Shown: in pieces, positions 1-64,000 of the stretch
How positions within the stretch are numbered: the first letter of the stretch is position 1
How the letters are laid out: every line of letters starts with the position of its first letter
DNA from: Pseudacidovorax sp. RU35E
Lineage (GTDB): Bacteria > Pseudomonadota > Gammaproteobacteria > Burkholderiales > Burkholderiaceae_C
Reading direction: 5' to 3'
Length of the DNA: 64,000 bases
NCBI RefSeq assembly: GCF_900156165.1
Contig: NZ_FTMY01000007.1
Span: 124,001-188,000, forward strand
Program-made: the position numbers and the translations under genes
Notes under the pieces: generated by a model
What the model was told of the DNA's origin: nothing
Databases searched by the model: none
The model's input: only the letters and a program-made list of their open reading frames with translations

Positions 1-539
1 GGCTGGGTCGCGGTCGGTGCGCGCAGCATGTCCTCGGGCAACACCAGCACCACCGGACCCGGCCGGCCGCTCATGGCCGTCGCGAAGGCGCGGGCCACGT
101 ATTCGGGGAGCCGGTCGGCATCGTCCACACGCTCGACCCGTTTGGCGAAGCCCTTGGTGCTCGGGCCAAAGAAGCTGGCGAAGTCCACTTCCTGGAAGGC
201 TTCGCGGTCGCGGAAGTCGCTGCCCACGTCGCCGACCAGCAGCACCATCGGCGTCGAATCCTGGAAGGCGGTGTGCACGCCGATGGACGCATTGGTGGCG
301 CCCGGACCGCGGGTGACGAAGCACACGCCCGGTCGTCCGCTCAGCTTGCCGTGCGCTTCGGCCATGAAGGCCGCGCCCCCTTCCTGCCGACAGGCCACGA
401 AGCGGATCTGCGCCCCGTGGTCATGGAAGCCGTCGAGTGCCGCCAGGAAACTTTCACCCGGCACGCCGAACACGTGGGAGACGCCTTGGGCGACGAGACA
501 TTCGACCAGCAGATGGCCGGCAGGACGAGAAGCGGTCAT
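1..539 (-). CDS. Thiamine-pyrophosphate-binding enzyme, N-terminal part (cut by window edge)
   Basis: Reading leftward from an ATG at 539 there is an open frame of 179 codons that runs off the window without a stop. The start, MTASRPAGHLLVECL, followed by QGVSHVFGVPGESF, is the N-terminal TPP-binding (PYR) domain of the acetolactate synthase/benzoylformate decarboxylase superfamily. The glutamate in GVPGE is the usual TPP-activating residue. RPGVCFVTRGPGATNA and LLVGDVG follow in the expected order. The family makes or breaks C-C bonds next to a carbonyl; the substrate cannot be told from this fragment. The gene is divergent from the TetR gene at 641, so it may share its control and serve the same pathway (inference). 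No convincing Shine-Dalgarno precedes the ATG. Confidence 0.9.
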   Translation of the reverse strand, partial: MTASRPAGHLLVECLVAQGVSHVFGVPGESFLAALDGFHDHGAQIRFVACRQEGGAAFMAEAHGKLSGRPGVCFVTRGPGATNASIGVHTAFQDSTPMVLLVGDVGSDFRDREAFQEVDFASFFGPSTKGFAKRVERVDDADRLPEYVARAFATAMSGRPGPVVLVLPEDMLRAPTATQ

Positions 540-601
540 GAGGTGAAGGAGGCGCGCACGCCGATAGCCACGAAAAGTTGGGCGATTATCGGGAGCCCGC
601 G

Positions 602-630
602 TTGCGGACGACTCTAGTTAACCATATAGT
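602..630 (+). promoter_or_regulatory. Predicted sigma70 promoter of the TetR gene
   Basis: TTGCGG (602-607) and TATAGT (625-630) are separated by exactly 17 bp. Transcription would start around 637, only a few bases before the ATG at 641, giving a nearly leaderless mRNA. The -10 box lies inside the palindrome at 617-634. Prediction from sequence only. Confidence 0.5.
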
Positions 631-634
631 GAAT
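617..634. promoter_or_regulatory. Candidate TetR operator in its own promoter
   Basis: GTTAACC-ATAT-AGTGAAT matches 11 of 14 arm positions of the perfect palindrome at 1425-1442 (ATTCACC-GATT-GGTGAAT), with the same 4-bp spacer. It overlaps the -10 box of the predicted tetR promoter, as expected for autorepression. Confidence 0.5.
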
Positions 635-640
635 TGAACG

Positions 641-1285
641 ATGCGCGACGATACCCCCCTCCCTGAAGCGCGCCCACGCGATGCCGACCGATCCCAGGCC
701 GCCATCCTGCTGGCCGCGCGCGAGGAGTTCGCCAGCCACGGCCTCGCCGGCGCGCGGATGGACCGCATCGCCGAGCGCGCCGACGTCAACAAGCGCCTCA
801 TCTACTACTACTTCGGCAGCAAGGACGACCTGTTCCTTGCCGTGCTCGAGGGGGTGTATGCCGACATCCGCACTGCCGAGCAGCAATTGCACCTGGACGC
901 GGTCGAGCCCGTGGAAGCCGTTCGCCGCCTGGTCTCCTTCACTTGGCACTACTACCTGGAACACCCGGAGTTCATCACGCTGCTCAACAGCGAGAACCTC
1001 CACCGCGCCGAGCACCTGCGGCGCTCCGAGCGCATCCAGGAGATGAATTCGCCGCTGGTGCAGCTGCTCGACGGCGTACTCGAGCGAGGCCGGCGCGAAG
1101 GCGTGTTCCGCGCCGGGGTCGATCCGATCCAGCTCTACATCTCGATCGCTTCGCTGTGCTACTTCTATCTGTCGAACAACCACACGCTTTCCGCCATCTT
1201 CGGGCGTGACCTGCGCGCACCGAAGGCCATGGCGCAGCGGCTGTCGCACATGACCGAACTGGTGCTGGGTTACCTGCTGCACTGA
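641..1285 (+). CDS. TetR/AcrR-family transcriptional regulator
   Basis: A 214-residue protein of typical TetR length. The N-terminal helix-turn-helix is at about residues 36-58 (MDRIAERADVNKRLIYYYF, then SKDDLF), and the rest is an all-helical ligand-binding and dimerisation domain. TetR proteins are usually repressors released by a small ligand. The gene is divergent from the TPP enzyme and followed at 1462 by the receptor/DUF993 operon. Matching palindromes overlie its own promoter and the operon promoter, so it probably represses both (inference). The inducer is unknown; the operon's substrate or an intermediate is the natural guess. Confidence 0.95.
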   Translation: MRDDTPLPEARPRDADRSQAAILLAAREEFASHGLAGARMDRIAERADVNKRLIYYYFGSKDDLFLAVLEGVYADIRTAEQQLHLDAVEPVEAVRRLVSFTWHYYLEHPEFITLLNSENLHRAEHLRRSERIQEMNSPLVQLLDGVLERGRREGVFRAGVDPIQLYISIASLCYFYLSNNHTLSAIFGRDLRAPKAMAQRLSHMTELVLGYLLH

Positions 1286-1387
1286 TTGATCGCGCGAGCG
1301 CCAGGCGGCGCGCGCAGCCCCTTCGGACACCGCGCTGCGGGGGTCGCTCATCCGGGATTCCACCAAGACCTCATCGGCCGCGCTGCG

Positions 1388-1416
1388 TTGACGTGCAAGC
1401 GGTCAGCGCACAGAAT
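1388..1416 (+). promoter_or_regulatory. Predicted sigma70 promoter of the receptor/DUF993 operon
   Basis: TTGACG (1388-1393) and CAGAAT (1411-1416) lie 17 bp apart. Transcription would start near 1423, right at the left edge of the palindrome at 1425-1442. Sequence prediction only. Confidence 0.5.
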
Positions 1417-1424
1417 CGCCTGCA

Positions 1425-1442
1425 ATTCACCGATTGGTGAAT
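1425..1442. promoter_or_regulatory. Perfect palindromic operator, probably for the TetR regulator
   Basis: ATTCACC-GATT-GGTGAAT is a perfect 7+7 inverted repeat between the predicted transcription start and the ribosome-binding site AGGAG (1449-1453). A near copy lies on the tetR promoter at 617-634. The position fits repression by blocking RNA polymerase. Confidence 0.6.
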
Positions 1443-1461
1443 AAAAACAGGAGACATCGAC

Positions 1462-2439
1462 ATGCGTCCTTTCACCCGCACCGCCGCAGCAGCCCTTTTC
1501 GCCCTGTCTGCGGCGACCCTCCCCGCACTCGCCGACACGGCCTACCCCAGCAAGCCGATCCGCGTGATCGTGCCCTTCGCTGCCGGCAGCACCACCGACA
1601 TCATTGCCCGCGCCATCACCGACAAGATGAGCCAGAGCATGGGCCAGCAGCTGGTGATCGAGAACCGCGGCGGCGCGAGCGGCACCATCGGGCAGGCGGC
1701 AGTGGCCTCCGCCGCGCCGGACGGCTATACGGTGATGATCCATTCGTCCTCGCACACGGTCAGCCCGTCCACCTTTGCCAAGCTGCCCTTCGACACGGTG
1801 CGCGACTTCGCGGGCGTGACGCCGATCTCCTCCCTGTCGAACGCGCTGGTCGTGTCGCCGCAGAAGGGCTATCGCACGCTGAACGATCTGCTGGCAGCGG
1901 CACGCGCCCAGCCCGGAAAGCTCAACTTCGCTTCGGCGGGCCAGGGCAGTGCCACGCATCTCAATGCCGAGAAGTTCAAACTGGCCGCCCGCATCGATGC
2001 CACCAACATTCCTTTCAAAGGTTCGGCCGAGGCGGTGACCGAGGTGCTCGCCGGTCGGGTGGACTACTACTTCTCGCCCATCGCGCCGGTGATCGGCCAG
2101 ATCCGTGAAGGCCAGCTGCTGGCACTGGCCGTCGGCTCGCCGAAGCGCGCCAGCGCCCTGCCCGATGTGCCGACCACGGCCGAGGCGGGTGTGCCCGGCT
2201 CCGAGTTCAACTTCTGGATCGGCATGATGGCCCCGGCCAAGACGCCGCGTCCGGTCATCGAGCGGCTGCATGCCGAGGTACTCAAGGCCCTGGCCACGCC
2301 CGAGGTGAAGGAACGCTTCGCCAAGCTGGGCGCCGATGCGTGGACGCTCAAGCCCGAGCAGTTCGACGCCTACATCAAGGACGAGATCGTCAGCAATGCC
2401 GCGGTGGTCAAGGCCGCCGGCCTCTCGGCGCAGCAGTGA
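1462..2439 (+). CDS. Tripartite tricarboxylate transporter receptor (Bug/TctC family)
   Basis: A 325-residue periplasmic binding protein. The signal peptide covers residues 1-24, with cleavage after PALA. It then has the family's opening YPSKPIRVIVPFAAGSTTD and the usual two-lobe fold. AGGAG lies 8 bases before the ATG. Bug proteins capture carboxylates or related small molecules and hand them to a TctA/TctB membrane pair. None is encoded next to this gene, so it must use a distant pair or act as a sensor. It opens a four-gene operon with a dehydrogenase, a DUF993 protein and an isomerase-like protein, so its ligand is probably that pathway's substrate (inference). Confidence 0.95.
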   Translation: MRPFTRTAAAALFALSAATLPALADTAYPSKPIRVIVPFAAGSTTDIIARAITDKMSQSMGQQLVIENRGGASGTIGQAAVASAAPDGYTVMIHSSSHTVSPSTFAKLPFDTVRDFAGVTPISSLSNALVVSPQKGYRTLNDLLAAARAQPGKLNFASAGQGSATHLNAEKFKLAARIDATNIPFKGSAEAVTEVLAGRVDYYFSPIAPVIGQIREGQLLALAVGSPKRASALPDVPTTAEAGVPGSEFNFWIGMMAPAKTPRPVIERLHAEVLKALATPEVKERFAKLGADAWTLKPEQFDAYIKDEIVSNAAVVKAAGLSAQQ

Positions 2440-2497
2440 GCCTGCGCACGCACCAAGCCAACCGCCCTCTTCTTCCCTCGCAGAACAGCTTCTTCCC

Positions 2498-3673
2498 ATG
2501 GCCACTCAAAGACTCGGTTTGATCATGCACGGCGTCACCGGACGCATGGGCATGAACCAGCACCTGATCCGCTCCATCTGCGCGATCCGTGCGCAGGGCG
2601 GCGTCCCGCTCGCCAACGGCGACCGTGTGATGCCCGACCCCATCCTCATCGGCCGCAATGCCGACAAGATCGCGGCGCTGGCCCGCGCCCACGGCATCGA
2701 GCGCTGGGGCACCGACCTGGCGGCGGCGCTGGCCAATCCGCAGGACACCGTCTTCTTCGACGCCGGCACCACGCAGATGCGCCCCCAACTGCTGGCCCAG
2801 GCCATCCGCGCCGGCAAGCACGTGTACTGCGAGAAGCCCATCGCCACCAACCTCAACGAGGCGGTGGAGATCGCCCGCCTGGCCGACGAGGCCGGCCGCA
2901 CGAAGGGCATCAAGCATGGCGCCGTGCAGGACAAGCTCTTCCTGCCCGGCCTGCGCAAGCTGGACATGCTGCGCCGCGCCGGCTTCTTCGGCCGCATGCT
3001 GTCGGTGCGGCTGGAGTTCGGCTACTGGGTGTTCGAGGGCGACCTGCAGCCCATCCAGCGCCCGAGTTGGAACTACCGCAAGGAAGACGGCGGCGGAATG
3101 ATCCTGGACATGATGTGTCACTGGCGCTACGTGCTGGACAACCTCTTCGGCGAGGTCCAGTCGGTCAGCTGCCTGGGCACCACCCACATCCCCAGGCGCT
3201 GGGACGAGGCCGGCCAGCCCTACGAGGCCACGGCCGACGACGCGGCCTACGCCACCTGCCAGCTCACCGGCCACAACGGCGAGCCGGTGATCGCGCAGAT
3301 CAACATGAGCTGGGTCACGCGGGTGCGCCGCGACGACCTGGTGACCTTCCATGTCGACGGCACCGAGGGCTCGGCCGTCGCCGGCCTGCAGAGCTGCCGC
3401 GCCCAGTCGCGCGTGGCCACGCCGCGGCCGGTGTGGAACCCCGACATCAAGCAGACGATGAACTTCTTCGACCAGTGGCAGGAGATCCCGGATGTCGAGA
3501 CCTACGACAACGGCTTCAAGATCCAGTGGGAGCACTTCATCCGCCACGTGGTGGAGGACGCGCCGTACAAGTGGACGCTGCCCGAGGGTGCCAAGGGCGT
3601 GCAACTGGTGGAGGCCGCGCTCGACTCCTGGAAGGAGCGGCGCTGGATCGATGTGCCGCCGCTCGAGGTCTGA
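2498..3673 (+). CDS. Gfo/Idh/MocA-family NAD(P)-dependent oxidoreductase
   Basis: A 391-residue protein. The N-terminal Rossmann domain has a glycine-rich GVTGRMG loop at residues 12-18. The family's EKP motif is at 112-114, with the lysine binding cofactor or substrate. The C-terminal domain has DMMCHWRYVLD, giving the usual catalytic Asp/His pair at about 204 and 208. I chose the ATG at 2498 because the upstream in-frame codons overlap tctC. The family oxidises or reduces hydroxyls of sugars, inositols and related polyols. It sits 58 bp after the receptor gene and just before the DUF993 gene, so it probably makes the first keto intermediate (inference). The exact substrate is unknown. Confidence 0.92.
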   Translation: MATQRLGLIMHGVTGRMGMNQHLIRSICAIRAQGGVPLANGDRVMPDPILIGRNADKIAALARAHGIERWGTDLAAALANPQDTVFFDAGTTQMRPQLLAQAIRAGKHVYCEKPIATNLNEAVEIARLADEAGRTKGIKHGAVQDKLFLPGLRKLDMLRRAGFFGRMLSVRLEFGYWVFEGDLQPIQRPSWNYRKEDGGGMILDMMCHWRYVLDNLFGEVQSVSCLGTTHIPRRWDEAGQPYEATADDAAYATCQLTGHNGEPVIAQINMSWVTRVRRDDLVTFHVDGTEGSAVAGLQSCRAQSRVATPRPVWNPDIKQTMNFFDQWQEIPDVETYDNGFKIQWEHFIRHVVEDAPYKWTLPEGAKGVQLVEAALDSWKERRWIDVPPLEV

Positions 3674-3698
3674 TGGCCGCGCCGACAAGGAACCCCCC

Positions 3699-4886
3699 AT
3701 GGCCCTGACCCTTCGCCTGCCCGACGCCGACGGCCGTCTGGCCGCTTACACGCTCAGCGGCGCCACGCCGGTGCAGCCGCAGCCGGGCGCCCGCTTCGAC
3801 CGCATCGCCTACTCCGCCGCGCACGTCGTGGCCGATCCGCTGGCGGCCGTCGACCCCTGGCTGCAATGCGCCGTCGACTGGGACGCCACCCTGGCCTACC
3901 GCCGCCACCTGTGGTCGTTGGGCCTGGGCGTGGCCGAGGCCATGGACACCGCCCAGCGCGGCATGGGCCTGGACTGGCCCACGTCGCTGGAACTCATCCG
4001 CCGCTCCATCGACGCAGCGCGCGACGTGCCGGGTGCCTTCCTCGCCTCCGGCTGCGGCACCGACCACCTGGACCTGGCCGAGGTCCGCAGCGTGGACGAC
4101 GTGATCCGCGGCTACGAGACGCAGATGGCCGCCATCGAGGCCCTGGGCGGAAAGCTGATCGTGATGGCCAGCCGCGCACTGGCCCGTGTGGCGAAGTCCC
4201 CGGCCGACTACGAGCGCGTCTACGACCGCGTGCTGAGTCAGGCGAAGCAGCCGGTGGTGCTGCACTGGCTGGGCGACATGTTCGACCCGGCACTGGCCGG
4301 CTACTGGGGCACCAGCGACGTGGACGCCGCCATGGACACGGCCCTGGGCATCATCGCGGCCCATCCGCACAAGGTGGACGGCATCAAGATCTCGCTGCTC
4401 GACAAGGACAAGGAGATCGCCATGCGCCGCCGGCTGCCCGCGGGCGTGCGGATGTACACCGGCGACGACTTCAACTATGCCGAGCTGATTGCGGGCGACG
4501 GTGCCGGCACCGAGCCCACGCACGGCAGGAGCGATGCGCTGCTGGGCATCTTCGACGCCATCGCGCCCGCGGCGAGCGCGGCTCTGGCTGCGCTGGCGCA
4601 GGGCGACACGGCGCGCTTCCACGAGATCCTGGCGCCGACGGTGCCGCTGTCGCGCCACATCTTTAGGGCGCCCACGCGCTTCTACAAGACGGGCGTGGTG
4701 TTCATGGCCTGGCTCAACGGCCACCAGTCGCACTTCACGATGGTGGGTGGCCAGCAGAGCACGCGCTCATTGCCGCACCTGGCCGAGCTGTTCCGCCTGG
4801 CCGACGCGGCCCACCTGCTGGCCGACCCGGACCTGGCCATGCGTCGCATGAAGGCACTGCTGGCCACGCACGGGGTGGAGGGCTGA
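3699..4886 (+). CDS. DUF993 / dihydrodipicolinate-synthase-like protein
   Basis: A 395-residue cytosolic protein recognised as DUF993, a family distantly related to class I aldolases of the dihydrodipicolinate synthase type. Visible segments are FLASGCGTDHLDL, KLIVMASRALARVA, VVLHWLGDMFDP and KVDGIKISLLDKDKE. The lysine in DGIKIS sits where the Schiff-base lysine falls in DHDPS-like barrels (inference from position). No reaction is firmly assigned to the family as far as I know. The next gene overlaps its stop by one base, so the two are translationally coupled. A C-C cleavage step after oxidation by the preceding dehydrogenase is the simplest idea. Confidence 0.85.
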   Translation: MALTLRLPDADGRLAAYTLSGATPVQPQPGARFDRIAYSAAHVVADPLAAVDPWLQCAVDWDATLAYRRHLWSLGLGVAEAMDTAQRGMGLDWPTSLELIRRSIDAARDVPGAFLASGCGTDHLDLAEVRSVDDVIRGYETQMAAIEALGGKLIVMASRALARVAKSPADYERVYDRVLSQAKQPVVLHWLGDMFDPALAGYWGTSDVDAAMDTALGIIAAHPHKVDGIKISLLDKDKEIAMRRRLPAGVRMYTGDDFNYAELIAGDGAGTEPTHGRSDALLGIFDAIAPAASAALAALAQGDTARFHEILAPTVPLSRHIFRAPTRFYKTGVVFMAWLNGHQSHFTMVGGQQSTRSLPHLAELFRLADAAHLLADPDLAMRRMKALLATHGVEG

Positions 4887-5764
4887 TGCGCGACCTGTCG
4901 CAGGACAGCCGCTGGCTGTCGATCAACACCGCCACCATCCGCCGCCAGCGCGGTGCCGAAGTGCCGCTGGCGCGCATCATCGACCAGTGCGCCGCGCAGG
5001 GCATCCGCGCCATCAGCCCCTGGCGCGACCAGGTCGCCGCCGCCGGGCTGGAGGCCGTGGGTCGGCAATTGCGGGCGCTGGACATGCAGTTGTCGGGCTT
5101 CTGCCGCGGCGGCTTCTACCCCGCGGCCGACGCGGCCGGCCTGCGCGCCGCGCTGGACGACAACCGCCGCGCCATCGACGAGGCCAAGGCGCTGAATGCG
5201 CCCTGCCTGGTGCTGGTGGTGGGCGCACTGCCCGGCGCCCTCGAAGGCAAGCCGGTCCATAAGGACATGGCCCGCGCCCGCGGCGAGGTGCGCGATGGCA
5301 TCGCGGCCTCGCTGGAGTACGCGCGCAGCGTCGGCATGCCGCTGGCCATCGAACCGCTGCACCCCATGCAGGCCGCGGAACGGGCCTGCGTCAACACGCT
5401 GGAGCAGGCGCTGGACCTGTGCGACGAACTCGACCCGGACCGCACTGGCATGCTGGGTGTGGCGCTGGATGCCTACCACTGCTGGTGGGACCCGAAGCTC
5501 GAAGCGCAGACGGCCCGCGCGGGCCGGGACCGCCTGCTGGCCTACCACGTGTGCGACTGGCTCACGCCCACGCGCGACCTGCTCAACGACCGCGGGATGA
5601 TGGGCGACGGCGTGATCGAGCTGCAGCAACTGCGCAGCTGGGTCGAGGCCGCGGGCTACGCGGGGCACTGCGAGGTGGAGATCTTCTCGACGCAGGACTG
5701 GTGGCAGCGCGACGGGGAAGAGACGCTGCGCATCTGCATCGAGCGGCATCGCAGCGTGGTGTGA
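4886..5764 (+). CDS. Sugar phosphate isomerase/epimerase-family TIM-barrel protein
   Basis: A 292-residue AP-endonuclease-2-like TIM barrel (xylose-isomerase-like family). Likely metal ligands are Glu156 (AIEPLHP), Asp195 and His198 (ALDAYH), His221 (YHVCDW) and Glu265 (EVEIFS). Relatives isomerise, epimerise, dehydrate or eliminate from sugars and keto-polyols. The ATG overlaps the DUF993 stop (TGATG), and the gene ends the operon. With a Gfo/Idh dehydrogenase and an aldolase-like protein it forms a set that would suit a keto-sugar or cyclitol route. The substrate is not known. Confidence 0.92.
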   Translation: MRDLSQDSRWLSINTATIRRQRGAEVPLARIIDQCAAQGIRAISPWRDQVAAAGLEAVGRQLRALDMQLSGFCRGGFYPAADAAGLRAALDDNRRAIDEAKALNAPCLVLVVGALPGALEGKPVHKDMARARGEVRDGIAASLEYARSVGMPLAIEPLHPMQAAERACVNTLEQALDLCDELDPDRTGMLGVALDAYHCWWDPKLEAQTARAGRDRLLAYHVCDWLTPTRDLLNDRGMMGDGVIELQQLRSWVEAAGYAGHCEVEIFSTQDWWQRDGEETLRICIERHRSVV

Positions 5765-5774
5765 GGGGCGCGCG

Positions 5775-5808
5775 CCGTTCGGCCCTTCGACGGGCTCAGG
5801 GCGAACGG
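5775..5808. repeat. Dispersed GTTCG..GTCGAAG repeat copy with palindromic ends
   Basis: CCGTTCG (5775-5781) and CGAACGG (5802-5808) bracket a copy of the 24-bp repeat, here reading CTTCGACGGGCTCAGGGCG and then AACGG. Related copies are at 41286-41368, 44864-44981 and 52979-53004. It can form a hairpin, but no T-run follows, so it is not a classical terminator. Confidence 0.75.
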
Positions 5809-5835
5809 ATTTGGGCCGCGTTACCCTCGCCCTCC

Positions 5836-6750
5836 GTGCCTTCCCTCCTCTCCTCCGATCCGGCCCGCCGCGGCCGACGCGCCATCGGCTGCATGCTCGG
5901 CGCCATGGCCTGCTTCGTCGTCAACGACGCCCTCAGCAAGTTCGTCAGCCAGGGCCTGCCGGCCGGGCAGCTCATCTTCCTGCGCGGGCTGATGGCCACG
6001 CTGCTGGTTTTGGCCGTGGCCGTCGTGCTCGGCGAGCACCGGCGCCTGGGCAGCATCGGTCACCCGCGCGTGCTGCTGCGCGCCGGCGTGGATGCCTGCG
6101 CGACGGTGATGTACCTGCTCTCGCTGTTCCGCCTGCCGCTGGGCAATGCCACCGCCATCAACCTCGCGGCACCGCTCTTCATGACGGTGTTCGCCGCCAT
6201 CTTCCTGCGCGAGCGGCCGGGCGCGGCGCGCTGGTGGGCCGTGGGGATCGGCTTCGTCGGCGTGCTGCTGGTGGTGCAGCCGCGCGGCGACGGCTTCAAC
6301 GCCTGGGCACTGCTGTGCCTCTCGGCCACCCTGTTCCATGCGACGCGCGACCTGCTCACGCGCGGGCTGGACCCGGCCATTCCCTCCATTGTGGTCACGC
6401 TCTCCACCGCCTTGGCCGTCACGCTGCTGTCGGGCGCGCTGTCGGTGGCCGAGGGCTGGCAGCCGGCCACGGCCGGGCAACTCGGGCTGCTGGCGCTGTC
6501 GTCCGCTTTCCTGGCCACCGCCTACTTCCTGCTGATCCAGTGCATGCGCCAGGGCGAGGTGTCCCTCACCGCGCCCTTCCGCTACTCGGCCCTGCTCTTC
6601 GCGGTGGGGCTGGGCTATGCCGTGTGGGGCGACGTGCCCAACGCCTGGGCCTGGGCCGGCATCGCGCTGCTGGTGGGCTCGGGCCTGCAGGTGATCCGCA
6701 GCGAGCGCAACCGCCAACCGGTGCGCACGCTGGAGGCGCAGGCGGAATGA
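5836..6750 (+). CDS. EamA/DMT-superfamily permease
   Basis: A hydrophobic 304-residue protein with about ten predicted membrane segments in two EamA repeats. AMACFVVNDALSKFVSQGLP opens the first repeat and LLCLSATLFHATRDLLTRG opens the second. Drug/metabolite transporters of this kind usually export amino acids or metabolites; the substrate cannot be read from sequence. I take the GTG at 5836 as the start because it gives a short cytoplasmic leader before the first helix, and upstream in-frame codons overlap the previous gene. It follows the DUF993 operon after a repeat-bearing gap of 71 bp, so linkage to that operon is uncertain. Confidence 0.85.
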   Translation: MPSLLSSDPARRGRRAIGCMLGAMACFVVNDALSKFVSQGLPAGQLIFLRGLMATLLVLAVAVVLGEHRRLGSIGHPRVLLRAGVDACATVMYLLSLFRLPLGNATAINLAAPLFMTVFAAIFLRERPGAARWWAVGIGFVGVLLVVQPRGDGFNAWALLCLSATLFHATRDLLTRGLDPAIPSIVVTLSTALAVTLLSGALSVAEGWQPATAGQLGLLALSSAFLATAYFLLIQCMRQGEVSLTAPFRYSALLFAVGLGYAVWGDVPNAWAWAGIALLVGSGLQVIRSERNRQPVRTLEAQAE

Positions 6751-6816
6751 AGGCGACAGCAAGGCCATTGCGCCGCTCCTAGAATCCGCCCGCGGCCACC
6801 CTCGGGTGGCCGTCAA

Positions 6817-6984
6817 GCGTTCTCAGGGCAGGGTGGAATTCCCTACCGGCGGTCATGGTGGAAGGCGACTTCCGCACGAGCCCGCGAGCGCCCGCTGCCG
6901 CAGCCTTCGGGCCGCGGTGGCGGGGTCAGCAGATTTCGGTGCGATTCCGAAGCCGACGGTCACAGTCCGGATGAAAGAGAGCGC
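6817..6984 (+). ncRNA. FMN riboswitch aptamer (RFN element)
   Basis: The conserved RFN landmarks appear in order: CAGGGCAGGGTGGAATTCCC (6824-6843), then TACCGGCGGT, a variable arm with AGCCCGCGAGCG, TCAGCAGATTTCGGTG, GATTCCGAAGCCGACGGT and CACAGTCCGGATGAAAGAG. The closing stem pairs GCGTTCTC (6817-6824) with GAGAGCGC (6977-6984), with one G-U pair. The aptamer binds FMN and lies 126 bp upstream of a lumazine synthase gene, so it should shut off synthesis when FMN is plentiful. Confidence 0.95.
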
Positions 6985-7008
6985 GAGATGCGGCCAGGCC
7001 CCTGGCTG

Positions 7009-7055
7009 CGTGCGGCGCCATGCCGCGCGCAGCCGGCGGGCCGGGCGCGGCTTTT
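7009..7055 (+). terminator. Riboswitch expression platform: antiterminator and intrinsic terminator
   Basis: GCCGCGC (7022-7028) can pair with GCGCGGC (7045-7051), which is followed by TTTT (7052-7055), as in an intrinsic terminator. The same left arm (7022-7029) can instead pair over 8 positions, one of them G-U, with CGTGCGGC (7009-7016). The two folds exclude each other, which is the layout of a transcriptional FMN switch. Pairing was worked out by hand. Confidence 0.6.
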
Positions 7056-7110
7056 CGTGCGTGTTCTCGATGCCCTGATTCAGGCCCACCCTTTGTTCAA
7101 AGGCAACACC

Positions 7111-7614
7111 ATGAGTCAGCTCAACGACCTTCCCCTCCAGATCCTGCCCGCCTTGGGCGACCGGCGCATCGCGCTGGTCGAGGCCCAGTGGCATGCGGAC
7201 ATCGTCCACCAGGCGCGCGACGCCTTCCTTGCCGAGATGGAACGCCTGGGCGTGCCTGCCTCGCAGATCGACATCTTCGACGTGCCCGGCGCATTCGAGA
7301 TCCCGCTGCATGCCAAGCGGCTTGCCCGCAGCGGCCGCTATGCCGCCGTGGTGTGCTGCGCGCTGGTGGTCGATGGCGGCATCTACCGCCACGAGTTCGT
7401 GGCCAGCACGGTGGTCGAGTCGCTGATGCAGGTGCAACTCGAGACCGAGGTGCCCATGATCTCGGCCGTGCTCACGCCGCACCACTTCCACGAGCACATC
7501 GAGCACCGCAAGTACTTCCATCGCCATTTCGCGGTCAAGGGCACCGAGGCGGCAGAGGCCTGCGTGAAGACCATCGCGGGGCTCTCGCGGCTGGACGCGC
7601 TGCTCACCGCCTGA
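7111..7614 (+). CDS. ribH: 6,7-dimethyl-8-ribityllumazine synthase, type II-like
   Basis: A 167-residue enzyme of riboflavin biosynthesis. It condenses 5-amino-6-ribitylaminouracil with 3,4-dihydroxy-2-butanone 4-phosphate. Trp27 (EAQWH) takes the aromatic stacking position, PGAFEIP is at 59-65, and the catalytic histidine is probably His94 (YRHEF). The C-terminal HRKYFHRHFAVKGTEAAEAC resembles the Brucella-type RibH2 (decameric, type II) more than the icosahedral housekeeping form. It stands alone behind the FMN riboswitch, without other rib genes. It may therefore be a second, FMN-controlled copy, with the main rib operon elsewhere (inference). Confidence 0.92.
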   Translation: MSQLNDLPLQILPALGDRRIALVEAQWHADIVHQARDAFLAEMERLGVPASQIDIFDVPGAFEIPLHAKRLARSGRYAAVVCCALVVDGGIYRHEFVASTVVESLMQVQLETEVPMISAVLTPHHFHEHIEHRKYFHRHFAVKGTEAAEACVKTIAGLSRLDALLTA

Positions 7615-7668
7615 AGGGGCGCACTGGCGGGGCGGCCTGGCAGCGGGCCGCCCTGGCCTCGCGTTGGC

Positions 7669-8136
7669 TCAGCGATCCGCCAACGCCAGCACGGCCGCCC
7701 ACTCGGCCGGCGTCACCGGCGTGATCGACAGCCGGTTGCCCTTGCGCAGCAGCAGCATGTCGGCCAATGCCGGCTCGGCGCGCAGCTCGGGCAGGCCGAG
7801 CAGCCGCGTCTTGCGCACCGCCTGCACGTCCAGCAGCAGCCAGCGCGGCGCATCGGGCTTGGAAGCGCTGTCGTGGTACGGCGATGCCGCATCGAACTGC
7901 GTCGGATCGGGCCGCACACCCGAGGCCACGCGCGCGATGCCGGCCACACCCGGCTGCGGGCAGCTGGAGTGGTAGAAGAGCACGCCGTCGCCGACCTGCA
8001 TCCCATCGCGCATGAAGTTGCGCGCCTGGTAATTGCGCACGCCCGTCCAGGGCACGGTCTGCGCCGGCGCGGCCAGGGCATCGTCGATGGAGCACTCGTC
8101 GGGCTCCGACTTCATCAACCAGTAGCGGAAACTCAT
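7669..8136 (-). CDS. EVE-domain protein
   Basis: A 155-residue protein that is essentially one EVE domain, a PUA/YTH/ASCH-like fold thought to bind modified nucleotides in RNA or DNA. The N-terminal MSFRYWLMKSEPDECSIDDA and WTGVRNYQARNFMR are the usual opening. They are followed by GDGVLFYHSSC, PGVAGIARV and LLLRKGNRLSITPV. The start at 8136 is chosen because family members begin at this residue, and longer starts would run into the next gene. The target is unknown. Its stop lies 54 bp from the convergent lumazine synthase gene. Confidence 0.92.
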   Translation of the reverse strand: MSFRYWLMKSEPDECSIDDALAAPAQTVPWTGVRNYQARNFMRDGMQVGDGVLFYHSSCPQPGVAGIARVASGVRPDPTQFDAASPYHDSASKPDAPRWLLLDVQAVRKTRLLGLPELRAEPALADMLLLRKGNRLSITPVTPAEWAAVLALADR

Positions 8137-8162
8137 CGCGGCATTGTCCGGGCAGCCCCCCC

Positions 8163-9002
8163 TCAGCCCTGACATCCGGCGGCGGGCCGACGGCTCAATC
8201 GGACGCCGTCCGGCAGGCCCGGAATGCCACGCCGCACGAGCAACTGGCCGTCGCTCCAGATGAGCCAGGGCCGGAGTGCGCCGCCGACCGGTGGCGGCAG
8301 GCTGGCGCCATCGATGCGGCCCCGCCACTGCACCGGCGTGCCGCCACCGCGCGCAAAGGTGGCTCGGTACTCCAGCATCGACTGACGAAAGCTCAGCTGG
8401 AAGCCGCCGGGCGCGCACCAGTTGCCCTCGACCGGGGCAGGCACGCGCCAGAGGTGGATCCGCTGCGTGCGCAGGCGCCCGGGGCTGCGGTCGGGCAGTT
8501 CCACGGCCTGTGTCTGCTCGGCCGGCCAGCCAGGCAGGCCATCGGTCTCGGAGATCACCCGGGTCCCGGGCGCCAGGCGCAGCAGCGCCGGCCGTAACTG
8601 CTGCTGCGACTCAGGCGGCAGGTGCATCACGATGACGCTGGCACCACTCAGGCGGGTGCGCAGCAGATCCTCCTCACGGAAGGCCACCCGGTCGGCCACG
8701 CCCGCCTGGGCGGCCCGCTGGCGGGCACGGTTGAGCAGTTCGGGTTCGGTCTCGACGCCGGTGGCGCGCGCCCCGGCCAGCGCAGCCGCCACGACCACGC
8801 GCCCTTCGGCAGTGCCGAGGTCGAGCAGGTGGTCGTCGGTGCGCAGGGCGGCCAGCCGGACCACGGCCTGTGCGAGCCGTTCAGCGGCCACCAACGAGGC
8901 GGCAGCGCCCGCCTCGGCGGCTCGCGGTTGCGCCCACACCGGCGACGCGGCTCCGATCGCCGCGAGCCCAGGCAGCAGAAGCAGGAAGCGTCGGCACCGC
9001 AT
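8163..9002 (-). CDS. Exported class I SAM-methyltransferase-like protein
   Basis: A 279-residue protein with an N-terminal export signal (MRCRRFLLLLPGLAAIGAAS, probable cleavage after PVWA at about 24). The RR-F-L start could be a Tat signal. The mature part has the SAM-binding motif I LLDLGTAEGRVVVAAA (around 59-74), an acidic residue after GVETE, and VAFREEDLL. The C-terminal region (from about 170) is not recognisable. A methyltransferase fold outside the cytosol is odd because SAM is not known to be available there; it could travel folded via Tat or have another role. The gene is divergent from arsC with a 29-bp gap. Confidence 0.8.
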   Translation of the reverse strand: MRCRRFLLLLPGLAAIGAASPVWAQPRAAEAGAAASLVAAERLAQAVVRLAALRTDDHLLDLGTAEGRVVVAAALAGARATGVETEPELLNRARQRAAQAGVADRVAFREEDLLRTRLSGASVIVMHLPPESQQQLRPALLRLAPGTRVISETDGLPGWPAEQTQAVELPDRSPGRLRTQRIHLWRVPAPVEGNWCAPGGFQLSFRQSMLEYRATFARGGGTPVQWRGRIDGASLPPPVGGALRPWLIWSDGQLLVRRGIPGLPDGVRLSRRPAAGCQG

Positions 9003-9031
9003 CCGACGAGTATGGTGGGAATAATTCACGG

Positions 9032-9388
9032 ATGCCAAGCACCGACACCACGATCTACCACAACCCTGCCTGCGGCACCTCGCGCAACACGCTGGCGATG
9101 CTGCGCGAACGGGGCATCGAGCCCGTCGTCGTTCAATACCTGAAGACACCGCCCGACCGGCAGACGCTACAGCGCCTGTGTGCGGACAGTGGCCTTGGCG
9201 CGCGCGGCGTGCTGCGTGAGAAGGAAGCGCTGGCCGCCGAGCTCGGCCTGCTGGATCCGGCGCGCAGCGACGAGGAATTGCTGGACGCGATGGTGGCCCA
9301 CCCCGTGCTGATCAACCGCCCGCTGGTGGTCACGCCCAAGGGCACGCGGCTGTGCCGGCCCAAGGAGGTGGTTTTGGAGATCCTCTGA
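9032..9388 (+). CDS. arsC: Arsenate reductase (ArsC, glutaredoxin-coupled family)
   Basis: A 118-residue thioredoxin-fold protein. The N-terminal TIYHNPACGTSRNTLAML carries the catalytic Cys14 of the HNPxCGTSRN motif. LREKEALAAELGL follows, and LINRPLVVTPKGTRLCRP provides the conserved arginines. Family members reduce arsenate to arsenite using glutathione and glutaredoxin. No arsR, arsB or acr3 is nearby, so this is an orphan copy whose physiological job may be different (ArsC/Spx-like family). It is transcribed away from the exported methyltransferase-like gene. Confidence 0.92.
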   Translation: MPSTDTTIYHNPACGTSRNTLAMLRERGIEPVVVQYLKTPPDRQTLQRLCADSGLGARGVLREKEALAAELGLLDPARSDEELLDAMVAHPVLINRPLVVTPKGTRLCRPKEVVLEIL

Positions 9389-9459
9389 GCGCCAGCGACC
9401 CGCGCCGCGCGGGGCAGGCCACGGCGGCGCCCCCCGTGCGCCGCGGCGCCGGTGGAGAG

Positions 9460-10707
9460 TCAGGCTGAAGCCGGCGTCAGCAGCTCGCGCCGTGCCCGGC
9501 GCACATTGAAGGCGCTGGCGATCAGCACCGCCTGCACCAGCGCCAGGCCCAGGATCACGCTGGCGTACTGGCCGGCGTCCATCAGGCGGCCGAAGATCAG
9601 CGGCGCCACCGCCTGGCCGATGTCCAGGCCCGCGTACACCACGCCGTAGACCCGCCCGCTGGCATTGGCCGGCGTCGACCGCTTGACGATCAGGTCGCGC
9701 GAGGGCCCGGCAATGCCCGAAGCGAAGCCCATGGCGCCGAACAGCACCGGCACCACCGCGGGCGGAAAGCTCGCCAGGCCCAGCACCAGCGCCAGCACCG
9801 CGGCGACGCCGAAGCCAGCCCCCACGATGCGCTCGCAGCGGGTCGGGTCCGAAGCCAGGAAGCCGCCCAGCACCATGCCGACCGAACTGGCCACCATGTA
9901 GACCGTCACGCAGATGGCGACCAGCGCCACCGGCACGTCGTGCAGCCGGCCGGCGGCCTGGGGCGCGAAGGTCTGCACCACGCTGATGACCATGGCGTAG
10001 AAAAGGAAGAAACCAAAGCACATCCACACGGCCGGGATGCGCAGGAAGGCGAAGGCGCCGTCGGTCCCCGGGCCCTGGCCCGTCGCCTTCTGCACCGCCT
10101 TCACGTCCAGCGCCAGCGCAGCGCGGCCGAACCACAGTACGACCAGCACCACCAGGGCCAGCACGCCCGCGCTGGCCAGCGCCACGCGCCAGGAGAAGGC
10201 GATGGCCAGCGGCACCACGAAGGCCGGCGCCAGCGCCCAGCCCAGGCTGCCGGTGATGCCGTGCACGCTGTAGGCATGGCCCAGGCGGGTGGGCGCCACC
10301 TTGCGGTTGAACAGGGTGTAGTCCACCGGGTGGAAGACGCCATTGCCCACGCCCGCCACGACGGCACTCGCGACCAGGCCCCAGTAGTTGGGCGCCATCG
10401 CGTAGCCGAAGGCCGCCAGCCCCAGGCAGCCCAGGCCCACAAACAGCACCGGGCGCGGGCCCAGCTTGTCGACGATGAAGCCCGAGCCCGCCTGCACCGC
10501 GCAGGAGGTGACGAAGAACACGGTCAGCACCGCGCCCAGCTCGGTGTAGCTGACGCCGAAGGCGTCCTTCAGCCAGGGAAAGAGCGGCGGCAGGATCAGC
10601 TGGCTGAAATGGCTGATGGCGTGCGCCAGGCCGACCAGGCCGATGAGCGTGGCGTCCGAGCGAAGGGAGGAGGAGCCGCCCGGGGGCGACGCGGAAGCAG
10701 TGGTCAT
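9460..10707 (-). CDS. MFS transporter
   Basis: A 415-residue major facilitator with about twelve membrane helices in two halves. LPPLFPWLKDAFGVSYTEL and GSGFIVDKLGPRPVLFVG give the family's loop 2-3 signature (DKLGPR). GPSRDLIVKRSTPANASGR lies in the second half. Such proteins carry small molecules with proton coupling, often as exporters; the substrate is not evident. It is divergent from the AraC gene at 10862 across 154 bp. That arrangement is common when the regulator controls the transporter (inference). Confidence 0.92.
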   Translation of the reverse strand: MTTASASPPGGSSSLRSDATLIGLVGLAHAISHFSQLILPPLFPWLKDAFGVSYTELGAVLTVFFVTSCAVQAGSGFIVDKLGPRPVLFVGLGCLGLAAFGYAMAPNYWGLVASAVVAGVGNGVFHPVDYTLFNRKVAPTRLGHAYSVHGITGSLGWALAPAFVVPLAIAFSWRVALASAGVLALVVLVVLWFGRAALALDVKAVQKATGQGPGTDGAFAFLRIPAVWMCFGFFLFYAMVISVVQTFAPQAAGRLHDVPVALVAICVTVYMVASSVGMVLGGFLASDPTRCERIVGAGFGVAAVLALVLGLASFPPAVVPVLFGAMGFASGIAGPSRDLIVKRSTPANASGRVYGVVYAGLDIGQAVAPLIFGRLMDAGQYASVILGLALVQAVLIASAFNVRRARRELLTPASA

Positions 10708-10861
10708 GGCAGCGGGCCGTGCGTCCGGCGAACGCAGCAGGCGGGTTTCTTGTCGTTGGAGGAAGCGGCTGCGTCACCCGACCCGGGCTCCGCAGCGCCC
10801 CGCCATGGTAGGCGCCGGAAAACGGCAGAATGCCGACACCCTGCCAACCTCTGTCGAAAAC

Positions 10862-11773
10862 ATGCCAGATCTTGCGACGCCTGCCGAAGCCGCGCCGGGC
10901 GCGGCCCCCTCCGCCCGGCGACGGCGCCCGTCCGGCGCGCGGAAGGCGCCCCCGGCGGTGGCCCCGGCCGCCCTGGCCCACAGCGTGGGCCCGCTCACGC
11001 CGCACCTCTACGCGCCCGACGCAGTGCGACCGTTGCGGGCGAAGGAGCATTTCCTTTCGGCAGACACGCTGGTCGAACCCCACACCCATCCCTGGCCGCA
11101 GCTCACCTTCTCGACCCGCGGCGTGATCCGCCTGTCCACACGGGACGGCAGCTACATCATCCCGCCCTCGCGCGCGCTCTGGGTGCCGGCGGACGTGCCG
11201 CACAGCATCACGCTGGTGGAAGACGCCGAACTGCGCACCGTCTACCTGCACCGCTGGCTGGGCCCGGACTGGACGCGCTGCGAGGTGCTGGAGATCAGCC
11301 CGCTGCTGCGCGCCCTGATGCTGGCCCTGGACACCACGCCCGACGGCCTGCCGCCTGGGGACCCCAACGCGCCGCAGCGCGAGCGCTGGATCGCCCCGCT
11401 GCTGGTGGACGAACTGGAGCGCGCCCAGCAGATCCGCATCGACGTGCCGCTGCCGCAGGACAAGCGCCTGCGCCAGCTGTGCGAGGCCGTGCTGCGCGCG
11501 CCCGACGACCGCGCGACGCTGGCCGAGCGCGCCCGCGGCATCGGCGCCAGCGAGCGCACCGTGGCGCGCCTGTTCCGCGACCAGCTGGGCATGAGCTGGC
11601 AGGCCTGGCGCCAGCAGGCGGTGCTGGCCCACGCGCTGCCGCTGCTGGCCCGCGGCATGGCCGTGAGCCAGGTGGCCACGGCCTGCGGCTATGCCACCGA
11701 CAGCGCCTTCTGCGCCATGTTCAAGCAGGCGACGGGGAAGTCGCCGACGGCCTTCCAGCATCGGCGGCGCTGA
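10862..11773 (+). CDS. AraC-family regulator with N-terminal cupin domain
   Basis: A 303-residue protein. Residues 1-45 are a low-complexity Ala/Pro/Arg leader. A cupin sensor follows (VEPHTHPWPQLTFSTRGVIRL, then WVPADVPHSI). The C-terminal double helix-turn-helix runs from about residue 205 to the end, with LAERARGIGASERTVARLFR and VATACGYATDSAFCAMFKQATG. The order fits the AraC/XylS group that controls adjacent exporters, and the MFS gene is divergent. Its last 53 bases overlap the convergent LysR gene. An earlier start is possible, but this ATG leaves a clean 154-bp promoter gap. Confidence 0.9.
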   Translation: MPDLATPAEAAPGAAPSARRRRPSGARKAPPAVAPAALAHSVGPLTPHLYAPDAVRPLRAKEHFLSADTLVEPHTHPWPQLTFSTRGVIRLSTRDGSYIIPPSRALWVPADVPHSITLVEDAELRTVYLHRWLGPDWTRCEVLEISPLLRALMLALDTTPDGLPPGDPNAPQRERWIAPLLVDELERAQQIRIDVPLPQDKRLRQLCEAVLRAPDDRATLAERARGIGASERTVARLFRDQLGMSWQAWRQQAVLAHALPLLARGMAVSQVATACGYATDSAFCAMFKQATGKSPTAFQHRRR

Positions 11774-12665
11774 CCTCGGCGAAGGCCTCGATCAGGTATT
11801 CGACGCAGACGCGCACCTTGGCCGAGCTGGCCAGGCGCTCCGGGTAGACGGCCCACACGTTGGCCTCCTGCCGCCAGTCGGGCAGCAGTTGCACCAAGCG
11901 GCCGTCGGCCAGCAGCGGTGCGACGTCCCACAGCGAGCGAAGGACCACGCCGTGGCCGTCGACCGCCCACTGCACCGCCACCTCGCCATGGTTCGAAGAG
12001 AGCGGGCCGGTGACCTTCACCGCCTCTTCCTGCGCGCCGGCACGCAGCCGCCAGACGCCGAAAGGGTGGTCCCGCTCCTTGATCACCAGGCAGTCGTGGC
12101 TGGCCAGGTCCTGCAGGGTGCGCGGTGCTTCGCGGCGGGCCAGGTAGGCGGGCGCGGCGCAGAGCACGCGGTGGTTGGCGGCCAGCCGGCGGGCGATGAG
12201 GTGCGGCGCGATCTCATCGCCCACCCGCACGTCCACGTCGTAGCCCTCGGCCGCCACGTCCACCAGCCGGTCCAGCACCTCCAGCCGCACCTGCAGACCG
12301 GCGTGGCGGCGCGCCATGGCCGAGAGCATGGGCGCCACCACCCGGCGGCCGAAGCCGAAGCTGCTGCTGATGCGCAATAGCCCGCGCGGCTCGCCGCGGG
12401 TGACGGCCACCTCCTGCATCAGCTGCTCCACATCGTCGAGCACGCGCTGCGCCCAGTGGAAGACGCGCTCGCCCTGGTCGGTCACGCTCACGCGCCGGGT
12501 GGTGCGGTGAAGCAGACGCACGCCCAGCGTGTCTTCCAGCACGCGGATGCGCTTGCTCACGTAGGCGGTCGAAACGCCGAGTTGCTCCGCCGCCGCCGCA
12601 AAGCTGGACTGGCGGGCCACGATGAGGAAGACGCGCAGGTCTTCATTGGCGGGGATATTGCTCAC
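11721..12665 (-). CDS. LysR-family transcriptional regulator
   Basis: A 314-residue regulator starting at a GTG. The winged HTH is at about residues 10-65 (LRVFLIVARQSSFAAAAEQLG, in two parts VSTAYVSKRIRVLEDTLG and VRLLHRTTRRVSVTDQG). It is followed by a periplasmic-binding-protein-like effector domain. It belongs to the large CrgA/DsdC-like Burkholderiales group. It is divergent from the tartrate-dehydrogenase-like gene (start 12765, gap 99 bp), which is the usual target arrangement, so it probably controls that gene (inference). Its 3' end overlaps the convergent AraC gene by 53 bp. Confidence 0.93.
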   Translation of the reverse strand: MSNIPANEDLRVFLIVARQSSFAAAAEQLGVSTAYVSKRIRVLEDTLGVRLLHRTTRRVSVTDQGERVFHWAQRVLDDVEQLMQEVAVTRGEPRGLLRISSSFGFGRRVVAPMLSAMARRHAGLQVRLEVLDRLVDVAAEGYDVDVRVGDEIAPHLIARRLAANHRVLCAAPAYLARREAPRTLQDLASHDCLVIKERDHPFGVWRLRAGAQEEAVKVTGPLSSNHGEVAVQWAVDGHGVVLRSLWDVAPLLADGRLVQLLPDWRQEANVWAVYPERLASSAKVRVCVEYLIEAFAEVSAADAGRPSATSPSPA

Positions 12666-12764
12666 GATTCGTGGCCAATGTCTTCACGGAAGCAGGATTG
12701 TATGAATTACGTGCGCAACGAGAATGCACGCCATTCCTTCCTCTTCCGCACCTGGAGACCGCAC

Positions 12765-13865
12765 ATGGCCGCAGCCACCCCCACCCGTCCCTTCCGCATC
12801 GCCGTCCTGCCCGGCGATGGCATCGGCAAGGAAGTCATGCCCGAGGGCCTGCGCGCCCTCGACGCCGCGGCCCAGCGCTTCGGCATCGCCATCGAATACA
12901 GCCACTTCGAATGGGCCAGCTGCGACTACTACGCGGCCCACGGCAAGATGATGCCGGACGACTGGAAGGCCCAGCTGCAGGGCATGGACGCCCTGTTCTT
13001 CGGCGCGGTGGGCTGGCCGGCCACGGTGCCGGACCATGTGTCGCTGTGGGGCTCGCTGCTGAAGTTCCGCCGCGAGTTCGACCAGTACGTCAACCTGCGC
13101 CCGGTGCGCCTGTTCGAGGGCGTGCCCTGCCCGCTGGCGGGCCGCAAGCCGGGCGACATCGACTACTTCGTGGTGCGCGAGAACACCGAGGGCGAGTACA
13201 CCTCGCTGGGCGGCGTGATGTACGAGGGCACGGACCGCGAGATGGTGATCCAGGAGTCGGTCTACTCCCGCGTCGGCGCACAGCGGCTGCTCAAGTTCGC
13301 CTTCGAGCTGGCGCAGTCGCGGCCCCGCAAGCACGTCACCCTGGCCACCAAGAGCAACGGCATCGCCATCAGCATGCCCTGGTGGGACAAGCAGGCCGAC
13401 GAGGTGAAGAAGGCCTACCCCGACGTGGCGCTGGACAAGCAGCACATCGACATCCTGTCCGCCCGCTTCGTGCTGCAGCCGGGCCGCTTCGACGTGGTGG
13501 CGGCCACCAACCTGTTCGGCGACATCCTGTCGGACCTGGGCCCGGCCACCACCGGCACCATCGGCTTGGCGCCCTCGGGCAACCTGAACCCGGACCGCAC
13601 CTTCCCCTCGCTGTTCGAGCCGGTGCACGGCTCGGCGCCGGACATCTACGGCAAGAACATCGCCAACCCCATCGCCATGATCTGGTCGGGCGCGATGATG
13701 CTGGACTTCCTGGGCCACGGCGAAGGCGCCTGCCGCCAGGCGCACGACGCCATCCTGGCGGCCATCGAGACGGTGCTGCGTGAAGGCCCGCGCACCCCCG
13801 ACCTGGGCGGACAGGCCAGCACGACGGAACTGGGCGAGGCCGTGGCGCGGCACATCGCGGGCTGA
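12765..13865 (+). CDS. Tartrate dehydrogenase/decarboxylase-like beta-decarboxylating dehydrogenase
   Basis: A 366-residue member of the isocitrate/isopropylmalate dehydrogenase family. Motifs in order are LPGDGIGKEV, SLLKFRREFDQYVNLRPVRL, YFVVRENTEGEY, ATKSNGI, AATNLFGDILSDLGP and FEPVHGSAPDIYGKNIANP. The wording of the substrate loop and its length fit the tartrate/D-malate dehydrogenase branch (TtuC/DmlA) rather than LeuB. It is NAD-dependent and needs Mn or Mg, and would oxidise and decarboxylate tartrate or D-malate. A LysR regulator is divergent, as in dmlR-dmlA. D-malate is an equally good substrate guess. Confidence 0.9.
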   Translation: MAAATPTRPFRIAVLPGDGIGKEVMPEGLRALDAAAQRFGIAIEYSHFEWASCDYYAAHGKMMPDDWKAQLQGMDALFFGAVGWPATVPDHVSLWGSLLKFRREFDQYVNLRPVRLFEGVPCPLAGRKPGDIDYFVVRENTEGEYTSLGGVMYEGTDREMVIQESVYSRVGAQRLLKFAFELAQSRPRKHVTLATKSNGIAISMPWWDKQADEVKKAYPDVALDKQHIDILSARFVLQPGRFDVVAATNLFGDILSDLGPATTGTIGLAPSGNLNPDRTFPSLFEPVHGSAPDIYGKNIANPIAMIWSGAMMLDFLGHGEGACRQAHDAILAAIETVLREGPRTPDLGGQASTTELGEAVARHIAG

Positions 13866-13874
13866 GGCATGAGT

Positions 13875-13898
13875 CCCTCTCCCCCGCGCGGGAGAGGG
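13875..13898. repeat. Perfect hairpin of the CCCTCTCCC type
   Basis: CCCTCTCCC (13875-13883), a CCGCGC loop and GGGAGAGGG (13890-13898) form a perfect 9-bp stem 9 bases after the dehydrogenase stop. No T-run follows. It may be a REP-like element or act as an mRNA 3' stabiliser. Confidence 0.6.
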
Positions 13899-13982
13899 CG
13901 CCAGAAGGAATGCCGCGGCTGATCCAGGCCCGTGCCGCGCGTTCCGGGCACTTTTCGCCGCTGTCACACTCCGTCCTCTCCG

Positions 13983-15071
13983 ATGACAGCAGGACACTCT
14001 TCTTCCCTTCCCCGCCGCACGTTCCTCGGGTGGTGGCCCATCGCCGCCCTCGGCCTCGCGGCACTCACCGGTTGCGGCAGCGCGCCCCGCACGCCCGCAG
14101 CCGCGACGAGCGCCGCGCCCAGTGCCACGACCTCTCCCCCGCCCGCCGGCAGCGGCGCGCCCGCCCCCATCCGCATCGGCATCGCCCTCGGCGGCGGCGC
14201 GGCCAAGGGCTTCGCCCACATCGGCGTGATCAAGATGCTGGAGGCCAACGGCCTGGCCCCCGCCGTGGTGGCCGGCACCAGCGCCGGCAGCGTGGTCGGC
14301 GCCCTGTATGCCAGCGGCATGAACGCCTTCGAGCTGCAGCAGAAGGCCGTCGCGCTCGACGAGGCCAGCATCCGCGACCTGCAGTTCTCGTCCGGCGGCC
14401 TGGTGCTGGGGCAGAAGCTGGAGGACTACGTCAACGCCCAGGTCCACAACAAGCCCATGGAGCAGCTGGCCAAGCCCTTCGTGGCCGTGGCCACGCGGCT
14501 GGAGGACGGCGAGCGCACCCTCTTCGCCCGCGGCAACATTGGCCAGGCGGTGCGGGCCTCCAGCAGCGTGCCGGGCGTGTTCCAGCCGGTGGCCATCGGC
14601 AAGTACCACTATGTCGATGGGGGCGTGGTCAGCCCCGTGCCCGTGGATGCGGCCCGGCAGCTGGGTGCGGACGTCGTCATCGCCGTCGACATCTCCAGCA
14701 AGGCACGCGGACGCTCACCCGCCGACATGCTTGGCACCGTGGGCCAGTCCATCGCCATCATGGGCCAGAAGCTCGGTCAGGCGGAACTGGCGCGGGCGGA
14801 CGTGACGATCCGTCCCGCTGTGCTGGACATCGGCGCCGCAGACTTCACGCAGCGGGCCAATGCCATCCTCGAAGGCGAGAAAGCGGCGCTGGCCGCCATG
14901 CCACGCATCAAGGAGCGCGTGGCGCAACTGCAGGCGCAGCGCGCCCAGGCCGCCCAACAGGCACAGGCCCAGGCGGCGCAGGCCCGGCAGAAGGCCTGCC
15001 TTGAACAGCGCTCCAGCTGGCGCAAGCTGGCCAGTGCGGCCGGGCTCGACGACAGCTGCCCGGCGCCCTGA
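13983..15071 (+). CDS. Patatin-like phospholipase lipoprotein
   Basis: A 362-residue protein. Residues 1-31 form a lipoprotein signal with lipobox ALTGC (Cys31), and a twin-arginine pair precedes it (LPRRTFLGWW). A Pro/Ala/Ser linker leads to the patatin domain. That domain has the oxyanion loop GGGAAKGFAHIGV (70-82), the nucleophile Ser100 in GTSAGS, and the dyad Asp in YVDGGVVSPVP. The C-terminus is a long Gln/Ala-rich helix (RVAQLQAQRAQAAQQ), probably coiled coil. RssA-like enzymes hydrolyse acyl esters; here the enzyme is probably anchored at the outer membrane. The substrate is unknown. Confidence 0.92.
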   Translation: MTAGHSSSLPRRTFLGWWPIAALGLAALTGCGSAPRTPAAATSAAPSATTSPPPAGSGAPAPIRIGIALGGGAAKGFAHIGVIKMLEANGLAPAVVAGTSAGSVVGALYASGMNAFELQQKAVALDEASIRDLQFSSGGLVLGQKLEDYVNAQVHNKPMEQLAKPFVAVATRLEDGERTLFARGNIGQAVRASSSVPGVFQPVAIGKYHYVDGGVVSPVPVDAARQLGADVVIAVDISSKARGRSPADMLGTVGQSIAIMGQKLGQAELARADVTIRPAVLDIGAADFTQRANAILEGEKAALAAMPRIKERVAQLQAQRAQAAQQAQAQAAQARQKACLEQRSSWRKLASAAGLDDSCPAP

Positions 15072-15178
15072 GCGTCCGCGCCGCGCAAGCGGCGTGCCCG
15101 ACACCGGCATGACGCCGATTGGCAGGCCAGTGAGCGGACAATCGCGCGCCACCGTCGCCTGAGCACGGTGCCCGCTTC

Positions 15179-16906
15179 ATGACTGCCCCTGCCGATCCCG
15201 ACCTCCCCCACTCCCCCTCGCCCGCGTCCCCTCCCATGGGCCGGGCCCGGGCCCTGAAGCACTGGCTGCCCTTCCTGAACTGGCCCCGGCCCACGCGCGG
15301 CCTGCTGGTCAGCGAGGCGCTGGCGGGACTCACCGTGGCGCTGATGGTGATCCCGCAGGGCGTTGCCTATGCGGCGCTGGCCGGCATGCCGCTGGTCACG
15401 GGCATCTATGCGGCCCTGCTGCCGGCGTTGATCGCGGTGCTGTTCAGCTCGTCGGCACGACTGTCGGTGGGGCCCACCGCCCTGACCAGCCTGCTGGTGG
15501 GCGCGACGCTCGCGCCCATGGCGGTGCCGGGCAGCGCCGAATGGGTGTCGCTTGCGGTGTGGCTCACCCTGCTCTCGGGCGCCATGCAGATCCTGCTGGG
15601 CGCCGCGCGCTTCGGCTGGCTGCTGCGGCTGGTCAATTCGCCAGTGCTGATGGGCTTCACTCAGGGCGCGGCGGTGCTGATCACGCTGTCGCAGTTGCCG
15701 GCGCTGCTGGGCTACACCGGCCGCACACCGCTGCAGGTGATGCAGGGTCCGCCGCCGGACTTCATCGCGATCGGCTTCGGCCTGGGCAGCATGGCGCTGC
15801 TGTTCCTCGGCAAGCGGCTGTCGCCGCGCATGCCGACGACCATGCTGCTGGTGGCCGGCACCGCACTGATCAGCGCACTGCTGGGCTACGCGCTGGGCGG
15901 CGGCGCCGTGGTGGGCGAGCTGCCGGGCGGCCTGCCCGACTTCTACCTGCCTCAATTACTGGGCTGGCATCAGCTGGGCACGCTGCTGCTGCCGGCCTTC
16001 CTGATCACGCTGGTGAGCTTCCTGGAGACGGCCTCCAGTGCCAAGGTGGACAACGCCCGCGCCGGCAAGCTCTGGAACGAGAACCAGGACCTAATCGGCC
16101 AGGGCCTGGCCAAGGTGGCCTCGGGCCTCACGGGCAGCTTCCCGACGAGTTCGTCCTTCTCGCGCTCCGCCATCACGCTGTATGCGGGCGCGCAGACGCA
16201 GTGGGCGACGCTGTTCAACGTGGCCGTGGTGGCGGTGGCGCTGCTGTGGGCCATGCCGCTGCTCTACCACGTGCCGCAGGCGGTGCTGGCGGCCATCGTC
16301 GCCACGGCCACCATCGGGCTGCTCAAGCCGCGTTCCTTCGTGCAGCTGTGGCGCATCTCGCGCATCGAGGCCGGCATCGCCTTCGGCACCTTCGTGCTGA
16401 CCATCGCGACGGCGCCCTCGATCTACTGGGGCGTGCTGGGCGGGCTGCTGGCGGCGCTGTCGCACTACATGTACCGGCATCTGCATCCGCGCATCATCGA
16501 GGTGGGGCTGCACGGGGACGGCAGCCTGCGAGACCGCCACCTGTGGCGCCTGCCGCCGCTGGCGCCGGACCTCTACGCCCTCCGCATGGACGCGGAACTG
16601 GACTTCGCCTCCGCCAGCACGCTGGAGCGTCACATCACCGAGGCGCTTGCCAGGCATCCGGACCTGCGCCACGTCTGCCTGTTCGCGCAGCCCATCAACC
16701 GCGTGGACCTGACCGGCGCTGAGGTCTTCGGCAACATCCGCCGGCTGCTGGAAGGCCGCGGCGTGATGCTGCACCTGTCGGGTCTTAAGCTCCCGGCCCA
16801 GCAGGTGCTGGACCGTGCAGGGCTGCTGGCGCCAGGGCCGCTGTTCGCGCAGTACCGCACCGATGGCGAGGCGCTCGCCGCGCTGGCGACGGCACCAGCC
16901 GCCTGA
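15179..16906 (+). CDS. SulP-family anion transporter with STAS domain
   Basis: A 575-residue inner-membrane protein. About a dozen transmembrane helices fill residues 40-420, including the family's LTVALMVIPQGVAYAALAGM and GSFPTSSSFSRSAI. A STAS domain lies at about 455-565 (FASASTLERHI, NRVDLTGAEVFGNIRRLLE). SulP proteins carry sulfate, bicarbonate, C4-dicarboxylates or other anions. The anion cannot be told here, and no carbonic anhydrase or sulfate gene is adjacent. It sits 107 bp after the patatin gene and may be transcribed alone. Confidence 0.94.
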   Translation: MTAPADPDLPHSPSPASPPMGRARALKHWLPFLNWPRPTRGLLVSEALAGLTVALMVIPQGVAYAALAGMPLVTGIYAALLPALIAVLFSSSARLSVGPTALTSLLVGATLAPMAVPGSAEWVSLAVWLTLLSGAMQILLGAARFGWLLRLVNSPVLMGFTQGAAVLITLSQLPALLGYTGRTPLQVMQGPPPDFIAIGFGLGSMALLFLGKRLSPRMPTTMLLVAGTALISALLGYALGGGAVVGELPGGLPDFYLPQLLGWHQLGTLLLPAFLITLVSFLETASSAKVDNARAGKLWNENQDLIGQGLAKVASGLTGSFPTSSSFSRSAITLYAGAQTQWATLFNVAVVAVALLWAMPLLYHVPQAVLAAIVATATIGLLKPRSFVQLWRISRIEAGIAFGTFVLTIATAPSIYWGVLGGLLAALSHYMYRHLHPRIIEVGLHGDGSLRDRHLWRLPPLAPDLYALRMDAELDFASASTLERHITEALARHPDLRHVCLFAQPINRVDLTGAEVFGNIRRLLEGRGVMLHLSGLKLPAQQVLDRAGLLAPGPLFAQYRTDGEALAALATAPAA

Positions 16907-16994
16907 GCGGCGAGCGCTGGCGAGCGCATCCCCTGCAGCGCCCGAGCCCATGCGCACACTGCGCGCTGGAGCCACGGCTCGCGGGCCCGGGCCC

Positions 16995-17876
16995 TCAGCC
17001 CAAGAGGCCGGTGTTCACCGTCGGCCAGGCCAGGCGTACGCGCAGCTCCCTCTTGAGCCGCGTGTTGCGCAGCCGCCGGGACTCGGCCATGAAGCTCATC
17101 TGCATGGGCGACAGCTGCTGCGCCGCCTCCGTGCGCGACAGCCGCTGGGGGCGCGGCAGGCCGTAGAGCCCGGCTGCCAGGTCGAAGTACTCGCCCATGC
17201 GCATCTGTGTGTCGTCGCTCGCGTGGTAGACGCGCTGCGCCTTCCCGCGCCAGAGTGCGGCGATGCAGGCGCGCGCCAGGTCGTCGGCATGGATGTGGTT
17301 GGTGTACACGTCATCCTCGATCCGCAGGGCTGACGTGCCGCGCAGCAGGCGCTCGCGCGGCGTGCCCGCCGGCCGGTCGGGCGCGTAGATGCCCGGGATG
17401 CGCAGGATGCTGGCGCGCAGGCCGCGCGTGCCGGCCTCGCGCACCGCACGTTCCGCATCGACGCGACGTCGGCCGCGCGCGGTGGCCGGCGCCACGGCGC
17501 GGGTCTCGTCGATCCAGTCGCCGCCGCAATCGCCATACACGCCGGTGGTGGAGCCGTAGACCAGCACGTCCGGCGCGGCCATCGCGCCGCCGCAGGCCAG
17601 CGCCTGCAACAGCGCACGGGTGCGGGTGTCGCGGTCGCCGCCAGCACCCGACTCGCGTGGCGGCGGCGCCAGATGGAGCACACGGGGCGCCAGCCCGGCC
17701 AGCCGGCGCAGCGTGGCGGGCCGGTCCAGGTCGCCCACCAGCGGCACGGCACCGGCCGCGCGCAGGGCCGGCACCCGCTCGGGTGAGGAGGTCAGTGTCA
17801 GCACCCGCATCCGCCCGCCGAGCTGGCGCAGCACCCGCTGGCCCACGTCGCCGCAACCGACGACGAGCAGCCGCAT
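16995..17876 (-). CDS. NAD-dependent epimerase/dehydratase-like protein
   Basis: A 293-residue extended short-chain dehydrogenase fold. MRLLVVGCGDVGQRVLRQL carries the N-terminal GxGxxG-type nucleotide loop. LVYGSTTGVYGDCGGDWIDE, then LRIPGIYAPDR and YTNHIHADDLARACIAAL, are the landmarks of the YeeZ/SDR-a-type group. The catalytic YxxxK seems absent: after VYGDCGGDW comes TARGRRRVDAE, which points to a non-redox or regulatory role. I start at 17876 because the Rossmann motif begins directly there. It is divergent from the 2Fe-2S reductase gene at 18013. Confidence 0.88.
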   Translation of the reverse strand: MRLLVVGCGDVGQRVLRQLGGRMRVLTLTSSPERVPALRAAGAVPLVGDLDRPATLRRLAGLAPRVLHLAPPPRESGAGGDRDTRTRALLQALACGGAMAAPDVLVYGSTTGVYGDCGGDWIDETRAVAPATARGRRRVDAERAVREAGTRGLRASILRIPGIYAPDRPAGTPRERLLRGTSALRIEDDVYTNHIHADDLARACIAALWRGKAQRVYHASDDTQMRMGEYFDLAAGLYGLPRPQRLSRTEAAQQLSPMQMSFMAESRRLRNTRLKRELRVRLAWPTVNTGLLG

Positions 17877-18012
17877 GCGGCGGAAGCGCGCCGGCAGCGC
17901 ACCGAGGGGAAGACGGTTTGAAGGCAAAATCGAACGCTTTCCGCAGTCTTGACCGGCCGCGCCCGCCCCACGCGGCGCCAGCGCCGGCACAACCCCCGAA
18001 GAATACCCACCC

Positions 18013-19062
18013 ATGTCCGACACCGTGTTCTCCGTGAGCGTGGAGCCCAGCGGCCGCCGCTTCGACGCCGAGGCCGGCGAATCCATCCTGTCCGCCGGCA
18101 TCCGCCAGGGCATCGGCCTGCCCTACGGCTGCAAGGACGGCGCCTGCGGCTCCTGCAAGTGCAGGAAGCTTTCCGGCGAGGTGACGATGGAGCCCTACCA
18201 GTCCAAGGCCCTCAGCGCCGAGGAGGCCACCGCCGGCTACATCCTGACCTGCCGTGCCCATGCCACGAGCGACGTGGTGCTCGAATCGCGACAGGTGGTC
18301 GACGCCGACGCCTTCCCGATCCGCAAGATGCCTGTGCGGGTGCAAACCCTGGTGCGCCTGTCGCACGACGTGATGCGGCTGCGCCTGCAGCTGCCGGCCG
18401 GCGAGCCGATGAAGTTCCATGCCGGCCAGTACGTCGAATTCCTGCTGCGCGACGGCGCGCGGCGCAGCTATTCGATGGCCAATGCGCCGCACACGCTGGC
18501 CGAGCCCGGCACCGGCATCGAGCTGCACATCCGCCACATGCCCGGCGGCAAGTTCACCGACCACGTGTTCGGCGCCATGAAGGAAAAGGAGATCCTGCGC
18601 GTCGAAGGCCCCTACGGCAGCTTCTTCCTGCGCGAGGACAGCACCAAGCCCATCGTGCTGCTGGCCTCGGGCACCGGCTTCGCGCCCATCAAGGCGCTGA
18701 TCGAGCACATGAAGTTCAAGCGCATCAAGCGGCCGACCACGCTGTACTGGGGCGGCCGCCGGCCGCAGGACCTGTACATGGACGGCTGGATCCGCGAGCA
18801 GCTGGCCGAGATGCCCCAGCTGCGCTACGTGCCGGTGGTGAGCAATGCCGTGCCCGAAGACAACTGGACGGGTCGCACCGGCTTCGTCCACCAGGCGGTG
18901 CTCGAGGACACGCCCGACCTTTCCGGCCACCAGGTCTATGCCTGCGGCGCGCCGGTGGTCGTGCAATCCGCGCAGCGCGACTACGTGGCCCAGGCCGGCC
19001 TGCCCGAAGAGGAATTCTTCGCCGACGCCTTCACCTCCGAGGCGGACAAGGCCGCGCCCTGA
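18013..19062 (+). CDS. 2Fe-2S/FAD/NAD(P)H oxidoreductase (CDP-6-deoxyglucoseen-reductase-like)
   Basis: A 349-residue flavoprotein reductase. A plant-type ferredoxin domain comes first, with cluster ligands Cys40, Cys45, Cys48 and Cys80 (GCKDGACGSCKC and LTCRAH). The FAD domain follows (RSYSMANAP at about 156-164), then the NAD domain (ASGTGFAPIKALIEH and a C-terminal YACGAPVVV). This architecture passes electrons from NAD(P)H through FAD to the cluster and on to a partner. Databases usually label such Burkholderiales proteins CDP-6-deoxy-3,4-glucoseen reductase, but no deoxysugar genes are nearby. It may serve an oxygenase encoded elsewhere or act as a phenol-hydroxylase-type reductase. Confidence 0.9.
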   Translation: MSDTVFSVSVEPSGRRFDAEAGESILSAGIRQGIGLPYGCKDGACGSCKCRKLSGEVTMEPYQSKALSAEEATAGYILTCRAHATSDVVLESRQVVDADAFPIRKMPVRVQTLVRLSHDVMRLRLQLPAGEPMKFHAGQYVEFLLRDGARRSYSMANAPHTLAEPGTGIELHIRHMPGGKFTDHVFGAMKEKEILRVEGPYGSFFLREDSTKPIVLLASGTGFAPIKALIEHMKFKRIKRPTTLYWGGRRPQDLYMDGWIREQLAEMPQLRYVPVVSNAVPEDNWTGRTGFVHQAVLEDTPDLSGHQVYACGAPVVVQSAQRDYVAQAGLPEEEFFADAFTSEADKAAP

Positions 19063-19132
19063 ACGCCTGCTCCGCCGCCTGCCGTCGACTGACGGCGCGC
19101 GGCCGTCCGATCACAAGACAACACGAGACACC

Positions 19133-20113
19133 ATGACCCGCCTGATCACCCGACGCCCCGTGCTCTCCCTGCTGGCTGCGAGCGCCGCCCTGCCCTTCGT
19201 GGCGCGCGCCGAGAACCGGCCGATCCGCCTGGTGGTGCCCTATGCCGCGGGCGGCCCCATCGACGTGACTGCGCGTGCGCTGGCCGAACGTGCCAAGGAC
19301 GCCTTCGGCGGCCCGATCATCATCGACAACAAGCCCGGTGCCGGCGGCAACATCGGCGCCGACATGGTGGCCAAGGCGCAACCCGACGGCCTGACCATCG
19401 GCATCGCCGCCACGGCGACGAATGCGGTCAACCCCTGGCTCTACAGCCGCATGCCCTACAACGCGGCCACCGACTTCGCGCCCATCACGCAGATGGTGCG
19501 GGTGCCCAATGTGCTGGTGATGAATGCCGAGACGGCGCAGCGCCTGAAGATCAACAGCCTCAAGGACCTGATCGCCTACGCCAAGGCCAACCCGGCCAAG
19601 CTGAACTACGGCAGCGGCGGCAACGGCAGCGCCGGCCACCTGGCGGGTGAGATGTTCAAGAAGGCGGCCGGCATCTTCGCCGTGCACATTCCCTACAACG
19701 GCGGCAACCCGGCGCAGCTGGCGCTGCTGAGCGGCCAGGTCGACTTCAACTTCGACAACCTGGCCACGGCCGCGCCCAACATCCGTGGCGGCAAGCTCAA
19801 GGCGCTGGCCGTGACCACGCTGCAGCGCAGCCCCTTCCTGCCCGAGGTGCCGCCGGTGGCGGACACGCTCAAGGGCTTTTCCATCGACACCTGGTGGGGG
19901 CTGGTGGCGCCCGCGGGTACGCCGCGCGAGGTGATCGACCGGCTGAACCAGGCCTTCGTCGGCGCGCTGAACGCGCCCGAGACCAAGACCCGCTTCGCCG
20001 CCCTCTTTGCCGAGCCGGTGCCGACCACGCCCGAGCAGTTCGGCGCCTTCATGAAGAGCGAACTGGCCAAGTACGAGCAGGTGGTGAAGGCGACCGGCGC
20101 GAAGGTGGACTGA
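19133..20113 (+). CDS. Tripartite tricarboxylate transporter receptor (Bug/TctC family), second copy
   Basis: A 326-residue periplasmic receptor. The signal peptide MTRLITRRPVLSLLAASAAL is cut after ARA at about 26; the RR could allow Tat export. The mature start RPIRLVVPYAAGGPIDVTAR and KPGAGGNIGADMVAKAQPDG are characteristic of the family. It follows the reductase gene by 70 bp on the same strand, so the two may be co-transcribed. No tctA or tctB is adjacent. A good intrinsic terminator follows at 20159. The ligand is unknown. Confidence 0.94.
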   Translation: MTRLITRRPVLSLLAASAALPFVARAENRPIRLVVPYAAGGPIDVTARALAERAKDAFGGPIIIDNKPGAGGNIGADMVAKAQPDGLTIGIAATATNAVNPWLYSRMPYNAATDFAPITQMVRVPNVLVMNAETAQRLKINSLKDLIAYAKANPAKLNYGSGGNGSAGHLAGEMFKKAAGIFAVHIPYNGGNPAQLALLSGQVDFNFDNLATAAPNIRGGKLKALAVTTLQRSPFLPEVPPVADTLKGFSIDTWWGLVAPAGTPREVIDRLNQAFVGALNAPETKTRFAALFAEPVPTTPEQFGAFMKSELAKYEQVVKATGAKVD

Positions 20114-20158
20114 GCCTTGCACCGGGCGCCGCTGCGGCGGCGCGCAGATCCAAAGCAG

Positions 20159-20190
20159 AACGGGCCGGCGAAAGCGCGGCCCGTTTCTTT
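20159..20190 (+). terminator. Intrinsic terminator after the second Bug receptor gene
   Basis: AACGGGCC (20159-20166) pairs with GGCCCGTT (20178-20185), followed by TCTTT. It lies between two converging transcription units (Bug receptor and livF) and could serve both, though the T-rich side favours the plus strand. Confidence 0.75.
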
Positions 20191-20224
20191 GCTTGACCGG
20201 CGGCCTCGTGCGCCGCCCTGAGCG

Positions 20225-20941
20225 TCACTCGCCCAGGTAGGCGGCGCGCACCTTGGGATCGTTCAGCATCACCTTGGCATCGCCATTCATGGTGATCAGG
20301 CCCGACTCCATCACGTAGCCCCGGTCGGCGATCTGCAGCGCGCGGCTGGCGTTCTGCTCCACCAGCAACACCGTCACGCCCTGGTCGTAGACCTGCTTGA
20401 CCACTTCGAAGATCTTGTCGCACATGATGGGCGACAAGCCCATGGTGGGCTCGTCCAGCAGCAGCACCTTGGGCCGGGCCATCAGCGCGCGGCCCATGGC
20501 CAGCATCTGCTGCTCGCCGCCGGACATGGTGCCCGCCAGCTGCGTGGCCCGCTCCTTCAGGCGAGGGAAGGTGGTGAACACGCGGTCGATGTCCTGCGCG
20601 ATGCCGGCCTTGTCGTTGCGCGTGTAGGCGCCGATCTGCAGGTTCTCGGTGATCGTCATGCGCGTGAACACGCCGCGGCCTTCCGGCACCATCACCAGGC
20701 CTTCCTTGACCAGGTCCCAGGCGCCACGCCCCTTGATGGACTTGCCCATGAACTCGATCTCGCCTGCCAGCGGGGGCAGCGTGCCGGTGATGGCCTTCAT
20801 GGTGGTGGTCTTGCCAGCACCGTTGGAGCCGATCAGCGACACCAGTTCGCCCTCGCGCACCTCGAAGTCCACGCCCTTGACGGCCTGGATGCCGCCATAT
20901 GCGACCTTCAGGCCGCTCACTTTCAACAGAGTCTGTGCCAT
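20225..20941 (-). CDS. livF: Branched-chain amino acid ABC transporter ATPase LivF
   Basis: A 238-residue ABC ATPase. Walker A is GSNGAGKTTT, the signature is MSGGEQQMLAMGRAL, Walker B is VLLLDEPTMGLSP, and the switch histidine position reads VEQN as in LivF. It energises uptake of branched-chain amino acids or related compounds with LivG, LivH and LivM. The ATG at 20941 is chosen over the one at 20962 because GAAAGG sits at the right distance and avoids overlap with livG. It is the last gene of a tight four-gene operon. Confidence 0.94.
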   Translation of the reverse strand: MAQTLLKVSGLKVAYGGIQAVKGVDFEVREGELVSLIGSNGAGKTTTMKAITGTLPPLAGEIEFMGKSIKGRGAWDLVKEGLVMVPEGRGVFTRMTITENLQIGAYTRNDKAGIAQDIDRVFTTFPRLKERATQLAGTMSGGEQQMLAMGRALMARPKVLLLDEPTMGLSPIMCDKIFEVVKQVYDQGVTVLLVEQNASRALQIADRGYVMESGLITMNGDAKVMLNDPKVRAAYLGE

Positions 20942-20951
20942 GCGCGGCCTT

Positions 20952-21722
20952 TCAGTGTCCACCGGTGCCGAGGTAGGCCTCGATCACCTTCTCGTTCTTC
21001 TGCACCTCGGCCGGGGTGCCTTCGGCGATCTGCTTGCCGTAGTCGAGCACCGTCACGCGGTCGCACAGACCCATGATCAGCTTCACGTCGTGCTCGATGA
21101 TGAGCACGGTGCGGCTGTCCTTGCGGATGCGGTCGATCAACTCGCGCAGCTGAACCTTCTCGGTCGCGTTCATGCCGGCGGCGGGTTCGTCCAGTGCGAT
21201 GAGCTGCGGGTCGGTGGCCAGGGCACGCGCGATCTCGAGCCGACGCTGGTCGCCGTAGCTCAGCGTGCGGGCCTTGAAGTCGGCGTACTTGCCGACGCCC
21301 ACATAGTCGAGCAGTTCACGTGCGCGATCGGCGATGGCCCGCTCCTCGGCCTTGAAGCCCGAGGTGCGGAAGATGGCGCCGAACACGCCCGAATGCGTGC
21401 GCACATGGCGGCCGACCATCACGTTCTCCAGCGCCGTCATCTCGGCGAAGAGTCGGATGTTCTGGAAGGTGCGTGCGATGCCGGCCTTGGCCACTTCGTG
21501 CACGGCCGTGGGCTGGTAGGGCTTGCCGGCCAGCTCGAAGCTGCCGCTGTCCGGCGTGTACAGCCCGGTGATGACGTTGAAGAAGGTGGTCTTGCCCGCG
21601 CCGTTGGGGCCGATCAGGCCGTAGACCTGGCCCCGCTCGATGCGGATGCCCACGTCCGACAGGGCCTGGAGTCCGCCGAAGCGCTTGGAGATGCCCTTCA
21701 CGTGAAGGATGGTGTCTGCCAT
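20952..21722 (-). CDS. livG: Branched-chain amino acid ABC transporter ATPase LivG
   Basis: A 256-residue ABC ATPase. Walker A is GPNGAGKTTFFN, the Q-loop is RTFQNIRLF, the signature is the LivG-type LSYGDQRRLEIARAL, and Walker B is LIALDEPAAGMN. The following LIIEHDVKLIMGL carries the H-loop histidine and is typical of LivG. It pairs with LivF as the nucleotide-binding half of the importer. It lies 10 bp before livF and 21 bp after livM, so the genes are co-transcribed. Confidence 0.95.
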   Translation of the reverse strand: MADTILHVKGISKRFGGLQALSDVGIRIERGQVYGLIGPNGAGKTTFFNVITGLYTPDSGSFELAGKPYQPTAVHEVAKAGIARTFQNIRLFAEMTALENVMVGRHVRTHSGVFGAIFRTSGFKAEERAIADRARELLDYVGVGKYADFKARTLSYGDQRRLEIARALATDPQLIALDEPAAGMNATEKVQLRELIDRIRKDSRTVLIIEHDVKLIMGLCDRVTVLDYGKQIAEGTPAEVQKNEKVIEAYLGTGGH

Positions 21723-21743
21723 GAGAGTGTTCCTTCCTTCGGC

Positions 21744-22934
21744 TCAAGGGTTGATGGACATGGGCCGGTTGGCGCCGCCGGGCACCTCTTCGGCCGGCGT
21801 GTCGATGCCAGGCGTGACAGCCTGGGCCGAGCCGGACACCGGGTCGGGCGCCCGCGGCGTCCCCTTGAGCGACTTGCCGTGTTCCGGCGAGGGCCACAGG
21901 CCGCGCGGACGCACCAGCATGATCACGATCATGGCCAGCGCGATGAACAGCTGGCGCAGGATGGACGCGTCGAGTCGGCCGTCCGTCATGGCCTGCAGCG
22001 GACCGGCCACATAGCGCAGCACCTCGGGCAGCGCCGCGAGCAGCACGGCACCCAGGATCACGCCAGGCAGGTGGCCGATGCCGCCGAGCACCACCATCGA
22101 GACGATCATCACCGACTCCATCAGGCTGAAGGACTCGGGTGAGACGAAGCCCTGGAAGGCCGCGAACATGGCGCCCGACATGCCACCGAAGCTTGCGCCC
22201 ATGCCGAAGGCCAGAAGCTTCATGTTCCGGGTGTTGATGCCCATGGCCTTGGCGGCGATCTCATCCTCCCGGATGGCCATCCAGCCACGGCCGACACGCG
22301 AGTTCTGCAGCCGGTGCGACAGGATGACGGTGAAGATCACCAGCGCCAGGAACAGGTAGTAGTACAGCGACACCGAAGAGATGGTGTAGTCGCCGATCTT
22401 CAGCGGCCGGCCCAGATTGAGCCCGAAGATCCGGATGGGATCGATGCTGCTGATGCCCTTGGGGCCGTTGGTGATGTTGTAGGGATGGTCCAGCGTGTTC
22501 ATAAACACGCGGATGATTTCGCCGAAGCCGAGCGTCACGATGGCCAGGTAGTCGCCGCGCAGCTTGAGCGTGGGCGCACCCAGCAGGGCGCCGAAGATGC
22601 CTGCCAGCACCAGCGCCGCCGGTATCACCAGAATCAGCGAGGTGTGGAAGCCGTTCGGGAACATCGCCTGCAGCGCAGGGAAAGAATCCGTCAACTGCGT
22701 GGAGCCCAGCAGCGCGTAGAGGTACGCCCCGATGGCGAAAAATGCGACGTAGCCCAGGTCCAGCAGGCCGGCGTAGCCGACCACGATGTTCAGGCCCAAC
22801 GCGAGCATCACGTACAGCAGCGCGATGTCGACGATGCGCACCCAGGCATTGCCCTGGGTCTGCAGCAGCAGTGGGAAGGCCAGCAGCGCGACGGCGGCGA
22901 TCAGGAAGACGACGAGGTTCTTGGAATTCTTCAT
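21744..22934 (-). CDS. livM: Branched-chain amino acid ABC transporter permease LivM
   Basis: A 396-residue inner-membrane permease with about ten helices, beginning MKNSKNLVVFLIAAVALLAF. The family signature LGLNIVVGYAGLLDLGYVAFFAIGAY (in two parts LGLNIVVGYAGL and LDLGYVAFFAIGAY) and GRGWMAIREDEIAAKAMGI (coupling loop to the ATPases) are present. The tail (about residues 340-396) is hydrophilic, Pro/Gly-rich and longer than usual. The ATG at 22934 is chosen by homology and by its fit after livH (16-bp gap). Confidence 0.94.
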   Translation of the reverse strand: MKNSKNLVVFLIAAVALLAFPLLLQTQGNAWVRIVDIALLYVMLALGLNIVVGYAGLLDLGYVAFFAIGAYLYALLGSTQLTDSFPALQAMFPNGFHTSLILVIPAALVLAGIFGALLGAPTLKLRGDYLAIVTLGFGEIIRVFMNTLDHPYNITNGPKGISSIDPIRIFGLNLGRPLKIGDYTISSVSLYYYLFLALVIFTVILSHRLQNSRVGRGWMAIREDEIAAKAMGINTRNMKLLAFGMGASFGGMSGAMFAAFQGFVSPESFSLMESVMIVSMVVLGGIGHLPGVILGAVLLAALPEVLRYVAGPLQAMTDGRLDASILRQLFIALAMIVIMLVRPRGLWPSPEHGKSLKGTPRAPDPVSGSAQAVTPGIDTPAEEVPGGANRPMSINP

Positions 22935-22950
22935 GGAGCCTCCTTGGCCA

Positions 22951-23880
22951 TCAGGCCCGGTCCGCCACACGTTCGCCGAGCAGGCCGGACGGCCGCACGG
23001 TCAGCGTGATGATGAGGATGATGAAGGCGAAGATGTCGCTGTGCTGGCTGCCCAGCACGCCGCCGGTCACGTCCGACAGATAGCCGGCGCCCACCGCCTC
23101 GATCACGCCCAGAAGCAGCCCGCCCACCACAGCGCCGGCCAGGTTGCCGATGCCGCCGAACACGGCCGCGGTGAAGGCCTTGAGGCCGGGGATGAAGCCC
23201 ATGGCATGTTGCGCGATGCCGTAGTTGGACGCGTACATCACGCCAGCGATGGCCGCCAGAACGGCGCCGATGATGAAGGTGGCGGAAATCACCGTGTCGG
23301 GCCGGATGCCCATCAGCGCCGCCACCCGCGGGTTCTCGGCCGTGGCGCGCATGGCACGACCCAGGCGCGTGTAGTTGACCAGCCACGTCAGGATCGCCAG
23401 GGAGACTGCCGTGACCACCAGGATCATGATCTGCGTCGGCGAGATGGCCGCGCCCGCGATATGGACGGACTCGCTGGGAAGCAGCGTCGGATAGGCCTTG
23501 TTGGTGGGCCGCCAGATGATCATGGCCAGCGTCTGCAACAGGATCGACATGCCGATCGCGGTGATCAGCGGCGCCAGCTTGGGGCTGTTGCGCAGCGGTC
23601 GGTAGGCGACCTTCTCGATGGTGAAGTTGAGCGTCGCAGCCACCACGCAGGCGATCAACGTAGCCAGGATCAGGATGATCCAGCCCGGGGTGCCCGGCAT
23701 GGCCGACTGCATCCAGCCGATGATGGTCCAGCTGGTCAGCGCACCGACCATGAGGACCTCGCCGTGGGCGAAATTGATGAGGTTGATGATGCCGTACACC
23801 ATGGTGTAGCCGAGGGCTATCAGGGCGTACATGCTGCCGAGAACCAGACCGTTGATGATCTGTTGCAGCAATATTTCCAT
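22951..23880 (-). CDS. livH: Branched-chain amino acid ABC transporter permease LivH
   Basis: A 309-residue permease with about eight helices. MEILLQQIINGLVLGSMYAL and GYTMVYGIINLINFAHGEV form the LivH N-terminal signature, and GRAMRATAENPRVAALMGI is the ATPase-coupling loop. With LivM it forms the membrane channel. It is the first gene of the operon. The periplasmic binding protein livK is not within the window, so the receptor must be encoded elsewhere. Confidence 0.95.
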   Translation of the reverse strand: MEILLQQIINGLVLGSMYALIALGYTMVYGIINLINFAHGEVLMVGALTSWTIIGWMQSAMPGTPGWIILILATLIACVVAATLNFTIEKVAYRPLRNSPKLAPLITAIGMSILLQTLAMIIWRPTNKAYPTLLPSESVHIAGAAISPTQIMILVVTAVSLAILTWLVNYTRLGRAMRATAENPRVAALMGIRPDTVISATFIIGAVLAAIAGVMYASNYGIAQHAMGFIPGLKAFTAAVFGGIGNLAGAVVGGLLLGVIEAVGAGYLSDVTGGVLGSQHSDIFAFIILIITLTVRPSGLLGERVADRA

Positions 23881-23966
23881 AAAGAGAGGTCCCTTTTGTT
23901 ATGCGTCCCGGTGAGGACGCCTTTTGCCAAGCCGGAGCACCGGATTGGCGCCATGGTTCAAGTAGC

Positions 23967-23998
23967 AAAAAACCCGCCAGCATGGGTGGTCGGCGGGT
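23967..23998 (-). terminator. Intrinsic terminator of the ftsK-lolA-rarA unit
   Basis: Read on the minus strand, ACCCGCC (from 23998) pairs with GGCGGGT (ending 23972), followed by a T-run (complement of A 23967-23972). It lies 109 bp past the rarA stop and insulates that unit from the liv operon. Confidence 0.8.
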
Positions 23999-24106
23999 CG
24001 AAGTGGGCGGGATTGTAGACACGGCCTCGCGCCAATCTGGTGCAGGCAGGGTGGGGTTTTCCGCAAGCCTGGAGCGGCTCGGCGGGCGCCCGGTGTCAGG
24101 GCGGTG

Positions 24107-25414
24107 TCAGTCCTTGCGGGCCTGTTCGTCCAGCTGGCGCAGGTGCGTGAGCTTGTCAGCGATCTTCGTTTCGAGCCCGCGCGGCACGGGCTGGTACCAC
24201 CGGGGCTCGGGCATGCCCTCGGGCAGGTAGGTCTCGCCGGCCGCATAAGCCTCGGGCTCGTCGTGCGCATAGCGATAGGCCTTGCCATGGCCCAGCGACT
24301 TCATCAGCTTGGTGGGCGCATTGCGCAGGTGGATGGGCACCTCGCGCGACTTGTCCTGCCGCACGAAGGCCCGTGCCTGGTTGTAGGCGTTGTAGCCCGC
24401 ATTGCTCTTGGGCGCGATGGCCAGGTAGATGACCGCCTGGGCCAGGGCCAGATCACCTTCGGGCGAGCCAAGGCGCTCGAAGGTGGTGGCGGCATCGTTG
24501 GCCACCTGCATCGCGCGTGGGTCGGCCAGGCCGATGTCCTCCCACGCCATGCGCACGATGCGCCGCGAGAGGTAGCGAGCATCGGCACCGCCGTCGAGCA
24601 TGCGCGTGAGCCAATACAGCGCCGCGTCTGGATGCGAGCCGCGAACCGACTTGTGCAAGGCCGATATCTGGTCGTAGAAGTTGTCGCCGCCCTTGTCGAA
24701 GCGGCGCGCGTTGAGCGTGAGCGCGCTCTGCAGGAACTCGGGCGTCACTTCCTCCACCCCGGCGGCACGCGCGGCGGTGTCGGTCTGCTCCAGCAGGTTG
24801 AGCATGCGGCGCGCGTCGCCATCCGCATAGCCAACCAGCGTGTCCACGGCCGCATCGCTCAGCGCCAGATGGGTGAGCACCTTGTCCTGCGCACGACGCA
24901 CCAGCTGACGGAGTTCGTCCTCGCTGAGCGACTGCAGCGTGTAGACCTGGGCCCGCGAAAGCAGCGCCGAATTGACCTCGAAGGACGGGTTCTCGGTGGT
25001 CGCGCCGACGAAGGTGACCAGGCCCGATTCGACGAAGGGCAGCAGGCCGTCCTGCTGACTCTTGTTGAAGCGATGGATCTCGTCGACGAAGAGGATGGTC
25101 TTGCGGCTCAGCGCCAGGTGCTGCTCGGCCCGCTCCATGGCGGCGCGGATGTCCTTGACGCCCGAAAACACCGCCGACAGTGCAATGAACTCATAGCCGA
25201 AGGCCTTGGCCGTGAGCCGAGCCAGCGTGGTCTTGCCTACGCCGGGCGGCCCCCAAAGGATCATGGAATGGGGCTTGCCAGACTCGAAGGCCAGCCGCAG
25301 TGGTCGGCCAGGGCCGATCAGGTGGCTCTGACCGATGACCTCGTCGAGGCTAGCGGGGCGCAGGGCCTCCGCAAGGGGCGCCGCAGGCGAAGGGGAATCA
25401 AACAGATCGGCCAT
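24107..25414 (-). CDS. rarA: Replication-associated recombination protein A (RarA/MgsA)
   Basis: A 435-residue AAA+ ATPase related to the clamp loader and RuvB. The Walker A is [14 protein letters not shown] at about 53-66 and the Walker B is [16 protein letters not shown]. Sensor 1 is [19 protein letters not shown], followed by the tetramerisation domain with [18 protein letters not shown]. It acts at stalled replication forks. It is the third gene of a minus-strand block with ftsK and lolA, an order common in proteobacteria. Confidence 0.96.
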
Positions 25415-25443
25415 GCGCCGATTGTCCGGCCGTCATCATGGCC

Positions 25444-26076
25444 TCACTGCCGGACGACGTCGGCACCCGCAGGGGGCTTGAACTGGAAGCTGCCCGCCTG
25501 CAGCGAAGGATTGACCTGCACGTTGGAAAAGCGCAGCACCGAGCGCTGGCCGAAGGCGTCGAGGATGTCCAGCGCCGCCAGCGCATCGCCCTGGAAGCCG
25601 ATCTCCACGCTCTGCAGTTGCGCATCACGCGACTTTGGCGTGGCCTTGACCCATTGCAGGCCGTCGCGAGCGGGCGCATCGGCCAGCGTGAAATCCGACT
25701 CCAGCGCACGCAGATCCGCCGCCGAGGCGATCAGCGCTGCCGGCGTCGAGCCCAGCGCCTGCGCCTGCGGGCGCTGCGTCACCTGGTTGAGGTCGGCGTC
25801 GTAGAGCCACAGCGTCTTGCCGTCGGCCACGATCGTCTGCGCAAAGGGCTTGCGGTACTCGAAGCGGAATCGTCCAGGCCGCTGGAACTCGAAGGTGCCG
25901 GTGGAAGTCTTGGCGCGCATCGCCTGACCATCCTTGGGCGGCGCGGTGACCGTCTGGGTGAAGTCGGCCTTGCCAGAGCGGGCGGTCTTGAGAAACGCAC
26001 CCAGGCTATCCAAGCCGCCGGCCCACGCGCCGCATGCCATGGCCGCAAGAACACAGCCCACCATCAACTTCCGCAT
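25444..26076 (-). CDS. lolA: Outer-membrane lipoprotein carrier protein LolA
   Basis: A 210-residue periplasmic chaperone with a signal peptide (MRKLMVGCVLAAMACGAWA, cleavage at about 19). The mature protein starts with a helix and has KADFTQTVTAP, GTFEFQRPGRFRFEYRKPF and TLWLYDADLNQVTQRP, the LolA beta-sheet segments. It carries lipoproteins from LolCDE to LolB at the outer membrane and is expected to be essential. It lies 10 bp after ftsK and 29 bp before rarA. Confidence 0.95.
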   Translation of the reverse strand: MRKLMVGCVLAAMACGAWAGGLDSLGAFLKTARSGKADFTQTVTAPPKDGQAMRAKTSTGTFEFQRPGRFRFEYRKPFAQTIVADGKTLWLYDADLNQVTQRPQAQALGSTPAALIASAADLRALESDFTLADAPARDGLQWVKATPKSRDAQLQSVEIGFQGDALAALDILDAFGQRSVLRFSNVQVNPSLQAGSFQFKPPAGADVVRQ

Positions 26077-26086
26077 TCCGTTCCTT

Positions 26087-28477
26087 TCACTCGCTGCGCG
26101 CCGGCACGAGGATCTCGCGCTGGCCGGCCCCGCTCATGGCGCTGACCAGGCCCGCGTTCTCCATGTCCTCGACCAAACGCGCCGCGCGGTTGTAGCCAAT
26201 CTTGAGGTGGCGCTGCACCAGCGAAATGCTGGCCTTGCGGTGCTTGAGGACGACCTCGACCGCCTGGTCGTACATCGGATCCTTCTCGCCGCCGGCGTCG
26301 CCACCCTCTCCCATCGGACCGTCCTCGCCATCCACAGTTCCGCCTTCGAGCACGCCCTCTATGTAGTCGGGCTCCCCCTGGCTCTTGAGATAGGCCACCA
26401 CACGGTGCACCTCGTCATCGCTGACGAAGGCGCCATGGACACGGATGGGCAGTCCGGTGCCGCTCGGCATGTAGAGCATGTCGCCCATGCCCAGCAGCGC
26501 TTCCGCGCCCATCTGGTCAAGGATCGTCCGACTGTCGATCTTGCTGCTGACCTGGAAGGCGATGCGTGTAGGAATGTTCGCCTTGATCAGGCCGGTGATC
26601 ACGTCGACGCTGGGTCGCTGCGTGGCCAGGATCAGATGGATGCCTGCCGCCCGGGCCTTCTGCGCCAAGCGGGCGATCAGTTCCTCGATCTTCTTGCCGA
26701 CCACCATCATCAGGTCGGCCAGTTCGTCGATCACGACCACGATGTGCGGCTCGCGGCGCAGCGGCTCCGGATCGTCCGGCGTGAGGCTGAAGGGGTTGTA
26801 GATGAACTCCTCGCGCGACTTGGCCTCGTCGATCTTGGCGTTGTAGCCTGCCAGATTGCGCACGCCCAGCTTGGACATGAGCTTGTAGCGGCGCTCCATC
26901 TCGGCCACGCACCAGTTGAGGCCATGGGCCGCCTGCCTCATGTCGGTGACCACAGGCGCCAGCAGGTGCGGAATGCCCTCATATACCGACATCTCCAGCA
27001 TCTTGGGGTCGATCATGAGCACGCGCACGTCGCTCGCTTCGGCCTTGTAGAGCAGCGACAGGATCATCGCGTTGATGCCCACCGATTTGCCCGAGCCCGT
27101 GGTACCGGCCACGAGCACGTGCGGCATCTTGGCCAGATCGGCCACCACGGGATTGCCGATGATGTCCTTGCCCAGACCGATGGTCAGCATGGATTTGGCC
27201 TCGTGGTAGACCTGCGAGCCGAGGATCTCCGACAGGCGGATCGACTGCCGCTTGGCATTGGGCAGTTCCAGCGCCATGTAGTTCTTGCCGGGAATCGTCT
27301 CGATCACGCGGATGGACACCAGCGACAGCGAGCGCGCCAGGTCCTTGGCCAGGTTGACGATCTGCGAGCCCTTCACGCCGGTGGCCGGCTCGATCTCGTA
27401 GCGGGTGATGACGGGGCCGGGCGAGGCCAGCACCACGCGCACCTCGACGCCGAAGTCCTTGAGCTTCTTTTCGATCAGGCGCGACGTCATCTCCAGCGTC
27501 TCGGGCGACACCGTCTCCTGACGGCCGGCGGCCGCATCGAGCAGGTCCACCTGCGGCAGCTTGCTGTCGGGCAGTTCCTTGAACAGCGGCTTCTGGCGTT
27601 CCTTGACCACGCGCTCGCTCTTGGGCACGTCGGCGACAGCCGGCTCGATCTGCACTGGCGCGGCCTTCTCGCGGCGGCGGGGCGCAGGTGGCGGCACGTC
27701 GTCGAAGGCGGGCTCCAGGTCATCTTCGGGTAACGGCACCTCACGGTCATGGCCGGCCACCTCCTCCCGCTCGCGGCGCGCCTTGCGGCCCATGGCCAGG
27801 TCCTGGGCCAGTTCCCGCTTCTCGCGGCCGCGTTCGAACAGCGAATAGATGCGCGCGCCGATGACTTCGGCCACCTGTGCCCACGAGAACCGGAAGACCA
27901 GGGCACTGCCGATCACGCCTGCCGCGATGGCGACCAGCGCGGAGCCGGTGAAGCCCAGCCAACGGACCCCGGCCGGGCCGATGAAATAGCCCAGGACGCC
28001 CCCACCGTGGCCGGGCAGGCGGAATTCCAGGCGATACAGCCTCGACCATTCGAGCATGGCGCTGGCCGCCAACAGCAGGACGAGGCCCAGCCAGAAGAGA
28101 AGCCGGCTGCGGTTCAGGCGGGGCGGCTCCGGCTCGCCCTGCGGCCGACCACCACGCAGCCACTGCGCGAGCGACGACAGCCAGACGCGGACCGACGCGG
28201 CAAAAGCCCACCAGATCGAATAGCCAGCCAGGTAGTAGCTGGCATCAGCAAGCCATGCGCCCAGCGCGCCGCCCCAGTTCTTGACGGCGCCGCCCGTGCC
28301 GGAGGTCGACCATGCCGCATCGGACGGCGTATAGCTGAGCATCGCGAGGAGCCAGAACAGCATGAGCGCGAAGCCCGCGACAAGGGAGATTTCGTGCGCG
28401 AACCGCAGGGCGCGCTGGCGCACGGGTGGCGTCTCTGGCGCCGCCGTGTTGTGAAGTGTGTGCAAGGAATAGGTCAT
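26087..28477 (-). CDS. ftsK: DNA translocase FtsK
   Basis: A 796-residue protein. The N-terminal 200 residues contain four membrane helices that dock at the septum. A short charged linker (about 210-310) is followed by the RecA-like motor with Walker [17 protein letters not shown] and Walker [14 protein letters not shown]. The C-terminal gamma winged-helix domain ([24 protein letters not shown], split as [14 protein letters not shown] and [10 protein letters not shown]) reads KOPS sites. It pumps the chromosome terminus through the septum and activates XerCD at dif. The ATG at 28477 is preferred over the upstream one at 28510 because it fits homologues. The linker is short, as in SpoIIIE-like types. 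Confidence 0.96.
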
Positions 28478-28611
28478 GGACGCAGACACGCGCAGCCCTG
28501 CCGCGCGCAATGTGCAAGCCTAAACCATCTTGACGGCACTGCACCGTCAGCGGCCTGCGGTGCGTAGGGGCCGGTGCCCGGACTCAACCCCTCGGAGCGC
28601 CCGACATTGGA

Positions 28612-29286
28612 TCAACCCAGTGTGGACAGCCGCTCCTTCACCAGCATGGAGCCGTCCTCCTGGGTCTGGACGAAACCGCGCTCCTCCAGATCCTTCATCA
28701 CGCGACTGACCATCTCCCGCGACGCGCCCACCATCTTGGCGAGATCCTGACGCGAGATGCGCTCGCGCACGACATAGTTGCCCGCACCGTCTTCGGTGAC
28801 GAAATCCATCAGAGCCCGCGCCACGCGCCCATAAACATCCATCAGTGCCAGCGATTCGATCTTGCGGTCCGCCTGGCGCAGGCGTCGGACCAGCCCGCGC
28901 ATGATGTTGTACGACATGGACGAGCTGTCCGGCAGACAGCGTGAGAAGGCCTCGCGACCGAGCACCAGCACATCGGTCTGCACGTCTGCACGAACCGTCG
29001 CGGAATGGGGCTCGTCATCGATCAGGCTCATCTCGCCGATGTAGTCGCCGGAGTGCAGCGTCGCCAGGATCACCTCCCGGCCGCGGCTGTCTGCGCTGAG
29101 CACGCGGGAGCGGCCCGCCAGGATGATGTAGAGCGCATTGGTCTTCTTGCCCTGCTCCACGATGAGTTCGCCGCGCTTGAAGCGTCGCTTGACGATCGCG
29201 TCGGCGATGTTGGCCGCCTGGGCGGGCGTGAGCGCTGCAAACAGCGGCACCCGGCGAAGCAGTTCCAGGTTCGAGAGCATTGACAT
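28612..29286 (-). CDS. Crp/Fnr-family transcriptional regulator
   Basis: A 224-residue regulator. The cyclic-nucleotide-binding-type domain is at about 10-125 (GELIVEQGKKTNALYIILAG, GDYIGEMSLIDDEPHSATV) and a winged HTH at about 165-215 (SRQDLAKMVGASREMVSRVM). It has only one cysteine, so it is not an Fe-S FNR. It resembles the cAMP-receptor-like regulators found upstream of trxB in Burkholderiales. It is divergent from trxB across about 166 bp. An ATG two codons in (29280) is also possible. Confidence 0.93.
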   Translation of the reverse strand: MSMLSNLELLRRVPLFAALTPAQAANIADAIVKRRFKRGELIVEQGKKTNALYIILAGRSRVLSADSRGREVILATLHSGDYIGEMSLIDDEPHSATVRADVQTDVLVLGREAFSRCLPDSSSMSYNIMRGLVRRLRQADRKIESLALMDVYGRVARALMDFVTEDGAGNYVVRERISRQDLAKMVGASREMVSRVMKDLEERGFVQTQEDGSMLVKERLSTLG

Positions 29287-29380
29287 CTATTTCCTCCCTG
29301 CGCTGTGCCATTCGAGGGGCGCAGCATCAATAAATACAATCACGCACATAAGAAGAGCGCTCCGCATGCATTGAACCTGA

Positions 29381-30415
<1,035 letters not shown>

Positions 30416-30424
30416 GCGCCCTTG

Positions 30425-30455
30425 TTGGACAGATCGCGGTCGCCCACCCTATAAT
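30425..30455 (+). promoter_or_regulatory. Predicted sigma70 promoter of rpmB-rpmG
   Basis: A perfect TATAAT (30450-30455) has TTGGAC 19 bp upstream (30425-30430), or TGGACA at 18 bp. This is a strong box for such a GC-rich genome, as expected for ribosomal protein genes. The leader before rpmB is about 150 bases. Confidence 0.65.
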
Positions 30456-30614
30456 CTTTGGCTTTGCCGCGCCGACCCCAAGGGCCAGCGCGGCAAGCGG
30501 GCTACCGCCACCCGTTTCTGTACTGGCGAGGTCAAGCCGAATCACCCCACGGAATGCGCGCCGCGCTACCTCCGCCGCGTCTGGTGACGGCTGTTCATGA
30601 AAGAGTGTCCTTAT

Positions 30615-30848
30615 ATGGCACGCGTATGTGAAGTCACGGGCAAGGGCCCGATGGTCGGGAACAACGTTTCCCACGCCAACAACAAAACCAAGCGCCGGTT
30701 CATGCCGAACCTGCAATACCGTCGTTTCTGGGTCGAGAGCGAAAACCGTTGGGTGCGTCTGCGCGTCTCCAGCGCCGCCCTGCGCCTGATCGACAAGAAC
30801 GGCATCGACGCCGTGCTCGCAGACATGCGCGCACGCGGCCAAGCCTGA
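30615..30848 (+). CDS. rpmB: 50S ribosomal protein L28
   Basis: A 77-residue basic protein of the large ribosomal subunit. The start [20 protein letters not shown] and the segment [19 protein letters not shown] are diagnostic. The ATG at 30615 is the family start. It is followed after 17 bp by rpmG, the usual rpmB-rpmG pair. Confidence 0.98.
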
Positions 30849-30865
30849 GCTGAAAGGAGCACACC

Positions 30866-31039
30866 ATGGCAACGAGCAAAGGCGGACGCGAAAAGATCAA
30901 GCTGGAGTCCACCGCGGGCACCGGCCACTTCTACACCACCAGCAAGAACAAGAAGACGACGCCTGAAAAGATGTTGATCATGAAGTTCGACCCCAAGGCG
31001 CGCAAGCACGTCGAATACAAGGAAGTGAAGCTGAAGTAA
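30866..31039 (+). CDS. rpmG: 50S ribosomal protein L33
   Basis: A 57-residue protein beginning [20 protein letters not shown] and ending [12 protein letters not shown], with [16 protein letters not shown] in the middle. This is the proteobacterial L33 without the four-cysteine zinc motif. AAAGGAG precedes the ATG by 7 bases. It is co-transcribed with rpmB and followed by a strong terminator. Confidence 0.97.
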
Positions 31040-31062
31040 TTCGGCCCATGCCTTCTTCAATG

Positions 31063-31089
31063 AACCCGCTGTGATCCAGCGGGTTTTTT
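31063..31089 (+). terminator. Intrinsic terminator of rpmB-rpmG
   Basis: AACCCGCTG (31063-31071) and CAGCGGGTT (31077-31085) form a 9-bp stem with a 5-base loop, and T 31084-31089 follows. It sits 23 bp after the rpmG stop. Confidence 0.92.
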
Positions 31090-31183
31090 GTTGCCTGCAT
31101 CGTGGCGGCGCGTGGTGCGCAGCAGCGGGATGTGGCCCCGGCCTTGCGCCTCAGCCCAGTGGTCAACCCTCCGTCCAGACAAC

Positions 31184-31210
31184 AAAAAACCGGCACAAAG
31201 CCGGTTTTTT
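31184..31210. terminator. Bidirectional intrinsic terminator
   Basis: AAAAAACCGGC (31184-31194) and GCCGGTTTTTT (31200-31210) form a perfect 11-bp stem around ACAAA. It works in both directions and mainly ends the desaturase transcript coming from the right. Confidence 0.9.
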
Positions 31211-31254
31211 GGAATGCCCGACGCCAGTGCGTCGAGCAAAGCGCGGGGTTCAGG

Positions 31255-32466
31255 TCACACGTGCGCCGCGCGCAGGCGGATCGAGAAATCCTGCAGCGCC
31301 TTGATGCCGCTCGCCTCGGCGCGGTGGCACCAGGCGGCCAGGTCAGCTGCCAGTTGCTCGCGCGACTGGGAGGTGTTCATCCACATCTGGCGCAGTTCTT
31401 CGCGCATGGTGACCATCTTGTCCAGCACCGGATGGGCAGCGCGGGCCTCGGCGAGCTTGGGACGGGCGGCGGCCGGCACCTTGTCGTCGTCGCGGTGCAG
31501 CCAGCGGCGGGCAGCCTTGAGCACGGATAGGTCAGTACCCCGGGCCTGCAATTGCGACAGCTCCTGCTTGCAGGTACGGCGCATCTCGCGGGCGTAGCCG
31601 GCCATCACTTCGTAGCGGTTGGCGATGACGGCCTCGAGCGTCTTCTCGTCGGCCACCGGGCGAACCTCGCCCATGCGAAGCTTCGGCGGCACCTTCTTGA
31701 CCTTGGCCCAGCCCAGCTTCTGCATCAGCATGATGTAGCCCCAGGCGATGTCGAACTCGTACTTCTTGACCGAGAACTTGGCGGCGGTGGGATAGGTGTG
31801 GTGGTTGTTGTGCAGCTCTTCGCCGCCGATCACGATGCCCCACGGCACCAAGTTGGTGCTGGCGTCCTGCGCCTCGAAGTTGCGGTAGCCCCAGTAGTGG
31901 CCCAGGCCGTTGACGACGCCGGCGGCCCAGAACGGGATCCACAGCATCTGGATGGCCCAGATAGTGGCGCCGATGCCGCCGAACAGCGCCAGGTTCAGGA
32001 TGAGCATGAGGCCCACGCCCTGCCAGCCGAAGCGGCTGTACAGGTTGCGCTCAATCCAGTCGTCGGGCGTGCCGTGGCCGAACTTGGTGATGGTCTCGCT
32101 GTTCTTCGCCTCGGCGCGGTACAGCTCGGCGCCGCGCCACATGACGGTGTCGATGCCGCGGGTCTGCGGGCTGTGCGGATCTTCCTCGGTCTCGCACTTG
32201 GCGTGGTGCTTGCGGTGGATGGCGACCCATTCCTTGGTAACCATGCCCGTGCCGACCCACAGCCAGAAGCGGAAGAAGTGGGAGGGAATGGGCCCCAGGT
32301 CCATCGAGCGGTGGGCCTGCGTGCGGTGCAGGAAGATGGTCACCGCCAGGATGGTGATGTGCGTCGTGGCGAGCGTGTACAGCACGATCTGCCACCAGGA
32401 CAGATCCCACAGGCCATGGGCGAGCCAGTCGAGGGCCGAGCTCAAAACGGCGGAATCAGGAATCAT
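31255..32466 (-). CDS. Membrane fatty-acid desaturase (acyl-CoA delta-9 type)
   Basis: A 403-residue integral-membrane di-iron enzyme. The three histidine boxes are HRTQAH (47-52), HRKHHAKC and HNNHHTYPTA, with hydrophobic helices between them. This set marks the Ole1/DesC-like desaturases that place a double bond in acyl chains and tune membrane fluidity. The C-terminal third (from about 270) is a soluble helical extension. The ATG at 32466 follows a TTG that is also in frame. It is transcribed alone and ends at the bidirectional terminator. Confidence 0.94.
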   Translation of the reverse strand: MIPDSAVLSSALDWLAHGLWDLSWWQIVLYTLATTHITILAVTIFLHRTQAHRSMDLGPIPSHFFRFWLWVGTGMVTKEWVAIHRKHHAKCETEEDPHSPQTRGIDTVMWRGAELYRAEAKNSETITKFGHGTPDDWIERNLYSRFGWQGVGLMLILNLALFGGIGATIWAIQMLWIPFWAAGVVNGLGHYWGYRNFEAQDASTNLVPWGIVIGGEELHNNHHTYPTAAKFSVKKYEFDIAWGYIMLMQKLGWAKVKKVPPKLRMGEVRPVADEKTLEAVIANRYEVMAGYAREMRRTCKQELSQLQARGTDLSVLKAARRWLHRDDDKVPAAARPKLAEARAAHPVLDKMVTMREELRQMWMNTSQSREQLAADLAAWCHRAEASGIKALQDFSIRLRAAHV

Positions 32467-32599
32467 CAAGTTGGGTACTCCACACGGACGGACGGGGTCG
32501 TCCTGTCAGAACAGTCCGACAATTTTAGTGTGCCGGGCTTGAAATCCACCCCGTTTTTCGTGTAACGGCGTTGAATCTCTGGGGATTGGATGCCCCGCT

Positions 32600-33874
32600 C
32601 TAGCGTCGGTTCCACGCGGCGGCGAAAAAGCCGTCGGTGGCGTGGCGATGTGGCCACAGCCGCAGGTAGCGCGTGCCACTTCCGCCGCCGGCGCACAGCC
32701 CGGCAGCACCCTCCACCTTCTGGGCAGCCAGCAGGTCGGCTGCCTCCAGCGGTAGAAAGTCGGGGTGTGCGGCGCCGAAGGCTTCGGCGATGGCCTCGTT
32801 CTCCTCCGGCAGCACGCTGCACGTGGCATAGACCAGGCGTCCGCCCGACTTCACCAGCCGCGCGGCGCTGGCAAGGATTGCGGTCTGTTTGGCGATCAGC
32901 TCCTGCACCGCCTCGGGCGACTGCCGCCACTTGAGATCGGGATTGCGTCGCAGCGTGCCCAGGCCCGAGCAAGGGGCATCGACGAGCACGCGGTCGATCT
33001 TCCCGGCCAGCCGCTTGATACGGTCGTCTCGCTCGTGGGCGATGGCAGCCGGATGCACATTTGACAGACCACTGCGCGCCAGCCTCGGCTTGAGCGCGTC
33101 CAAGCGATGGGCGGAGGTGTCGAAGGCATAGAGCCGGCCGGTGCTGCGCATGGCGGCGCCCAGCGCCAAGGTCTTGCCGCCAGCGCCGGCGCAGAAATCG
33201 ACCACCATCTCGCCGCGACGCGCCTCGACCAGAAGCGTCAGCAGCTGGGAGCCCTCGTCCTGCACCTCGATGGCGCCGCGCTCGTAGGCGGGCAGGCGGT
33301 TGACCGCCGGCTTGCCGTCGGCGCGCAGGCCCCAGGGAGAGAACGGCGTCGCCTTGGCGGCGATGCCGGCGGCCTTGAGTTCGCGCTGCACCTCGTCGCG
33401 CTTGGCGCTCAGGGTGTTGACCCGCAGGTCCAGCGGCGCCGGCTGCTGCAGCGCATCGGCGAGGACCATGAAGTCGGCGTCGCCCAGTTGGGCGCGCAGC
33501 GGCTGGGCCAGCCAGTCGGGCAGGTTGTGGCGGTGATGCGGCATCAGCTCGGCGGGCGCGACGGCCTCGCAGGCGTCCAACCAGCGCTTTTCCACGTCGC
33601 TCAGCACGGTCTTGAGGAAATCGCGCGAGCCATGGAAGCCCAGGATGGCCAAGCGCCGCTCGCGCGCGCCAGTGCCGGAGCGGGCGAGGTGCTCGAACAG
33701 CAGCTTCTTGCGCAGGATGGTGTAGACGGTCTCGGCGAGCGTCGCGCGCTCGCGGGGGCCGAGCGACCGGTGCTCGCGGAAATAGCGCGAGACGATGGCG
33801 TCGGCCGGGTGATCGAATCGGAGCACGCGGCCGGTGAGTTCGGCGCAGGCTTCCAACAGGGCTTGGGGATGCAT
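32600..33874 (-). CDS. RsmB/NOP-family rRNA cytosine-C5 methyltransferase
   Basis: A 424-residue SAM-dependent enzyme. The N-terminal part (1-150) is NusB/PUA-like. The catalytic domain has motif I MVVDFCAGAGGKTLALGA, motif IV VDAPCSGLGTLRRNPDLKW and motif VI LVYATCSVLPEENEA. The cysteine in TCS is the nucleophile and that in PCS releases the product. It methylates a cytosine in rRNA or tRNA. The classical rsmB sits by fmt and sun, so this may be a paralogue, and I give no symbol. It lies 36 bp after purN on the same strand. Confidence 0.92.
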   Translation of the reverse strand: MHPQALLEACAELTGRVLRFDHPADAIVSRYFREHRSLGPRERATLAETVYTILRKKLLFEHLARSGTGARERRLAILGFHGSRDFLKTVLSDVEKRWLDACEAVAPAELMPHHRHNLPDWLAQPLRAQLGDADFMVLADALQQPAPLDLRVNTLSAKRDEVQRELKAAGIAAKATPFSPWGLRADGKPAVNRLPAYERGAIEVQDEGSQLLTLLVEARRGEMVVDFCAGAGGKTLALGAAMRSTGRLYAFDTSAHRLDALKPRLARSGLSNVHPAAIAHERDDRIKRLAGKIDRVLVDAPCSGLGTLRRNPDLKWRQSPEAVQELIAKQTAILASAARLVKSGGRLVYATCSVLPEENEAIAEAFGAAHPDFLPLEAADLLAAQKVEGAAGLCAGGGSGTRYLRLWPHRHATDGFFAAAWNRR

Positions 33875-33910
33875 AGGGGGCGATTGTCGCCGCCCACTCT
33901 GCCCAGGGCT

Positions 33911-34495
33911 TCAGCGCGCCGTGAGCCAGCCCTCGATGGCCTCGGGATAGAGCCGGTGCTCCTGGCTCAGCACCCGGGCCGCCAGCGCCTCGGGGGTGTC
34001 GCCGGTCAGCACCGGCACCACGGCCTGGGCCAGGATCGGGCCATGGTCGAGTTCGGCCGTCACAAGGTGCACCGTGGCACCGGCGACCCGGCAACCGGCC
34101 TCGATGGCGCGCCGATGCGTGTGCAGGCCCGGGAAGGCCGGCAGCAGCGACGGATGGATATTGACCAGCCGCCCCTCGTAGCGGGCCACGAAGCCCGGCG
34201 TGAGGATACGCATGAAGCCGGCCAGCACAACCAGCACCGGCTGCCAGCGGTCGATGGTGTCGGCCAGCGCGGCGTCGAAGGCCTCGCGGCTGTCGTAGCC
34301 GCGGTGGTCGACGGCGGCCGTCTCCAGGCCCAGTTCGCGGCCGAGGGCCAGCCCGCCGGCCTCGGGCTTGTTGCTGACCACGGCCGCCACGCGCACGCCG
34401 AAGCGCTCGGCCCAGCGCCGCGCCTGCGCCGTGCGGGCGATGGCCGCCATGTTGGAGCCGCCGCCGGAGACGAGAATGACGATGTTGCCGCTCAC
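33911..34495 (-). CDS. purN: Phosphoribosylglycinamide formyltransferase
   Basis: A 194-residue enzyme that transfers formyl from 10-formyl-THF to GAR in purine synthesis. NIVILVSGGGSNMAAI is the N-terminal loop (most homologues have GRGSN). The catalytic Asn and His are in VNIHPSLLPAFPG, and the Asp in TAELDHGPILAQA. I chose the GTG at 34495 because the upstream in-frame region is not PurN-like. It is probably co-transcribed with the downstream methyltransferase gene. Confidence 0.95.
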   Translation of the reverse strand: MSGNIVILVSGGGSNMAAIARTAQARRWAERFGVRVAAVVSNKPEAGGLALGRELGLETAAVDHRGYDSREAFDAALADTIDRWQPVLVVLAGFMRILTPGFVARYEGRLVNIHPSLLPAFPGLHTHRRAIEAGCRVAGATVHLVTAELDHGPILAQAVVPVLTGDTPEALAARVLSQEHRLYPEAIEGWLTAR

Positions 34496-34697
34496 CGGCG
34501 GCCTTTCTCGCCGGCACCGGCGGCCAGCCGGCGTCGATGGCGGGACGCTGCGGCGGAGACTGGCACCCGGTTGAAAACCCCGGCGCCGCATAGAAGGGAA
34601 GTCTGCATACTGGCACGGGATTATCCGTGTGTCGCACGGCGGACTCGGCCTTGCGAACGAGCGTGCTAAAAATCCCGCTTCTCTGGAGACAACCCCC

Positions 34698-35879
34698 ATG
34701 GATCTGGCATTCACCCCTGAAGAACAGACGTTCCGCGAAGAGGTCCGCGCCTGGGTGGCGGACAACCTGCCCCAAGACATCGCCCACAAGGTCAACGAAG
34801 GCCTGGAGCTTTCCAAGGAAGACCACCAGCGCTGGGCGAAGATCCTCGGCAAGAAGGGCTGGCTGGGCTACGGCTGGCCCAAGCAGTTCGGCGGCCCCGG
34901 CTGGACGGCCGTGCAGAAGCACCTGTTCGAGGAAGAAACCGCCCGCGCCGGTGCGCCGCGCGTGATTCCCTTCGGCCCGGTGATGGTGGCGCCGGTCATC
35001 ATGGCCTTCGGCTCGCGCGAGCAGCAGGAGCGCTTCCTGCCCGGCATCGCCAGCGGCGAGGTCTGGTGGAGTCAGGGCTACAGCGAACCCGGCTCGGGCT
35101 CGGACCTGGCCTCGCTGCGCACCCGCGCCGAGCGCCGCGGCGACAAATACATCATCAACGGCCAGAAGACCTGGACCACGCTGGGCCAGTACGGCGACTG
35201 GATGTTCAACCTGGTGCGCACCAGCACCGAGGGCAAGCCGCAGACCGGCATCAGCTTCATCGTGCTGGACATGAAGTCGCCCGGCGTGAGCGTGCGGCCG
35301 ATCCGCCTGCTCGACGGCGGCTACGAGGTCAACGACGTGTTCTTCGACAACGTCGAGGTGCCGGCCGACCAGCTCATCGGCGAGGAGAACAAGGGCTGGA
35401 CCTATGCCAAGCACCTGCTGAGCCACGAGCGCACCAACATCGCCGACGTCAACCGCGCCAAGCGCGAGCTGGAGCGCGTCAAGCGCATCGCCAAGGCTGA
35501 GGGCGTGTACGACGACCAGCGCTTCCGCGACGAGATCGCCAAGCTGGAAGTGGACATCGTGGCGCTCGAGATGCTGGTGCTGCGCGTGCTCTCGGCCGAG
35601 AAGTCGGGCAAGAACTCGCTGGACATCGCCGGCCTGCTCAAGATCAAGGGCAGCGAGATCCAGCAGCGCTATTCCGAACTGATGATGCTGGCGGGCGGTC
35701 CCTACTCGCTGCCGCTCATCCGCGAAGCCATGGCAGCCGGCTGGCAGGGCGACTTCCCCGGCGGCCACGCCTCGCTGGCGCCGCTGGCCTCCACCTACTT
35801 CAACTACCGCAAGACCACGATCTACGGCGGCTCGAACGAAGTGCAACGCAACATCGTGGCTCAGACGGTGCTGGGCTAA
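34698..35879 (+). CDS. Acyl-CoA dehydrogenase (first of a pair)
   Basis: A 393-residue FAD enzyme with the three acyl-CoA dehydrogenase domains: N-terminal helices (FTPEEQTFREEVRAWV), a beta domain (WWSQGYSEPGSGSDLASLRT, INGQKTWTT) and C-terminal helices (YGGSNEVQRNIVAQTVLG). It starts the two-gene acd unit, 12 bp from the second dehydrogenase. Such side-by-side pairs often form heteromers that oxidise CoA esters of sterol or other bulky side chains. A catalytic Glu position is not obvious to me. The substrate is unknown. Confidence 0.95.
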   Translation: MDLAFTPEEQTFREEVRAWVADNLPQDIAHKVNEGLELSKEDHQRWAKILGKKGWLGYGWPKQFGGPGWTAVQKHLFEEETARAGAPRVIPFGPVMVAPVIMAFGSREQQERFLPGIASGEVWWSQGYSEPGSGSDLASLRTRAERRGDKYIINGQKTWTTLGQYGDWMFNLVRTSTEGKPQTGISFIVLDMKSPGVSVRPIRLLDGGYEVNDVFFDNVEVPADQLIGEENKGWTYAKHLLSHERTNIADVNRAKRELERVKRIAKAEGVYDDQRFRDEIAKLEVDIVALEMLVLRVLSAEKSGKNSLDIAGLLKIKGSEIQQRYSELMMLAGGPYSLPLIREAMAAGWQGDFPGGHASLAPLASTYFNYRKTTIYGGSNEVQRNIVAQTVLG

Positions 35880-35891
35880 CAGGAGGCAGAC

Positions 35892-37007
35892 ATGGATTTC
35901 GATTTCACTGAAGACCAGCAGCAACTGCGCGACGCCGTCGGCCGCTGGGTCGAGAAGGCCTACGACTTCGACCGCCGCCGCGGCATCGAGAAGGACGGCG
36001 GCTTCTCCCGCGACGCCTGGAACGAGCTGTCCGAACTGGGCCTGGGCGGCCTGTACATCCCCGAAGACGATGGCGGCCTGGGCATGGGCCCGGTCGAGGC
36101 CATGGTCGTGATGGAGGAACTGGGTCGCGGCATCGTGCTGGAGCCGCTGGCGCAGTCCTTCATCAGCGGGTCGGTGCTGGCCCGCCATGCCGACGAAGCG
36201 TTGCGTGGCGAATGGCTGCCGGGCATCGCCAGTGGCGAGAAGCTGGTCGTGCTGGCCTATCAGGAGCGCGGCGCGCGCTATCGCCTGGACCGCTGCGAGA
36301 CCCAGGCCACGAAGTCTGGCGACGGCTACACCGTCAGCGGCACCAAGAGCCTGGTGCCAGCAGGCGACCAAGCCGCCGCCTACCTGGTGCCGGCGCAGCT
36401 GGACGGGCGCATCGCCCTCCTCCTGGTGCCGCGTGCCGACGGTAACGTCAAGGCCTTAGGTTATGCCACGCAGGACGGCAGTCGCGCAGCGGAAGTCGTC
36501 TTTACCCAGGCCCCCGCGCAGCTCCTGGCGGCCGATGGCCTGCCGGTGCTCGAAGAGGCGGTGGACATCGGCATCGCCGCCACCTGCGCCGAAGGCGTGG
36601 GCGTGATGGACAAGACGCTGGCGCTGACGGTGGAGTACCTGAACACCCGCAAGCAGTTCGGTGTGACCATCGGCAGCTTCCAGGCCCTGCGCCACCGCGT
36701 GGCCGACATGAAGATGCAGTTGGAGCTGGCCCGCTCCATGAGCTACTACGCCACGCTCAAGCTGGGTGCGCCCGCTGCCGAGCGTCGCCAGGCGCTGGCC
36801 CGTGCCAAGTACCAGCTCGGCGTGTCGATGCGCTTCGTCGGCCAGCAGTCGGTGCAGCTGCACGGCGGCATCGGCGTGACGGACGAGTACATGGGCAGCC
36901 ACTACTTCCGCAAACTGACGCAGATGGAGATGGTGTTCGGCGACACGCTGCACCACCTCGGCGAGGTGTCGGCGCGCATGGAAGACAGCGCGGGGGTCTT
37001 CGCCTGA
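35892..37007 (+). CDS. Acyl-CoA dehydrogenase (second of a pair)
   Basis: A 371-residue protein of the acyl-CoA dehydrogenase fold but more divergent. FTEDQQQLRDAVGRWVEKAY opens it. The middle domain is weakly conserved, and the C-terminal domain has RKQFGVTIGSFQALRHRVADM (as RKQFGVTIGSFQ and ALRHRVADM) and LHGGIGVTDEYMGSHYFRKL. In known heteromeric pairs one subunit binds FAD and the other supplies the catalytic base. It follows the first gene after 12 bp, with AGGAGG in the gap. A terminator-like hairpin follows at 37037. Confidence 0.95.
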   Translation: MDFDFTEDQQQLRDAVGRWVEKAYDFDRRRGIEKDGGFSRDAWNELSELGLGGLYIPEDDGGLGMGPVEAMVVMEELGRGIVLEPLAQSFISGSVLARHADEALRGEWLPGIASGEKLVVLAYQERGARYRLDRCETQATKSGDGYTVSGTKSLVPAGDQAAAYLVPAQLDGRIALLLVPRADGNVKALGYATQDGSRAAEVVFTQAPAQLLAADGLPVLEEAVDIGIAATCAEGVGVMDKTLALTVEYLNTRKQFGVTIGSFQALRHRVADMKMQLELARSMSYYATLKLGAPAAERRQALARAKYQLGVSMRFVGQQSVQLHGGIGVTDEYMGSHYFRKLTQMEMVFGDTLHHLGEVSARMEDSAGVFA

Positions 37008-37036
37008 GCGTGGTTGCGTCCATGTCATGACATCGC

Positions 37037-37073
37037 AGGCCTGCTGGCATACGCTGGCGGGCCTTTCTTCTTT
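37037..37073 (+). terminator. Intrinsic terminator after the acyl-CoA dehydrogenase pair
   Basis: AGGCCTGC (37037-37044) can pair with GCGGGCCT (37057-37064) with one G-U, followed by a T-rich stretch TTCTTCTTT. It is about 30 bp after the stop codon. Confidence 0.65.
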
Positions 37074-37129
37074 CTGGCGGAGCGGCCGTGCGCCTCGCCG
37101 CCGTTCTTTCTTCTTGCCAGGAGCTTCGG

Positions 37130-38512
37130 ATGATCCGACGCCGCACCTTGTTGTTCACCGCCCCCGCCAGCCTCGCGCTGGCCGCCTGCGCCACGCCGGG
37201 CACTGGCCGCCGCCGCGACACGCCTGTCGTCTTCATGCATGGCAACGGCGACTCCGCCGCGCTGTGGCAGACCACGCTGTGGCGCTTCGAATCCAACGGC
37301 TGGGCCCCTGAGCGGCTGTTCGCCCTCGACCAGCCCATGCCGCTGTCCCGCGACGACGATGCCGTGGCCCAGCCGGGCCGCAGTTCCACGGCCGAGTCGA
37401 TGGCCTTTCTGAGTGCGGAGGTCGACCGCGTGCTGCGCCAGACGGGCGCACCCAAGGTCGTCCTGGTCGGCAATTCGCGCGGCGGCAACACGATCCGCAA
37501 CTACGTGCAGAACGGGGGCGGTGCGGCCAGGGTCAGCCATGTCGCGCTGGGCGGCAACCCGGCGCATGGCATCTGGGCCATTCCCGGCTGGCGCGAGGGC
37601 AGCGAGTTCTCGGGCCTGTCGCCCTTCATGCGGCAGCTGAACGCGCCCAAGGGTCCCAACGGCGACGAGGTGACGCCCGGCCCGCGCTGGCTGACGCTGC
37701 GCTCCGACGGCAACGACAAGTACGCCCAGCCAGACGGCCTGTGGATCGGTGCGCCGGGCAAGCCCACGAACATCACGGCCGACGGGCCGGCGCTGCGCGG
37801 CGCCACCAACATCGTGCTGCCGGGCGCGGACCACCGCGAGGTGTCGTTCTCGCCCGCGGCCTTCGACGCCACCTGGCGCTTCCTGACCGGCGACGCGCCG
37901 GGCGCCACGACCATCGCCGCCGAGCCCCGGATCGTGCTCGACGGGCGCATTACCGGGCTGGGCCTGAATCCGGCCGACCCGGCCAGCGGTGAATTCGTCA
38001 ACAACCTCCCGCTGGCCGGCGCCCAGCTGAATGTCTACGAGACCGACCCCACCACCGGCGAACGCCGCGGCGCGCCGGCCTGGCGCAAGACGGTGGGCGC
38101 CGATGGTCGCTGGGGCCCGTTCACGGCACGCGCAGGCGCCAGCTACGAATTCGAGATCGTGGCGCCCGGCTACGCCACCACACACATCTACCGCAGCCCC
38201 TTCCCGCGCTCCAGCGACGTGATCCACCTGCGGCCCGAGCGGCTGGCGGCGGCGGACCGGCAGGCGGGTGCGGTGGTCGTGTTCAGCCGGCCGCGCGGCT
38301 ATTTCGATGCCCAGCGCGACCGCATGCGCTTCGATGGCCAGACACAGCTGGCCGGCGTGCCGCCGCGCGGGGCGGGCGTGGCGAGTTCAAGGCTGCGGCT
38401 CGCCGCCGGACCGGCGCGAACCGTGGAAGGCGAATTCAATGGCGAACGCATTGCCGGGCGCAGCTGGCCGGTGGCCGAGGGGCATCTGAGCCTGCTGGAA
38501 CTGACCTACTGA
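37130..38512 (+). CDS. Alpha/beta-hydrolase lipoprotein with C-terminal beta domain
   Basis: A 460-residue protein. The N-terminus MIRRRTLLFTAPASLALAAC is a lipoprotein signal with a lipobox (LAAC, Cys20) and a possible Tat motif. An alpha/beta hydrolase domain follows: the oxyanion turn is VVFMHGNGD, the nucleophile is the Ser in VVLVGNSRGGNT, and a His is in PGADHREVSF. Residues from about 280 look like a carboxypeptidase-regulatory-like beta sandwich (GAQLNVYETDPTTGERRGAP) with no catalytic motif. Esterase or depolymerase activity at the outer membrane is plausible. Its substrate is not evident and it stands alone. Confidence 0.85.
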   Translation: MIRRRTLLFTAPASLALAACATPGTGRRRDTPVVFMHGNGDSAALWQTTLWRFESNGWAPERLFALDQPMPLSRDDDAVAQPGRSSTAESMAFLSAEVDRVLRQTGAPKVVLVGNSRGGNTIRNYVQNGGGAARVSHVALGGNPAHGIWAIPGWREGSEFSGLSPFMRQLNAPKGPNGDEVTPGPRWLTLRSDGNDKYAQPDGLWIGAPGKPTNITADGPALRGATNIVLPGADHREVSFSPAAFDATWRFLTGDAPGATTIAAEPRIVLDGRITGLGLNPADPASGEFVNNLPLAGAQLNVYETDPTTGERRGAPAWRKTVGADGRWGPFTARAGASYEFEIVAPGYATTHIYRSPFPRSSDVIHLRPERLAAADRQAGAVVVFSRPRGYFDAQRDRMRFDGQTQLAGVPPRGAGVASSRLRLAAGPARTVEGEFNGERIAGRSWPVAEGHLSLLELTY

Positions 38513-38597
38513 ACGGCGCGGCGGCGGTTCGGCGAAGCGCTCGCGCCGGGCTCGAGACTGCATCGACCCGCAATCACCAGTGAAGCAAGGAGACGCG

Positions 38598-39383
38598 ATG
38601 ACCACCGACGAACCCATCCTGCTGGAATCGCGCGACGCCCGCGGCGTGGTCACGCTCACGCTGAACCGGCCGGCCGCCTTCAACGCGCTGTCCGAGGCGC
38701 TCATCGACGCCCTGCGCACCGCCTGCGACCGGCTGGCGCAGGACGGTGATCTGCGCGCCGTCGTCATCGCCGCCAACGGCCGCGCCTTCTGCGCCGGGCA
38801 CGACCTGCGCGAGATGCAGGCATCGCCCTCGCAGTCGTACTACCAGGCGCTGTTCGACCGCTGCGGCGCCATGATGCTGGCGCTGCACCGGCTGCCGGTG
38901 CCGGTCATCGCCCGCGTCCATGGCCTGGCGACCGCGGCCGGCTGCCAACTTGTCGCGCTCTGCGATCTGGCTGTGGCGGCCGACACCGCCACCTTCGCCA
39001 CCAGCGGCATCAACGTCGGCCTGTTCTGCGCCACGCCCAGCGTGCCGCTGTCGCGCAACCTGCCGCGCAAGAAAGCCTTCGAGTTGTTGGTGACGGGCGA
39101 TTTCATCGACGCCCAGACAGCCATGGCTCAGGGCCTGGTCAACCGCGTGGTGCCGGCCGAAGGCCTGGACGCCGAGGTGGAAGCGCTGGTGGCCAGCATC
39201 GTCGCCAAGCCCCGCATCGCGCTGGAGATGGGCAAGGCCCTCTTCTACCGCCAGTTGGAGACCGGACTCGAAGCCGCGCTCCACGACGCCGCGCGCACCA
39301 TGGCCTGCAACATGGCCGATGCGACGGCGCAGGAGGGCGTGCAGGCCTTCATCGAAAAACGGGCGCCGTCCTGGCGCCCGTGA
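38598..39383 (+). CDS. Enoyl-CoA hydratase/isomerase-family protein (ECHDC3-like)
   Basis: A 261-residue crotonase-fold protein. GVVTLTLNRPAAFNALSEAL opens it, and the oxyanion loops are FCAGHDLREM and LATAAGCQLVALCD. The two glutamates that act in true enoyl-CoA hydratases are not seen: the first place holds Gln (AAGCQL) and the second region reads SGINVGLFCATPSVPLSRN. That pattern fits the ECHDC3-like branch, whose reaction is unclear. AAGGAG lies 8 bases before the ATG. The end of the gene overlaps the terminator of the converging HNH gene. Confidence 0.92.
   Translation: MTTDEPILLESRDARGVVTLTLNRPAAFNALSEALIDALRTACDRLAQDGDLRAVVIAANGRAFCAGHDLREMQASPSQSYYQALFDRCGAMMLALHRLPVPVIARVHGLATAAGCQLVALCDLAVAADTATFATSGINVGLFCATPSVPLSRNLPRKKAFELLVTGDFIDAQTAMAQGLVNRVVPAEGLDAEVEALVASIVAKPRIALEMGKALFYRQLETGLEAALHDAARTMACNMADATAQEGVQAFIEKRAPSWRP
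39355..39381 (-). terminator. Intrinsic terminator of the HNH gene
   Basis: On the minus strand ACGGGCGCC (from 39381) and GGCGCCCGT (to 39359) form a 9-bp stem, followed by T5 (complement of 39355-39359). It lies inside the last codons of the converging crotonase-like gene. Confidence 0.85.
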
Positions 39384-39404
39384 GCCTGTTGCGCGTTGCT
39401 GCAG

Positions 39405-39965
39405 CTAGCCGTGCAACCGCGAGCTCGACGGCAGGTGCGCCGACAGGAACTCCATCTGGTCCGCCAGGATGCGGCGGTTGCGCAGGATGAAGTCCTCCCA
39501 CAGGCTGGGCACGTAGGGCGTGTAGAGCAGCGGCATGTGCGCCTGCTCCGGCGTGCGGTTGCCTTTGCGGTGATTGCAGGCCCGGCAGGCCGTCACCACG
39601 TTCATCCAGTGGTCCACGCCGTTCTGCGCGAAGGGCACGATGTGCTCGCGCGTCAGGTCGTCCTCGTGGAAATGGTCGCCGCAGTAGGCGCAAACGTTGC
39701 GGTCGCGCGCGAAGAGCTTGCTGTTGGTCAGGCCCGGCCGCAGGCTGAAGGGGCTGATGCGCGGCACGCCGCGTGTGCCGATGATGCTGCTGACGGCGAT
39801 CTGCGACTGCTCGCCCGTCATCGCGTTGTGGCCGCCACGGAACAGGGCAACCTGTTCGCCGGCCTCCCAGCGCACCTCGCCGGCCGCGTAATGGATCACC
39901 GCCTGTTCGAGCGAGATCCACGACTGGGGCAGCCCTTGGGCCGACAGCTTCAATACCTTCACCAC
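39405..39965 (-). CDS. HNH endonuclease-family protein
   Basis: A 186-residue protein. An N-terminal beta-rich domain (KVLKLSAQGLPQSWISLEQA) is followed by an HNH nuclease core. That core has zinc-binding CAYCGDHF, DDLTREHIVPFAQNG with the catalytic His, and NVVTACRACNHRKGNR. Such proteins are widespread single-copy genes in Burkholderiales and do not look mobile. The start is the first of two GTG codons at 39965/39962, because GGAGG sits 5 bases upstream and the residues before it are not conserved in type. The target is unknown. Confidence 0.88.
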   Translation of the reverse strand: MVKVLKLSAQGLPQSWISLEQAVIHYAAGEVRWEAGEQVALFRGGHNAMTGEQSQIAVSSIIGTRGVPRISPFSLRPGLTNSKLFARDRNVCAYCGDHFHEDDLTREHIVPFAQNGVDHWMNVVTACRACNHRKGNRTPEQAHMPLLYTPYVPSLWEDFILRNRRILADQMEFLSAHLPSSSRLHG

Positions 39966-40160
39966 AAACGCCTCCTCGTCGAACGAAGAAAACACAGGGA
40001 ACGTACGCCACGCAGAACCGTCCGCACCGCCGGCCAAGACCGCCATGGCGGCCCGGCAGTGCCGGAAAGCGACACAATATAACCGGCATTCATGACAGCC
40101 CGTTCACGCCCGGAGGATTCCCGAGCGCACGCGGCCAGCTATCAAAAAGATAACAGGACC

Positions 40161-41258
40161 ATGCAGATCTTCCGCGGCTTCCGCCATCCGGGCGTTGCGC
40201 CTGCCAGCGCCGTCACCATCGGCAATTTCGATGGCGTGCACCGCGGCCACCAGGCCATGCTGGGTCTGCTGCAGACCGAGGCCCGCCACCGCGGCCTGCC
40301 CAGCTGCGTGCTGACCTTCGAGCCCCATCCCCGCGACTACTTCGCCGGCGTCGCCAGGCGGCCCGAGCTGGCGCCGGCGCGCATCGCCACGCTGCGCGAC
40401 AAGCTCGGCGAACTGCAGGCTTGCGGCGTGGCGCAGACCGTGGTGCTGCCCTTCGATGCGCAGTTGGCCAGCCAGTCGCCCAAGCAGTTCATCGACGAGG
40501 TGCTGGTGCGCGGCCTGGGCGCGCGCTACGTGCTGGTGGGCGACGACTTCCGCTTCGGCGCCAAGCGCGCGGGCGACTTCGCCATGCTGCACGCGGCGGG
40601 CGCCGCGCGCGGCTTCGATGTGGCGCGCATGAACAGCTACGAGGTCTCCTACCCCGCCGCACCGGGCAGCGACGAGGGACCGCGGGCGCTGCGCGTGTCC
40701 AGTTCCGCCGTGCGCGAGGCGCTGGCTGCCGGGCGAATGGACGATGCCGCCGCGCTGCTTGGCCGGCCCTACGCCATCTCCGGCCATGTGGTGCACGGCC
40801 GCAAGCTGGGCCGGGCGCTGGGCGCCAGCGCACCCGGCGGCACGGATGGTTTCCGCACGCTCAACCTCCGCTTCAAGCACTGGAAACCGGCGGCGAGCGG
40901 CATCTTCGCGGTGCGGGTTCACGGACTGGGCGAACGCCCCTTGCCGGGCGTGGCCAACCTGGGCGTGCGGCCCTCGCTGGACCCGAACGACGTCAACGGC
41001 GGCCGCGTGCTGCTGGAGACGCACTGCCTCGAATGGCCGGCCAGCCTGGGCCCGGAGGGGGCCTACGGTAAAATCGTGCGCGTGGAACTGTTGCACAAAC
41101 TGCACGACGAGCTGCGCTACACCAGCCTGGAAGCCCTGACCGCGGGCATCGCCCAGGACCTGGCCGACGCACGCGCGTATTTCGCCGCCGGCAGTGCCGG
41201 CGCGGCGGGCAGCACCCACGCGGAAACGCGGCGCCAGACCACGCGCGACCGAATTTAA
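40161..41258 (+). CDS. ribF: Bifunctional riboflavin kinase/FAD synthetase
   Basis: A 365-residue enzyme that makes FMN from riboflavin and then FAD. The N-terminal adenylyltransferase has [17 protein letters not shown] with its HxGH-type motif. The later [20 protein letters not shown] carries the SSxxR motif. The flavokinase domain has [18 protein letters not shown] and [14 protein letters not shown]. The last 30 residues are a Gly/Ala-rich tail beyond the usual end. The ATG at 40161 follows AACAGGACC. It heads the ribF-ileS-lspA run. Confidence 0.95.
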
Positions 41259-41285
41259 CCGGCACGCCTGCCGTGCCGGCGCCCC

Positions 41286-41368
41286 ACCGACAAGCTCGGG
41301 GCGAGCGGCCTGACCTCCTCCCCTCCCGCGCGGGCCTTCGCCGCGAACGGGCCGAGCCTGTCGAAGCC
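41286..41368. repeat. Two degraded, inverted copies of the GTTCG..GTCGAAG repeat
   Basis: Between ribF and ileS, ACCGACAAGCTCGGGGCGAG (41286-41305) is a worn inverted copy, and GCCGAGCCTGTCGAAGCC (41351-41368) is a partial direct copy. They could fold together. Confidence 0.55.
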
Positions 41369-41383
41369 TTCCCCTCCGCCCCC

Positions 41384-44236
41384 ATGTCCGACGCTGCCGA
41401 TTCCTCCGCGACCCCCGACTACCGCGCCACCCTGAACCTGCCCGACACGCCCTTCCCCATGCGCGGCGACCTGCCCAAGCGCGAGCCGGGCTGGGTCAAG
41501 GCCTGGAACGACGAGGGCCTTTACAAGCGCCTGCGCCTGGCCCGTGCCGGCCGGCCCAAGTTCATCCTGCACGACGGCCCGCCCTACGCCAACGGCCAGA
41601 TCCACATGGGCCATGCGGTGAACAAGATCCTCAAGGACATGATCACCAAGGCGCGCCAACTGGAAGGCTACGACGCGCTCTACGTGCCCGGCTGGGACTG
41701 CCACGGCCTGCCGATCGAGAACGCCATCGAAAAGAAGCACGGCCGCAACCTCAGCCGCGACGAGATGCAGGCCAAGAGCCGCGCCTACGCCACCGAGCAG
41801 ATCGCGCAGCAGATGAGCGACTTCCAGCGCCTGGGCGTGCTGGGCGAATGGGACCATCCGTACAAGACGATGGACTTCGCCAACGAGGCCGGCGAGATCC
41901 GCGCCTTCAAGAAGGTCATCGAGCGCGGCTTCGTCTACCGCGGCCTCAAGCCGGTCTACTGGTGCTTCGACTGCGGCTCGTCGCTCGCCGAATTCGAGAT
42001 CGAGTACGCCGACAAGAAGAGCCAGACGCTGGACGTCGCCTTCAAGGCCCATGACCGCGCAAAGCTGGCCGCCGCCTTCGGCCTGCCGGCCATCGACAAG
42101 GACGCCTTCGCCGTCATCTGGACCACCACGGCGTGGACCATCCCGGCCAACCAGGCACTCAACCTCAACCCCGAGCTGACCTACGCCCTGGTCGACACCG
42201 ACCGCGGCCTGCTGATCGTGGCCGACACGCTGGTCGAGAGCTGCCTGAACCGCTACGCGCTGGATGGCAAGGTGGTCGCCATCGCCCCCGGCCGCGCGCT
42301 GGGCGGGCTTGAGTTCGAGCATCCGCTGTACGACGTGCACGAGGGCTACCGCCGCCTGTCGCCGGTGTACCTGGCCGACTACGCCACTGCCACCGACGGC
42401 ACCGGTCTGGTCCATTCCTCACCCGCCTACGGCCTGGACGACTTCCAGTCCTGCATCGCGCATGGCATGGCCTATGACGACATCCTCAACCCGGTGCAGG
42501 GCAACGGCGTGTACGAGCCGGACTTCCCCCTCTTCGGCGGCCAGCACATCTGGAAGGCGGTGCCGCACGTCATCGAGGCGCTGCGCGAGGCCGGCCGGCT
42601 GATGGCCACCGAGACCATCACCCACAGCTATCCGCACTGCTGGCGCCACAAGACGCCGGTGATCTACCGCGCCGCCGCCCAGTGGTTCATCCGCATGGAC
42701 GAAGGCGAAGGCGTGTTCACCCTGCCCGGCGCCAAGCCGGCCAAGACGCTGCGGCAGATCGCGCTGGAAGCCATCGAAGACACCAGCTTCTACCCCGAGA
42801 ACGGCAAGGCCCGGCTGCACGACATGATCGCGCACCGGCCCGACTGGTGCATCTCGCGCCAGCGCAGCTGGGGCGTGCCGATCCCCTTCTTCCTGCACAA
42901 GCTCACGGGCGAACTGCATCCGCACACGATGGAGATCCTGGACCAGGCGGCAGAGATCGTCGAGCGCGGCGGCATCGAGGCATGGAGCCGCGTGACGACC
43001 GAAGAGATCCTCGGCACCGAGGACGCGCCGCACTACACCAAGAGCAGCGACATCCTGGAGGTGTGGTTCGACTCCGGCTCCACCTTCTTCCATGTGCTGC
43101 GCGGCACGCACCCCACGGTGCACCACGACCAGGGCCCCGAGGCCGACCTGTACCTCGAAGGCCATGACCAGCACCGCGGCTGGTTCCACAGCTCCCTGCT
43201 GCTGGCCTGCGCGCTGGAAGGGCGCGCGCCCTACCGCGGCCTGCTGACCCACGGCTTCACCGTGGACAGCCAGGGCCGCAAGATGAGCAAGTCGCTGGGC
43301 AACGGCATCGACCCGCAGGAGATCACCAAGAAGCTGGGCGCCGAGATCATCCGCCTGTGGGTGGCCGCCTCCGACTATTCGGGCGACATCGCCGGCGACG
43401 ACAAGATCCTGGCGCGCGTGGTCGATGCCTACCGCCGCATCCGCAACACGCTGCGCTTCCTGCTGGCCAACACCAGCGACTTCGACCCGGCCAAGGATTC
43501 GGTGCCGCTGTCCGAGCTGTTCGAGATCGACCGCTGGGCCCTGTCGCGCGCGGCGCAGTTCCAGGCCGAGGTGCTGGGCCACTACAAGGTCTACGAATTC
43601 CACCCCGTGGTGGCCAAGCTGCAGGTGTTCTGCTCGGAAGACCTGGGCGCCTTCTACCTGGACGTGCTGAAGGACCGGCTCTACACCACGCAGCCCGGCT
43701 CGCGCGCACGGCGCAGCGCGCAGACGGCGCTGTGGCACATCACCCAGGCCATGCTGCGCTGGATGGCGCCCTTCCTCAGCTTCACGGCCGAAGAGGCATG
43801 GAAGTTCGCAGGCCAGTCGGAATCCATCTTCATGGAGACCTTCTGCGACCTGGGCACGCCCGACGAGGCGCTGCTGGCCAAGTGGGGCCGCATCCAGGCG
43901 ATCCGCGACGCGGTCAACAAGGAGATCGAGGCCGTGCGCACCGCCGGCGGCGTGGGCTCCTCGCTGCAGGCCAACGTGCTGCTTACCGCCGCGACGGAAG
44001 ACCATGCGCTGCTGGCCGCGCTGGGCGACGACCTCAAGTTCGTCTTCATCACCTCGGTGGTGGATCTGCAGGCCGGCGACGCGCTCGCCATCGCCGTGAC
44101 GCCCAGCACCGCCACCAAGTGCGAACGCTGCTGGCACTGGCGCGACGACGTGGGGCACGACAGTGCGCATCCCACGCTGTGCGGCCGCTGCACCAGCAAC
44201 CTGTACGGCGCCGGCGAAGCGCGGAGCGTCGCATGA
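41384..44236 (+). CDS. ileS: Isoleucine-tRNA ligase
   Basis: A 950-residue class I synthetase. The HIGH motif is [11 protein letters not shown], the editing domain includes [18 protein letters not shown] and [15 protein letters not shown], and the KMSKS loop is [14 protein letters not shown]. The C-terminal zinc site is CERCWHW with LCGRC. It charges tRNA-Ile and clears Val-tRNA-Ile. The start at 41384 matches homologues ([20 protein letters not shown]). Its stop overlaps the lspA start. Confidence 0.98.
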
Positions 44237-44748
44237 TGACCAAGGCGCACGGCGGATTCGAGTCCACCCGTCCGGGCCTGGGCATCTGGGGCTGGCTGGC
44301 GCTGGCGGTGCTGATCTTCATCGCCGACCAGTACACCAAAACGCTGATCCTGGGCCACTACCAGCTCGGCGATGCCACGCGCATCACCGACTTCTTCAAC
44401 ATCGTGCGGGCGCACAACACGGGCGCGGCCTTCTCCTTCCTGGCCGGGGCCTCGGGCTGGCAGCGCTGGTTCTTCACCGGCATCGGCGTGGCGGCCGCCG
44501 TGTTCATCGTCTGGATGCTGCGCTCGCATGCGGGGCAGAAGCTGTTTTGCTTCGCGCTCGCCTGCATCCTGGGCGGCGCCATCGGCAACGTGGTGGACCG
44601 CCTGATGCACGGCTACGTGGTGGACTTCCTGGACTTCCATTGGGCCGGCTCGCACTTCCCGGCCTTCAACCTGGCCGACAGCGCCATCACGCTGGGCGCC
44701 ATCTGCCTGGTGCTGGACGAGATCCGGCGCATGCGCCGCAAGCGCTGA
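44233..44748 (+). CDS. lspA: Lipoprotein signal peptidase (signal peptidase II)
   Basis: A 171-residue inner-membrane aspartic protease with four helices that cleaves diacylated prolipoproteins. The two catalytic aspartates are in [16 protein letters not shown] and [11 protein letters not shown]. The start is one of two adjacent ATGs (44233/44236) overlapping the ileS stop, so it is translationally coupled. The conserved order ribF-ileS-lspA and the following terminator mark it as the last gene of the operon. Confidence 0.97.
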
Positions 44749-44814
44749 GGCGGACGAGCGGGCTGCGCGCCCGTCGCTCCTGCGTGATCACGGCGCCCCC
44801 GCAGGCGCACGACG

Positions 44815-44844
44815 GCGCGAGGCTTCGGTCTCGCGCTTTTTTTT
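44815..44844 (+). terminator. Intrinsic terminator of ribF-ileS-lspA
   Basis: GCGCGAG (44815-44821) and CTCGCGC (44830-44836) form a stem around a GCTTCGGT loop, followed by eight T (44837-44844). It lies 66 bp after the lspA stop. Confidence 0.92.
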
Positions 44845-44863
44845 GCGCTCGCGCCGCCCCAAA

Positions 44864-44981
44864 CCCGTTCGGCCTGAGCCTGTCGAAGGCCCGCCCCGGG
44901 GGCAAGCAGGTAAGCCAACCCGTTCGCCCTGAGCGCGTCGAAGGGCCCGTGCCCCGGCTTCGACAAGCTCAGCCCGAACGG
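44864..44981. repeat. Cluster of three GTTCG..GTCGAAG repeats
   Basis: Two direct copies (44864-44891 and 44919-44945) and one inverted copy (44958-44981, CTTCGACAAGCTCAGCCCG and then AACGG) lie in the 360-bp gap between lspA and the LacI gene. Direct and inverted copies can pair into long hairpins. Besides these, the gap holds the lspA terminator and, at its right end, the LacI operator. Confidence 0.85.
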
Positions 44982-45065
44982 ATGTTCATCAACTGACCGG
45001 CATCACGCCCGCGGGTAATCCCGGTACCGGATTCCGTCATGACGGTGTCACATGCACCCCTTCAA

Positions 45066-45081
45066 ATGAAAACGTTTACAT
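45066..45081. promoter_or_regulatory. LacI-family operator upstream of the regulator gene
   Basis: ATGAAAACGTTTACAT is a 16-bp palindrome with a single mismatched pair and the central CG typical of LacI/GalR operators. It lies 27 bp before the LacI ATG, so it probably serves autoregulation and control of the downstream operon. Confidence 0.75.
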
Positions 45082-45108
45082 GATGTTTTCCAACGAAGGT
45101 TTCCGCGC

Positions 45109-46167
45109 ATGAGCATCCAGGCCGTTGCCGACAAGGCCGGCGTTTCCATCGCCACCGTCTCGCGCGTGTTCAACGCGCCCGACAAGGTGCTGCCCGCCAC
45201 GCGCGCGCTGGTGGAATCGGTCGCGCGCGAGCTGGGCTACCTGCCCAGCGCCAGCGCACGCACCCTGCGCACGCAGCGCAGCCGGGTGCTGGGCGTGGTG
45301 CTGCCCACCTTGCTCAACCCCACCTTCGCCGAATGCCTGCAGGGCCTGGCCCAGGCCGCGGCCGAGGCCGGCCATGCCATCGTGCCGCTGACCACCGGCT
45401 ACGACCTGGACGCCGAGCAGCGCGCGGTCGACCAGCTGCTCGCCCGCGAGGTCGAAGGCATGGTGCTGGTCATCTCCAACCCGCAGACTTCTGCCGCCCT
45501 GGCCCGGTTGCAGGCCCGCCAGCGGCCTTATGTGCTGGCCTACAACCGCCATCCGGCCCACTGCTGCGTGACGGTCGACAACGAAGCCGCCTCGGCCGAG
45601 GCCGTGGCGCACCTGGCCGCACTGGGCCACCGGCGCATCGCCATGGTGAGCGGCACGCTCGCGCAGTCCGACCGCTCGCAGCAGCGGCACCGCGGCTTCC
45701 TGGCCGGCATGGCGGCCGCCGGCCTCGATGCGCCGCCGCTGATCGAAGTGCCCTTCGTCGAAGCCGCGGCCGACGCGCTGCGCGCACGCCTGGCCGCGGG
45801 CGACCGTCCCACCGCCCTGTTCTGCTCCAACGACCTGCTGGCGATTCGCGCCGTGCGCGCCGCGCACCTGGCCGGCCTGCGCGTGCCGCAGGACCTGTCG
45901 GTGATGGGCTTCGACGGCATCGCGCTGGGCGACGAACTCACGCCGCGCCTGGGCACCATCGAACAGCCCGCCGCCGACATCGGCCGCCGGGCCGCGCAGC
46001 TGCTGATGGCGGCGCTGGACGAGCAGCGCACGCCGCTGCCCGCCGACAGCCTGCTGCTGCCGCACCGCCTGCGCACCGGCGAATCGTGCGCACCGCCGCC
46101 GGAGGCGGCGGCCAGCGACCCCGCCTCCCCCACAACCCCAAAGAGCCGGCGCCGCACCGCGCGCTGA
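45109..46167 (+). CDS. LacI-family transcriptional regulator
   Basis: A 352-residue regulator. The N-terminal HTH and hinge helix are SIQAVADKAGVSIATVSRVF to about residue 55 (SASARTLRTQRSRVLGVVLP). A periplasmic-binding-protein-like effector domain follows (MGFDGIALGDELTPRLGTIE). The last 25 residues are a Pro/Ala/Arg tail. The operator at 45066-45081 lies just upstream. It is the first gene of a same-strand run with an ABC importer and a phosphodiesterase, so it probably senses that pathway's ligand (inference). Confidence 0.95.
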   Translation: MSIQAVADKAGVSIATVSRVFNAPDKVLPATRALVESVARELGYLPSASARTLRTQRSRVLGVVLPTLLNPTFAECLQGLAQAAAEAGHAIVPLTTGYDLDAEQRAVDQLLAREVEGMVLVISNPQTSAALARLQARQRPYVLAYNRHPAHCCVTVDNEAASAEAVAHLAALGHRRIAMVSGTLAQSDRSQQRHRGFLAGMAAAGLDAPPLIEVPFVEAAADALRARLAAGDRPTALFCSNDLLAIRAVRAAHLAGLRVPQDLSVMGFDGIALGDELTPRLGTIEQPAADIGRRAAQLLMAALDEQRTPLPADSLLLPHRLRTGESCAPPPEAAASDPASPTTPKSRRRTAR

Positions 46168-46214
46168 ACCGGCCTGCCTCTGTCCGTCCCTCCCCCATCC
46201 AAAGGAACGCTTCC

Positions 46215-47225
46215 ATGACCTCCAAGCTCCTCTCCGCCACCCGCCTCGCGGTTGCCGCTGCCGGCTTTGCCGCCACGGCCGCCTTCGCGCAGACGGCCAT
46301 CTGCTACAACTGCCCGCCCGAATGGGCCGACTGGGGCAGCCAGATCAAGGCCATCAAGGCCAAGACCGGCGTCACCGTGCCCCCCGACAACAAGAACTCC
46401 GGCCAGGCCCTCGCGCAGCTCGTCGCCGAGAAGGGCAGCCCCGTGGCCGACATGACCTACCTGGGCGTGACCTTCGCCATCCAGGCCCAGAAGGACGGCG
46501 TGGTGCAGCCCTACCAGCCCGCCAACTGGAAGGACATCCCCGATGGCCTGAAGGACCCGCAAGGCCACTGGTTCACCATCCATTCGGGCACGCTGGGCTT
46601 CATGGTCAACGTGGATGCGCTCAAGGGCAAGCCGATCCCGAAGTCCTGGGCCGACCTGCTCAAGCCCGAATACAAGGGTCTGGTGGGCTACCTGGACCCG
46701 GCCTCGGCCTTCGTTGGCTACGTGGGCGCGGTGGCCGTCAACCAGGCCCGCGGCGGCAGCATGGACGACTTCAAGCCCGCCATCGACTACTTCAAGGCCC
46801 TGCAGAAGAACGAGCCCATCGTGCCCAAGCAGACCGCCTATGCCCGCGTGCTCTCGGGCGAGATCGGCATCCTGCTGGACTACGACTTCAACGCCTACCG
46901 CGCCAAGTACAAGGACGGCGCCAACGTGGCCTTCGTGATCCCCAGCGAAGGCACGGTGGTGGTGCCCTACGTGATGAGCCTGGTGGCCAAGGCGCCGCAT
47001 GCGGCCGATGCCAAGAAGGCGCTGGACTTCGTGCTCTCCGACGAAGGCCAGGCCGTGTGGGCCAAGGCCTATCTGCGGCCGGTGCGCGCCAGCGCCATGC
47101 CCAAGGACGTGGAAGCGCAGTTCCTGCCCGCCAGCGAGTACGCCCGCGCCAAGCCGGTGGACTACGCGAAGATGGCCGGCGTGCAGAAGGCCTTCTCCGA
47201 GCGCTACCTGAAGGAAGCGCGCTGA
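46215..47225 (+). CDS. ABC transporter periplasmic substrate-binding protein
   Basis: A 336-residue binding protein with a signal peptide (MTSKLLSATRLAVAAAGFAA, cleavage after AFA at about 25). The mature sequence begins AICYNCPPEWADWGSQIKAI, then YLGVTFAIQAQKDGVV and LVGYLDPASAFVGYVGAVAV. It belongs to the iron/spermidine/2-aminoethylphosphonate type of extracellular binding proteins (family 1/6-like). AAAGGAA precedes the ATG. It is followed directly by two permeases and an ATPase, which form the importer, and by a phosphodiesterase. Confidence 0.93.
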   Translation: MTSKLLSATRLAVAAAGFAATAAFAQTAICYNCPPEWADWGSQIKAIKAKTGVTVPPDNKNSGQALAQLVAEKGSPVADMTYLGVTFAIQAQKDGVVQPYQPANWKDIPDGLKDPQGHWFTIHSGTLGFMVNVDALKGKPIPKSWADLLKPEYKGLVGYLDPASAFVGYVGAVAVNQARGGSMDDFKPAIDYFKALQKNEPIVPKQTAYARVLSGEIGILLDYDFNAYRAKYKDGANVAFVIPSEGTVVVPYVMSLVAKAPHAADAKKALDFVLSDEGQAVWAKAYLRPVRASAMPKDVEAQFLPASEYARAKPVDYAKMAGVQKAFSERYLKEAR

Positions 47226-47229
47226 GGCG

Positions 47230-48033
47230 ATGCAGCGACCGCAGCTGATCCTGCTGGCCTGCGCCCTGCCGGCCGGCATCTTCTTCCTGGCCTTCTGGCT
47301 GCTGCCCGCGCTGCAGTTGCTGGCCCTGCCGGCGCGCGAAGGGGCTTCGGCCTACTTCGCGGTGCTGACGCAGCCGCGCTACCTCACGAGCATGCTGCAG
47401 ACCCTGGCCCTGTCGGTGGTGGTGACGCTGGCCACGCTGGTGCTCGGCGCGGCCGTGGGCCTGTACCTGGCGCGCCAGCGCTTCGCCGGCCGTCGGCTGC
47501 TGCTGGCGGTGCTGACGCTGCCGCTGTCCTTCCCGGGCGTGATCGTGGGCTTCTTCGTGATCCTGCTCGGCGGCCGGCAAGGGCTGGTGGCCGACATCTC
47601 GTCCAGCCTGGGCGGCGAGCGGCTGACCTTCGCCTACGGGCTGCTGGGGCTGTTCCTGGCCTACCTGTACTTCTCGCTGCCACGGGCCATCGCGGCCTAC
47701 ACGGCGGCGGCCGAATCCATGGACCCGGCGCTGGAAGAAGCCGCCCGCTCGCTCGGCGCCTCTCGCATCGCCATCGCTCGCGACGTGTGGGTGCCCGAGC
47801 TCGCGCCCACCACGCTGGCCTGCGGCGCCATCGTCTTCGCCACCGCCATGGGCGCCTTCGGCACGGCTTTCACGCTGGCCAGCAAGTTCGAGGTGATCCC
47901 GATCACCATCTACGACGAGTTCACCAACTACGCCAACTTCGCGCTCGCGGCCTCGCTGTCGATCGCACTGGGGCTGGTGACCTGGGCCGTGCTCTTCATC
48001 GCGCGGCGCTTCAGTGGGGAGGCCGGCGCATGA
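47230..48033 (+). CDS. ABC transporter permease (first)
   Basis: A 267-residue inner-membrane permease with about six helices. The coupling EAA loop is EEAARSLGASRIAIARDVWV. The N-terminal helix and LTLPLSFPGVIVGFFVILLG are typical of the Fe3+/phosphonate/spermidine permease group. It begins 4 bp after the binding-protein stop, and its last bases overlap the next permease start (ATGA). Confidence 0.94.
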   Translation: MQRPQLILLACALPAGIFFLAFWLLPALQLLALPAREGASAYFAVLTQPRYLTSMLQTLALSVVVTLATLVLGAAVGLYLARQRFAGRRLLLAVLTLPLSFPGVIVGFFVILLGGRQGLVADISSSLGGERLTFAYGLLGLFLAYLYFSLPRAIAAYTAAAESMDPALEEAARSLGASRIAIARDVWVPELAPTTLACGAIVFATAMGAFGTAFTLASKFEVIPITIYDEFTNYANFALAASLSIALGLVTWAVLFIARRFSGEAGA

Positions 48034-48836
48034 CCACGGCACGCAGCGGTACATCGCGCTCGCCCGTGCTGGCGACGCTCACCGGCCTGGTGGCCTTCTT
48101 CACGCTGGCGCCCATGCTGCTGTCGGTGCTGGCCGGCCTGGTGACCAACTACGGCCGCGGCTGGCGCAGCGGCTTCACCCTGCGCTGGCTGGTGGAGGTG
48201 TGGGACAGCTACGGCAGCACCGTCACCGGCTCGCTGCTGCTGGCCGCCACCTGCGTGCTGTGCACCGTGCTGCTGGGCGTGCCCTGCGCCTGGGCGCTGG
48301 CACGCAGCCGCACACGCGCGGCACGCCTGTTCGAGGAGCTGCTGACGCTGCCCGTGGCCGTGCCGGGTCTGGCCACCGCGCTGGCGCTGATCCTCGCCTA
48401 CGGCCAGGTGCAGGGCTTCCGCCAGAGCTATGCCTTCATCCTGGTGGGCCATGTCGTCTTCACCCTGCCCTTCATGGTGCGCACCGTGGCCTCGGCCTTC
48501 CAGCGGCGCGAGCTGGTGGCGCTGGACGAGGCCGCGCGCACGCTGGGCGCGAGCTTCATGCAGCGCTTCCTGGGCGTGCTGGTACCGGCCGTGTTCCCGG
48601 CCATCGTGGCGGGCTGCCTGATGGTGTTCACGCTGTCGGTGGGCGAGTTCAACCTCACCTGGATGCTGCACACGCCGCTCACCCGCACGCTGCCCGTGGG
48701 CCTGGCCGACAGCTATGCCTCGGCCCGCATCGAAATCGGTTCGGCCTACACCCTCGTCTTCTTCCTCGTCATCCTGCCCGTGCTCTGGGGCCTGCAGGCA
48801 GCCGCGGACTTCATTCGCAAACACCATGGAACTTGA
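48030..48836 (+). CDS. ABC transporter permease (second)
   Basis: A 268-residue permease with six predicted helices. Its EAA loop is DEAARTLGASFMQRFLGVLV and the substrate-path segment is LTLPVAVPGLATALALILAY. The ATG overlaps the previous stop by four bases, and its own end overlaps the ATPase start. It forms the channel with the first permease. Confidence 0.94.
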   Translation: MTTARSGTSRSPVLATLTGLVAFFTLAPMLLSVLAGLVTNYGRGWRSGFTLRWLVEVWDSYGSTVTGSLLLAATCVLCTVLLGVPCAWALARSRTRAARLFEELLTLPVAVPGLATALALILAYGQVQGFRQSYAFILVGHVVFTLPFMVRTVASAFQRRELVALDEAARTLGASFMQRFLGVLVPAVFPAIVAGCLMVFTLSVGEFNLTWMLHTPLTRTLPVGLADSYASARIEIGSAYTLVFFLVILPVLWGLQAAADFIRKHHGT

Positions 48837-49884
48837 ACGAACGGCCATCGACATCGAGCGCTGCGCCAAGACTTACGCCGACGGCACGCGCGGCCTGCAG
48901 CCCACCGACCTGCATGTGGAACCCGGCGAGGTGCTGGCCCTGCTCGGCCCCTCGGGCTGCGGCAAGACTACGCTGCTGCGGCTGATCGCCGGGCTGGAGG
49001 GCATGGACGCGGGCGGCCGCATCCTCTTCGGCGGCCAGGACGTGAGCGACCGGCCGGTGGAGCGGCGCAACGTGGGCATGGTGTTCCAGAGCTATGCCCT
49101 CTTTCCGCAGATGAGCGTGGCGGCCAACATCGGCTACGGCCTGCGCATCCGCGGCACGCCCGCGGCCGAGGTCGAGCGCACGGTGGGCGAGCTGGTGGAG
49201 CTGACGCGCCTGACTGGCCTGGAGCACAAGCGCCCGTCCGAACTCTCCGGCGGCCAACGCCAGCGCGTGGCCCTGGCCCGCGCGGTGGCCGTGCGCCCGC
49301 GCGTGCTGCTGCTCGACGAGCCGCTGGCCGCGCTGGACGCCAAGCTCAAGGAGTCGCTGCGCGACGAGCTGGCCGAGCTGCTGCGCCGGCTGCACATCAC
49401 GGCCGTGCATGTCACGCACGACCAGCAGGAAGCCCTGGCCATCGCCGACCGCCTGGCCGTGATGCGTGGCGGCCGCATCGTGCAGGTGGGCCGCGGCGAG
49501 GACCTGTACCGCACGCCGGCCCACCCCTTCGTGGCCGAGTTCCTGGGCCGCGTGAACCGGCTGGACCGCAGCGATGCCGCGCGCCAGCAGGGCGTGGTGA
49601 TGCTCGGCGGCGTGGCCCTGCCCTGCCCCGGTGGCCTGGCCGGGCAATCCGCCCTGCTGGTGCGGCCCGAGGACATCGAACTCGGCCCGCCGCAGGCCGG
49701 CTGGGGCCAGGCCCGGGTCGTGCAACGCACCTTCCTGGGCGAGCGCGTGCAGCTGCGGCTGGACGCCGGCGACCAGCCGACACTGCTGGCCGAAGCCGGC
49801 CGCGACTGCCCCTGGCAGCAGGACCAGCAGGTGGGCATCCGCACCACCGCCGACCGCCTGATGCCCGCCACGGAGATTGCCTGA
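48826..49884 (+). CDS. ABC transporter ATPase (Fe3+/spermidine/phosphonate type)
   Basis: A 352-residue ATPase. Walker A is LLGPSGCGKTTLLRLIAG, the Q-loop is VGMVFQSYALFPQM, the signature is LSGGQRQRVALARAVAV, and Walker B is VLLLDEPLAALDAKL. The H-loop is HVTHDQQEALAIADRL. A C-terminal TOBE-like domain (about 245-350) contains ALLVRPEDIELG and AEAGRDCPWQQ. It overlaps the preceding permease by 11 bases and the phosphodiesterase by one, so all are translated from one message. Confidence 0.95.
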   Translation: MELERTAIDIERCAKTYADGTRGLQPTDLHVEPGEVLALLGPSGCGKTTLLRLIAGLEGMDAGGRILFGGQDVSDRPVERRNVGMVFQSYALFPQMSVAANIGYGLRIRGTPAAEVERTVGELVELTRLTGLEHKRPSELSGGQRQRVALARAVAVRPRVLLLDEPLAALDAKLKESLRDELAELLRRLHITAVHVTHDQQEALAIADRLAVMRGGRIVQVGRGEDLYRTPAHPFVAEFLGRVNRLDRSDAARQQGVVMLGGVALPCPGGLAGQSALLVRPEDIELGPPQAGWGQARVVQRTFLGERVQLRLDAGDQPTLLAEAGRDCPWQQDQQVGIRTTADRLMPATEIA

Positions 49885-50714
49885 TGACCCGACCCACCTT
49901 CCTCGTGCAGCTCACCGACCTGCACATCCGCGAGCCCGGTCGCCTGGCCTATGGCCGCATCGACACCGCGCCCTACCTGCGCGAAGCCGTGGCCAGCGTG
50001 CTGCGGCTGCGACAGGCGCCCGACGCCATCGTCATCACCGGCGACCTGAGCGACTTCGGCCGCGAGGCGGAATACGCGCACCTGGCCGAGCTGCTGGCGC
50101 CCCTGGGCGCCACGCCCATCTACCTGCTGCCGGGCAACCATGACGAGCGGGTGCAGCTGCGCCGCAGCTTTCCCACGCACGGGTACCTGGGTGACGGCGA
50201 GTTCGTGCAATTCAACGTGGCCGTGGGGCCGCTGCGGCTGATCGCCCTCGACACGGTGACGCCCGGCGCCTCGCATGGCTCGCTCTGCAGCCGCCGCCTC
50301 GACTGGCTGGCCCGCGAGCTGGAGGCCAGCCGCGGCCAACCCGTGGTGATCGCCATGCACCATCCGCCCTTCCGCACGCTGATCGGCCACATGGACGACA
50401 TCGGCCTGCTCGAAGGGGCAGCCGAGTTGGAAGCACTGGTGCGGCAGCATCCCAACGTGGAACGCATCATCTGCGGCCACCTGCACCGCGCCATCGACGT
50501 GCGCTTCGGCGGCACCGTGGCCAGCACCGCACCGGCGCCGGCCCACCAGGTCTGCCTGGACCTGGCGCCCGATGCGCCCTCGGCCTGGACGCTGGAGCCC
50601 CCGGGCTTTCGCGTGCATGCGTGGGACGGCCAGCGGCTGGTGACCCACCTGGCTGCCAGCGGTGTTTTCGAGGGGCCGTATCCCTTTCATGACAACGGCG
50701 CGTTGATCGATTGA
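49884..50714 (+). CDS. Metallophosphodiesterase (GpdQ/CpdA-like)
   Basis: A 276-residue binuclear metallophosphoesterase. The metal-binding motifs appear in order: QLTDLHI (Asp12, His14), ITGDLSDFG, PGNHDERVQL, IAMHHPPF and ICGHLHRA. Family members are cyclic-nucleotide or glycerophosphodiester phosphodiesterases. The ATG overlaps the ATPase stop (TGATG). The tight linkage to an importer suggests that the imported compound is a phosphodiester or phosphonate cut here (inference). Glycerophospho-alcohols would fit the GpdQ group. Confidence 0.9.
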   Translation: MTRPTFLVQLTDLHIREPGRLAYGRIDTAPYLREAVASVLRLRQAPDAIVITGDLSDFGREAEYAHLAELLAPLGATPIYLLPGNHDERVQLRRSFPTHGYLGDGEFVQFNVAVGPLRLIALDTVTPGASHGSLCSRRLDWLARELEASRGQPVVIAMHHPPFRTLIGHMDDIGLLEGAAELEALVRQHPNVERIICGHLHRAIDVRFGGTVASTAPAPAHQVCLDLAPDAPSAWTLEPPGFRVHAWDGQRLVTHLAASGVFEGPYPFHDNGALID

Positions 50715-50860
50715 GGCATTGACCGGGCCAACCCTTGCGCTGTTGTGGCAACAGCCGGGCGTGGTCTTCGGCCTACGGCCGCGCCGGCACGCTGCATGCA
50801 GAATGGGTGCCCCCTTTTTCCTTTAACGCCCTCTCTATCTGAAGGAGCCGCACCCCGTCC

Positions 50861-52528
50861 ATGAAGCACCTGCTGAACCTGCTTGCCGCCGTCGCCCTCC
50901 TCGTGTGGGGCACCCATCTCGTGCGCACCGGCGTGCTGCGCGTGTTCGGGGGCGACCTGCGCAGGTTGTTGCAGCGCAGCCTGGGCAACCGCTTCTCTGC
51001 GGCGCTGGCGGGCATCGGCGTGACGGCGCTGGTGCAGTCGAGCACGGCGACCTCGCTGATGACCTCGTCCTTCGTGGGGCAGGGCCTGATCACGCTGCCG
51101 TCGGCCCTGGCGGTGATGCGTGGGGCGGACATCGGCACGGCGCTGATGTCGGTGCTCTTCTCCACTGATCTTTCCTGGCTGTCGCCACTCTTCATCTTCA
51201 CAGGCGTGGTGCTGTCGATCACCCGGCCGGCCAGTGCCGCCGGCCGCTTCGGCCGCATCCTGATCGGGCTGGGGCTGATGCTGCTCGCGCTGCAGCTGGT
51301 GGTGCAGGCCACCGGCCCGCTGTTCGAGAGCGAGGCCATGCGCGCCGTGATCGCCTCGATCACGAGCGACCTGATGCTGGAGATCACGGTGGGCGCGGCG
51401 CTGGCCGTGGTCGCTTACTCCAGCCTGGCGGTGGTGCTGCTGGTGGCCGCCATGGCCACCGGTGCGGTGGTGCCGCTGGACGTGGCCCTCGGCCTGGTGC
51501 TGGGCGCCAACCTGGGCAGCGGCCTGCTCGCGGTGCTGACCACGGCCAAGTCGCCACCGGCGGTGCGGCAGGTGACCGTGGGCAACTTCCTGTTCAAGCT
51601 GCTGGGCGTGGTGATCGCGGCGCCCTTCGTCGGGCTGGTGCTCACGCATGCGCCGATGGCGCTGACCGATTCGCCGGCGCAGCTGGTCGTGATGTTCCAC
51701 CTGGCCTTCAACGTGATCGCGAGCGTGGCCTTCATCGGTCTGACCACGGCCGTGGCCAAGCTGTCGATGAAGCTGGTGCCGGTGCCGCGCACGCCCGCCA
51801 CCGGCACGCGGCCGCGGCATCTGGATCCCTCCGCGCTGTCCACGCCCACGCTGGCCATCTCGAATGCTGCGCGCGAGGCGCTGCACCAGGCCGATGTGGT
51901 CGAGAGCATGCTGATCGGCGCGCTCACGGTCATCCGCAGCAACGACCTGCGGCTGGCCGAGGAACTGCGCAAGATGGACGATCAGGTCGACCGGCTCTAC
52001 TCGGACATCAAGTACTACCTCACCAAGATTTCGCGCGAGGCGCTGGGCGAAGAGGAAAGCCGCCGCTGGACGGACATCATCAGCTTCACCATCAACATGG
52101 AGCAGATCGGCGACATCATCGAGCGGGTGATCTCCGACATCGAGGACAAGAAGATCCGCCCTCACCGCAATTTCTCCGAGGCGGGCATGGCCGAGATCGT
52201 GGAGATGCACGAGCGGCTGGTGGCCAATCTGCGGCTGGGCATGAGCGTGTTCCTCAACGGCAATGTGCGCGACGCGCAGAAGCTGCTGGAGGAGAAGGTG
52301 CGCTTCCGCGATCTGGAGCGGGCCTATGCCAACACCCACCTCACGCGGCTGATGGACCGCACGGCGCCGAGCATGGAGACGAGCTCGCTGCATATCGACC
52401 TGATCAGCGACCTGAAGCGCATCAACTCGCACATCTGCTCGATCGCGTACCCGATCCTGGACTCGGCGGGGGCGCTGGCGCCAAGCCGGCTGCGGTCGTC
52501 GCTGGTGGGGGCGGACGAGGCGCGTTGA
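50861..52528 (+). CDS. Na/Pi cotransporter-family protein with PhoU-like domain
   Basis: A 555-residue protein. The N-terminal half holds two inverted NptA-type repeats with the QSST-like motif (GVTALVQSSTATSLMTSSFV, then LGANLGSGLLAVL). The C-terminal 220 residues are a PhoU-like helical domain (LHQADVVESMLIGALTVI, FTINMEQIGDIIERVI). Such proteins move phosphate with sodium, and some may export excess Pi. It lies 146 bp after the phosphodiesterase gene and could handle the phosphate it releases (inference). Confidence 0.92.
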   Translation: MKHLLNLLAAVALLVWGTHLVRTGVLRVFGGDLRRLLQRSLGNRFSAALAGIGVTALVQSSTATSLMTSSFVGQGLITLPSALAVMRGADIGTALMSVLFSTDLSWLSPLFIFTGVVLSITRPASAAGRFGRILIGLGLMLLALQLVVQATGPLFESEAMRAVIASITSDLMLEITVGAALAVVAYSSLAVVLLVAAMATGAVVPLDVALGLVLGANLGSGLLAVLTTAKSPPAVRQVTVGNFLFKLLGVVIAAPFVGLVLTHAPMALTDSPAQLVVMFHLAFNVIASVAFIGLTTAVAKLSMKLVPVPRTPATGTRPRHLDPSALSTPTLAISNAAREALHQADVVESMLIGALTVIRSNDLRLAEELRKMDDQVDRLYSDIKYYLTKISREALGEEESRRWTDIISFTINMEQIGDIIERVISDIEDKKIRPHRNFSEAGMAEIVEMHERLVANLRLGMSVFLNGNVRDAQKLLEEKVRFRDLERAYANTHLTRLMDRTAPSMETSSLHIDLISDLKRINSHICSIAYPILDSAGALAPSRLRSSLVGADEAR

Positions 52529-52589
52529 GGGCTTTGGCACGACCCCACTGGGTGCTTGGCGATGCGGAGTGTCCGTCGAGGCGGGTGCG

Positions 52590-52844
52590 CCGGTCCGGGC
52601 GGGGGCGGGCACCGCGGCGTGCTTCAGTGAGGCGGTCGGCCCTGCGGGCCGACTTCCCTGCGATGCTCGCGCACCCGGCCCGCGGCATAACTCGCTGCGC
52701 TGCCTGACGGCAGCTCCGCTCAAACAAACGCCGCGAGTCAGATCACGAAGCAGGCCTGTCCTTCGGCAGGCCTGCGGCCGGGCACGCTGCGCTTCTCGGC
52801 GCCTCACAGGCGCACACCACGGTGCCCGCCCCCGCCCGGACCGG
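52590..52844 (-). repeat. Structured inverted-repeat element, copy A
   Basis: A 255-bp element whose ends are perfect 24-bp inverted repeats (52590-52613 and 52821-52844; CCGGTCCGGGCGGGGGCG at the left end). Inside are GAGGCG/CGCCTC arms (52629-52634 and 52800-52805) and the core read on the minus strand: ACTCGC..GGCG..TTTGTTTGAGC..GCGAGT..GCCGC (52738 down to 52682). A GCAGGCCTG..CAGGCCTGC hairpin and a GTCGGCCC..GGGCCGAC hairpin (52635-52653) are also present. About 85% identical in its core to copy B, in opposite orientation. No open reading frame or transposase. Confidence 0.8.
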
Positions 52845-52895
52845 AATTGACCGCCGGTGCTGCACTCCCGCACGCCCGCACCCGCGCACCCGCGC

Positions 52896-52935
52896 AGGGA
52901 CGCAGGGACGTAGGGACGTAGGGACGCAGGGACGC
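52896..52935 (+). repeat. Five tandem 8-bp repeats
   Basis: Units AGGGACGC, AGGGACGT, AGGGACGT, AGGGACGC, AGGGACGC follow each other without gaps. A minisatellite-like tract between the two structured elements that may vary in number between strains. Confidence 0.85.
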
Positions 52936-52978
52936 GAGGCGCGAAGAGGCGGAGACGCGTCCGTGTCACCACCCCCAA

Positions 52979-53004
52979 CCGTTCGGGCTGAGCTTGTCGA
53001 AGCC
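52979..53004 (+). repeat. GTTCG..GTCGAAG dispersed repeat copy
   Basis: CCGTTCGGGCTGAGCTTG followed by TCGAAGCC. This is an intact copy of the 24-bp repeat also found at 5785-5808 and 44864-44981. Confidence 0.85.
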
Positions 53005-53136
53005 CTGCACAGCCCTGAAAAAGCAAGGCACGCTCAAGAATCGTTGCGGCACAGCATGACTTCGACTGGCTATGACCTCGAACCGCCACCGAGAGCCCAC
53101 AACACTCATGCCGGCCGATCGAGCACCCGGTGTCCG

Positions 53137-53374
53137 CGCGCGAGGAATGGCCCGGCGTGGGCGATTTGCGAGGCGGCGAGAAGCGCAGCGGACCCGGCCG
53201 CAGGCCTGCCGAAGGACAGGCCTGCTTCGTGATCTGACTCGCGGCGGTTGTTTGAGCGCAGCGCGAAGCGCGTAGCGAGTTCTGCCGCGGGCCGGGTTCG
53301 CGAGCATCGCAGCGGAGTCGGCACGCAGTGCCGACCGCCTCGCCATGAGCCCACGCCGGGCCATTCCTCGCGCG
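53137..53374 (+). repeat. Structured inverted-repeat element, copy B
   Basis: A 238-bp element with perfect 26-bp ends (53137-53162 and 53349-53374; GCGAGGAATGGCCCGGCG in the left end). These ends are unrelated in sequence to copy A's ends. Inside are GAGGCGG/CCGCCTC arms (53170-53176 and 53335-53341), the shared core ACTCGC..GGCGG..TTGTTTGAGC..GCGAGT..GCCGC (53237-53288), the GCAGGCCTG..CAGGCCTGC hairpin, and GTCGGCAC..GTGCCGAC (53317-53335). That last stem matches copy A's stem with a compensating base-pair change. Confidence 0.8.
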
Positions 53375-53584
53375 CCGCCCCACCATCAAACCGCCCAGAC
53401 CCAACCAGGCCTCCTCACCAAATAGCGCTCACCCAGCCACGCGTACACGATTCGTCACCCCCTTGCAGGCAGCCTCCCAGACCACCCGCCCCGCTCAGGA
53501 TATTGAGCTGACCCACGACTGACTCATCGTCACCCGCACGATGATCAGCGCCCTCTGGAAACCACGCCTGGGAGAAGGCCCGCC

Positions 53585-54253
53585 ATGAACGACATGACCC
53601 ACAAGCACCAAGACGCCACCGGCCTGCTGGACAAGCTCCAGTGGCGCTACGCCACCAAGAAGATGGACCCGGCCCAGGCCGTGCCCGCCGACAAGGTCGA
53701 ACGCATCCTCGAAGCGATCCGCCTCGCGCCCACCTCCAGCGGCCTGCAACCCTTCGAAGTGATCGTCGTGACCAACCCCGAAGTGCGCCAGCGCATCCAG
53801 GCCATCGCCTGGAACCAGGCCCAGGTCACCGAAGGCTCGCACCTGCTGGTCTTCGCCGCCTGGGACCACTACACGGCCGAGCGCATCAACCACATGTTCG
53901 ACCTGGTGAACGAGGAGCGTGGCTTCCGCAACGAGGGTTGGGAGGCCTACCGCCAGAAGCTGCTGGCCGCCTACCCGGGCCGGCCCGCCGAGCAGAACTT
54001 CGAGCACGCTGCCCGCCAGGCCTACATCGGCCTGGGCGCCGCCCTCATCGCCGCCGCCTTCGAGCAGGTCGACAGCACGCCGATGGAAGGCTTCGACCCT
54101 GCCGCGCTGGACGAGATCCTGCAACTGCGCGCGCGCGGCCTGCGCAGCGTCGCCATCCTGCCGCTGGGCTACCGCCAGGCCGACGGCGACTGGCTGGTGA
54201 ACCTGAAGAAGGTGCGCCGCCCGCGCGAGCAGTTCATCACCGAAGTTCGCTGA
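53585..54253 (+). CDS. Nitroreductase-family NAD(P)H-dependent oxidoreductase
   Basis: A 222-residue FMN enzyme of the NfsB-like group. LDKLQWRYATKKMD has the N-terminal FMN-binding Arg, LAPTSSGLQPFEVIVV and EQNFEHAARQAYIGLGAALI are the core, and ILPLGYRQADGDWL is the C-terminal FMN loop. It would reduce nitro compounds, quinones or enones. The gene follows the repeat island with no obvious partner. Homologues often respond to redox stress, but nothing in the promoter shows that here. Confidence 0.93.
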   Translation: MNDMTHKHQDATGLLDKLQWRYATKKMDPAQAVPADKVERILEAIRLAPTSSGLQPFEVIVVTNPEVRQRIQAIAWNQAQVTEGSHLLVFAAWDHYTAERINHMFDLVNEERGFRNEGWEAYRQKLLAAYPGRPAEQNFEHAARQAYIGLGAALIAAAFEQVDSTPMEGFDPAALDEILQLRARGLRSVAILPLGYRQADGDWLVNLKKVRRPREQFITEVR

Positions 54254-54348
54254 TCGCGCACAAGGCCCGCAGCGCGCTTCGACGCAGCGCTGCGGAGCCT
54301 GTGCTCAGGCCTTGCGCCGGTTCAACGCCGACGACCGACGGCGGCCGA

Positions 54349-54906
54349 TCAACCCGCGAAGCCGCCCTCGGCCAGGAAGGCCTCCTCCTGCGGCGTGCTC
54401 TGGCGCAGGAGGATCGCGTTGCGGTGCGGAAACCGGCCGAAGCGCTCGACGATGTCCCGGTGCTGCTCGCCATGGCGCAGGGCCTCGGGCGCAAGGCGGC
54501 GGTAGAGCTCGACCGAGCGCTGCTGGTCGGCCCGCGCTTCCGAATGCGCGAAGGGCAGGCAAAAGAAGAGCCGCAACGGCGGCTCCACCCCCATCTCATG
54601 ACCTTGATCCAACGCCCAGCGGGCCATGGCCCGCGCGCGCGGATCGGTCGCATACATGTGGGCGGTGCCGCGGAAGGCATTGCGCGGAAACTGGTCCAGC
54701 AGGATCAGCAGCGCCAGGGCGCCCGTCGGCGTTGCAGCCCAGTCATCGAGTGCACCGCGCGCCGCCGTGAGGTGAAGGCCCAGGTAACGCTCGAACAGTG
54801 CCGCATCGAAGGCATCGCTCTTGCGGAACCAGTTCGGCTGCGAGGCACGCCAGAAGTCCACCAGGGCAGCGGCTTCGGACGGAGCGGGGGCGGAGATCGA
54901 CGTCAT
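54349..54906 (-). CDS. DUF924-family protein
   Basis: A 185-residue all-helical protein recognised as DUF924 (TPR-like). ALVDFWRASQPNWFRKSDAF, LALLILLDQFPRNAFRGTAH and FFCLPFAHSEARADQQRSVE are the family segments, and FGRFPHRNAILLRQSTPQEE is the conserved end. No function is established to my knowledge. The start at 54906 is chosen because upstream residues are not family-like. It converges on the nitroreductase gene. Confidence 0.92.
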   Translation of the reverse strand: MTSISAPAPSEAAALVDFWRASQPNWFRKSDAFDAALFERYLGLHLTAARGALDDWAATPTGALALLILLDQFPRNAFRGTAHMYATDPRARAMARWALDQGHEMGVEPPLRLFFCLPFAHSEARADQQRSVELYRRLAPEALRHGEQHRDIVERFGRFPHRNAILLRQSTPQEEAFLAEGGFAG

Positions 54907-55030
54907 CGGCGGGGGGCCGCACGGGCCTGGGCAGAAAGGATGGCCGGCATCATGCCAGCCACTGCCCACCGGGTCCGTCGAGGCCTGGAAAGGACTCGAC
55001 TCGCAGCGACTGTTCTACAGGAACGACTGC

Positions 55031-56044
55031 TCAGGCCGTCCGAGGCGCCGCAGCCGCCGCGCCATCCGCCAGTGCCGGCTCGGCCCGCCGCGCATAGCGC
55101 TGCGCCAGCACCGCGCACACCATCAGCTGGATCTGGTGGTACAGCATCACCGGCAGCACGATCGGTCCGACGATCGACGCGGGGAACAGCACGTTGGCCA
55201 TGGGCACGCCGCTGGCCACGCTCTTCTTGGAACCGCAGAACACGATGGTGATGCGGTCCTCGATGGAGAAGCCCAGCCGCTTGGCGACGGCGTTGGTCAC
55301 GCCCAGCGCCAGTGCCAGCAGCAGCGCGCTCACCACCGCCACGGCCAGCAGGGCCGACAGCGGCAGTTGGTGCCACAGGCCCTTCACCACCGCGGCGCTG
55401 AAGGCCGTGTAGACCACCAGCAGGATCGAGCCCTGGTCCACCCACTTCAGCATCTTGGCGTTGCGCTGCACGAAGCCGCCGACCCAGGGACGCAGCAGGT
55501 GGCCCGCGACGAAGGGCACCATCAGCTGCAGCAGGATGCGCCCGATGGCATCCAGCGAGGCATCGGCATGGTGGCCGGGCACCACCAGCAGGTTGACCAA
55601 CACCGGCGTGATCAGTACGCCCAGCAGCGTCGAGGCCGAGGCGCTGCACACGGCCGCCGGCACGTTGCCACGGGCCATGGCCGTGAGCGCGATGGACGAC
55701 TGCACCGTCGAAGGCAACACGCACAGGTACAGCACGCCGGTGTAGAGCGTGGGGGTGACCAACGGCTGCAGCAGCGGCCTGAGCGCCAGCCCCAGCAGCG
55801 GGAACAGCACGAAGGTGCTGGCCAGCACCAGCAGGTGCAGCCGCCAGTGGCCCATGCCGGCCAGCACGGCCTCGCGCGACAGCCGGGCGCCGTGCAGGAA
55901 GAACAGCGCCGCGATGGCGATCGTGGTGAGGGTTTCCATGCCGACCGCCACGCGCCCCTGCGCGGGCAGCAGGCTGGCCAAGGTCACGGTGCCGATCAGC
56001 ATCAGCGTGAAGCGGTCGGGCAGGAAGCGGGTGAGCGATGTCAT
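55031..56044 (-). CDS. Bile acid:sodium symporter-family protein (SLC10A7/YfeH-like)
   Basis: A 337-residue membrane protein with nine to ten helices. FLPDRFTLMLIGTVTLASLL opens it, then LFFLHGARLSREAVLAG and LPSTVQSSIALTAMARGNVP. FCGSKKSVASGVPMANVLF is the signature of the SBF-like 7-kind transporters. The family moves organic anions with sodium; the substrate is unknown. The start at 56044 leaves a 69-bp gap to the divergent LysR gene, which carries a 28-bp element also found before the tctC gene at 62520. Confidence 0.9.
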   Translation of the reverse strand: MTSLTRFLPDRFTLMLIGTVTLASLLPAQGRVAVGMETLTTIAIAALFFLHGARLSREAVLAGMGHWRLHLLVLASTFVLFPLLGLALRPLLQPLVTPTLYTGVLYLCVLPSTVQSSIALTAMARGNVPAAVCSASASTLLGVLITPVLVNLLVVPGHHADASLDAIGRILLQLMVPFVAGHLLRPWVGGFVQRNAKMLKWVDQGSILLVVYTAFSAAVVKGLWHQLPLSALLAVAVVSALLLALALGVTNAVAKRLGFSIEDRITIVFCGSKKSVASGVPMANVLFPASIVGPIVLPVMLYHQIQLMVCAVLAQRYARRAEPALADGAAAAAPRTA

Positions 56045-56075
56045 GCCGCGATTGGACGCCGGCCATCGATCCAAG

Positions 56076-56103
56076 GGAAATGGATTTATCTGATGGTTTT
56101 ATG
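56076..56103 (+). promoter_or_regulatory. Candidate LysR-type operator shared with the tctC promoter
   Basis: GGAAATGGATTTATCTGATG followed by GTTTTATG matches 22 of 28 positions at 62605-62632. It fills most of the 69-bp gap between the bile-acid-symporter-like gene and the LysR gene. It is AT-rich in a GC-rich genome and looks like a regulator site. Confidence 0.45.
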
Positions 56104-56113
56104 ATCCTGCCGC

Positions 56114-57016
56114 ATGAATGTGTCGTTGCGCCAGCTCCGTGTCTTCCTTGCCGTGGCGCAGCTGCGCAACTTCAGCCGCGCCGGGCAGGAGGTGGGACTG
56201 ACCCAGCCGGCCGTCAGCCGCGCCATCCATGAGCTGGAGTCGCAACTGGGCCTCAAGCTGCTGGACCGCACCACGCGCGAGGTCGCCCTGACCGAAGCCG
56301 GTCGGGCGCTCGCGCTCAAGCTGGCGCGCGTGCTGGACGAGCTGGACCAGTCCCTGGCCGAGGTGCGTGACCTGGGCCGCCTGCGCCGCGGCAAGGTCCG
56401 CGTGGCCAGCAGCCCGACGCTGTCGGCCTACCTGATGCCGGCCTGCATCGCCGCCTGCGTGCGCGAGGAGCCGGACATCCAGCTGCTGCTGCTCGACCGC
56501 ATCCAGCAGGACGTGCTGACCAGTGTGCGCGCTGGCGAGGTGGATTTCGGCGTGGTGATCGAGCCCTCCGCCGACGAGGACCTGCATTCCGAGGCCATCA
56601 TGCGCGACCCCTTCGTACTCGTGGTGCCGCACGGCCACCGGCTGGCGCGCAAGGCCGCCGTGCCCTGGTCCTCACTCGACGGCGAGCCGCTGGTGCTGCT
56701 GGACCATGCCTCGGGCAGCCGCCGGCTCATCGACGAGGCACTGGCGCGGCATGGTGCGCAGTGCCCGGTGGCGCAGGAGCTGGGCCATCCGACCACTGTC
56801 TTCCAGATGGTGGTGGCGGGCCTGGGCATCAGCGTGATGCCGGCCCTGGGCCTGCCGCCGGGTGGGCTGGCCGGCCTGCAGGTGCGGCCGCTGACGCCCA
56901 AGGTGGAACGGGCCATCGTGCTGGTGCACAGGCGCAACCGCCAGCCTTCGCCGCTGGCGTTGCGCGTGTGGGAGCTGGTGCGCGCGACGGCCGCGAAGGC
57001 CGTCAGTCCAGTGTGA
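56114..57016 (+). CDS. LysR-family transcriptional regulator
   Basis: A 300-residue regulator. The winged HTH is MNVSLRQLRVFLAVAQLRNF to about residue 65 (SRAGQEVGLTQPAVSRAIHE, LGLKLLDRTTREVALTEAG). A substrate-binding effector domain follows (ASSPTLSAYLMPACI, VVAGLGISVMPALGLPP). It is divergent from the symporter-like gene, and its 3' end overlaps the quinone oxidoreductase gene by 14 bp. The site at 56076-56103 recurs before tctC, so it may control the whole minus-strand run 62520-57003 as well (inference). Confidence 0.94.
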   Translation: MNVSLRQLRVFLAVAQLRNFSRAGQEVGLTQPAVSRAIHELESQLGLKLLDRTTREVALTEAGRALALKLARVLDELDQSLAEVRDLGRLRRGKVRVASSPTLSAYLMPACIAACVREEPDIQLLLLDRIQQDVLTSVRAGEVDFGVVIEPSADEDLHSEAIMRDPFVLVVPHGHRLARKAAVPWSSLDGEPLVLLDHASGSRRLIDEALARHGAQCPVAQELGHPTTVFQMVVAGLGISVMPALGLPPGGLAGLQVRPLTPKVERAIVLVHRRNRQPSPLALRVWELVRATAAKAVSPV

Positions 57017-57998
57017 GCACCGTGCAGCCGGTGGTCTTGCGTGCCTCCAGGTCGCGGTGCGCCTGCTGCACGTCCTCCAGCCGGTAGCGCTGCTCGACGG
57101 GAATCTTCACCGCGCCGCTCTGCACCACGGCGAACAGGTCGTCGGCCATGGCCTGCGTGCTCTCGCGCGTGGCGATGTGGGTGAACAGCGTGGGCCGCGT
57201 GATGTAGAGCGAGCCCTTGGCGCCCAGCTGGCCGATGTTGACCGGCGGCACCGGGCCCGAACCATTGCCGAAGCTGGCCAGCAGGCCGAAGGGCCGCAGG
57301 CTGTTCAACGAGCCTTCGAAGGTGTCCTTACCCACCGAGTCGTAGACCACCTTCACGCCCTTGCCGCCGGTGATCTGCTTGACCCGCTCGGCAAAGTCCT
57401 CGCGGCTGTAGTTGATGCAGTGGGCCGCGCCATGGGCCAGCGCCAGTTCGCACTTGGCGTCGCTGCCGGCGGTGCCGATCAGTTGCAGGCCCAGCGCCTT
57501 GGCCCACTGGCAGGCGATCAGGCCGACACCGCCCGCGGCGGCATGGAAGAGCACGAAATCGCCCGGCTGCAGGCCTTCGGCGGGCAGCGTCTTCTTGAGC
57601 AGGTACTGCGCCGTCAGGCCCTTGAGCATCATGGCCGCGCCGGTCTCGAAGGAGATGGCATCGGGCAGCCGGCACACGCAGCGCGCCGGCATCACGCGGC
57701 GCTCGCAGTAGGCGCCGGGTGGCTGGCTGGCATAGGCCACCCGGTCGCCGACGGCCAGGTGCGTCACCCCCTCGCCCACCGCCTCGACCACACCCGCCGC
57801 CTCCATGCCCAGTTGCAGCGGCATGGGGAAGGGATAGAGACCATTGCGCTGGTAAACGTCGATGAAGTTCAGGCCGACCGCATGGTGACGCACGCGGATC
57901 TCGCCGGCGCCGGGTTCACCGACCTCCACCTCCAGCAGCTTCAGTTCCTCGGGACCGCCCTGGCGGTCGATGCGGATGGCTTTGCTCTTCTGGCTCAT
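57003..57998 (-). CDS. Quinone oxidoreductase (zeta-crystallin-like)
   Basis: A 331-residue medium-chain dehydrogenase without zinc ligands. AIRIDRQGGPEELKLLEVEV opens it, and GLNFIDVYQRNGLYPFPMPL is the QOR signature. The nucleotide loop is FHAAAGGVGLIACQWAKALG, followed by VKVVYDSVGKDTFEGSLNSL. It reduces quinones with NADPH by one- or two-electron steps. It is the last gene of a same-strand run from tctC, 85 bp after the SDR gene. Confidence 0.94.
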   Translation of the reverse strand: MSQKSKAIRIDRQGGPEELKLLEVEVGEPGAGEIRVRHHAVGLNFIDVYQRNGLYPFPMPLQLGMEAAGVVEAVGEGVTHLAVGDRVAYASQPPGAYCERRVMPARCVCRLPDAISFETGAAMMLKGLTAQYLLKKTLPAEGLQPGDFVLFHAAAGGVGLIACQWAKALGLQLIGTAGSDAKCELALAHGAAHCINYSREDFAERVKQITGGKGVKVVYDSVGKDTFEGSLNSLRPFGLLASFGNGSGPVPPVNIGQLGAKGSLYITRPTLFTHIATRESTQAMADDLFAVVQSGAVKIPVEQRYRLEDVQQAHRDLEARKTTGCTVLTLD

Positions 57999-58083
57999 GG
58001 GTTCATCTCCTTGGGTTGTCGTTCGGAATCGAAGCCGGTGCGGGACGGACCGCGCGCCCCTTCAACGCGCCGGTCGCTGAGGG

Positions 58084-58881
58084 TCAGTAGGTGCCCGGGT
58101 AGGCGCCGCCGTCCGCCAGCCAGTTCTGGCCGGTGACATAGGCCGCATGCATGCTGCACAGGAAAGCGCAGATGGCACCAAACTCCTCGGGCGTTCCAAA
58201 GCGGCGGGCCGGGATGGTCTTCTTGCGCGCCTCGTGGATGGCATCCACGCTCTGGCCGGTCTTCTTGGCGGCGGCGGCGGCCGTGCCCTGCAGCCGGTCG
58301 GTGTCGAAGCTGCCCGGCAGCAGGTTGTTGATCGTCACGCCCTTGGCCGCCAGGCCGGTGCGCGCCACGCCGGCCACGAAGCCCGTGAGGCCGCTGCGTG
58401 CGCCGTTGGACAGGCCGAGGATGTCGATGGGCGCCTTCACCGAGCTGGAGGTGATGTTGACGATGCGGCCGAAGCCGCGCGCGGCCATGCCGTCCACCGT
58501 GGCCTTGATCAGCTCGATGGGCGTGAGCATGTTGGCGTCCACGGCCTTGATCCAGGCCTCGCGGTCCCAGTCGCGGAAGTCGCCGGGCGGCGGGCCGCCG
58601 GCATTGGTGACGACGATGTCGTAGTCGGCATGGGCGGCGAAGGCCTGGGCGCGGCCCTCGGCGGTGGTGATGTCGGCCGCCACCCATTTGACGGAGGGGA
58701 CGTCGCCGCTGGCCGGGCGCTCGGCCTCCAGCCGGGCCGCGGCGGCCTGCAGCGCCTCGGCGCCGCGCGCCACGATCACCACGTTGACGCCCTCGCGCCG
58801 CAGCGCCTGCGCGCAGCCGAAGCCCAAACCCTTGCTCGCGCCGCACACCAGCGCCGTCTTGCCTGCAATACCCAGATCCAT
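58084..58881 (-). CDS. SDR-family oxidoreductase lacking the usual YxxxK pair
   Basis: A 265-residue Rossmann protein. ALVCGASKGLGFGCAQALRR holds the TGxxxGxG-like loop, DIVVTNAGGPPPGDF the NAG motif, and GRIVNITSSSVKAPI the serine. Where classical SDRs have Tyr-x-x-x-Lys, the sequence reads LSNGARSGLTGF, so both catalytic residues appear replaced (Ser and Arg). Such divergent SDRs are common near FabG-like genes and may be non-classical reductases or binding proteins. It ends with the usual LADGGAYPGTY. Confidence 0.9.
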   Translation of the reverse strand: MDLGIAGKTALVCGASKGLGFGCAQALRREGVNVVIVARGAEALQAAAARLEAERPASGDVPSVKWVAADITTAEGRAQAFAAHADYDIVVTNAGGPPPGDFRDWDREAWIKAVDANMLTPIELIKATVDGMAARGFGRIVNITSSSVKAPIDILGLSNGARSGLTGFVAGVARTGLAAKGVTINNLLPGSFDTDRLQGTAAAAAKKTGQSVDAIHEARKKTIPARRFGTPEEFGAICAFLCSMHAAYVTGQNWLADGGAYPGTY

Positions 58882-58966
58882 GTGAAGAAGACTCCTAAGT
58901 GAATGCCGCGCCGGACCGGCCGGGCGGCGATGGGGCGCAAGGGTAGCGGAGGCGGGGGATCCGCGC

Positions 58967-59890
58967 TCAGGGCCGGGTGAAGACGAAGATGCCCGCCAGC
59001 ACCAACGCCGTGCCCGCCGCGATCCACACGGTGAAGGGCTCGCCCAGCAGCACCACGCCCATCAGCAGCGTGGACATGGGGCCGATCATGCCGGTCTGCG
59101 CAGCCACGGCCGGCCCGATGCGCTCGATGGCCATCATCACCGCCAGCACCGGCACGGCCGTGCACAGCGTGGCGTTGAGCACCGACAGCCAGATCACCTC
59201 GGGCGCCACCTCCAGCACCGCGCCGATGGGGCGCAGCACCAGGTACTGGCCGATGCACAGCAGGCAGGCCACGGTGGTCGCCAGCCCGACCAGCCGCAGC
59301 GAGCCCAGACGCTTGACGAACTCGCCGCTCCAAACGAGGTAGATGGCATAGCTGATGGCGCTCAGGAACACGAGGAAGGCGCCCCAGGCCGTCGCACTGC
59401 CCTGCCCCAGCCCCAGCTCGTGGCCGAAGACCAGCATCACGCCCGCATAGCTGATGGCCGCGCCCAGCAACTGCTTGCCGCGCACCTTGCGGCGGTAGAC
59501 GGCCCAGCCGAACAGCATCACCAAAGTCGGGTTGAGATACAGGATCAGCCGCTCCAGGCTGGCCGTGATGTACGCCAACCCGGCAAAGTCGAGAAAGCTC
59601 GCCAGGTAGTAGCCCGTGAGTCCCAGCCCGAACACGCCCAGCCAGTCGCGCTGCGTGAGCGGCGGCTTGCCACGCCCCGCCCACCACGCCATGACCGCGA
59701 AGAGTGGCAGCGCGAACAGCATGCGCAGCATGATGAGCGTCACGGCGTCCACGCCATGCCGGTAGGCCAGCTTGACGATGATGGCCTTGCCGCTGAAGGC
59801 GATGGCCCCGAACATCGCCAGCAGCAGGCCGGTGCCGATGCCAGCGCGGGCCTTGGGGGAAACGGAGGAAGACGCCGCGCCGCTGCTCAT
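58967..59890 (-). CDS. EamA/DMT-superfamily transporter
   Basis: A 307-residue permease with about ten helices in two EamA repeats. LLLAMFGAIAFSGKAIIVKL opens the first repeat, SLERLILYLNPTLVMLFGWA follows, and FLVFLSAISYAIYLVWSGEF opens the second. It starts 1 bp after the ggt stop, so it is co-transcribed with it. An exporter for a product of the gamma-glutamyl enzyme would fit the layout, but this is only inference. Confidence 0.92.
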   Translation of the reverse strand: MSSGAASSSVSPKARAGIGTGLLLAMFGAIAFSGKAIIVKLAYRHGVDAVTLIMLRMLFALPLFAVMAWWAGRGKPPLTQRDWLGVFGLGLTGYYLASFLDFAGLAYITASLERLILYLNPTLVMLFGWAVYRRKVRGKQLLGAAISYAGVMLVFGHELGLGQGSATAWGAFLVFLSAISYAIYLVWSGEFVKRLGSLRLVGLATTVACLLCIGQYLVLRPIGAVLEVAPEVIWLSVLNATLCTAVPVLAVMMAIERIGPAVAAQTGMIGPMSTLLMGVVLLGEPFTVWIAAGTALVLAGIFVFTRP

Positions 59891-59891
59891 C

Positions 59892-61508
59892 TCACCAACC
59901 GGCGGCGAGGCCGTCGCGGCGCGGATCGCTGGCGATCACGTAGCCCTCGGTCTTCGGATCCCCCATGCGCCAGATGAACTGGCCGGCGCCGAAGTCCTGG
60001 TACGAATCGTTGATGACGTCGATCTCGTGGCCCATGCCGCGCAGGCCTTCGACCACGCCGGGCGCCATGGCCGACTCCACGTTGATGTTCAGCCCGGCGT
60101 TGAAGCGCCAGCGCGGCGCATCGCAGGCGGCCTGCGGGTTCTGGTGGTGGTCGATCATGCGCACCAGCGTCTGCATGTGGCCCTGCGGCTGCATGTTGCC
60201 GCCCATCACGCCGAAGCTCATCACCGGCTGGCCGCCCTGCGTGAGGAAGCCCGGGATGATGGTGTGGAAGGGCCGCTTGCCCGGTGCCACCTGGTTGGGG
60301 CTGCCGTCCTTCAGGCTGAAGCCGTGGCCGCGGTTCTGCAGGCTGATGCCGAACTCCGGCTCCACGCAGCCCGAGCCGAAGCCCATGTAGTTGCTCTGGA
60401 TGAAGCTGACCATCATGCCGCTCTCATCCGCGGCCGTGAGGTAGATGGTGCCGCCCTTGACCGGGTTGCCGGCCTGGAAGTCCTGTGCGCGGTGCATGTC
60501 GATCAGTTTGGCACGGCTCGCCAGATAGGCGTCATCGAGCATTTGCTCGGGGGTCACCGTCATCGACGATGGCTCGGACACATAGCGGTAGACATCCGCA
60601 AAGGCCAGCTTCATGGCCTCGATCTGCAGGTGCTGGGCCTGGGCCGAATCGATCGCCATTGAGCCGATGTCGAAGTTGGACAGGATGCCCAGCGCGATCA
60701 GCGCCGCGATGCCCTGGCCGTTGGGCGGGATCTCGTGCAGCGTGTAGCCGCGGTAGTCCTTGCTCACCGGCGTGACCCATTCGGGCTTCCAGCTGGCCAG
60801 GTCGGCGGTGGTCAGGCTGCCGCCGTTGGCCGCCGAGAAGCGGGCCAGGGCCTCAGCGATCTCGCCGCGGTAGAAGGCCTCGCCGCGGGTCTGGCCGATG
60901 GCGCGCAGGGCGCGCGCCGCGGCGGGGAAGCGGAACAGCTCGCCCACCTCGGGCGCCCGGCCCCAGGGCATGAAGCTCTGCGCGAAGCCCGGCTGGTTGT
61001 GCAGGATGGGCGTGGCCGCAGCCCACTTCTGCTGCACCACGGGCGGGATCAGGTAGCCGCGCTCGGCGACCTCGATGGCCGGCACCATCAGGTCGGCGAA
61101 GGGCAGCTTGCCGAAGCGCTCCGACAGCGCCGCCCAGGCGCCCACGGCGCCCGGCACCGTCACCGAGTCCATGCCGCGCATGGGCGGCGTGGCGCCATCG
61201 TCGCCGTGCTTGCGGCGGAAGTATTCGGGCGTCCAGGCCGAAGGCGCGCAGCCCGAGCTGTTGAGGCCGTGCAGTTGCTGGCCGTCCCACAGGATGCAGA
61301 AGGCATCGCTGCCCAGGCCATTGCTGACGGGCTCCACCAGCGTCATGACGGCGGCCGTGGCGATGGCGGCGTCCACCGCGTTGCCGCCCTGGTGCAGCAT
61401 GCGCAGGCCGGCCTGCGCAGCCAGCGGATGCGAGGTCGACACCACGTTGCGGGCGAAGACGGGGATGCGGGTGGAGGGATAGGGATTGCCGTAGTCGAAG
61501 CGCTTCAT
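59892..61508 (-). CDS. Gamma-glutamyltransferase-family protein
   Basis: A 538-residue Ntn-hydrolase. HPLAAQAGLRMLHQGGNAVD is the N-terminal signature. The probable nucleophile Thr, where the precursor would self-cleave, is in VKGGTIYLTAADESGMMVSF. SNYMGFGSG and PGKRPFHTIIPGF follow in the small subunit. No signal peptide is evident, so it may be cytosolic. The family hydrolyses gamma-glutamyl bonds or acylated amines. The ATG at 61508 is chosen because AGGAG lies 8 bases upstream. It follows the tctC gene by 40 bp. Confidence 0.93.
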   Translation of the reverse strand: MKRFDYGNPYPSTRIPVFARNVVSTSHPLAAQAGLRMLHQGGNAVDAAIATAAVMTLVEPVSNGLGSDAFCILWDGQQLHGLNSSGCAPSAWTPEYFRRKHGDDGATPPMRGMDSVTVPGAVGAWAALSERFGKLPFADLMVPAIEVAERGYLIPPVVQQKWAAATPILHNQPGFAQSFMPWGRAPEVGELFRFPAAARALRAIGQTRGEAFYRGEIAEALARFSAANGGSLTTADLASWKPEWVTPVSKDYRGYTLHEIPPNGQGIAALIALGILSNFDIGSMAIDSAQAQHLQIEAMKLAFADVYRYVSEPSSMTVTPEQMLDDAYLASRAKLIDMHRAQDFQAGNPVKGGTIYLTAADESGMMVSFIQSNYMGFGSGCVEPEFGISLQNRGHGFSLKDGSPNQVAPGKRPFHTIIPGFLTQGGQPVMSFGVMGGNMQPQGHMQTLVRMIDHHQNPQAACDAPRWRFNAGLNINVESAMAPGVVEGLRGMGHEIDVINDSYQDFGAGQFIWRMGDPKTEGYVIASDPRRDGLAAGW

Positions 61509-61548
61509 GGTGATCTCCTGCAAGGCTGTTGTTGTGGGGCGAGGGCGA

Positions 61549-62520
61549 TCAGTCGTTGGTGATCTTGCGCTCGACGATGATCTTCTTCCACTTGGCGGCG
61601 TCCTGCGCCACCATGGCCGCGAACTGGGCCGGCGTGCTGGTGGTGGGCTCGATGCCCAGCTTGTCGAGCTTCTCGCGCACCTCCGGGTCGGTGATGGCCT
61701 GGGCCGCCGCGGTATTGACGCGCGCCACCAGTTCTGCCGGCAGCCCCTTGGGGCCGTACAGGCCGAACCAGGTCACCGACTCGAAGCCGGGCAGCGTGTC
61801 GGCCACCGGCGGCAGATCGGGCACCAGCGGGCTGCGCTTGAGTGAAGTGACGGCCAGCGCGCGCAGACGCCCGTCGCGCACGAAGGGCAGGCCCGTGGGC
61901 AGAGAGTCGAACAGCAGGTCCACCTTGCCGCTCATCAGGTCGGGCATGGCCAGGGCCGTGCCCTTGTAGGGAATGTGGGTGACGAACACGCCCGCCATCG
62001 ACTTGAACAGCTCCGCCGTCAGCTGCACGACGGTGCCGTTGCCGCTGGAGGCGTAGTTGAACTTGCCAGGGTTCCTGCGGGCCAGCTCGATCCATTCCTT
62101 CACGCTGCGTGCGGGCGAGCTGTTGGGCACCAGCATGATGCTGGGCGCGTTGCCCACGTGGGCGATGGGCGTGAAGTCGCGGACCGTGTCGTAGGGCAAC
62201 TTGGGATTGATGGACGGGCCCACCGAATGCGTGCTGGTGGTGGCCAGCAGCAGCGTGTAGCCGTCGGCCGGGGCCTTGGCCGCCAGGTCGGAGCCGATGG
62301 CGCCGCCCGCGCCGGGCTTGTTGTCCACCACCAGGGCATTGCCGAGCTTCTCGCCCATCTTCTGTGAGAGCGTGCGGGCGAACAGGTCGGTGGCTCCGCC
62401 TGCCGGAAAGGGCACGATCAGCCGGATCGGCTTGGACGGATAGCTCTGCGCCAGCGCGGCGCCGGCGGGAAGCAGGGAGGCCGAAGCGGCCTGCAGGAAA
62501 TGTCTGCGTTGCATCGTCAT
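61549..62520 (-). CDS. Tripartite tricarboxylate transporter receptor (Bug/TctC family), third copy
   Basis: A 323-residue receptor. Its signal MTMQRRHFLQAASASLLPAG is Tat-like (RRHFLQ) with cleavage after ALA, and the mature start SYPSKPIRLIVPFPAGGATD is diagnostic. KPGAGGAIGSDLAAKAPADG follows. A second ATG (62514) is equally possible; a longer frame to 62631 would cover the shared regulatory site and is unlikely. It opens the run with ggt, a DMT transporter, an SDR and a quinone oxidoreductase, so its ligand may be a gamma-glutamyl or similar carboxylate (inference). Confidence 0.95.
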   Translation of the reverse strand: MTMQRRHFLQAASASLLPAGAALAQSYPSKPIRLIVPFPAGGATDLFARTLSQKMGEKLGNALVVDNKPGAGGAIGSDLAAKAPADGYTLLLATTSTHSVGPSINPKLPYDTVRDFTPIAHVGNAPSIMLVPNSSPARSVKEWIELARRNPGKFNYASSGNGTVVQLTAELFKSMAGVFVTHIPYKGTALAMPDLMSGKVDLLFDSLPTGLPFVRDGRLRALAVTSLKRSPLVPDLPPVADTLPGFESVTWFGLYGPKGLPAELVARVNTAAAQAITDPEVREKLDKLGIEPTTSTPAQFAAMVAQDAAKWKKIIVERKITND

Positions 62521-62604
62521 GGGCGAAGAGAAAAGGACAACGGTCGGGTGCCGGTCAGCCCGGCGGTCGCGCGGCGCCGATTGGAACGCTTTCCGCACTG
62601 ATGA

Positions 62605-62632
62605 GGAAATGGATTTGGTTGATGAATTCATG
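62605..62632 (+). promoter_or_regulatory. Candidate LysR-type operator upstream of tctC
   Basis: GGAAATGGATTTGGTTGATG followed by AATTCATG matches 22 of 28 positions at 56076-56103. The right part also forms GGTTG..CAACC arms around ATGAATTCAT (62617-62637). It lies 85-112 bp before the tctC ATG, a usual place for a LysR activator site. Confidence 0.45.
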
Positions 62633-62672
62633 CAACCGATCTATGAATCCTTCCGCGTGGGCCGCAGCAACG

Positions 62673-62697
62673 AAAAACGGCACCCGAAGGTGCCGTT
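62673..62697 (-). terminator. Intrinsic terminator of tctA
   Basis: On the minus strand AACGGCACC (from 62697) and GGTGCCGTT (to 62676) form a 9-bp stem around a TTCG loop, followed by T5 (complement of 62673-62677). It cleanly separates tctA from the tctC unit. Confidence 0.92.
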
Positions 62698-62741
62698 GGT
62701 TCGTGCAAGGGGCGTGCCGCCGGCGGCATGCCCGCACACCG

Positions 62742-64000
62742 TCATTCCTCGACGAAGGCTTCCTCGCGCTTGGACTTGACCGAGGGCAGCAGCACGATCA
62801 CGAGCAGCAGCACCGCCAGCAGCAGCAGGCCGGCCGAGATCGGCCGCGTGACCAGCACGCTCCATTCGCCACGCGACAGCAGCAGCGCCCGTCGCAGGTT
62901 CTCCTCCATCATCGGCCCCAGGATGAAGCCCAGCAGCAGCGGGGCCGGCTCGCAGCCCATCTTGATGAAGGCATAGCCGACCACGCCGAAGATGGCCACC
63001 ATCCACACGTCGAAGGTGTTGTTGTTGGTCGAGTACACGCCGATGGCGCAGAACAGCACGATCGCCGGGAACAGCCACTTGTAGGGAATCGACAGCAGCT
63101 TGATCCACATGCCGATCAGCGGCAGGTTCAGGATGATCAGCATCAGGTTGCCGATCCACATCGAGGCGATCAGGCCCCAGAACAGCTCGGGGTTGCTGGT
63201 CATCACCTGCGGGCCGGGCTGGATGTTGTGGATGGTCATCGCGCCCACCATCAGCGCCATGACGGGGTTGGGCGGGATGCCCAGCGTCAGCAGCGGGATG
63301 AAGGAGGTCTGCGCACCGGCGTTGTTGGCCGACTCGGGGCCCGCCACGCCGCGGATGTTGCCCTTGCCGAACGGGACTTCGCCCGGACGCGGCTTGAGCT
63401 TCTTCTCCAGCGTGTATGACGCGAAGGAGGACAGCAGCGCGCCGCCGCCCGGCAGGATGCCCAGGGCCGAACCCAGCGCGGTGCCGCGCAGCACGGCGGG
63501 CGTCATGCGCTTGAAGTCTTCCTTGGTGGGCCACAGGCCCTGCAGCTTGGCGGTGAAGATCTCGCGGTCTTCCTCCGGCTTGGCCAGGTTGGAAATGATC
63601 TCGCCGTAGCCGAACACACCCATGGCGATGGCAATGAAGCCGATGCCGTCGGTCAGTTCCGGAATGTCGAAGCTGTAGCGAGCCACGCCCGAGTTCACGT
63701 CCGTGCCCACCAGGCCCAGCAGCAGGCCCAGCACGATCATGCAGATGGCCTTGAGCAGCGAGCCGGAAGCCAGCACCACGGCACCGATCAGGCCCAGGAT
63801 CATCAGGCTGAAGTATTCGGCCGGGCCGAACTTGAAGGCCAGTTCGGTCAGCGGCGGCGCGAAGGCGGCCAGGATCAGCGTGCCCACACAACCGGCGAAG
63901 AAGGAGCCCAGGCCGGCCGCCGCAAGCGCGGGCCCCCCGCGCCCAGCCTTGGCCATGGCATGCCCGTCGATCACGGTCACCACTGAGGCCGATTCCCCTG
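62742..64000 (-). CDS. tctA: Tripartite tricarboxylate transporter large subunit TctA (5' end beyond window)
   Basis: The last 419 codons of a TctA permease; the frame stays open to the right edge, so the start lies outside. At the edge it reads GESASVVTVIDGHAMAKAG, the family's conserved segment about 80 residues from the N-terminus. FPGPAEYFSLMILG-like helices and LGSALGILPGGGALLSSFAS follow, then ESANNAGAQTSFIPLLTLGI. It forms the main channel for a carboxylate with TctB and a Bug receptor. Neither TctB nor a co-transcribed receptor is in view, so they would lie beyond 64000. The protein ends with a charged tail (SKREEAFVEE) and a strong terminator follows. Confidence 0.95.
   Translation of the reverse strand, partial: GESASVVTVIDGHAMAKAGRGGPALAAAGLGSFFAGCVGTLILAAFAPPLTELAFKFGPAEYFSLMILGLIGAVVLASGSLLKAICMIVLGLLLGLVGTDVNSGVARYSFDIPELTDGIGFIAIAMGVFGYGEIISNLAKPEEDREIFTAKLQGLWPTKEDFKRMTPAVLRGTALGSALGILPGGGALLSSFASYTLEKKLKPRPGEVPFGKGNIRGVAGPESANNAGAQTSFIPLLTLGIPPNPVMALMVGAMTIHNIQPGPQVMTSNPELFWGLIASMWIGNLMLIILNLPLIGMWIKLLSIPYKWLFPAIVLFCAIGVYSTNNNTFDVWMVAIFGVVGYAFIKMGCEPAPLLLGFILGPMMEENLRRALLLSRGEWSVLVTRPISAGLLLLAVLLLVIVLLPSVKSKREEAFVEE

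Follow-up and report, generated by a model that had tools for sequence, protein, structure and literature searches.

Hairpin ends are known from other mobile systems. Those of IS200/IS605 elements, the substrates of TnpA, are subterminal hairpins read on one strand, and both lie on the same strand. Parvovirus inverted terminal repeats are inverted, branched terminal hairpins, and rolling-hairpin copying flips the hairpin. In bacterial intergenic regions, REPINs and BIMEs are inverted doublets of an imperfect palindrome that form hairpins and carry compensatory changes (PMC3116915, PMC8266576, PMC2817692). Repeated structured elements have also been considered on the RNA side. For the STAXI motif, single-stranded DNA was considered and UUCG loops argued for RNA, and the Burkholderiales-1 candidate motif was ambiguous as an RNA, with no Rfam accession in its table (Weinberg 2010, PMC2864571).

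The element described here lies in a 64,000-nucleotide stretch (the window) of Pseudacidovorax sp. RU35E (genome G000). It is probably (at a rough probability of 0.6) a non-autonomous, REPIN-like mobile DNA with two unlike, large branched-hairpin ends, inverted around a replaceable spacer and folding as single-stranded DNA, a reading that draws on sequence comparison. No description of it came up in searches of open-access literature, and none of six genus names looked for occurs in PMC3733652.

Organization of the unit

The bipartite unit (Table 1) corresponds to G000:C10:176590-177375 and is flanked by a Na/Pi-cotransporter-PhoU gene (ORF 50861-52528) and a nitroreductase-family gene (ORF 53585-54253). 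An initial annotation of the window had described two inverted copies of a structured element at this site, and these were recovered as located: 52713-52808 is 94% complementary to 53167-53262, 52629-52700 is 90% complementary to 53270-53341, and the part of the two copies that can be aligned is 84.8% identical over 211 columns. The end stems differ in sequence between A and B, as had been noticed. The hairpins GTCGGCCC..GGGCCGAC in A and GTCGGCAC..GTGCCGAC in B were both found, as were the two forms claimed for the inner-core hairpin. What has to be replaced is the idea that A and B are separate neighboring copies; they are instead two different ends of one unit. Searches used a model, R1, of 156 positions and 37 pairs, with the foot of the outer stem at a median of 44 nt past the 3' side of the model. 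It matches end A at G000:C10:176634-176800 (minus) and end B at G000:C10:177175-177336 (plus).

Read 5' to 3' on the core strand, an end consists of the outer stem, the A or B internal loop, box GCCGAGNAGCGCAG, P2, P3, the linker CTTCGTG, TGACTCG and P4, followed by TGTYYGAGC, P5, GCGAGTT, P4', P2', box CGAGCAYCGCAG, P6 and the outer stem again. P4 pairs CGYSGCRN with NYGCSRCG. The coordinates of these substructures in Table 1 were counted by hand.

Table 1. Features of the unit in the window
Feature	Position	Strand	Details
Whole bipartite unit (end A, spacer, end B)	52590..53375	no strand	core on minus in A, on plus in B
End A, outer stem and conserved core	52590..52844	-	arms 52590-52634/52800-52844, 45 nt, 89% complementary
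A hairpin P6, GTCGGCCC-GCA-GGGCCGAC	52635..52653	-	sequence reading, loop count
A core word	52718..52740	-	core-word match L017 minus 1241
A hairpin P3, form as in B	52750..52775	-	sequence reading, folding
Spacer between the ends	52845..53135	no strand	291 bp; minisatellite and second dispersed repeat inside (by reading)
End B, outer stem and conserved core	53136..53375	+	arms 53136-53176/53335-53375, 41 nt, 90% complementary
B helix P2, 5' arm (3' arm 53290-53297)	53192..53199	+	covariation, hand count
B hairpin P3, GNA apical loop with bulged A (CCGAAGGA)	53200..53225	+	sequence reading, folding, loop count
B core word TGACTCG..GC..TGTYYGAGC	53235..53257	+	includes P4 5' arm 53240-53247 and ACTCG 53237-53241
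B hairpin P5, GCGC-GAA-GCGC	53261..53271	+	sequence reading, loop count
B CGAGT, possible pseudoknot partner of ACTCG 53237-53241	53276..53280	+	nearly invariant
B helix P4, 3' arm (partner 53240-53247)	53282..53289	+	covariation, hand count
B hairpin P6, GTCGGCAC-GCA-GTGCCGAC	53317..53335	+	sequence reading, loop count

By reading, the content of the spacer varies from unit to unit, even relative to the orthologous spacer in G006. The window spacer holds an octamer minisatellite, GGGACGYA, at 52893-52935, and the orthologous G006 spacer (L150) has another tandem repeat, AGTTACGC. At 52980-53010 lies GTTCGGGCTGAGCTTGTCGAAGCC, variants of which also occur in the spacers of other units (L019, L021 and L027). 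The absence of a transposase, already remarked on in the initial annotation, holds for the six ORFs that overlap the window unit, which gave no Pfam match at E≤0.01.

The inverted pair with unlike A and B ends is the unit. Copy B, compared with its own genome, gave 23 match rows that resolve into eight minus-then-plus pairs, five singles and two end-stem cross-matches. With a profile built from 50 copies and applied to loci of which some had been picked as pairs, neighbors less than 1 kb apart were arranged minus-plus in 84 cases, plus-plus in one and plus-minus in none; the 261 profile matches are counts over partly overlapping loci, the pairs alone being dereplicated. Among loci unselected for pairing (L017-L144), 55 of 56 close neighbors had the inverted 5'-to-5' order and one was plus-plus. 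The opposite order, plus then minus, was seen in one weak, distant pair (L236) that lies outside the pair tally.

Outside the shared core, the ends differ in their internal loops, which are CCTN/GAAGC in A and CGAT or TGAT/GAGC in B. With A and B labels that rest on short motifs, the 84 pairs comprise 59 AB, 6 BB and 5 AA units and 14 unclassified ones, and AB units occur both ways round (27 and 32). Three loci of G000 that were single copies by BLAST (L024 to L026, on C14, C15 and C17) have, by reading, a core-less B stem, GGGCTCATACTTTTTCAGAAATCGCCC, as partner. At the site of L024, G001, a relative, carries a complete B end whose stem is different.

Fold and covariation

Single strands of either copy fold with z-scores of -11.3 to -14.7 relative to dinucleotide shuffles, and the long end stem must supply much of this. 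Covariation provides a separate view of the fold. Among 92 dereplicated copies, 13 column pairs covaried at E<0.02 and 15 at E≤0.05 under a tree-aware null, with E-values taken from 60 alignments simulated on the tree and an extrapolated tail. All 15 pairs lie within P1, P2, P4, P5 or P6, and each permits Watson-Crick or G.T pairing in no fewer than 89% of sequences; P2 is the helix that holds most of them. In a 50-sequence subset of these copies, 95.1% of cells were paired under the fold with three extra pseudoknot pairs, and the covariation score was 0.530, compared with 0.149 when shuffled (0 of 500 as high) and 0.05 to 0.09 when slid. The outer arms agree, since 172 of 181 copies scored ≥15 with their own arms and 12 of at most 181 did so with arms swapped between copies. 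The nested fold, P4 included, is supported by covariation, and the selection on structure that had been proposed from two copies is upheld by a formal test for significant covarying pairs.

The H-type pseudoknot suggested in the initial annotation fared less evenly. Its GGCG/GCCGC helix corresponds to P4 and covaries. The other helix, ACTCG with CGAGT, is complementary yet practically invariant, with pairing in 49 or 50 of 50 copies at each of its five pairs, and the last two of these draw on bases that P4 needs as well. The copies are compatible with the pseudoknot, which, with a second helix that hardly varies and competes with P4, is no more than possible.

Strand and nucleic acid

Of 1823 cells in P2 and P4 together, 62 are G.T and 9 are A.C, the imbalance to be expected if it is the core strand that folds. 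P3 goes the opposite way, with 4 G.T to 9 A.C. The total over all tabulated pairs (147 G.T to 143 A.C) is uninformative because one wrongly included outer P6 column pair supplies 70 of the A.C cells.

The apical loops also distinguish the strands. On the core strand, C-GNA-G or C-GNNA-G loops cap P3 in 77 of 92 copies, P5 in 77 of 90 and P6 in 59 of 92. The opposite strand has 2, 1 and 0 such loops at these positions, and base-shuffled segments average 9.2, 11.3 and 11.7. Over the three positions, 213 of 274 hairpins have such a loop: 195 are GNA triloops and 18 are tetraloops (7 GNRA and 11 other). RNAs prefer GNRA or UNCG loops. Hirao et al. described DNA mini-hairpins with a GNA or GNNA loop closed by two or more G-C pairs as extraordinarily stable, GCGAAGC having a melting temperature of 78°C and resistance to nuclease (PMC4686876). 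With C-GNA-G or C-GNNA-G loops on G-C stems, P3, P5 and P6 fall within this definition. The loop signature favors single-stranded DNA over RNA as the folding molecule and is the best evidence for a DNA fold. The choice between the two had been left open in the initial annotation, and the occurrence of GNA loops on one strand now tilts it toward single-stranded DNA. More generally, a GNA-loop signature may serve as a sequence-only means of separating DNA folds from RNA folds.

One alternative is a pair of structured noncoding RNAs, transcribed divergently or convergently and with the fold acting as RNA. Such RNAs would have the branched fold, the invariant unpaired words and the strong covariation seen here, and G.U is indeed favored over A.C in P2 and P4. 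However, G.T makes up just 62 of 1823 cells in these helices, the loops are mostly GNA triloops with just 7 of 213 being GNRA, genomic positions are varied, and few units lie in divergent gaps, where promoters lie. Furthermore, the Rfam comparison that had been proposed for the element returned no existing model, with no match at E≤1 in window positions 51500-54500 and none at gathering score in eight related loci. A pair of RNAs is thus unlikely, although it deserves some weight.

Another alternative is that stem covariation is purely mutational: template switching would correct one hairpin arm to match the other, and selection would play no part. Outer stems do change in clustered blocks between orthologues; in the G006 orthologue of the window unit, the A stem shows a matched block change on both arms, from CGGGCACC/GGTGCCCG to TAGGCAGC/GCTGCCTA. 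Template switching may explain part of the outer-stem covariation, but it offers no account of GNA loops confined to one strand, of internal loops that are conserved and unpaired words that are invariant, or of the scarcity of A.C cells in P2 and P4, and as a full explanation it is highly improbable.

Distribution and dispersal

At E≤0.01, each of the 15 genomes of the genus had R1 matches, between 2 and 26 per genome and 21 in G000. The wider searches used stricter filters and counted no more than 12 (family) or 10 (order) matches per genome. In the family, 151 of 250 genomes and 84 of 126 genera had a match (E≤0.001), as did 41 of 300 genomes in a sample of the order (E≤0.0001), 9 of the 41 being within the family. 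Further copies in related genomes, which the initial annotation had made a test of its proposal, are thus plentiful, and the element would rank among the commoner structured repeats of Burkholderiales. Outside the family, strong matches came from families f10 and f20; the remaining families gave short matches only, at about 1e-4 to 4e-9, which may be distant kin or chance. Examples of such short weak matches in other families are L231, L232, L236 and L237, L231 being a minus-plus pair and L236 a plus-minus pair.

The core-word matches listed, at least 80 in number, are mostly from Burkholderiales by title, with a few from other groups; Pseudacidovorax, Rubrivivax, Variovorax, Xenophilus, Ideonella, Methylibium and Hydrogenophaga are among the genera in these listed matches. 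A distant-mode search of plasmid and phage collections with one compact unit gave no match. One core-word match came from viral contigs (L238).

The element is dispersed and has moved. Five full sites in G113 are occupied by units of about 520 bp that are 91 to 97% identical, two more sites hold parts, and the repeat alignments stop near the unit edges. In G179, there are seven full loci that are 79 to 95% identical and two partial ones. All eight G179 sites tested against the congener G073, which has no R1 match at E≤0.001, are unoccupied there: the G073 flanks run through as one alignment at seven sites and as two pieces about 70 bases apart at the eighth. In these alignments, the missing unit falls in the intergenic gap, with one of the eight sites (L174) aligning poorly. 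The unoccupied gaps have diverged, so the unit can be placed to the gap but not to an exact junction or target duplication.

Within the genus of the window, sites with both flanks pairable are mostly occupied in relatives, and movement there therefore appears to be slow or over. Two apparently unoccupied sites in the genus proved to be one internal deletion and one diverged locus. At the window site itself, G001, G006 and G011 have both cores and G010 has a single one, as does G007, where the contig ends.

Genomic placement

Placement was assessed for 51 units with enough flank, at loci found through the core word or in G000 and with ORFs called by base composition. Two units lie inside an ORF call and 49 outside. 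The intergenic units comprise 18 in convergent, 29 in tandem and 2 in divergent gaps; among all 398 gaps at those loci, 50 are convergent and 57 divergent. Relative to the 214 background gaps of 50 to 1500 bp, convergent gaps are enriched (18 of 49 versus 28 of 214; p=3e-4) and divergent gaps are depleted (2 of 49 versus 45 of 214; p=0.003). This placement is what would be expected of insertions tolerated 3' of genes.

The same enrichment between convergent genes would suit a domesticated intergenic element that acts on mRNA 3' ends as a stabilizer, terminator or processing site, mobility being its history, and the window unit has been retained at one site across several species of the genus. 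Nevertheless, purifying selection against upstream insertions predicts an equal bias, and core-less and half-deleted forms persist, so that domestication as the whole explanation is quite unlikely. Settled copies of a mobile element could also be functional in mRNA 3' regions, a possibility that is compatible with mobility.

Search for a mobilizing enzyme and for cargo

RAYTs, which are Y1 tyrosine transposases, are proposed to mobilize REPs, and the element could be a true REP/REPIN moved in this way. Inverted intergenic doublets with few members in divergent gaps are consistent with this, and G000 has one Y1_Tnp gene. However, that gene (C9:167575) lies 27 kb away from the closest element pair found, and carriage of Y1_Tnp (PF01797) is not associated with the element, since 112 of 151 positive and 77 of 99 negative genomes carry one (Fisher p=0.55). 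No Y1 match was found in 39 of the 151 positive genomes, including G113, a single-contig genome with many copies, or in 14 of 71 element-rich genomes, G113 again among them; this list of 71 was compiled by hand, leaves out G000 and includes one 6-copy genome. The REP tag is likewise missing: in the ten bases 5' of the stem foot, GTAG occurs in 0 and GGAG in 1 of 170 cases. GTGG, a tag variant of some REPs, is found 12 times on the 5' side of these feet, and on the 3' side its complement is found 20 times; about 4.6 would be expected under even base composition, and this is a point in favor of a RAYT. The ends, at about 200 nt instead of 20 to 40, are not those of a REP. Taken together, the GTAG and Y1 tests disfavor mobilization by a RAYT, which is very unlikely, and the mobilizing enzyme is probably not a Y1 (RAYT/IS200-type) transposase.

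Some pairs 0.6 to 4.8 kb apart were examined as candidate autonomous copies. Judging from the ORFs, L067 and L223 each consist of separate units that occupy gaps within a liv/ABC-type gene cluster. Other wide pairs (L226-L229 and L192) had no recombinase or transposase among the ORFs scanned; their ORFs are LysR, metallo-hydrolase or HTH antitoxin-like genes or of unknown type.

Among these wide pairs, L228 (positions 1122-1777; G506:C6:380000-383000) is a cassette-like hairpin pair about 1 kb apart, with a minus-strand HTH gene weakly similar to MqsA/NadS antitoxins and a small partner ORF in its interior. L226 (positions 729-3066; G229:C61:25500-29300) is a wide pair with 351-bp inverted ends that are 88% identical and with a LysR gene and a small unknown ORF inside. 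The ends of L227 are related to those of L226; it has a different small unknown ORF and shares a common stretch after the left end. The interior genes of L226 and L227 could be cargo or chance.

Proposed mode of mobilization

As a REPIN-like mobile DNA, the element might work as follows. When the DNA becomes single stranded, as in replication, in repair or on cruciform extrusion, each end would fold on its own strand and form a stable body of three hairpins whose arms are capped by GNA. A trans-acting protein, from the host or from another element, would recognize the core common to both ends and cut near the feet of the outer stems, with the A and B internal loops distinguishing the ends. The unit would then be copied or moved into a new gene gap, mostly 3' of genes, where it would do little harm. 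By analogy, the element would be a giant REPIN, operating as has been proposed for REPINs and RAYTs (PMC3116915, PMC8266576).

A broader claim is held more tentatively. The element might represent an undescribed class of bacterial mobile DNA that has large, heterotypic, branched single-stranded DNA ends with GNA mini-hairpin caps, occurs in the majority of the genera sampled from a large family of Burkholderiales and is moved by an enzyme other than the known Y1 transposases, some wide pairs perhaps carrying cargo genes; this is possible but, on balance, doubtful. Should an enzyme that recognizes the fold come to light, a hairpin-guided system of DNA mobilization would be added to those known; for tests of this, the element supplies substrates that occur naturally, sites that lack a unit and copies that are nearly identical.

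Comparison with known systems

The fixed orientation of the ends (84 of 85 close pairs) sets the element apart from parvovirus inverted terminal repeats, in which the hairpin flips, and disfavors rolling-hairpin copying. The hairpins resemble IS200/IS605 ends in being read on one strand; the end hairpins of the element are inverted, however, and the units examined have no transposase gene. MITEs are similar in that the element is short, noncoding, dispersed and intergenic, with inverted ends and unoccupied sites in relatives. Unlike in MITEs, the ends are branched hairpins, and the wide pairs examined contain no parental transposase.

For the STAXI motif, UUCG loops pointed to RNA (PMC2864571); the same reasoning applied to the DNA-stabilizing GNA loops of the element leads in the opposite direction. 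Burkholderiales-1 comes from the same order and was compared by its table row in that source; it could be the same motif.

REPINs and BIMEs share with the element the arrangement as intergenic inverted doublets of hairpins with compensatory changes. A REP, however, is a simple palindrome of 20 to 40 nt, whereas the ends of the element are about 200 nt long and branched, with three hairpins that are mostly GNA capped. The element also has two different end types, and it lacks both the GTAG tag (0 of 170) and a link to a Y1 gene. There is a fair chance that this REPIN-like unit, far larger in scale than REPINs, should be placed in a separate class.
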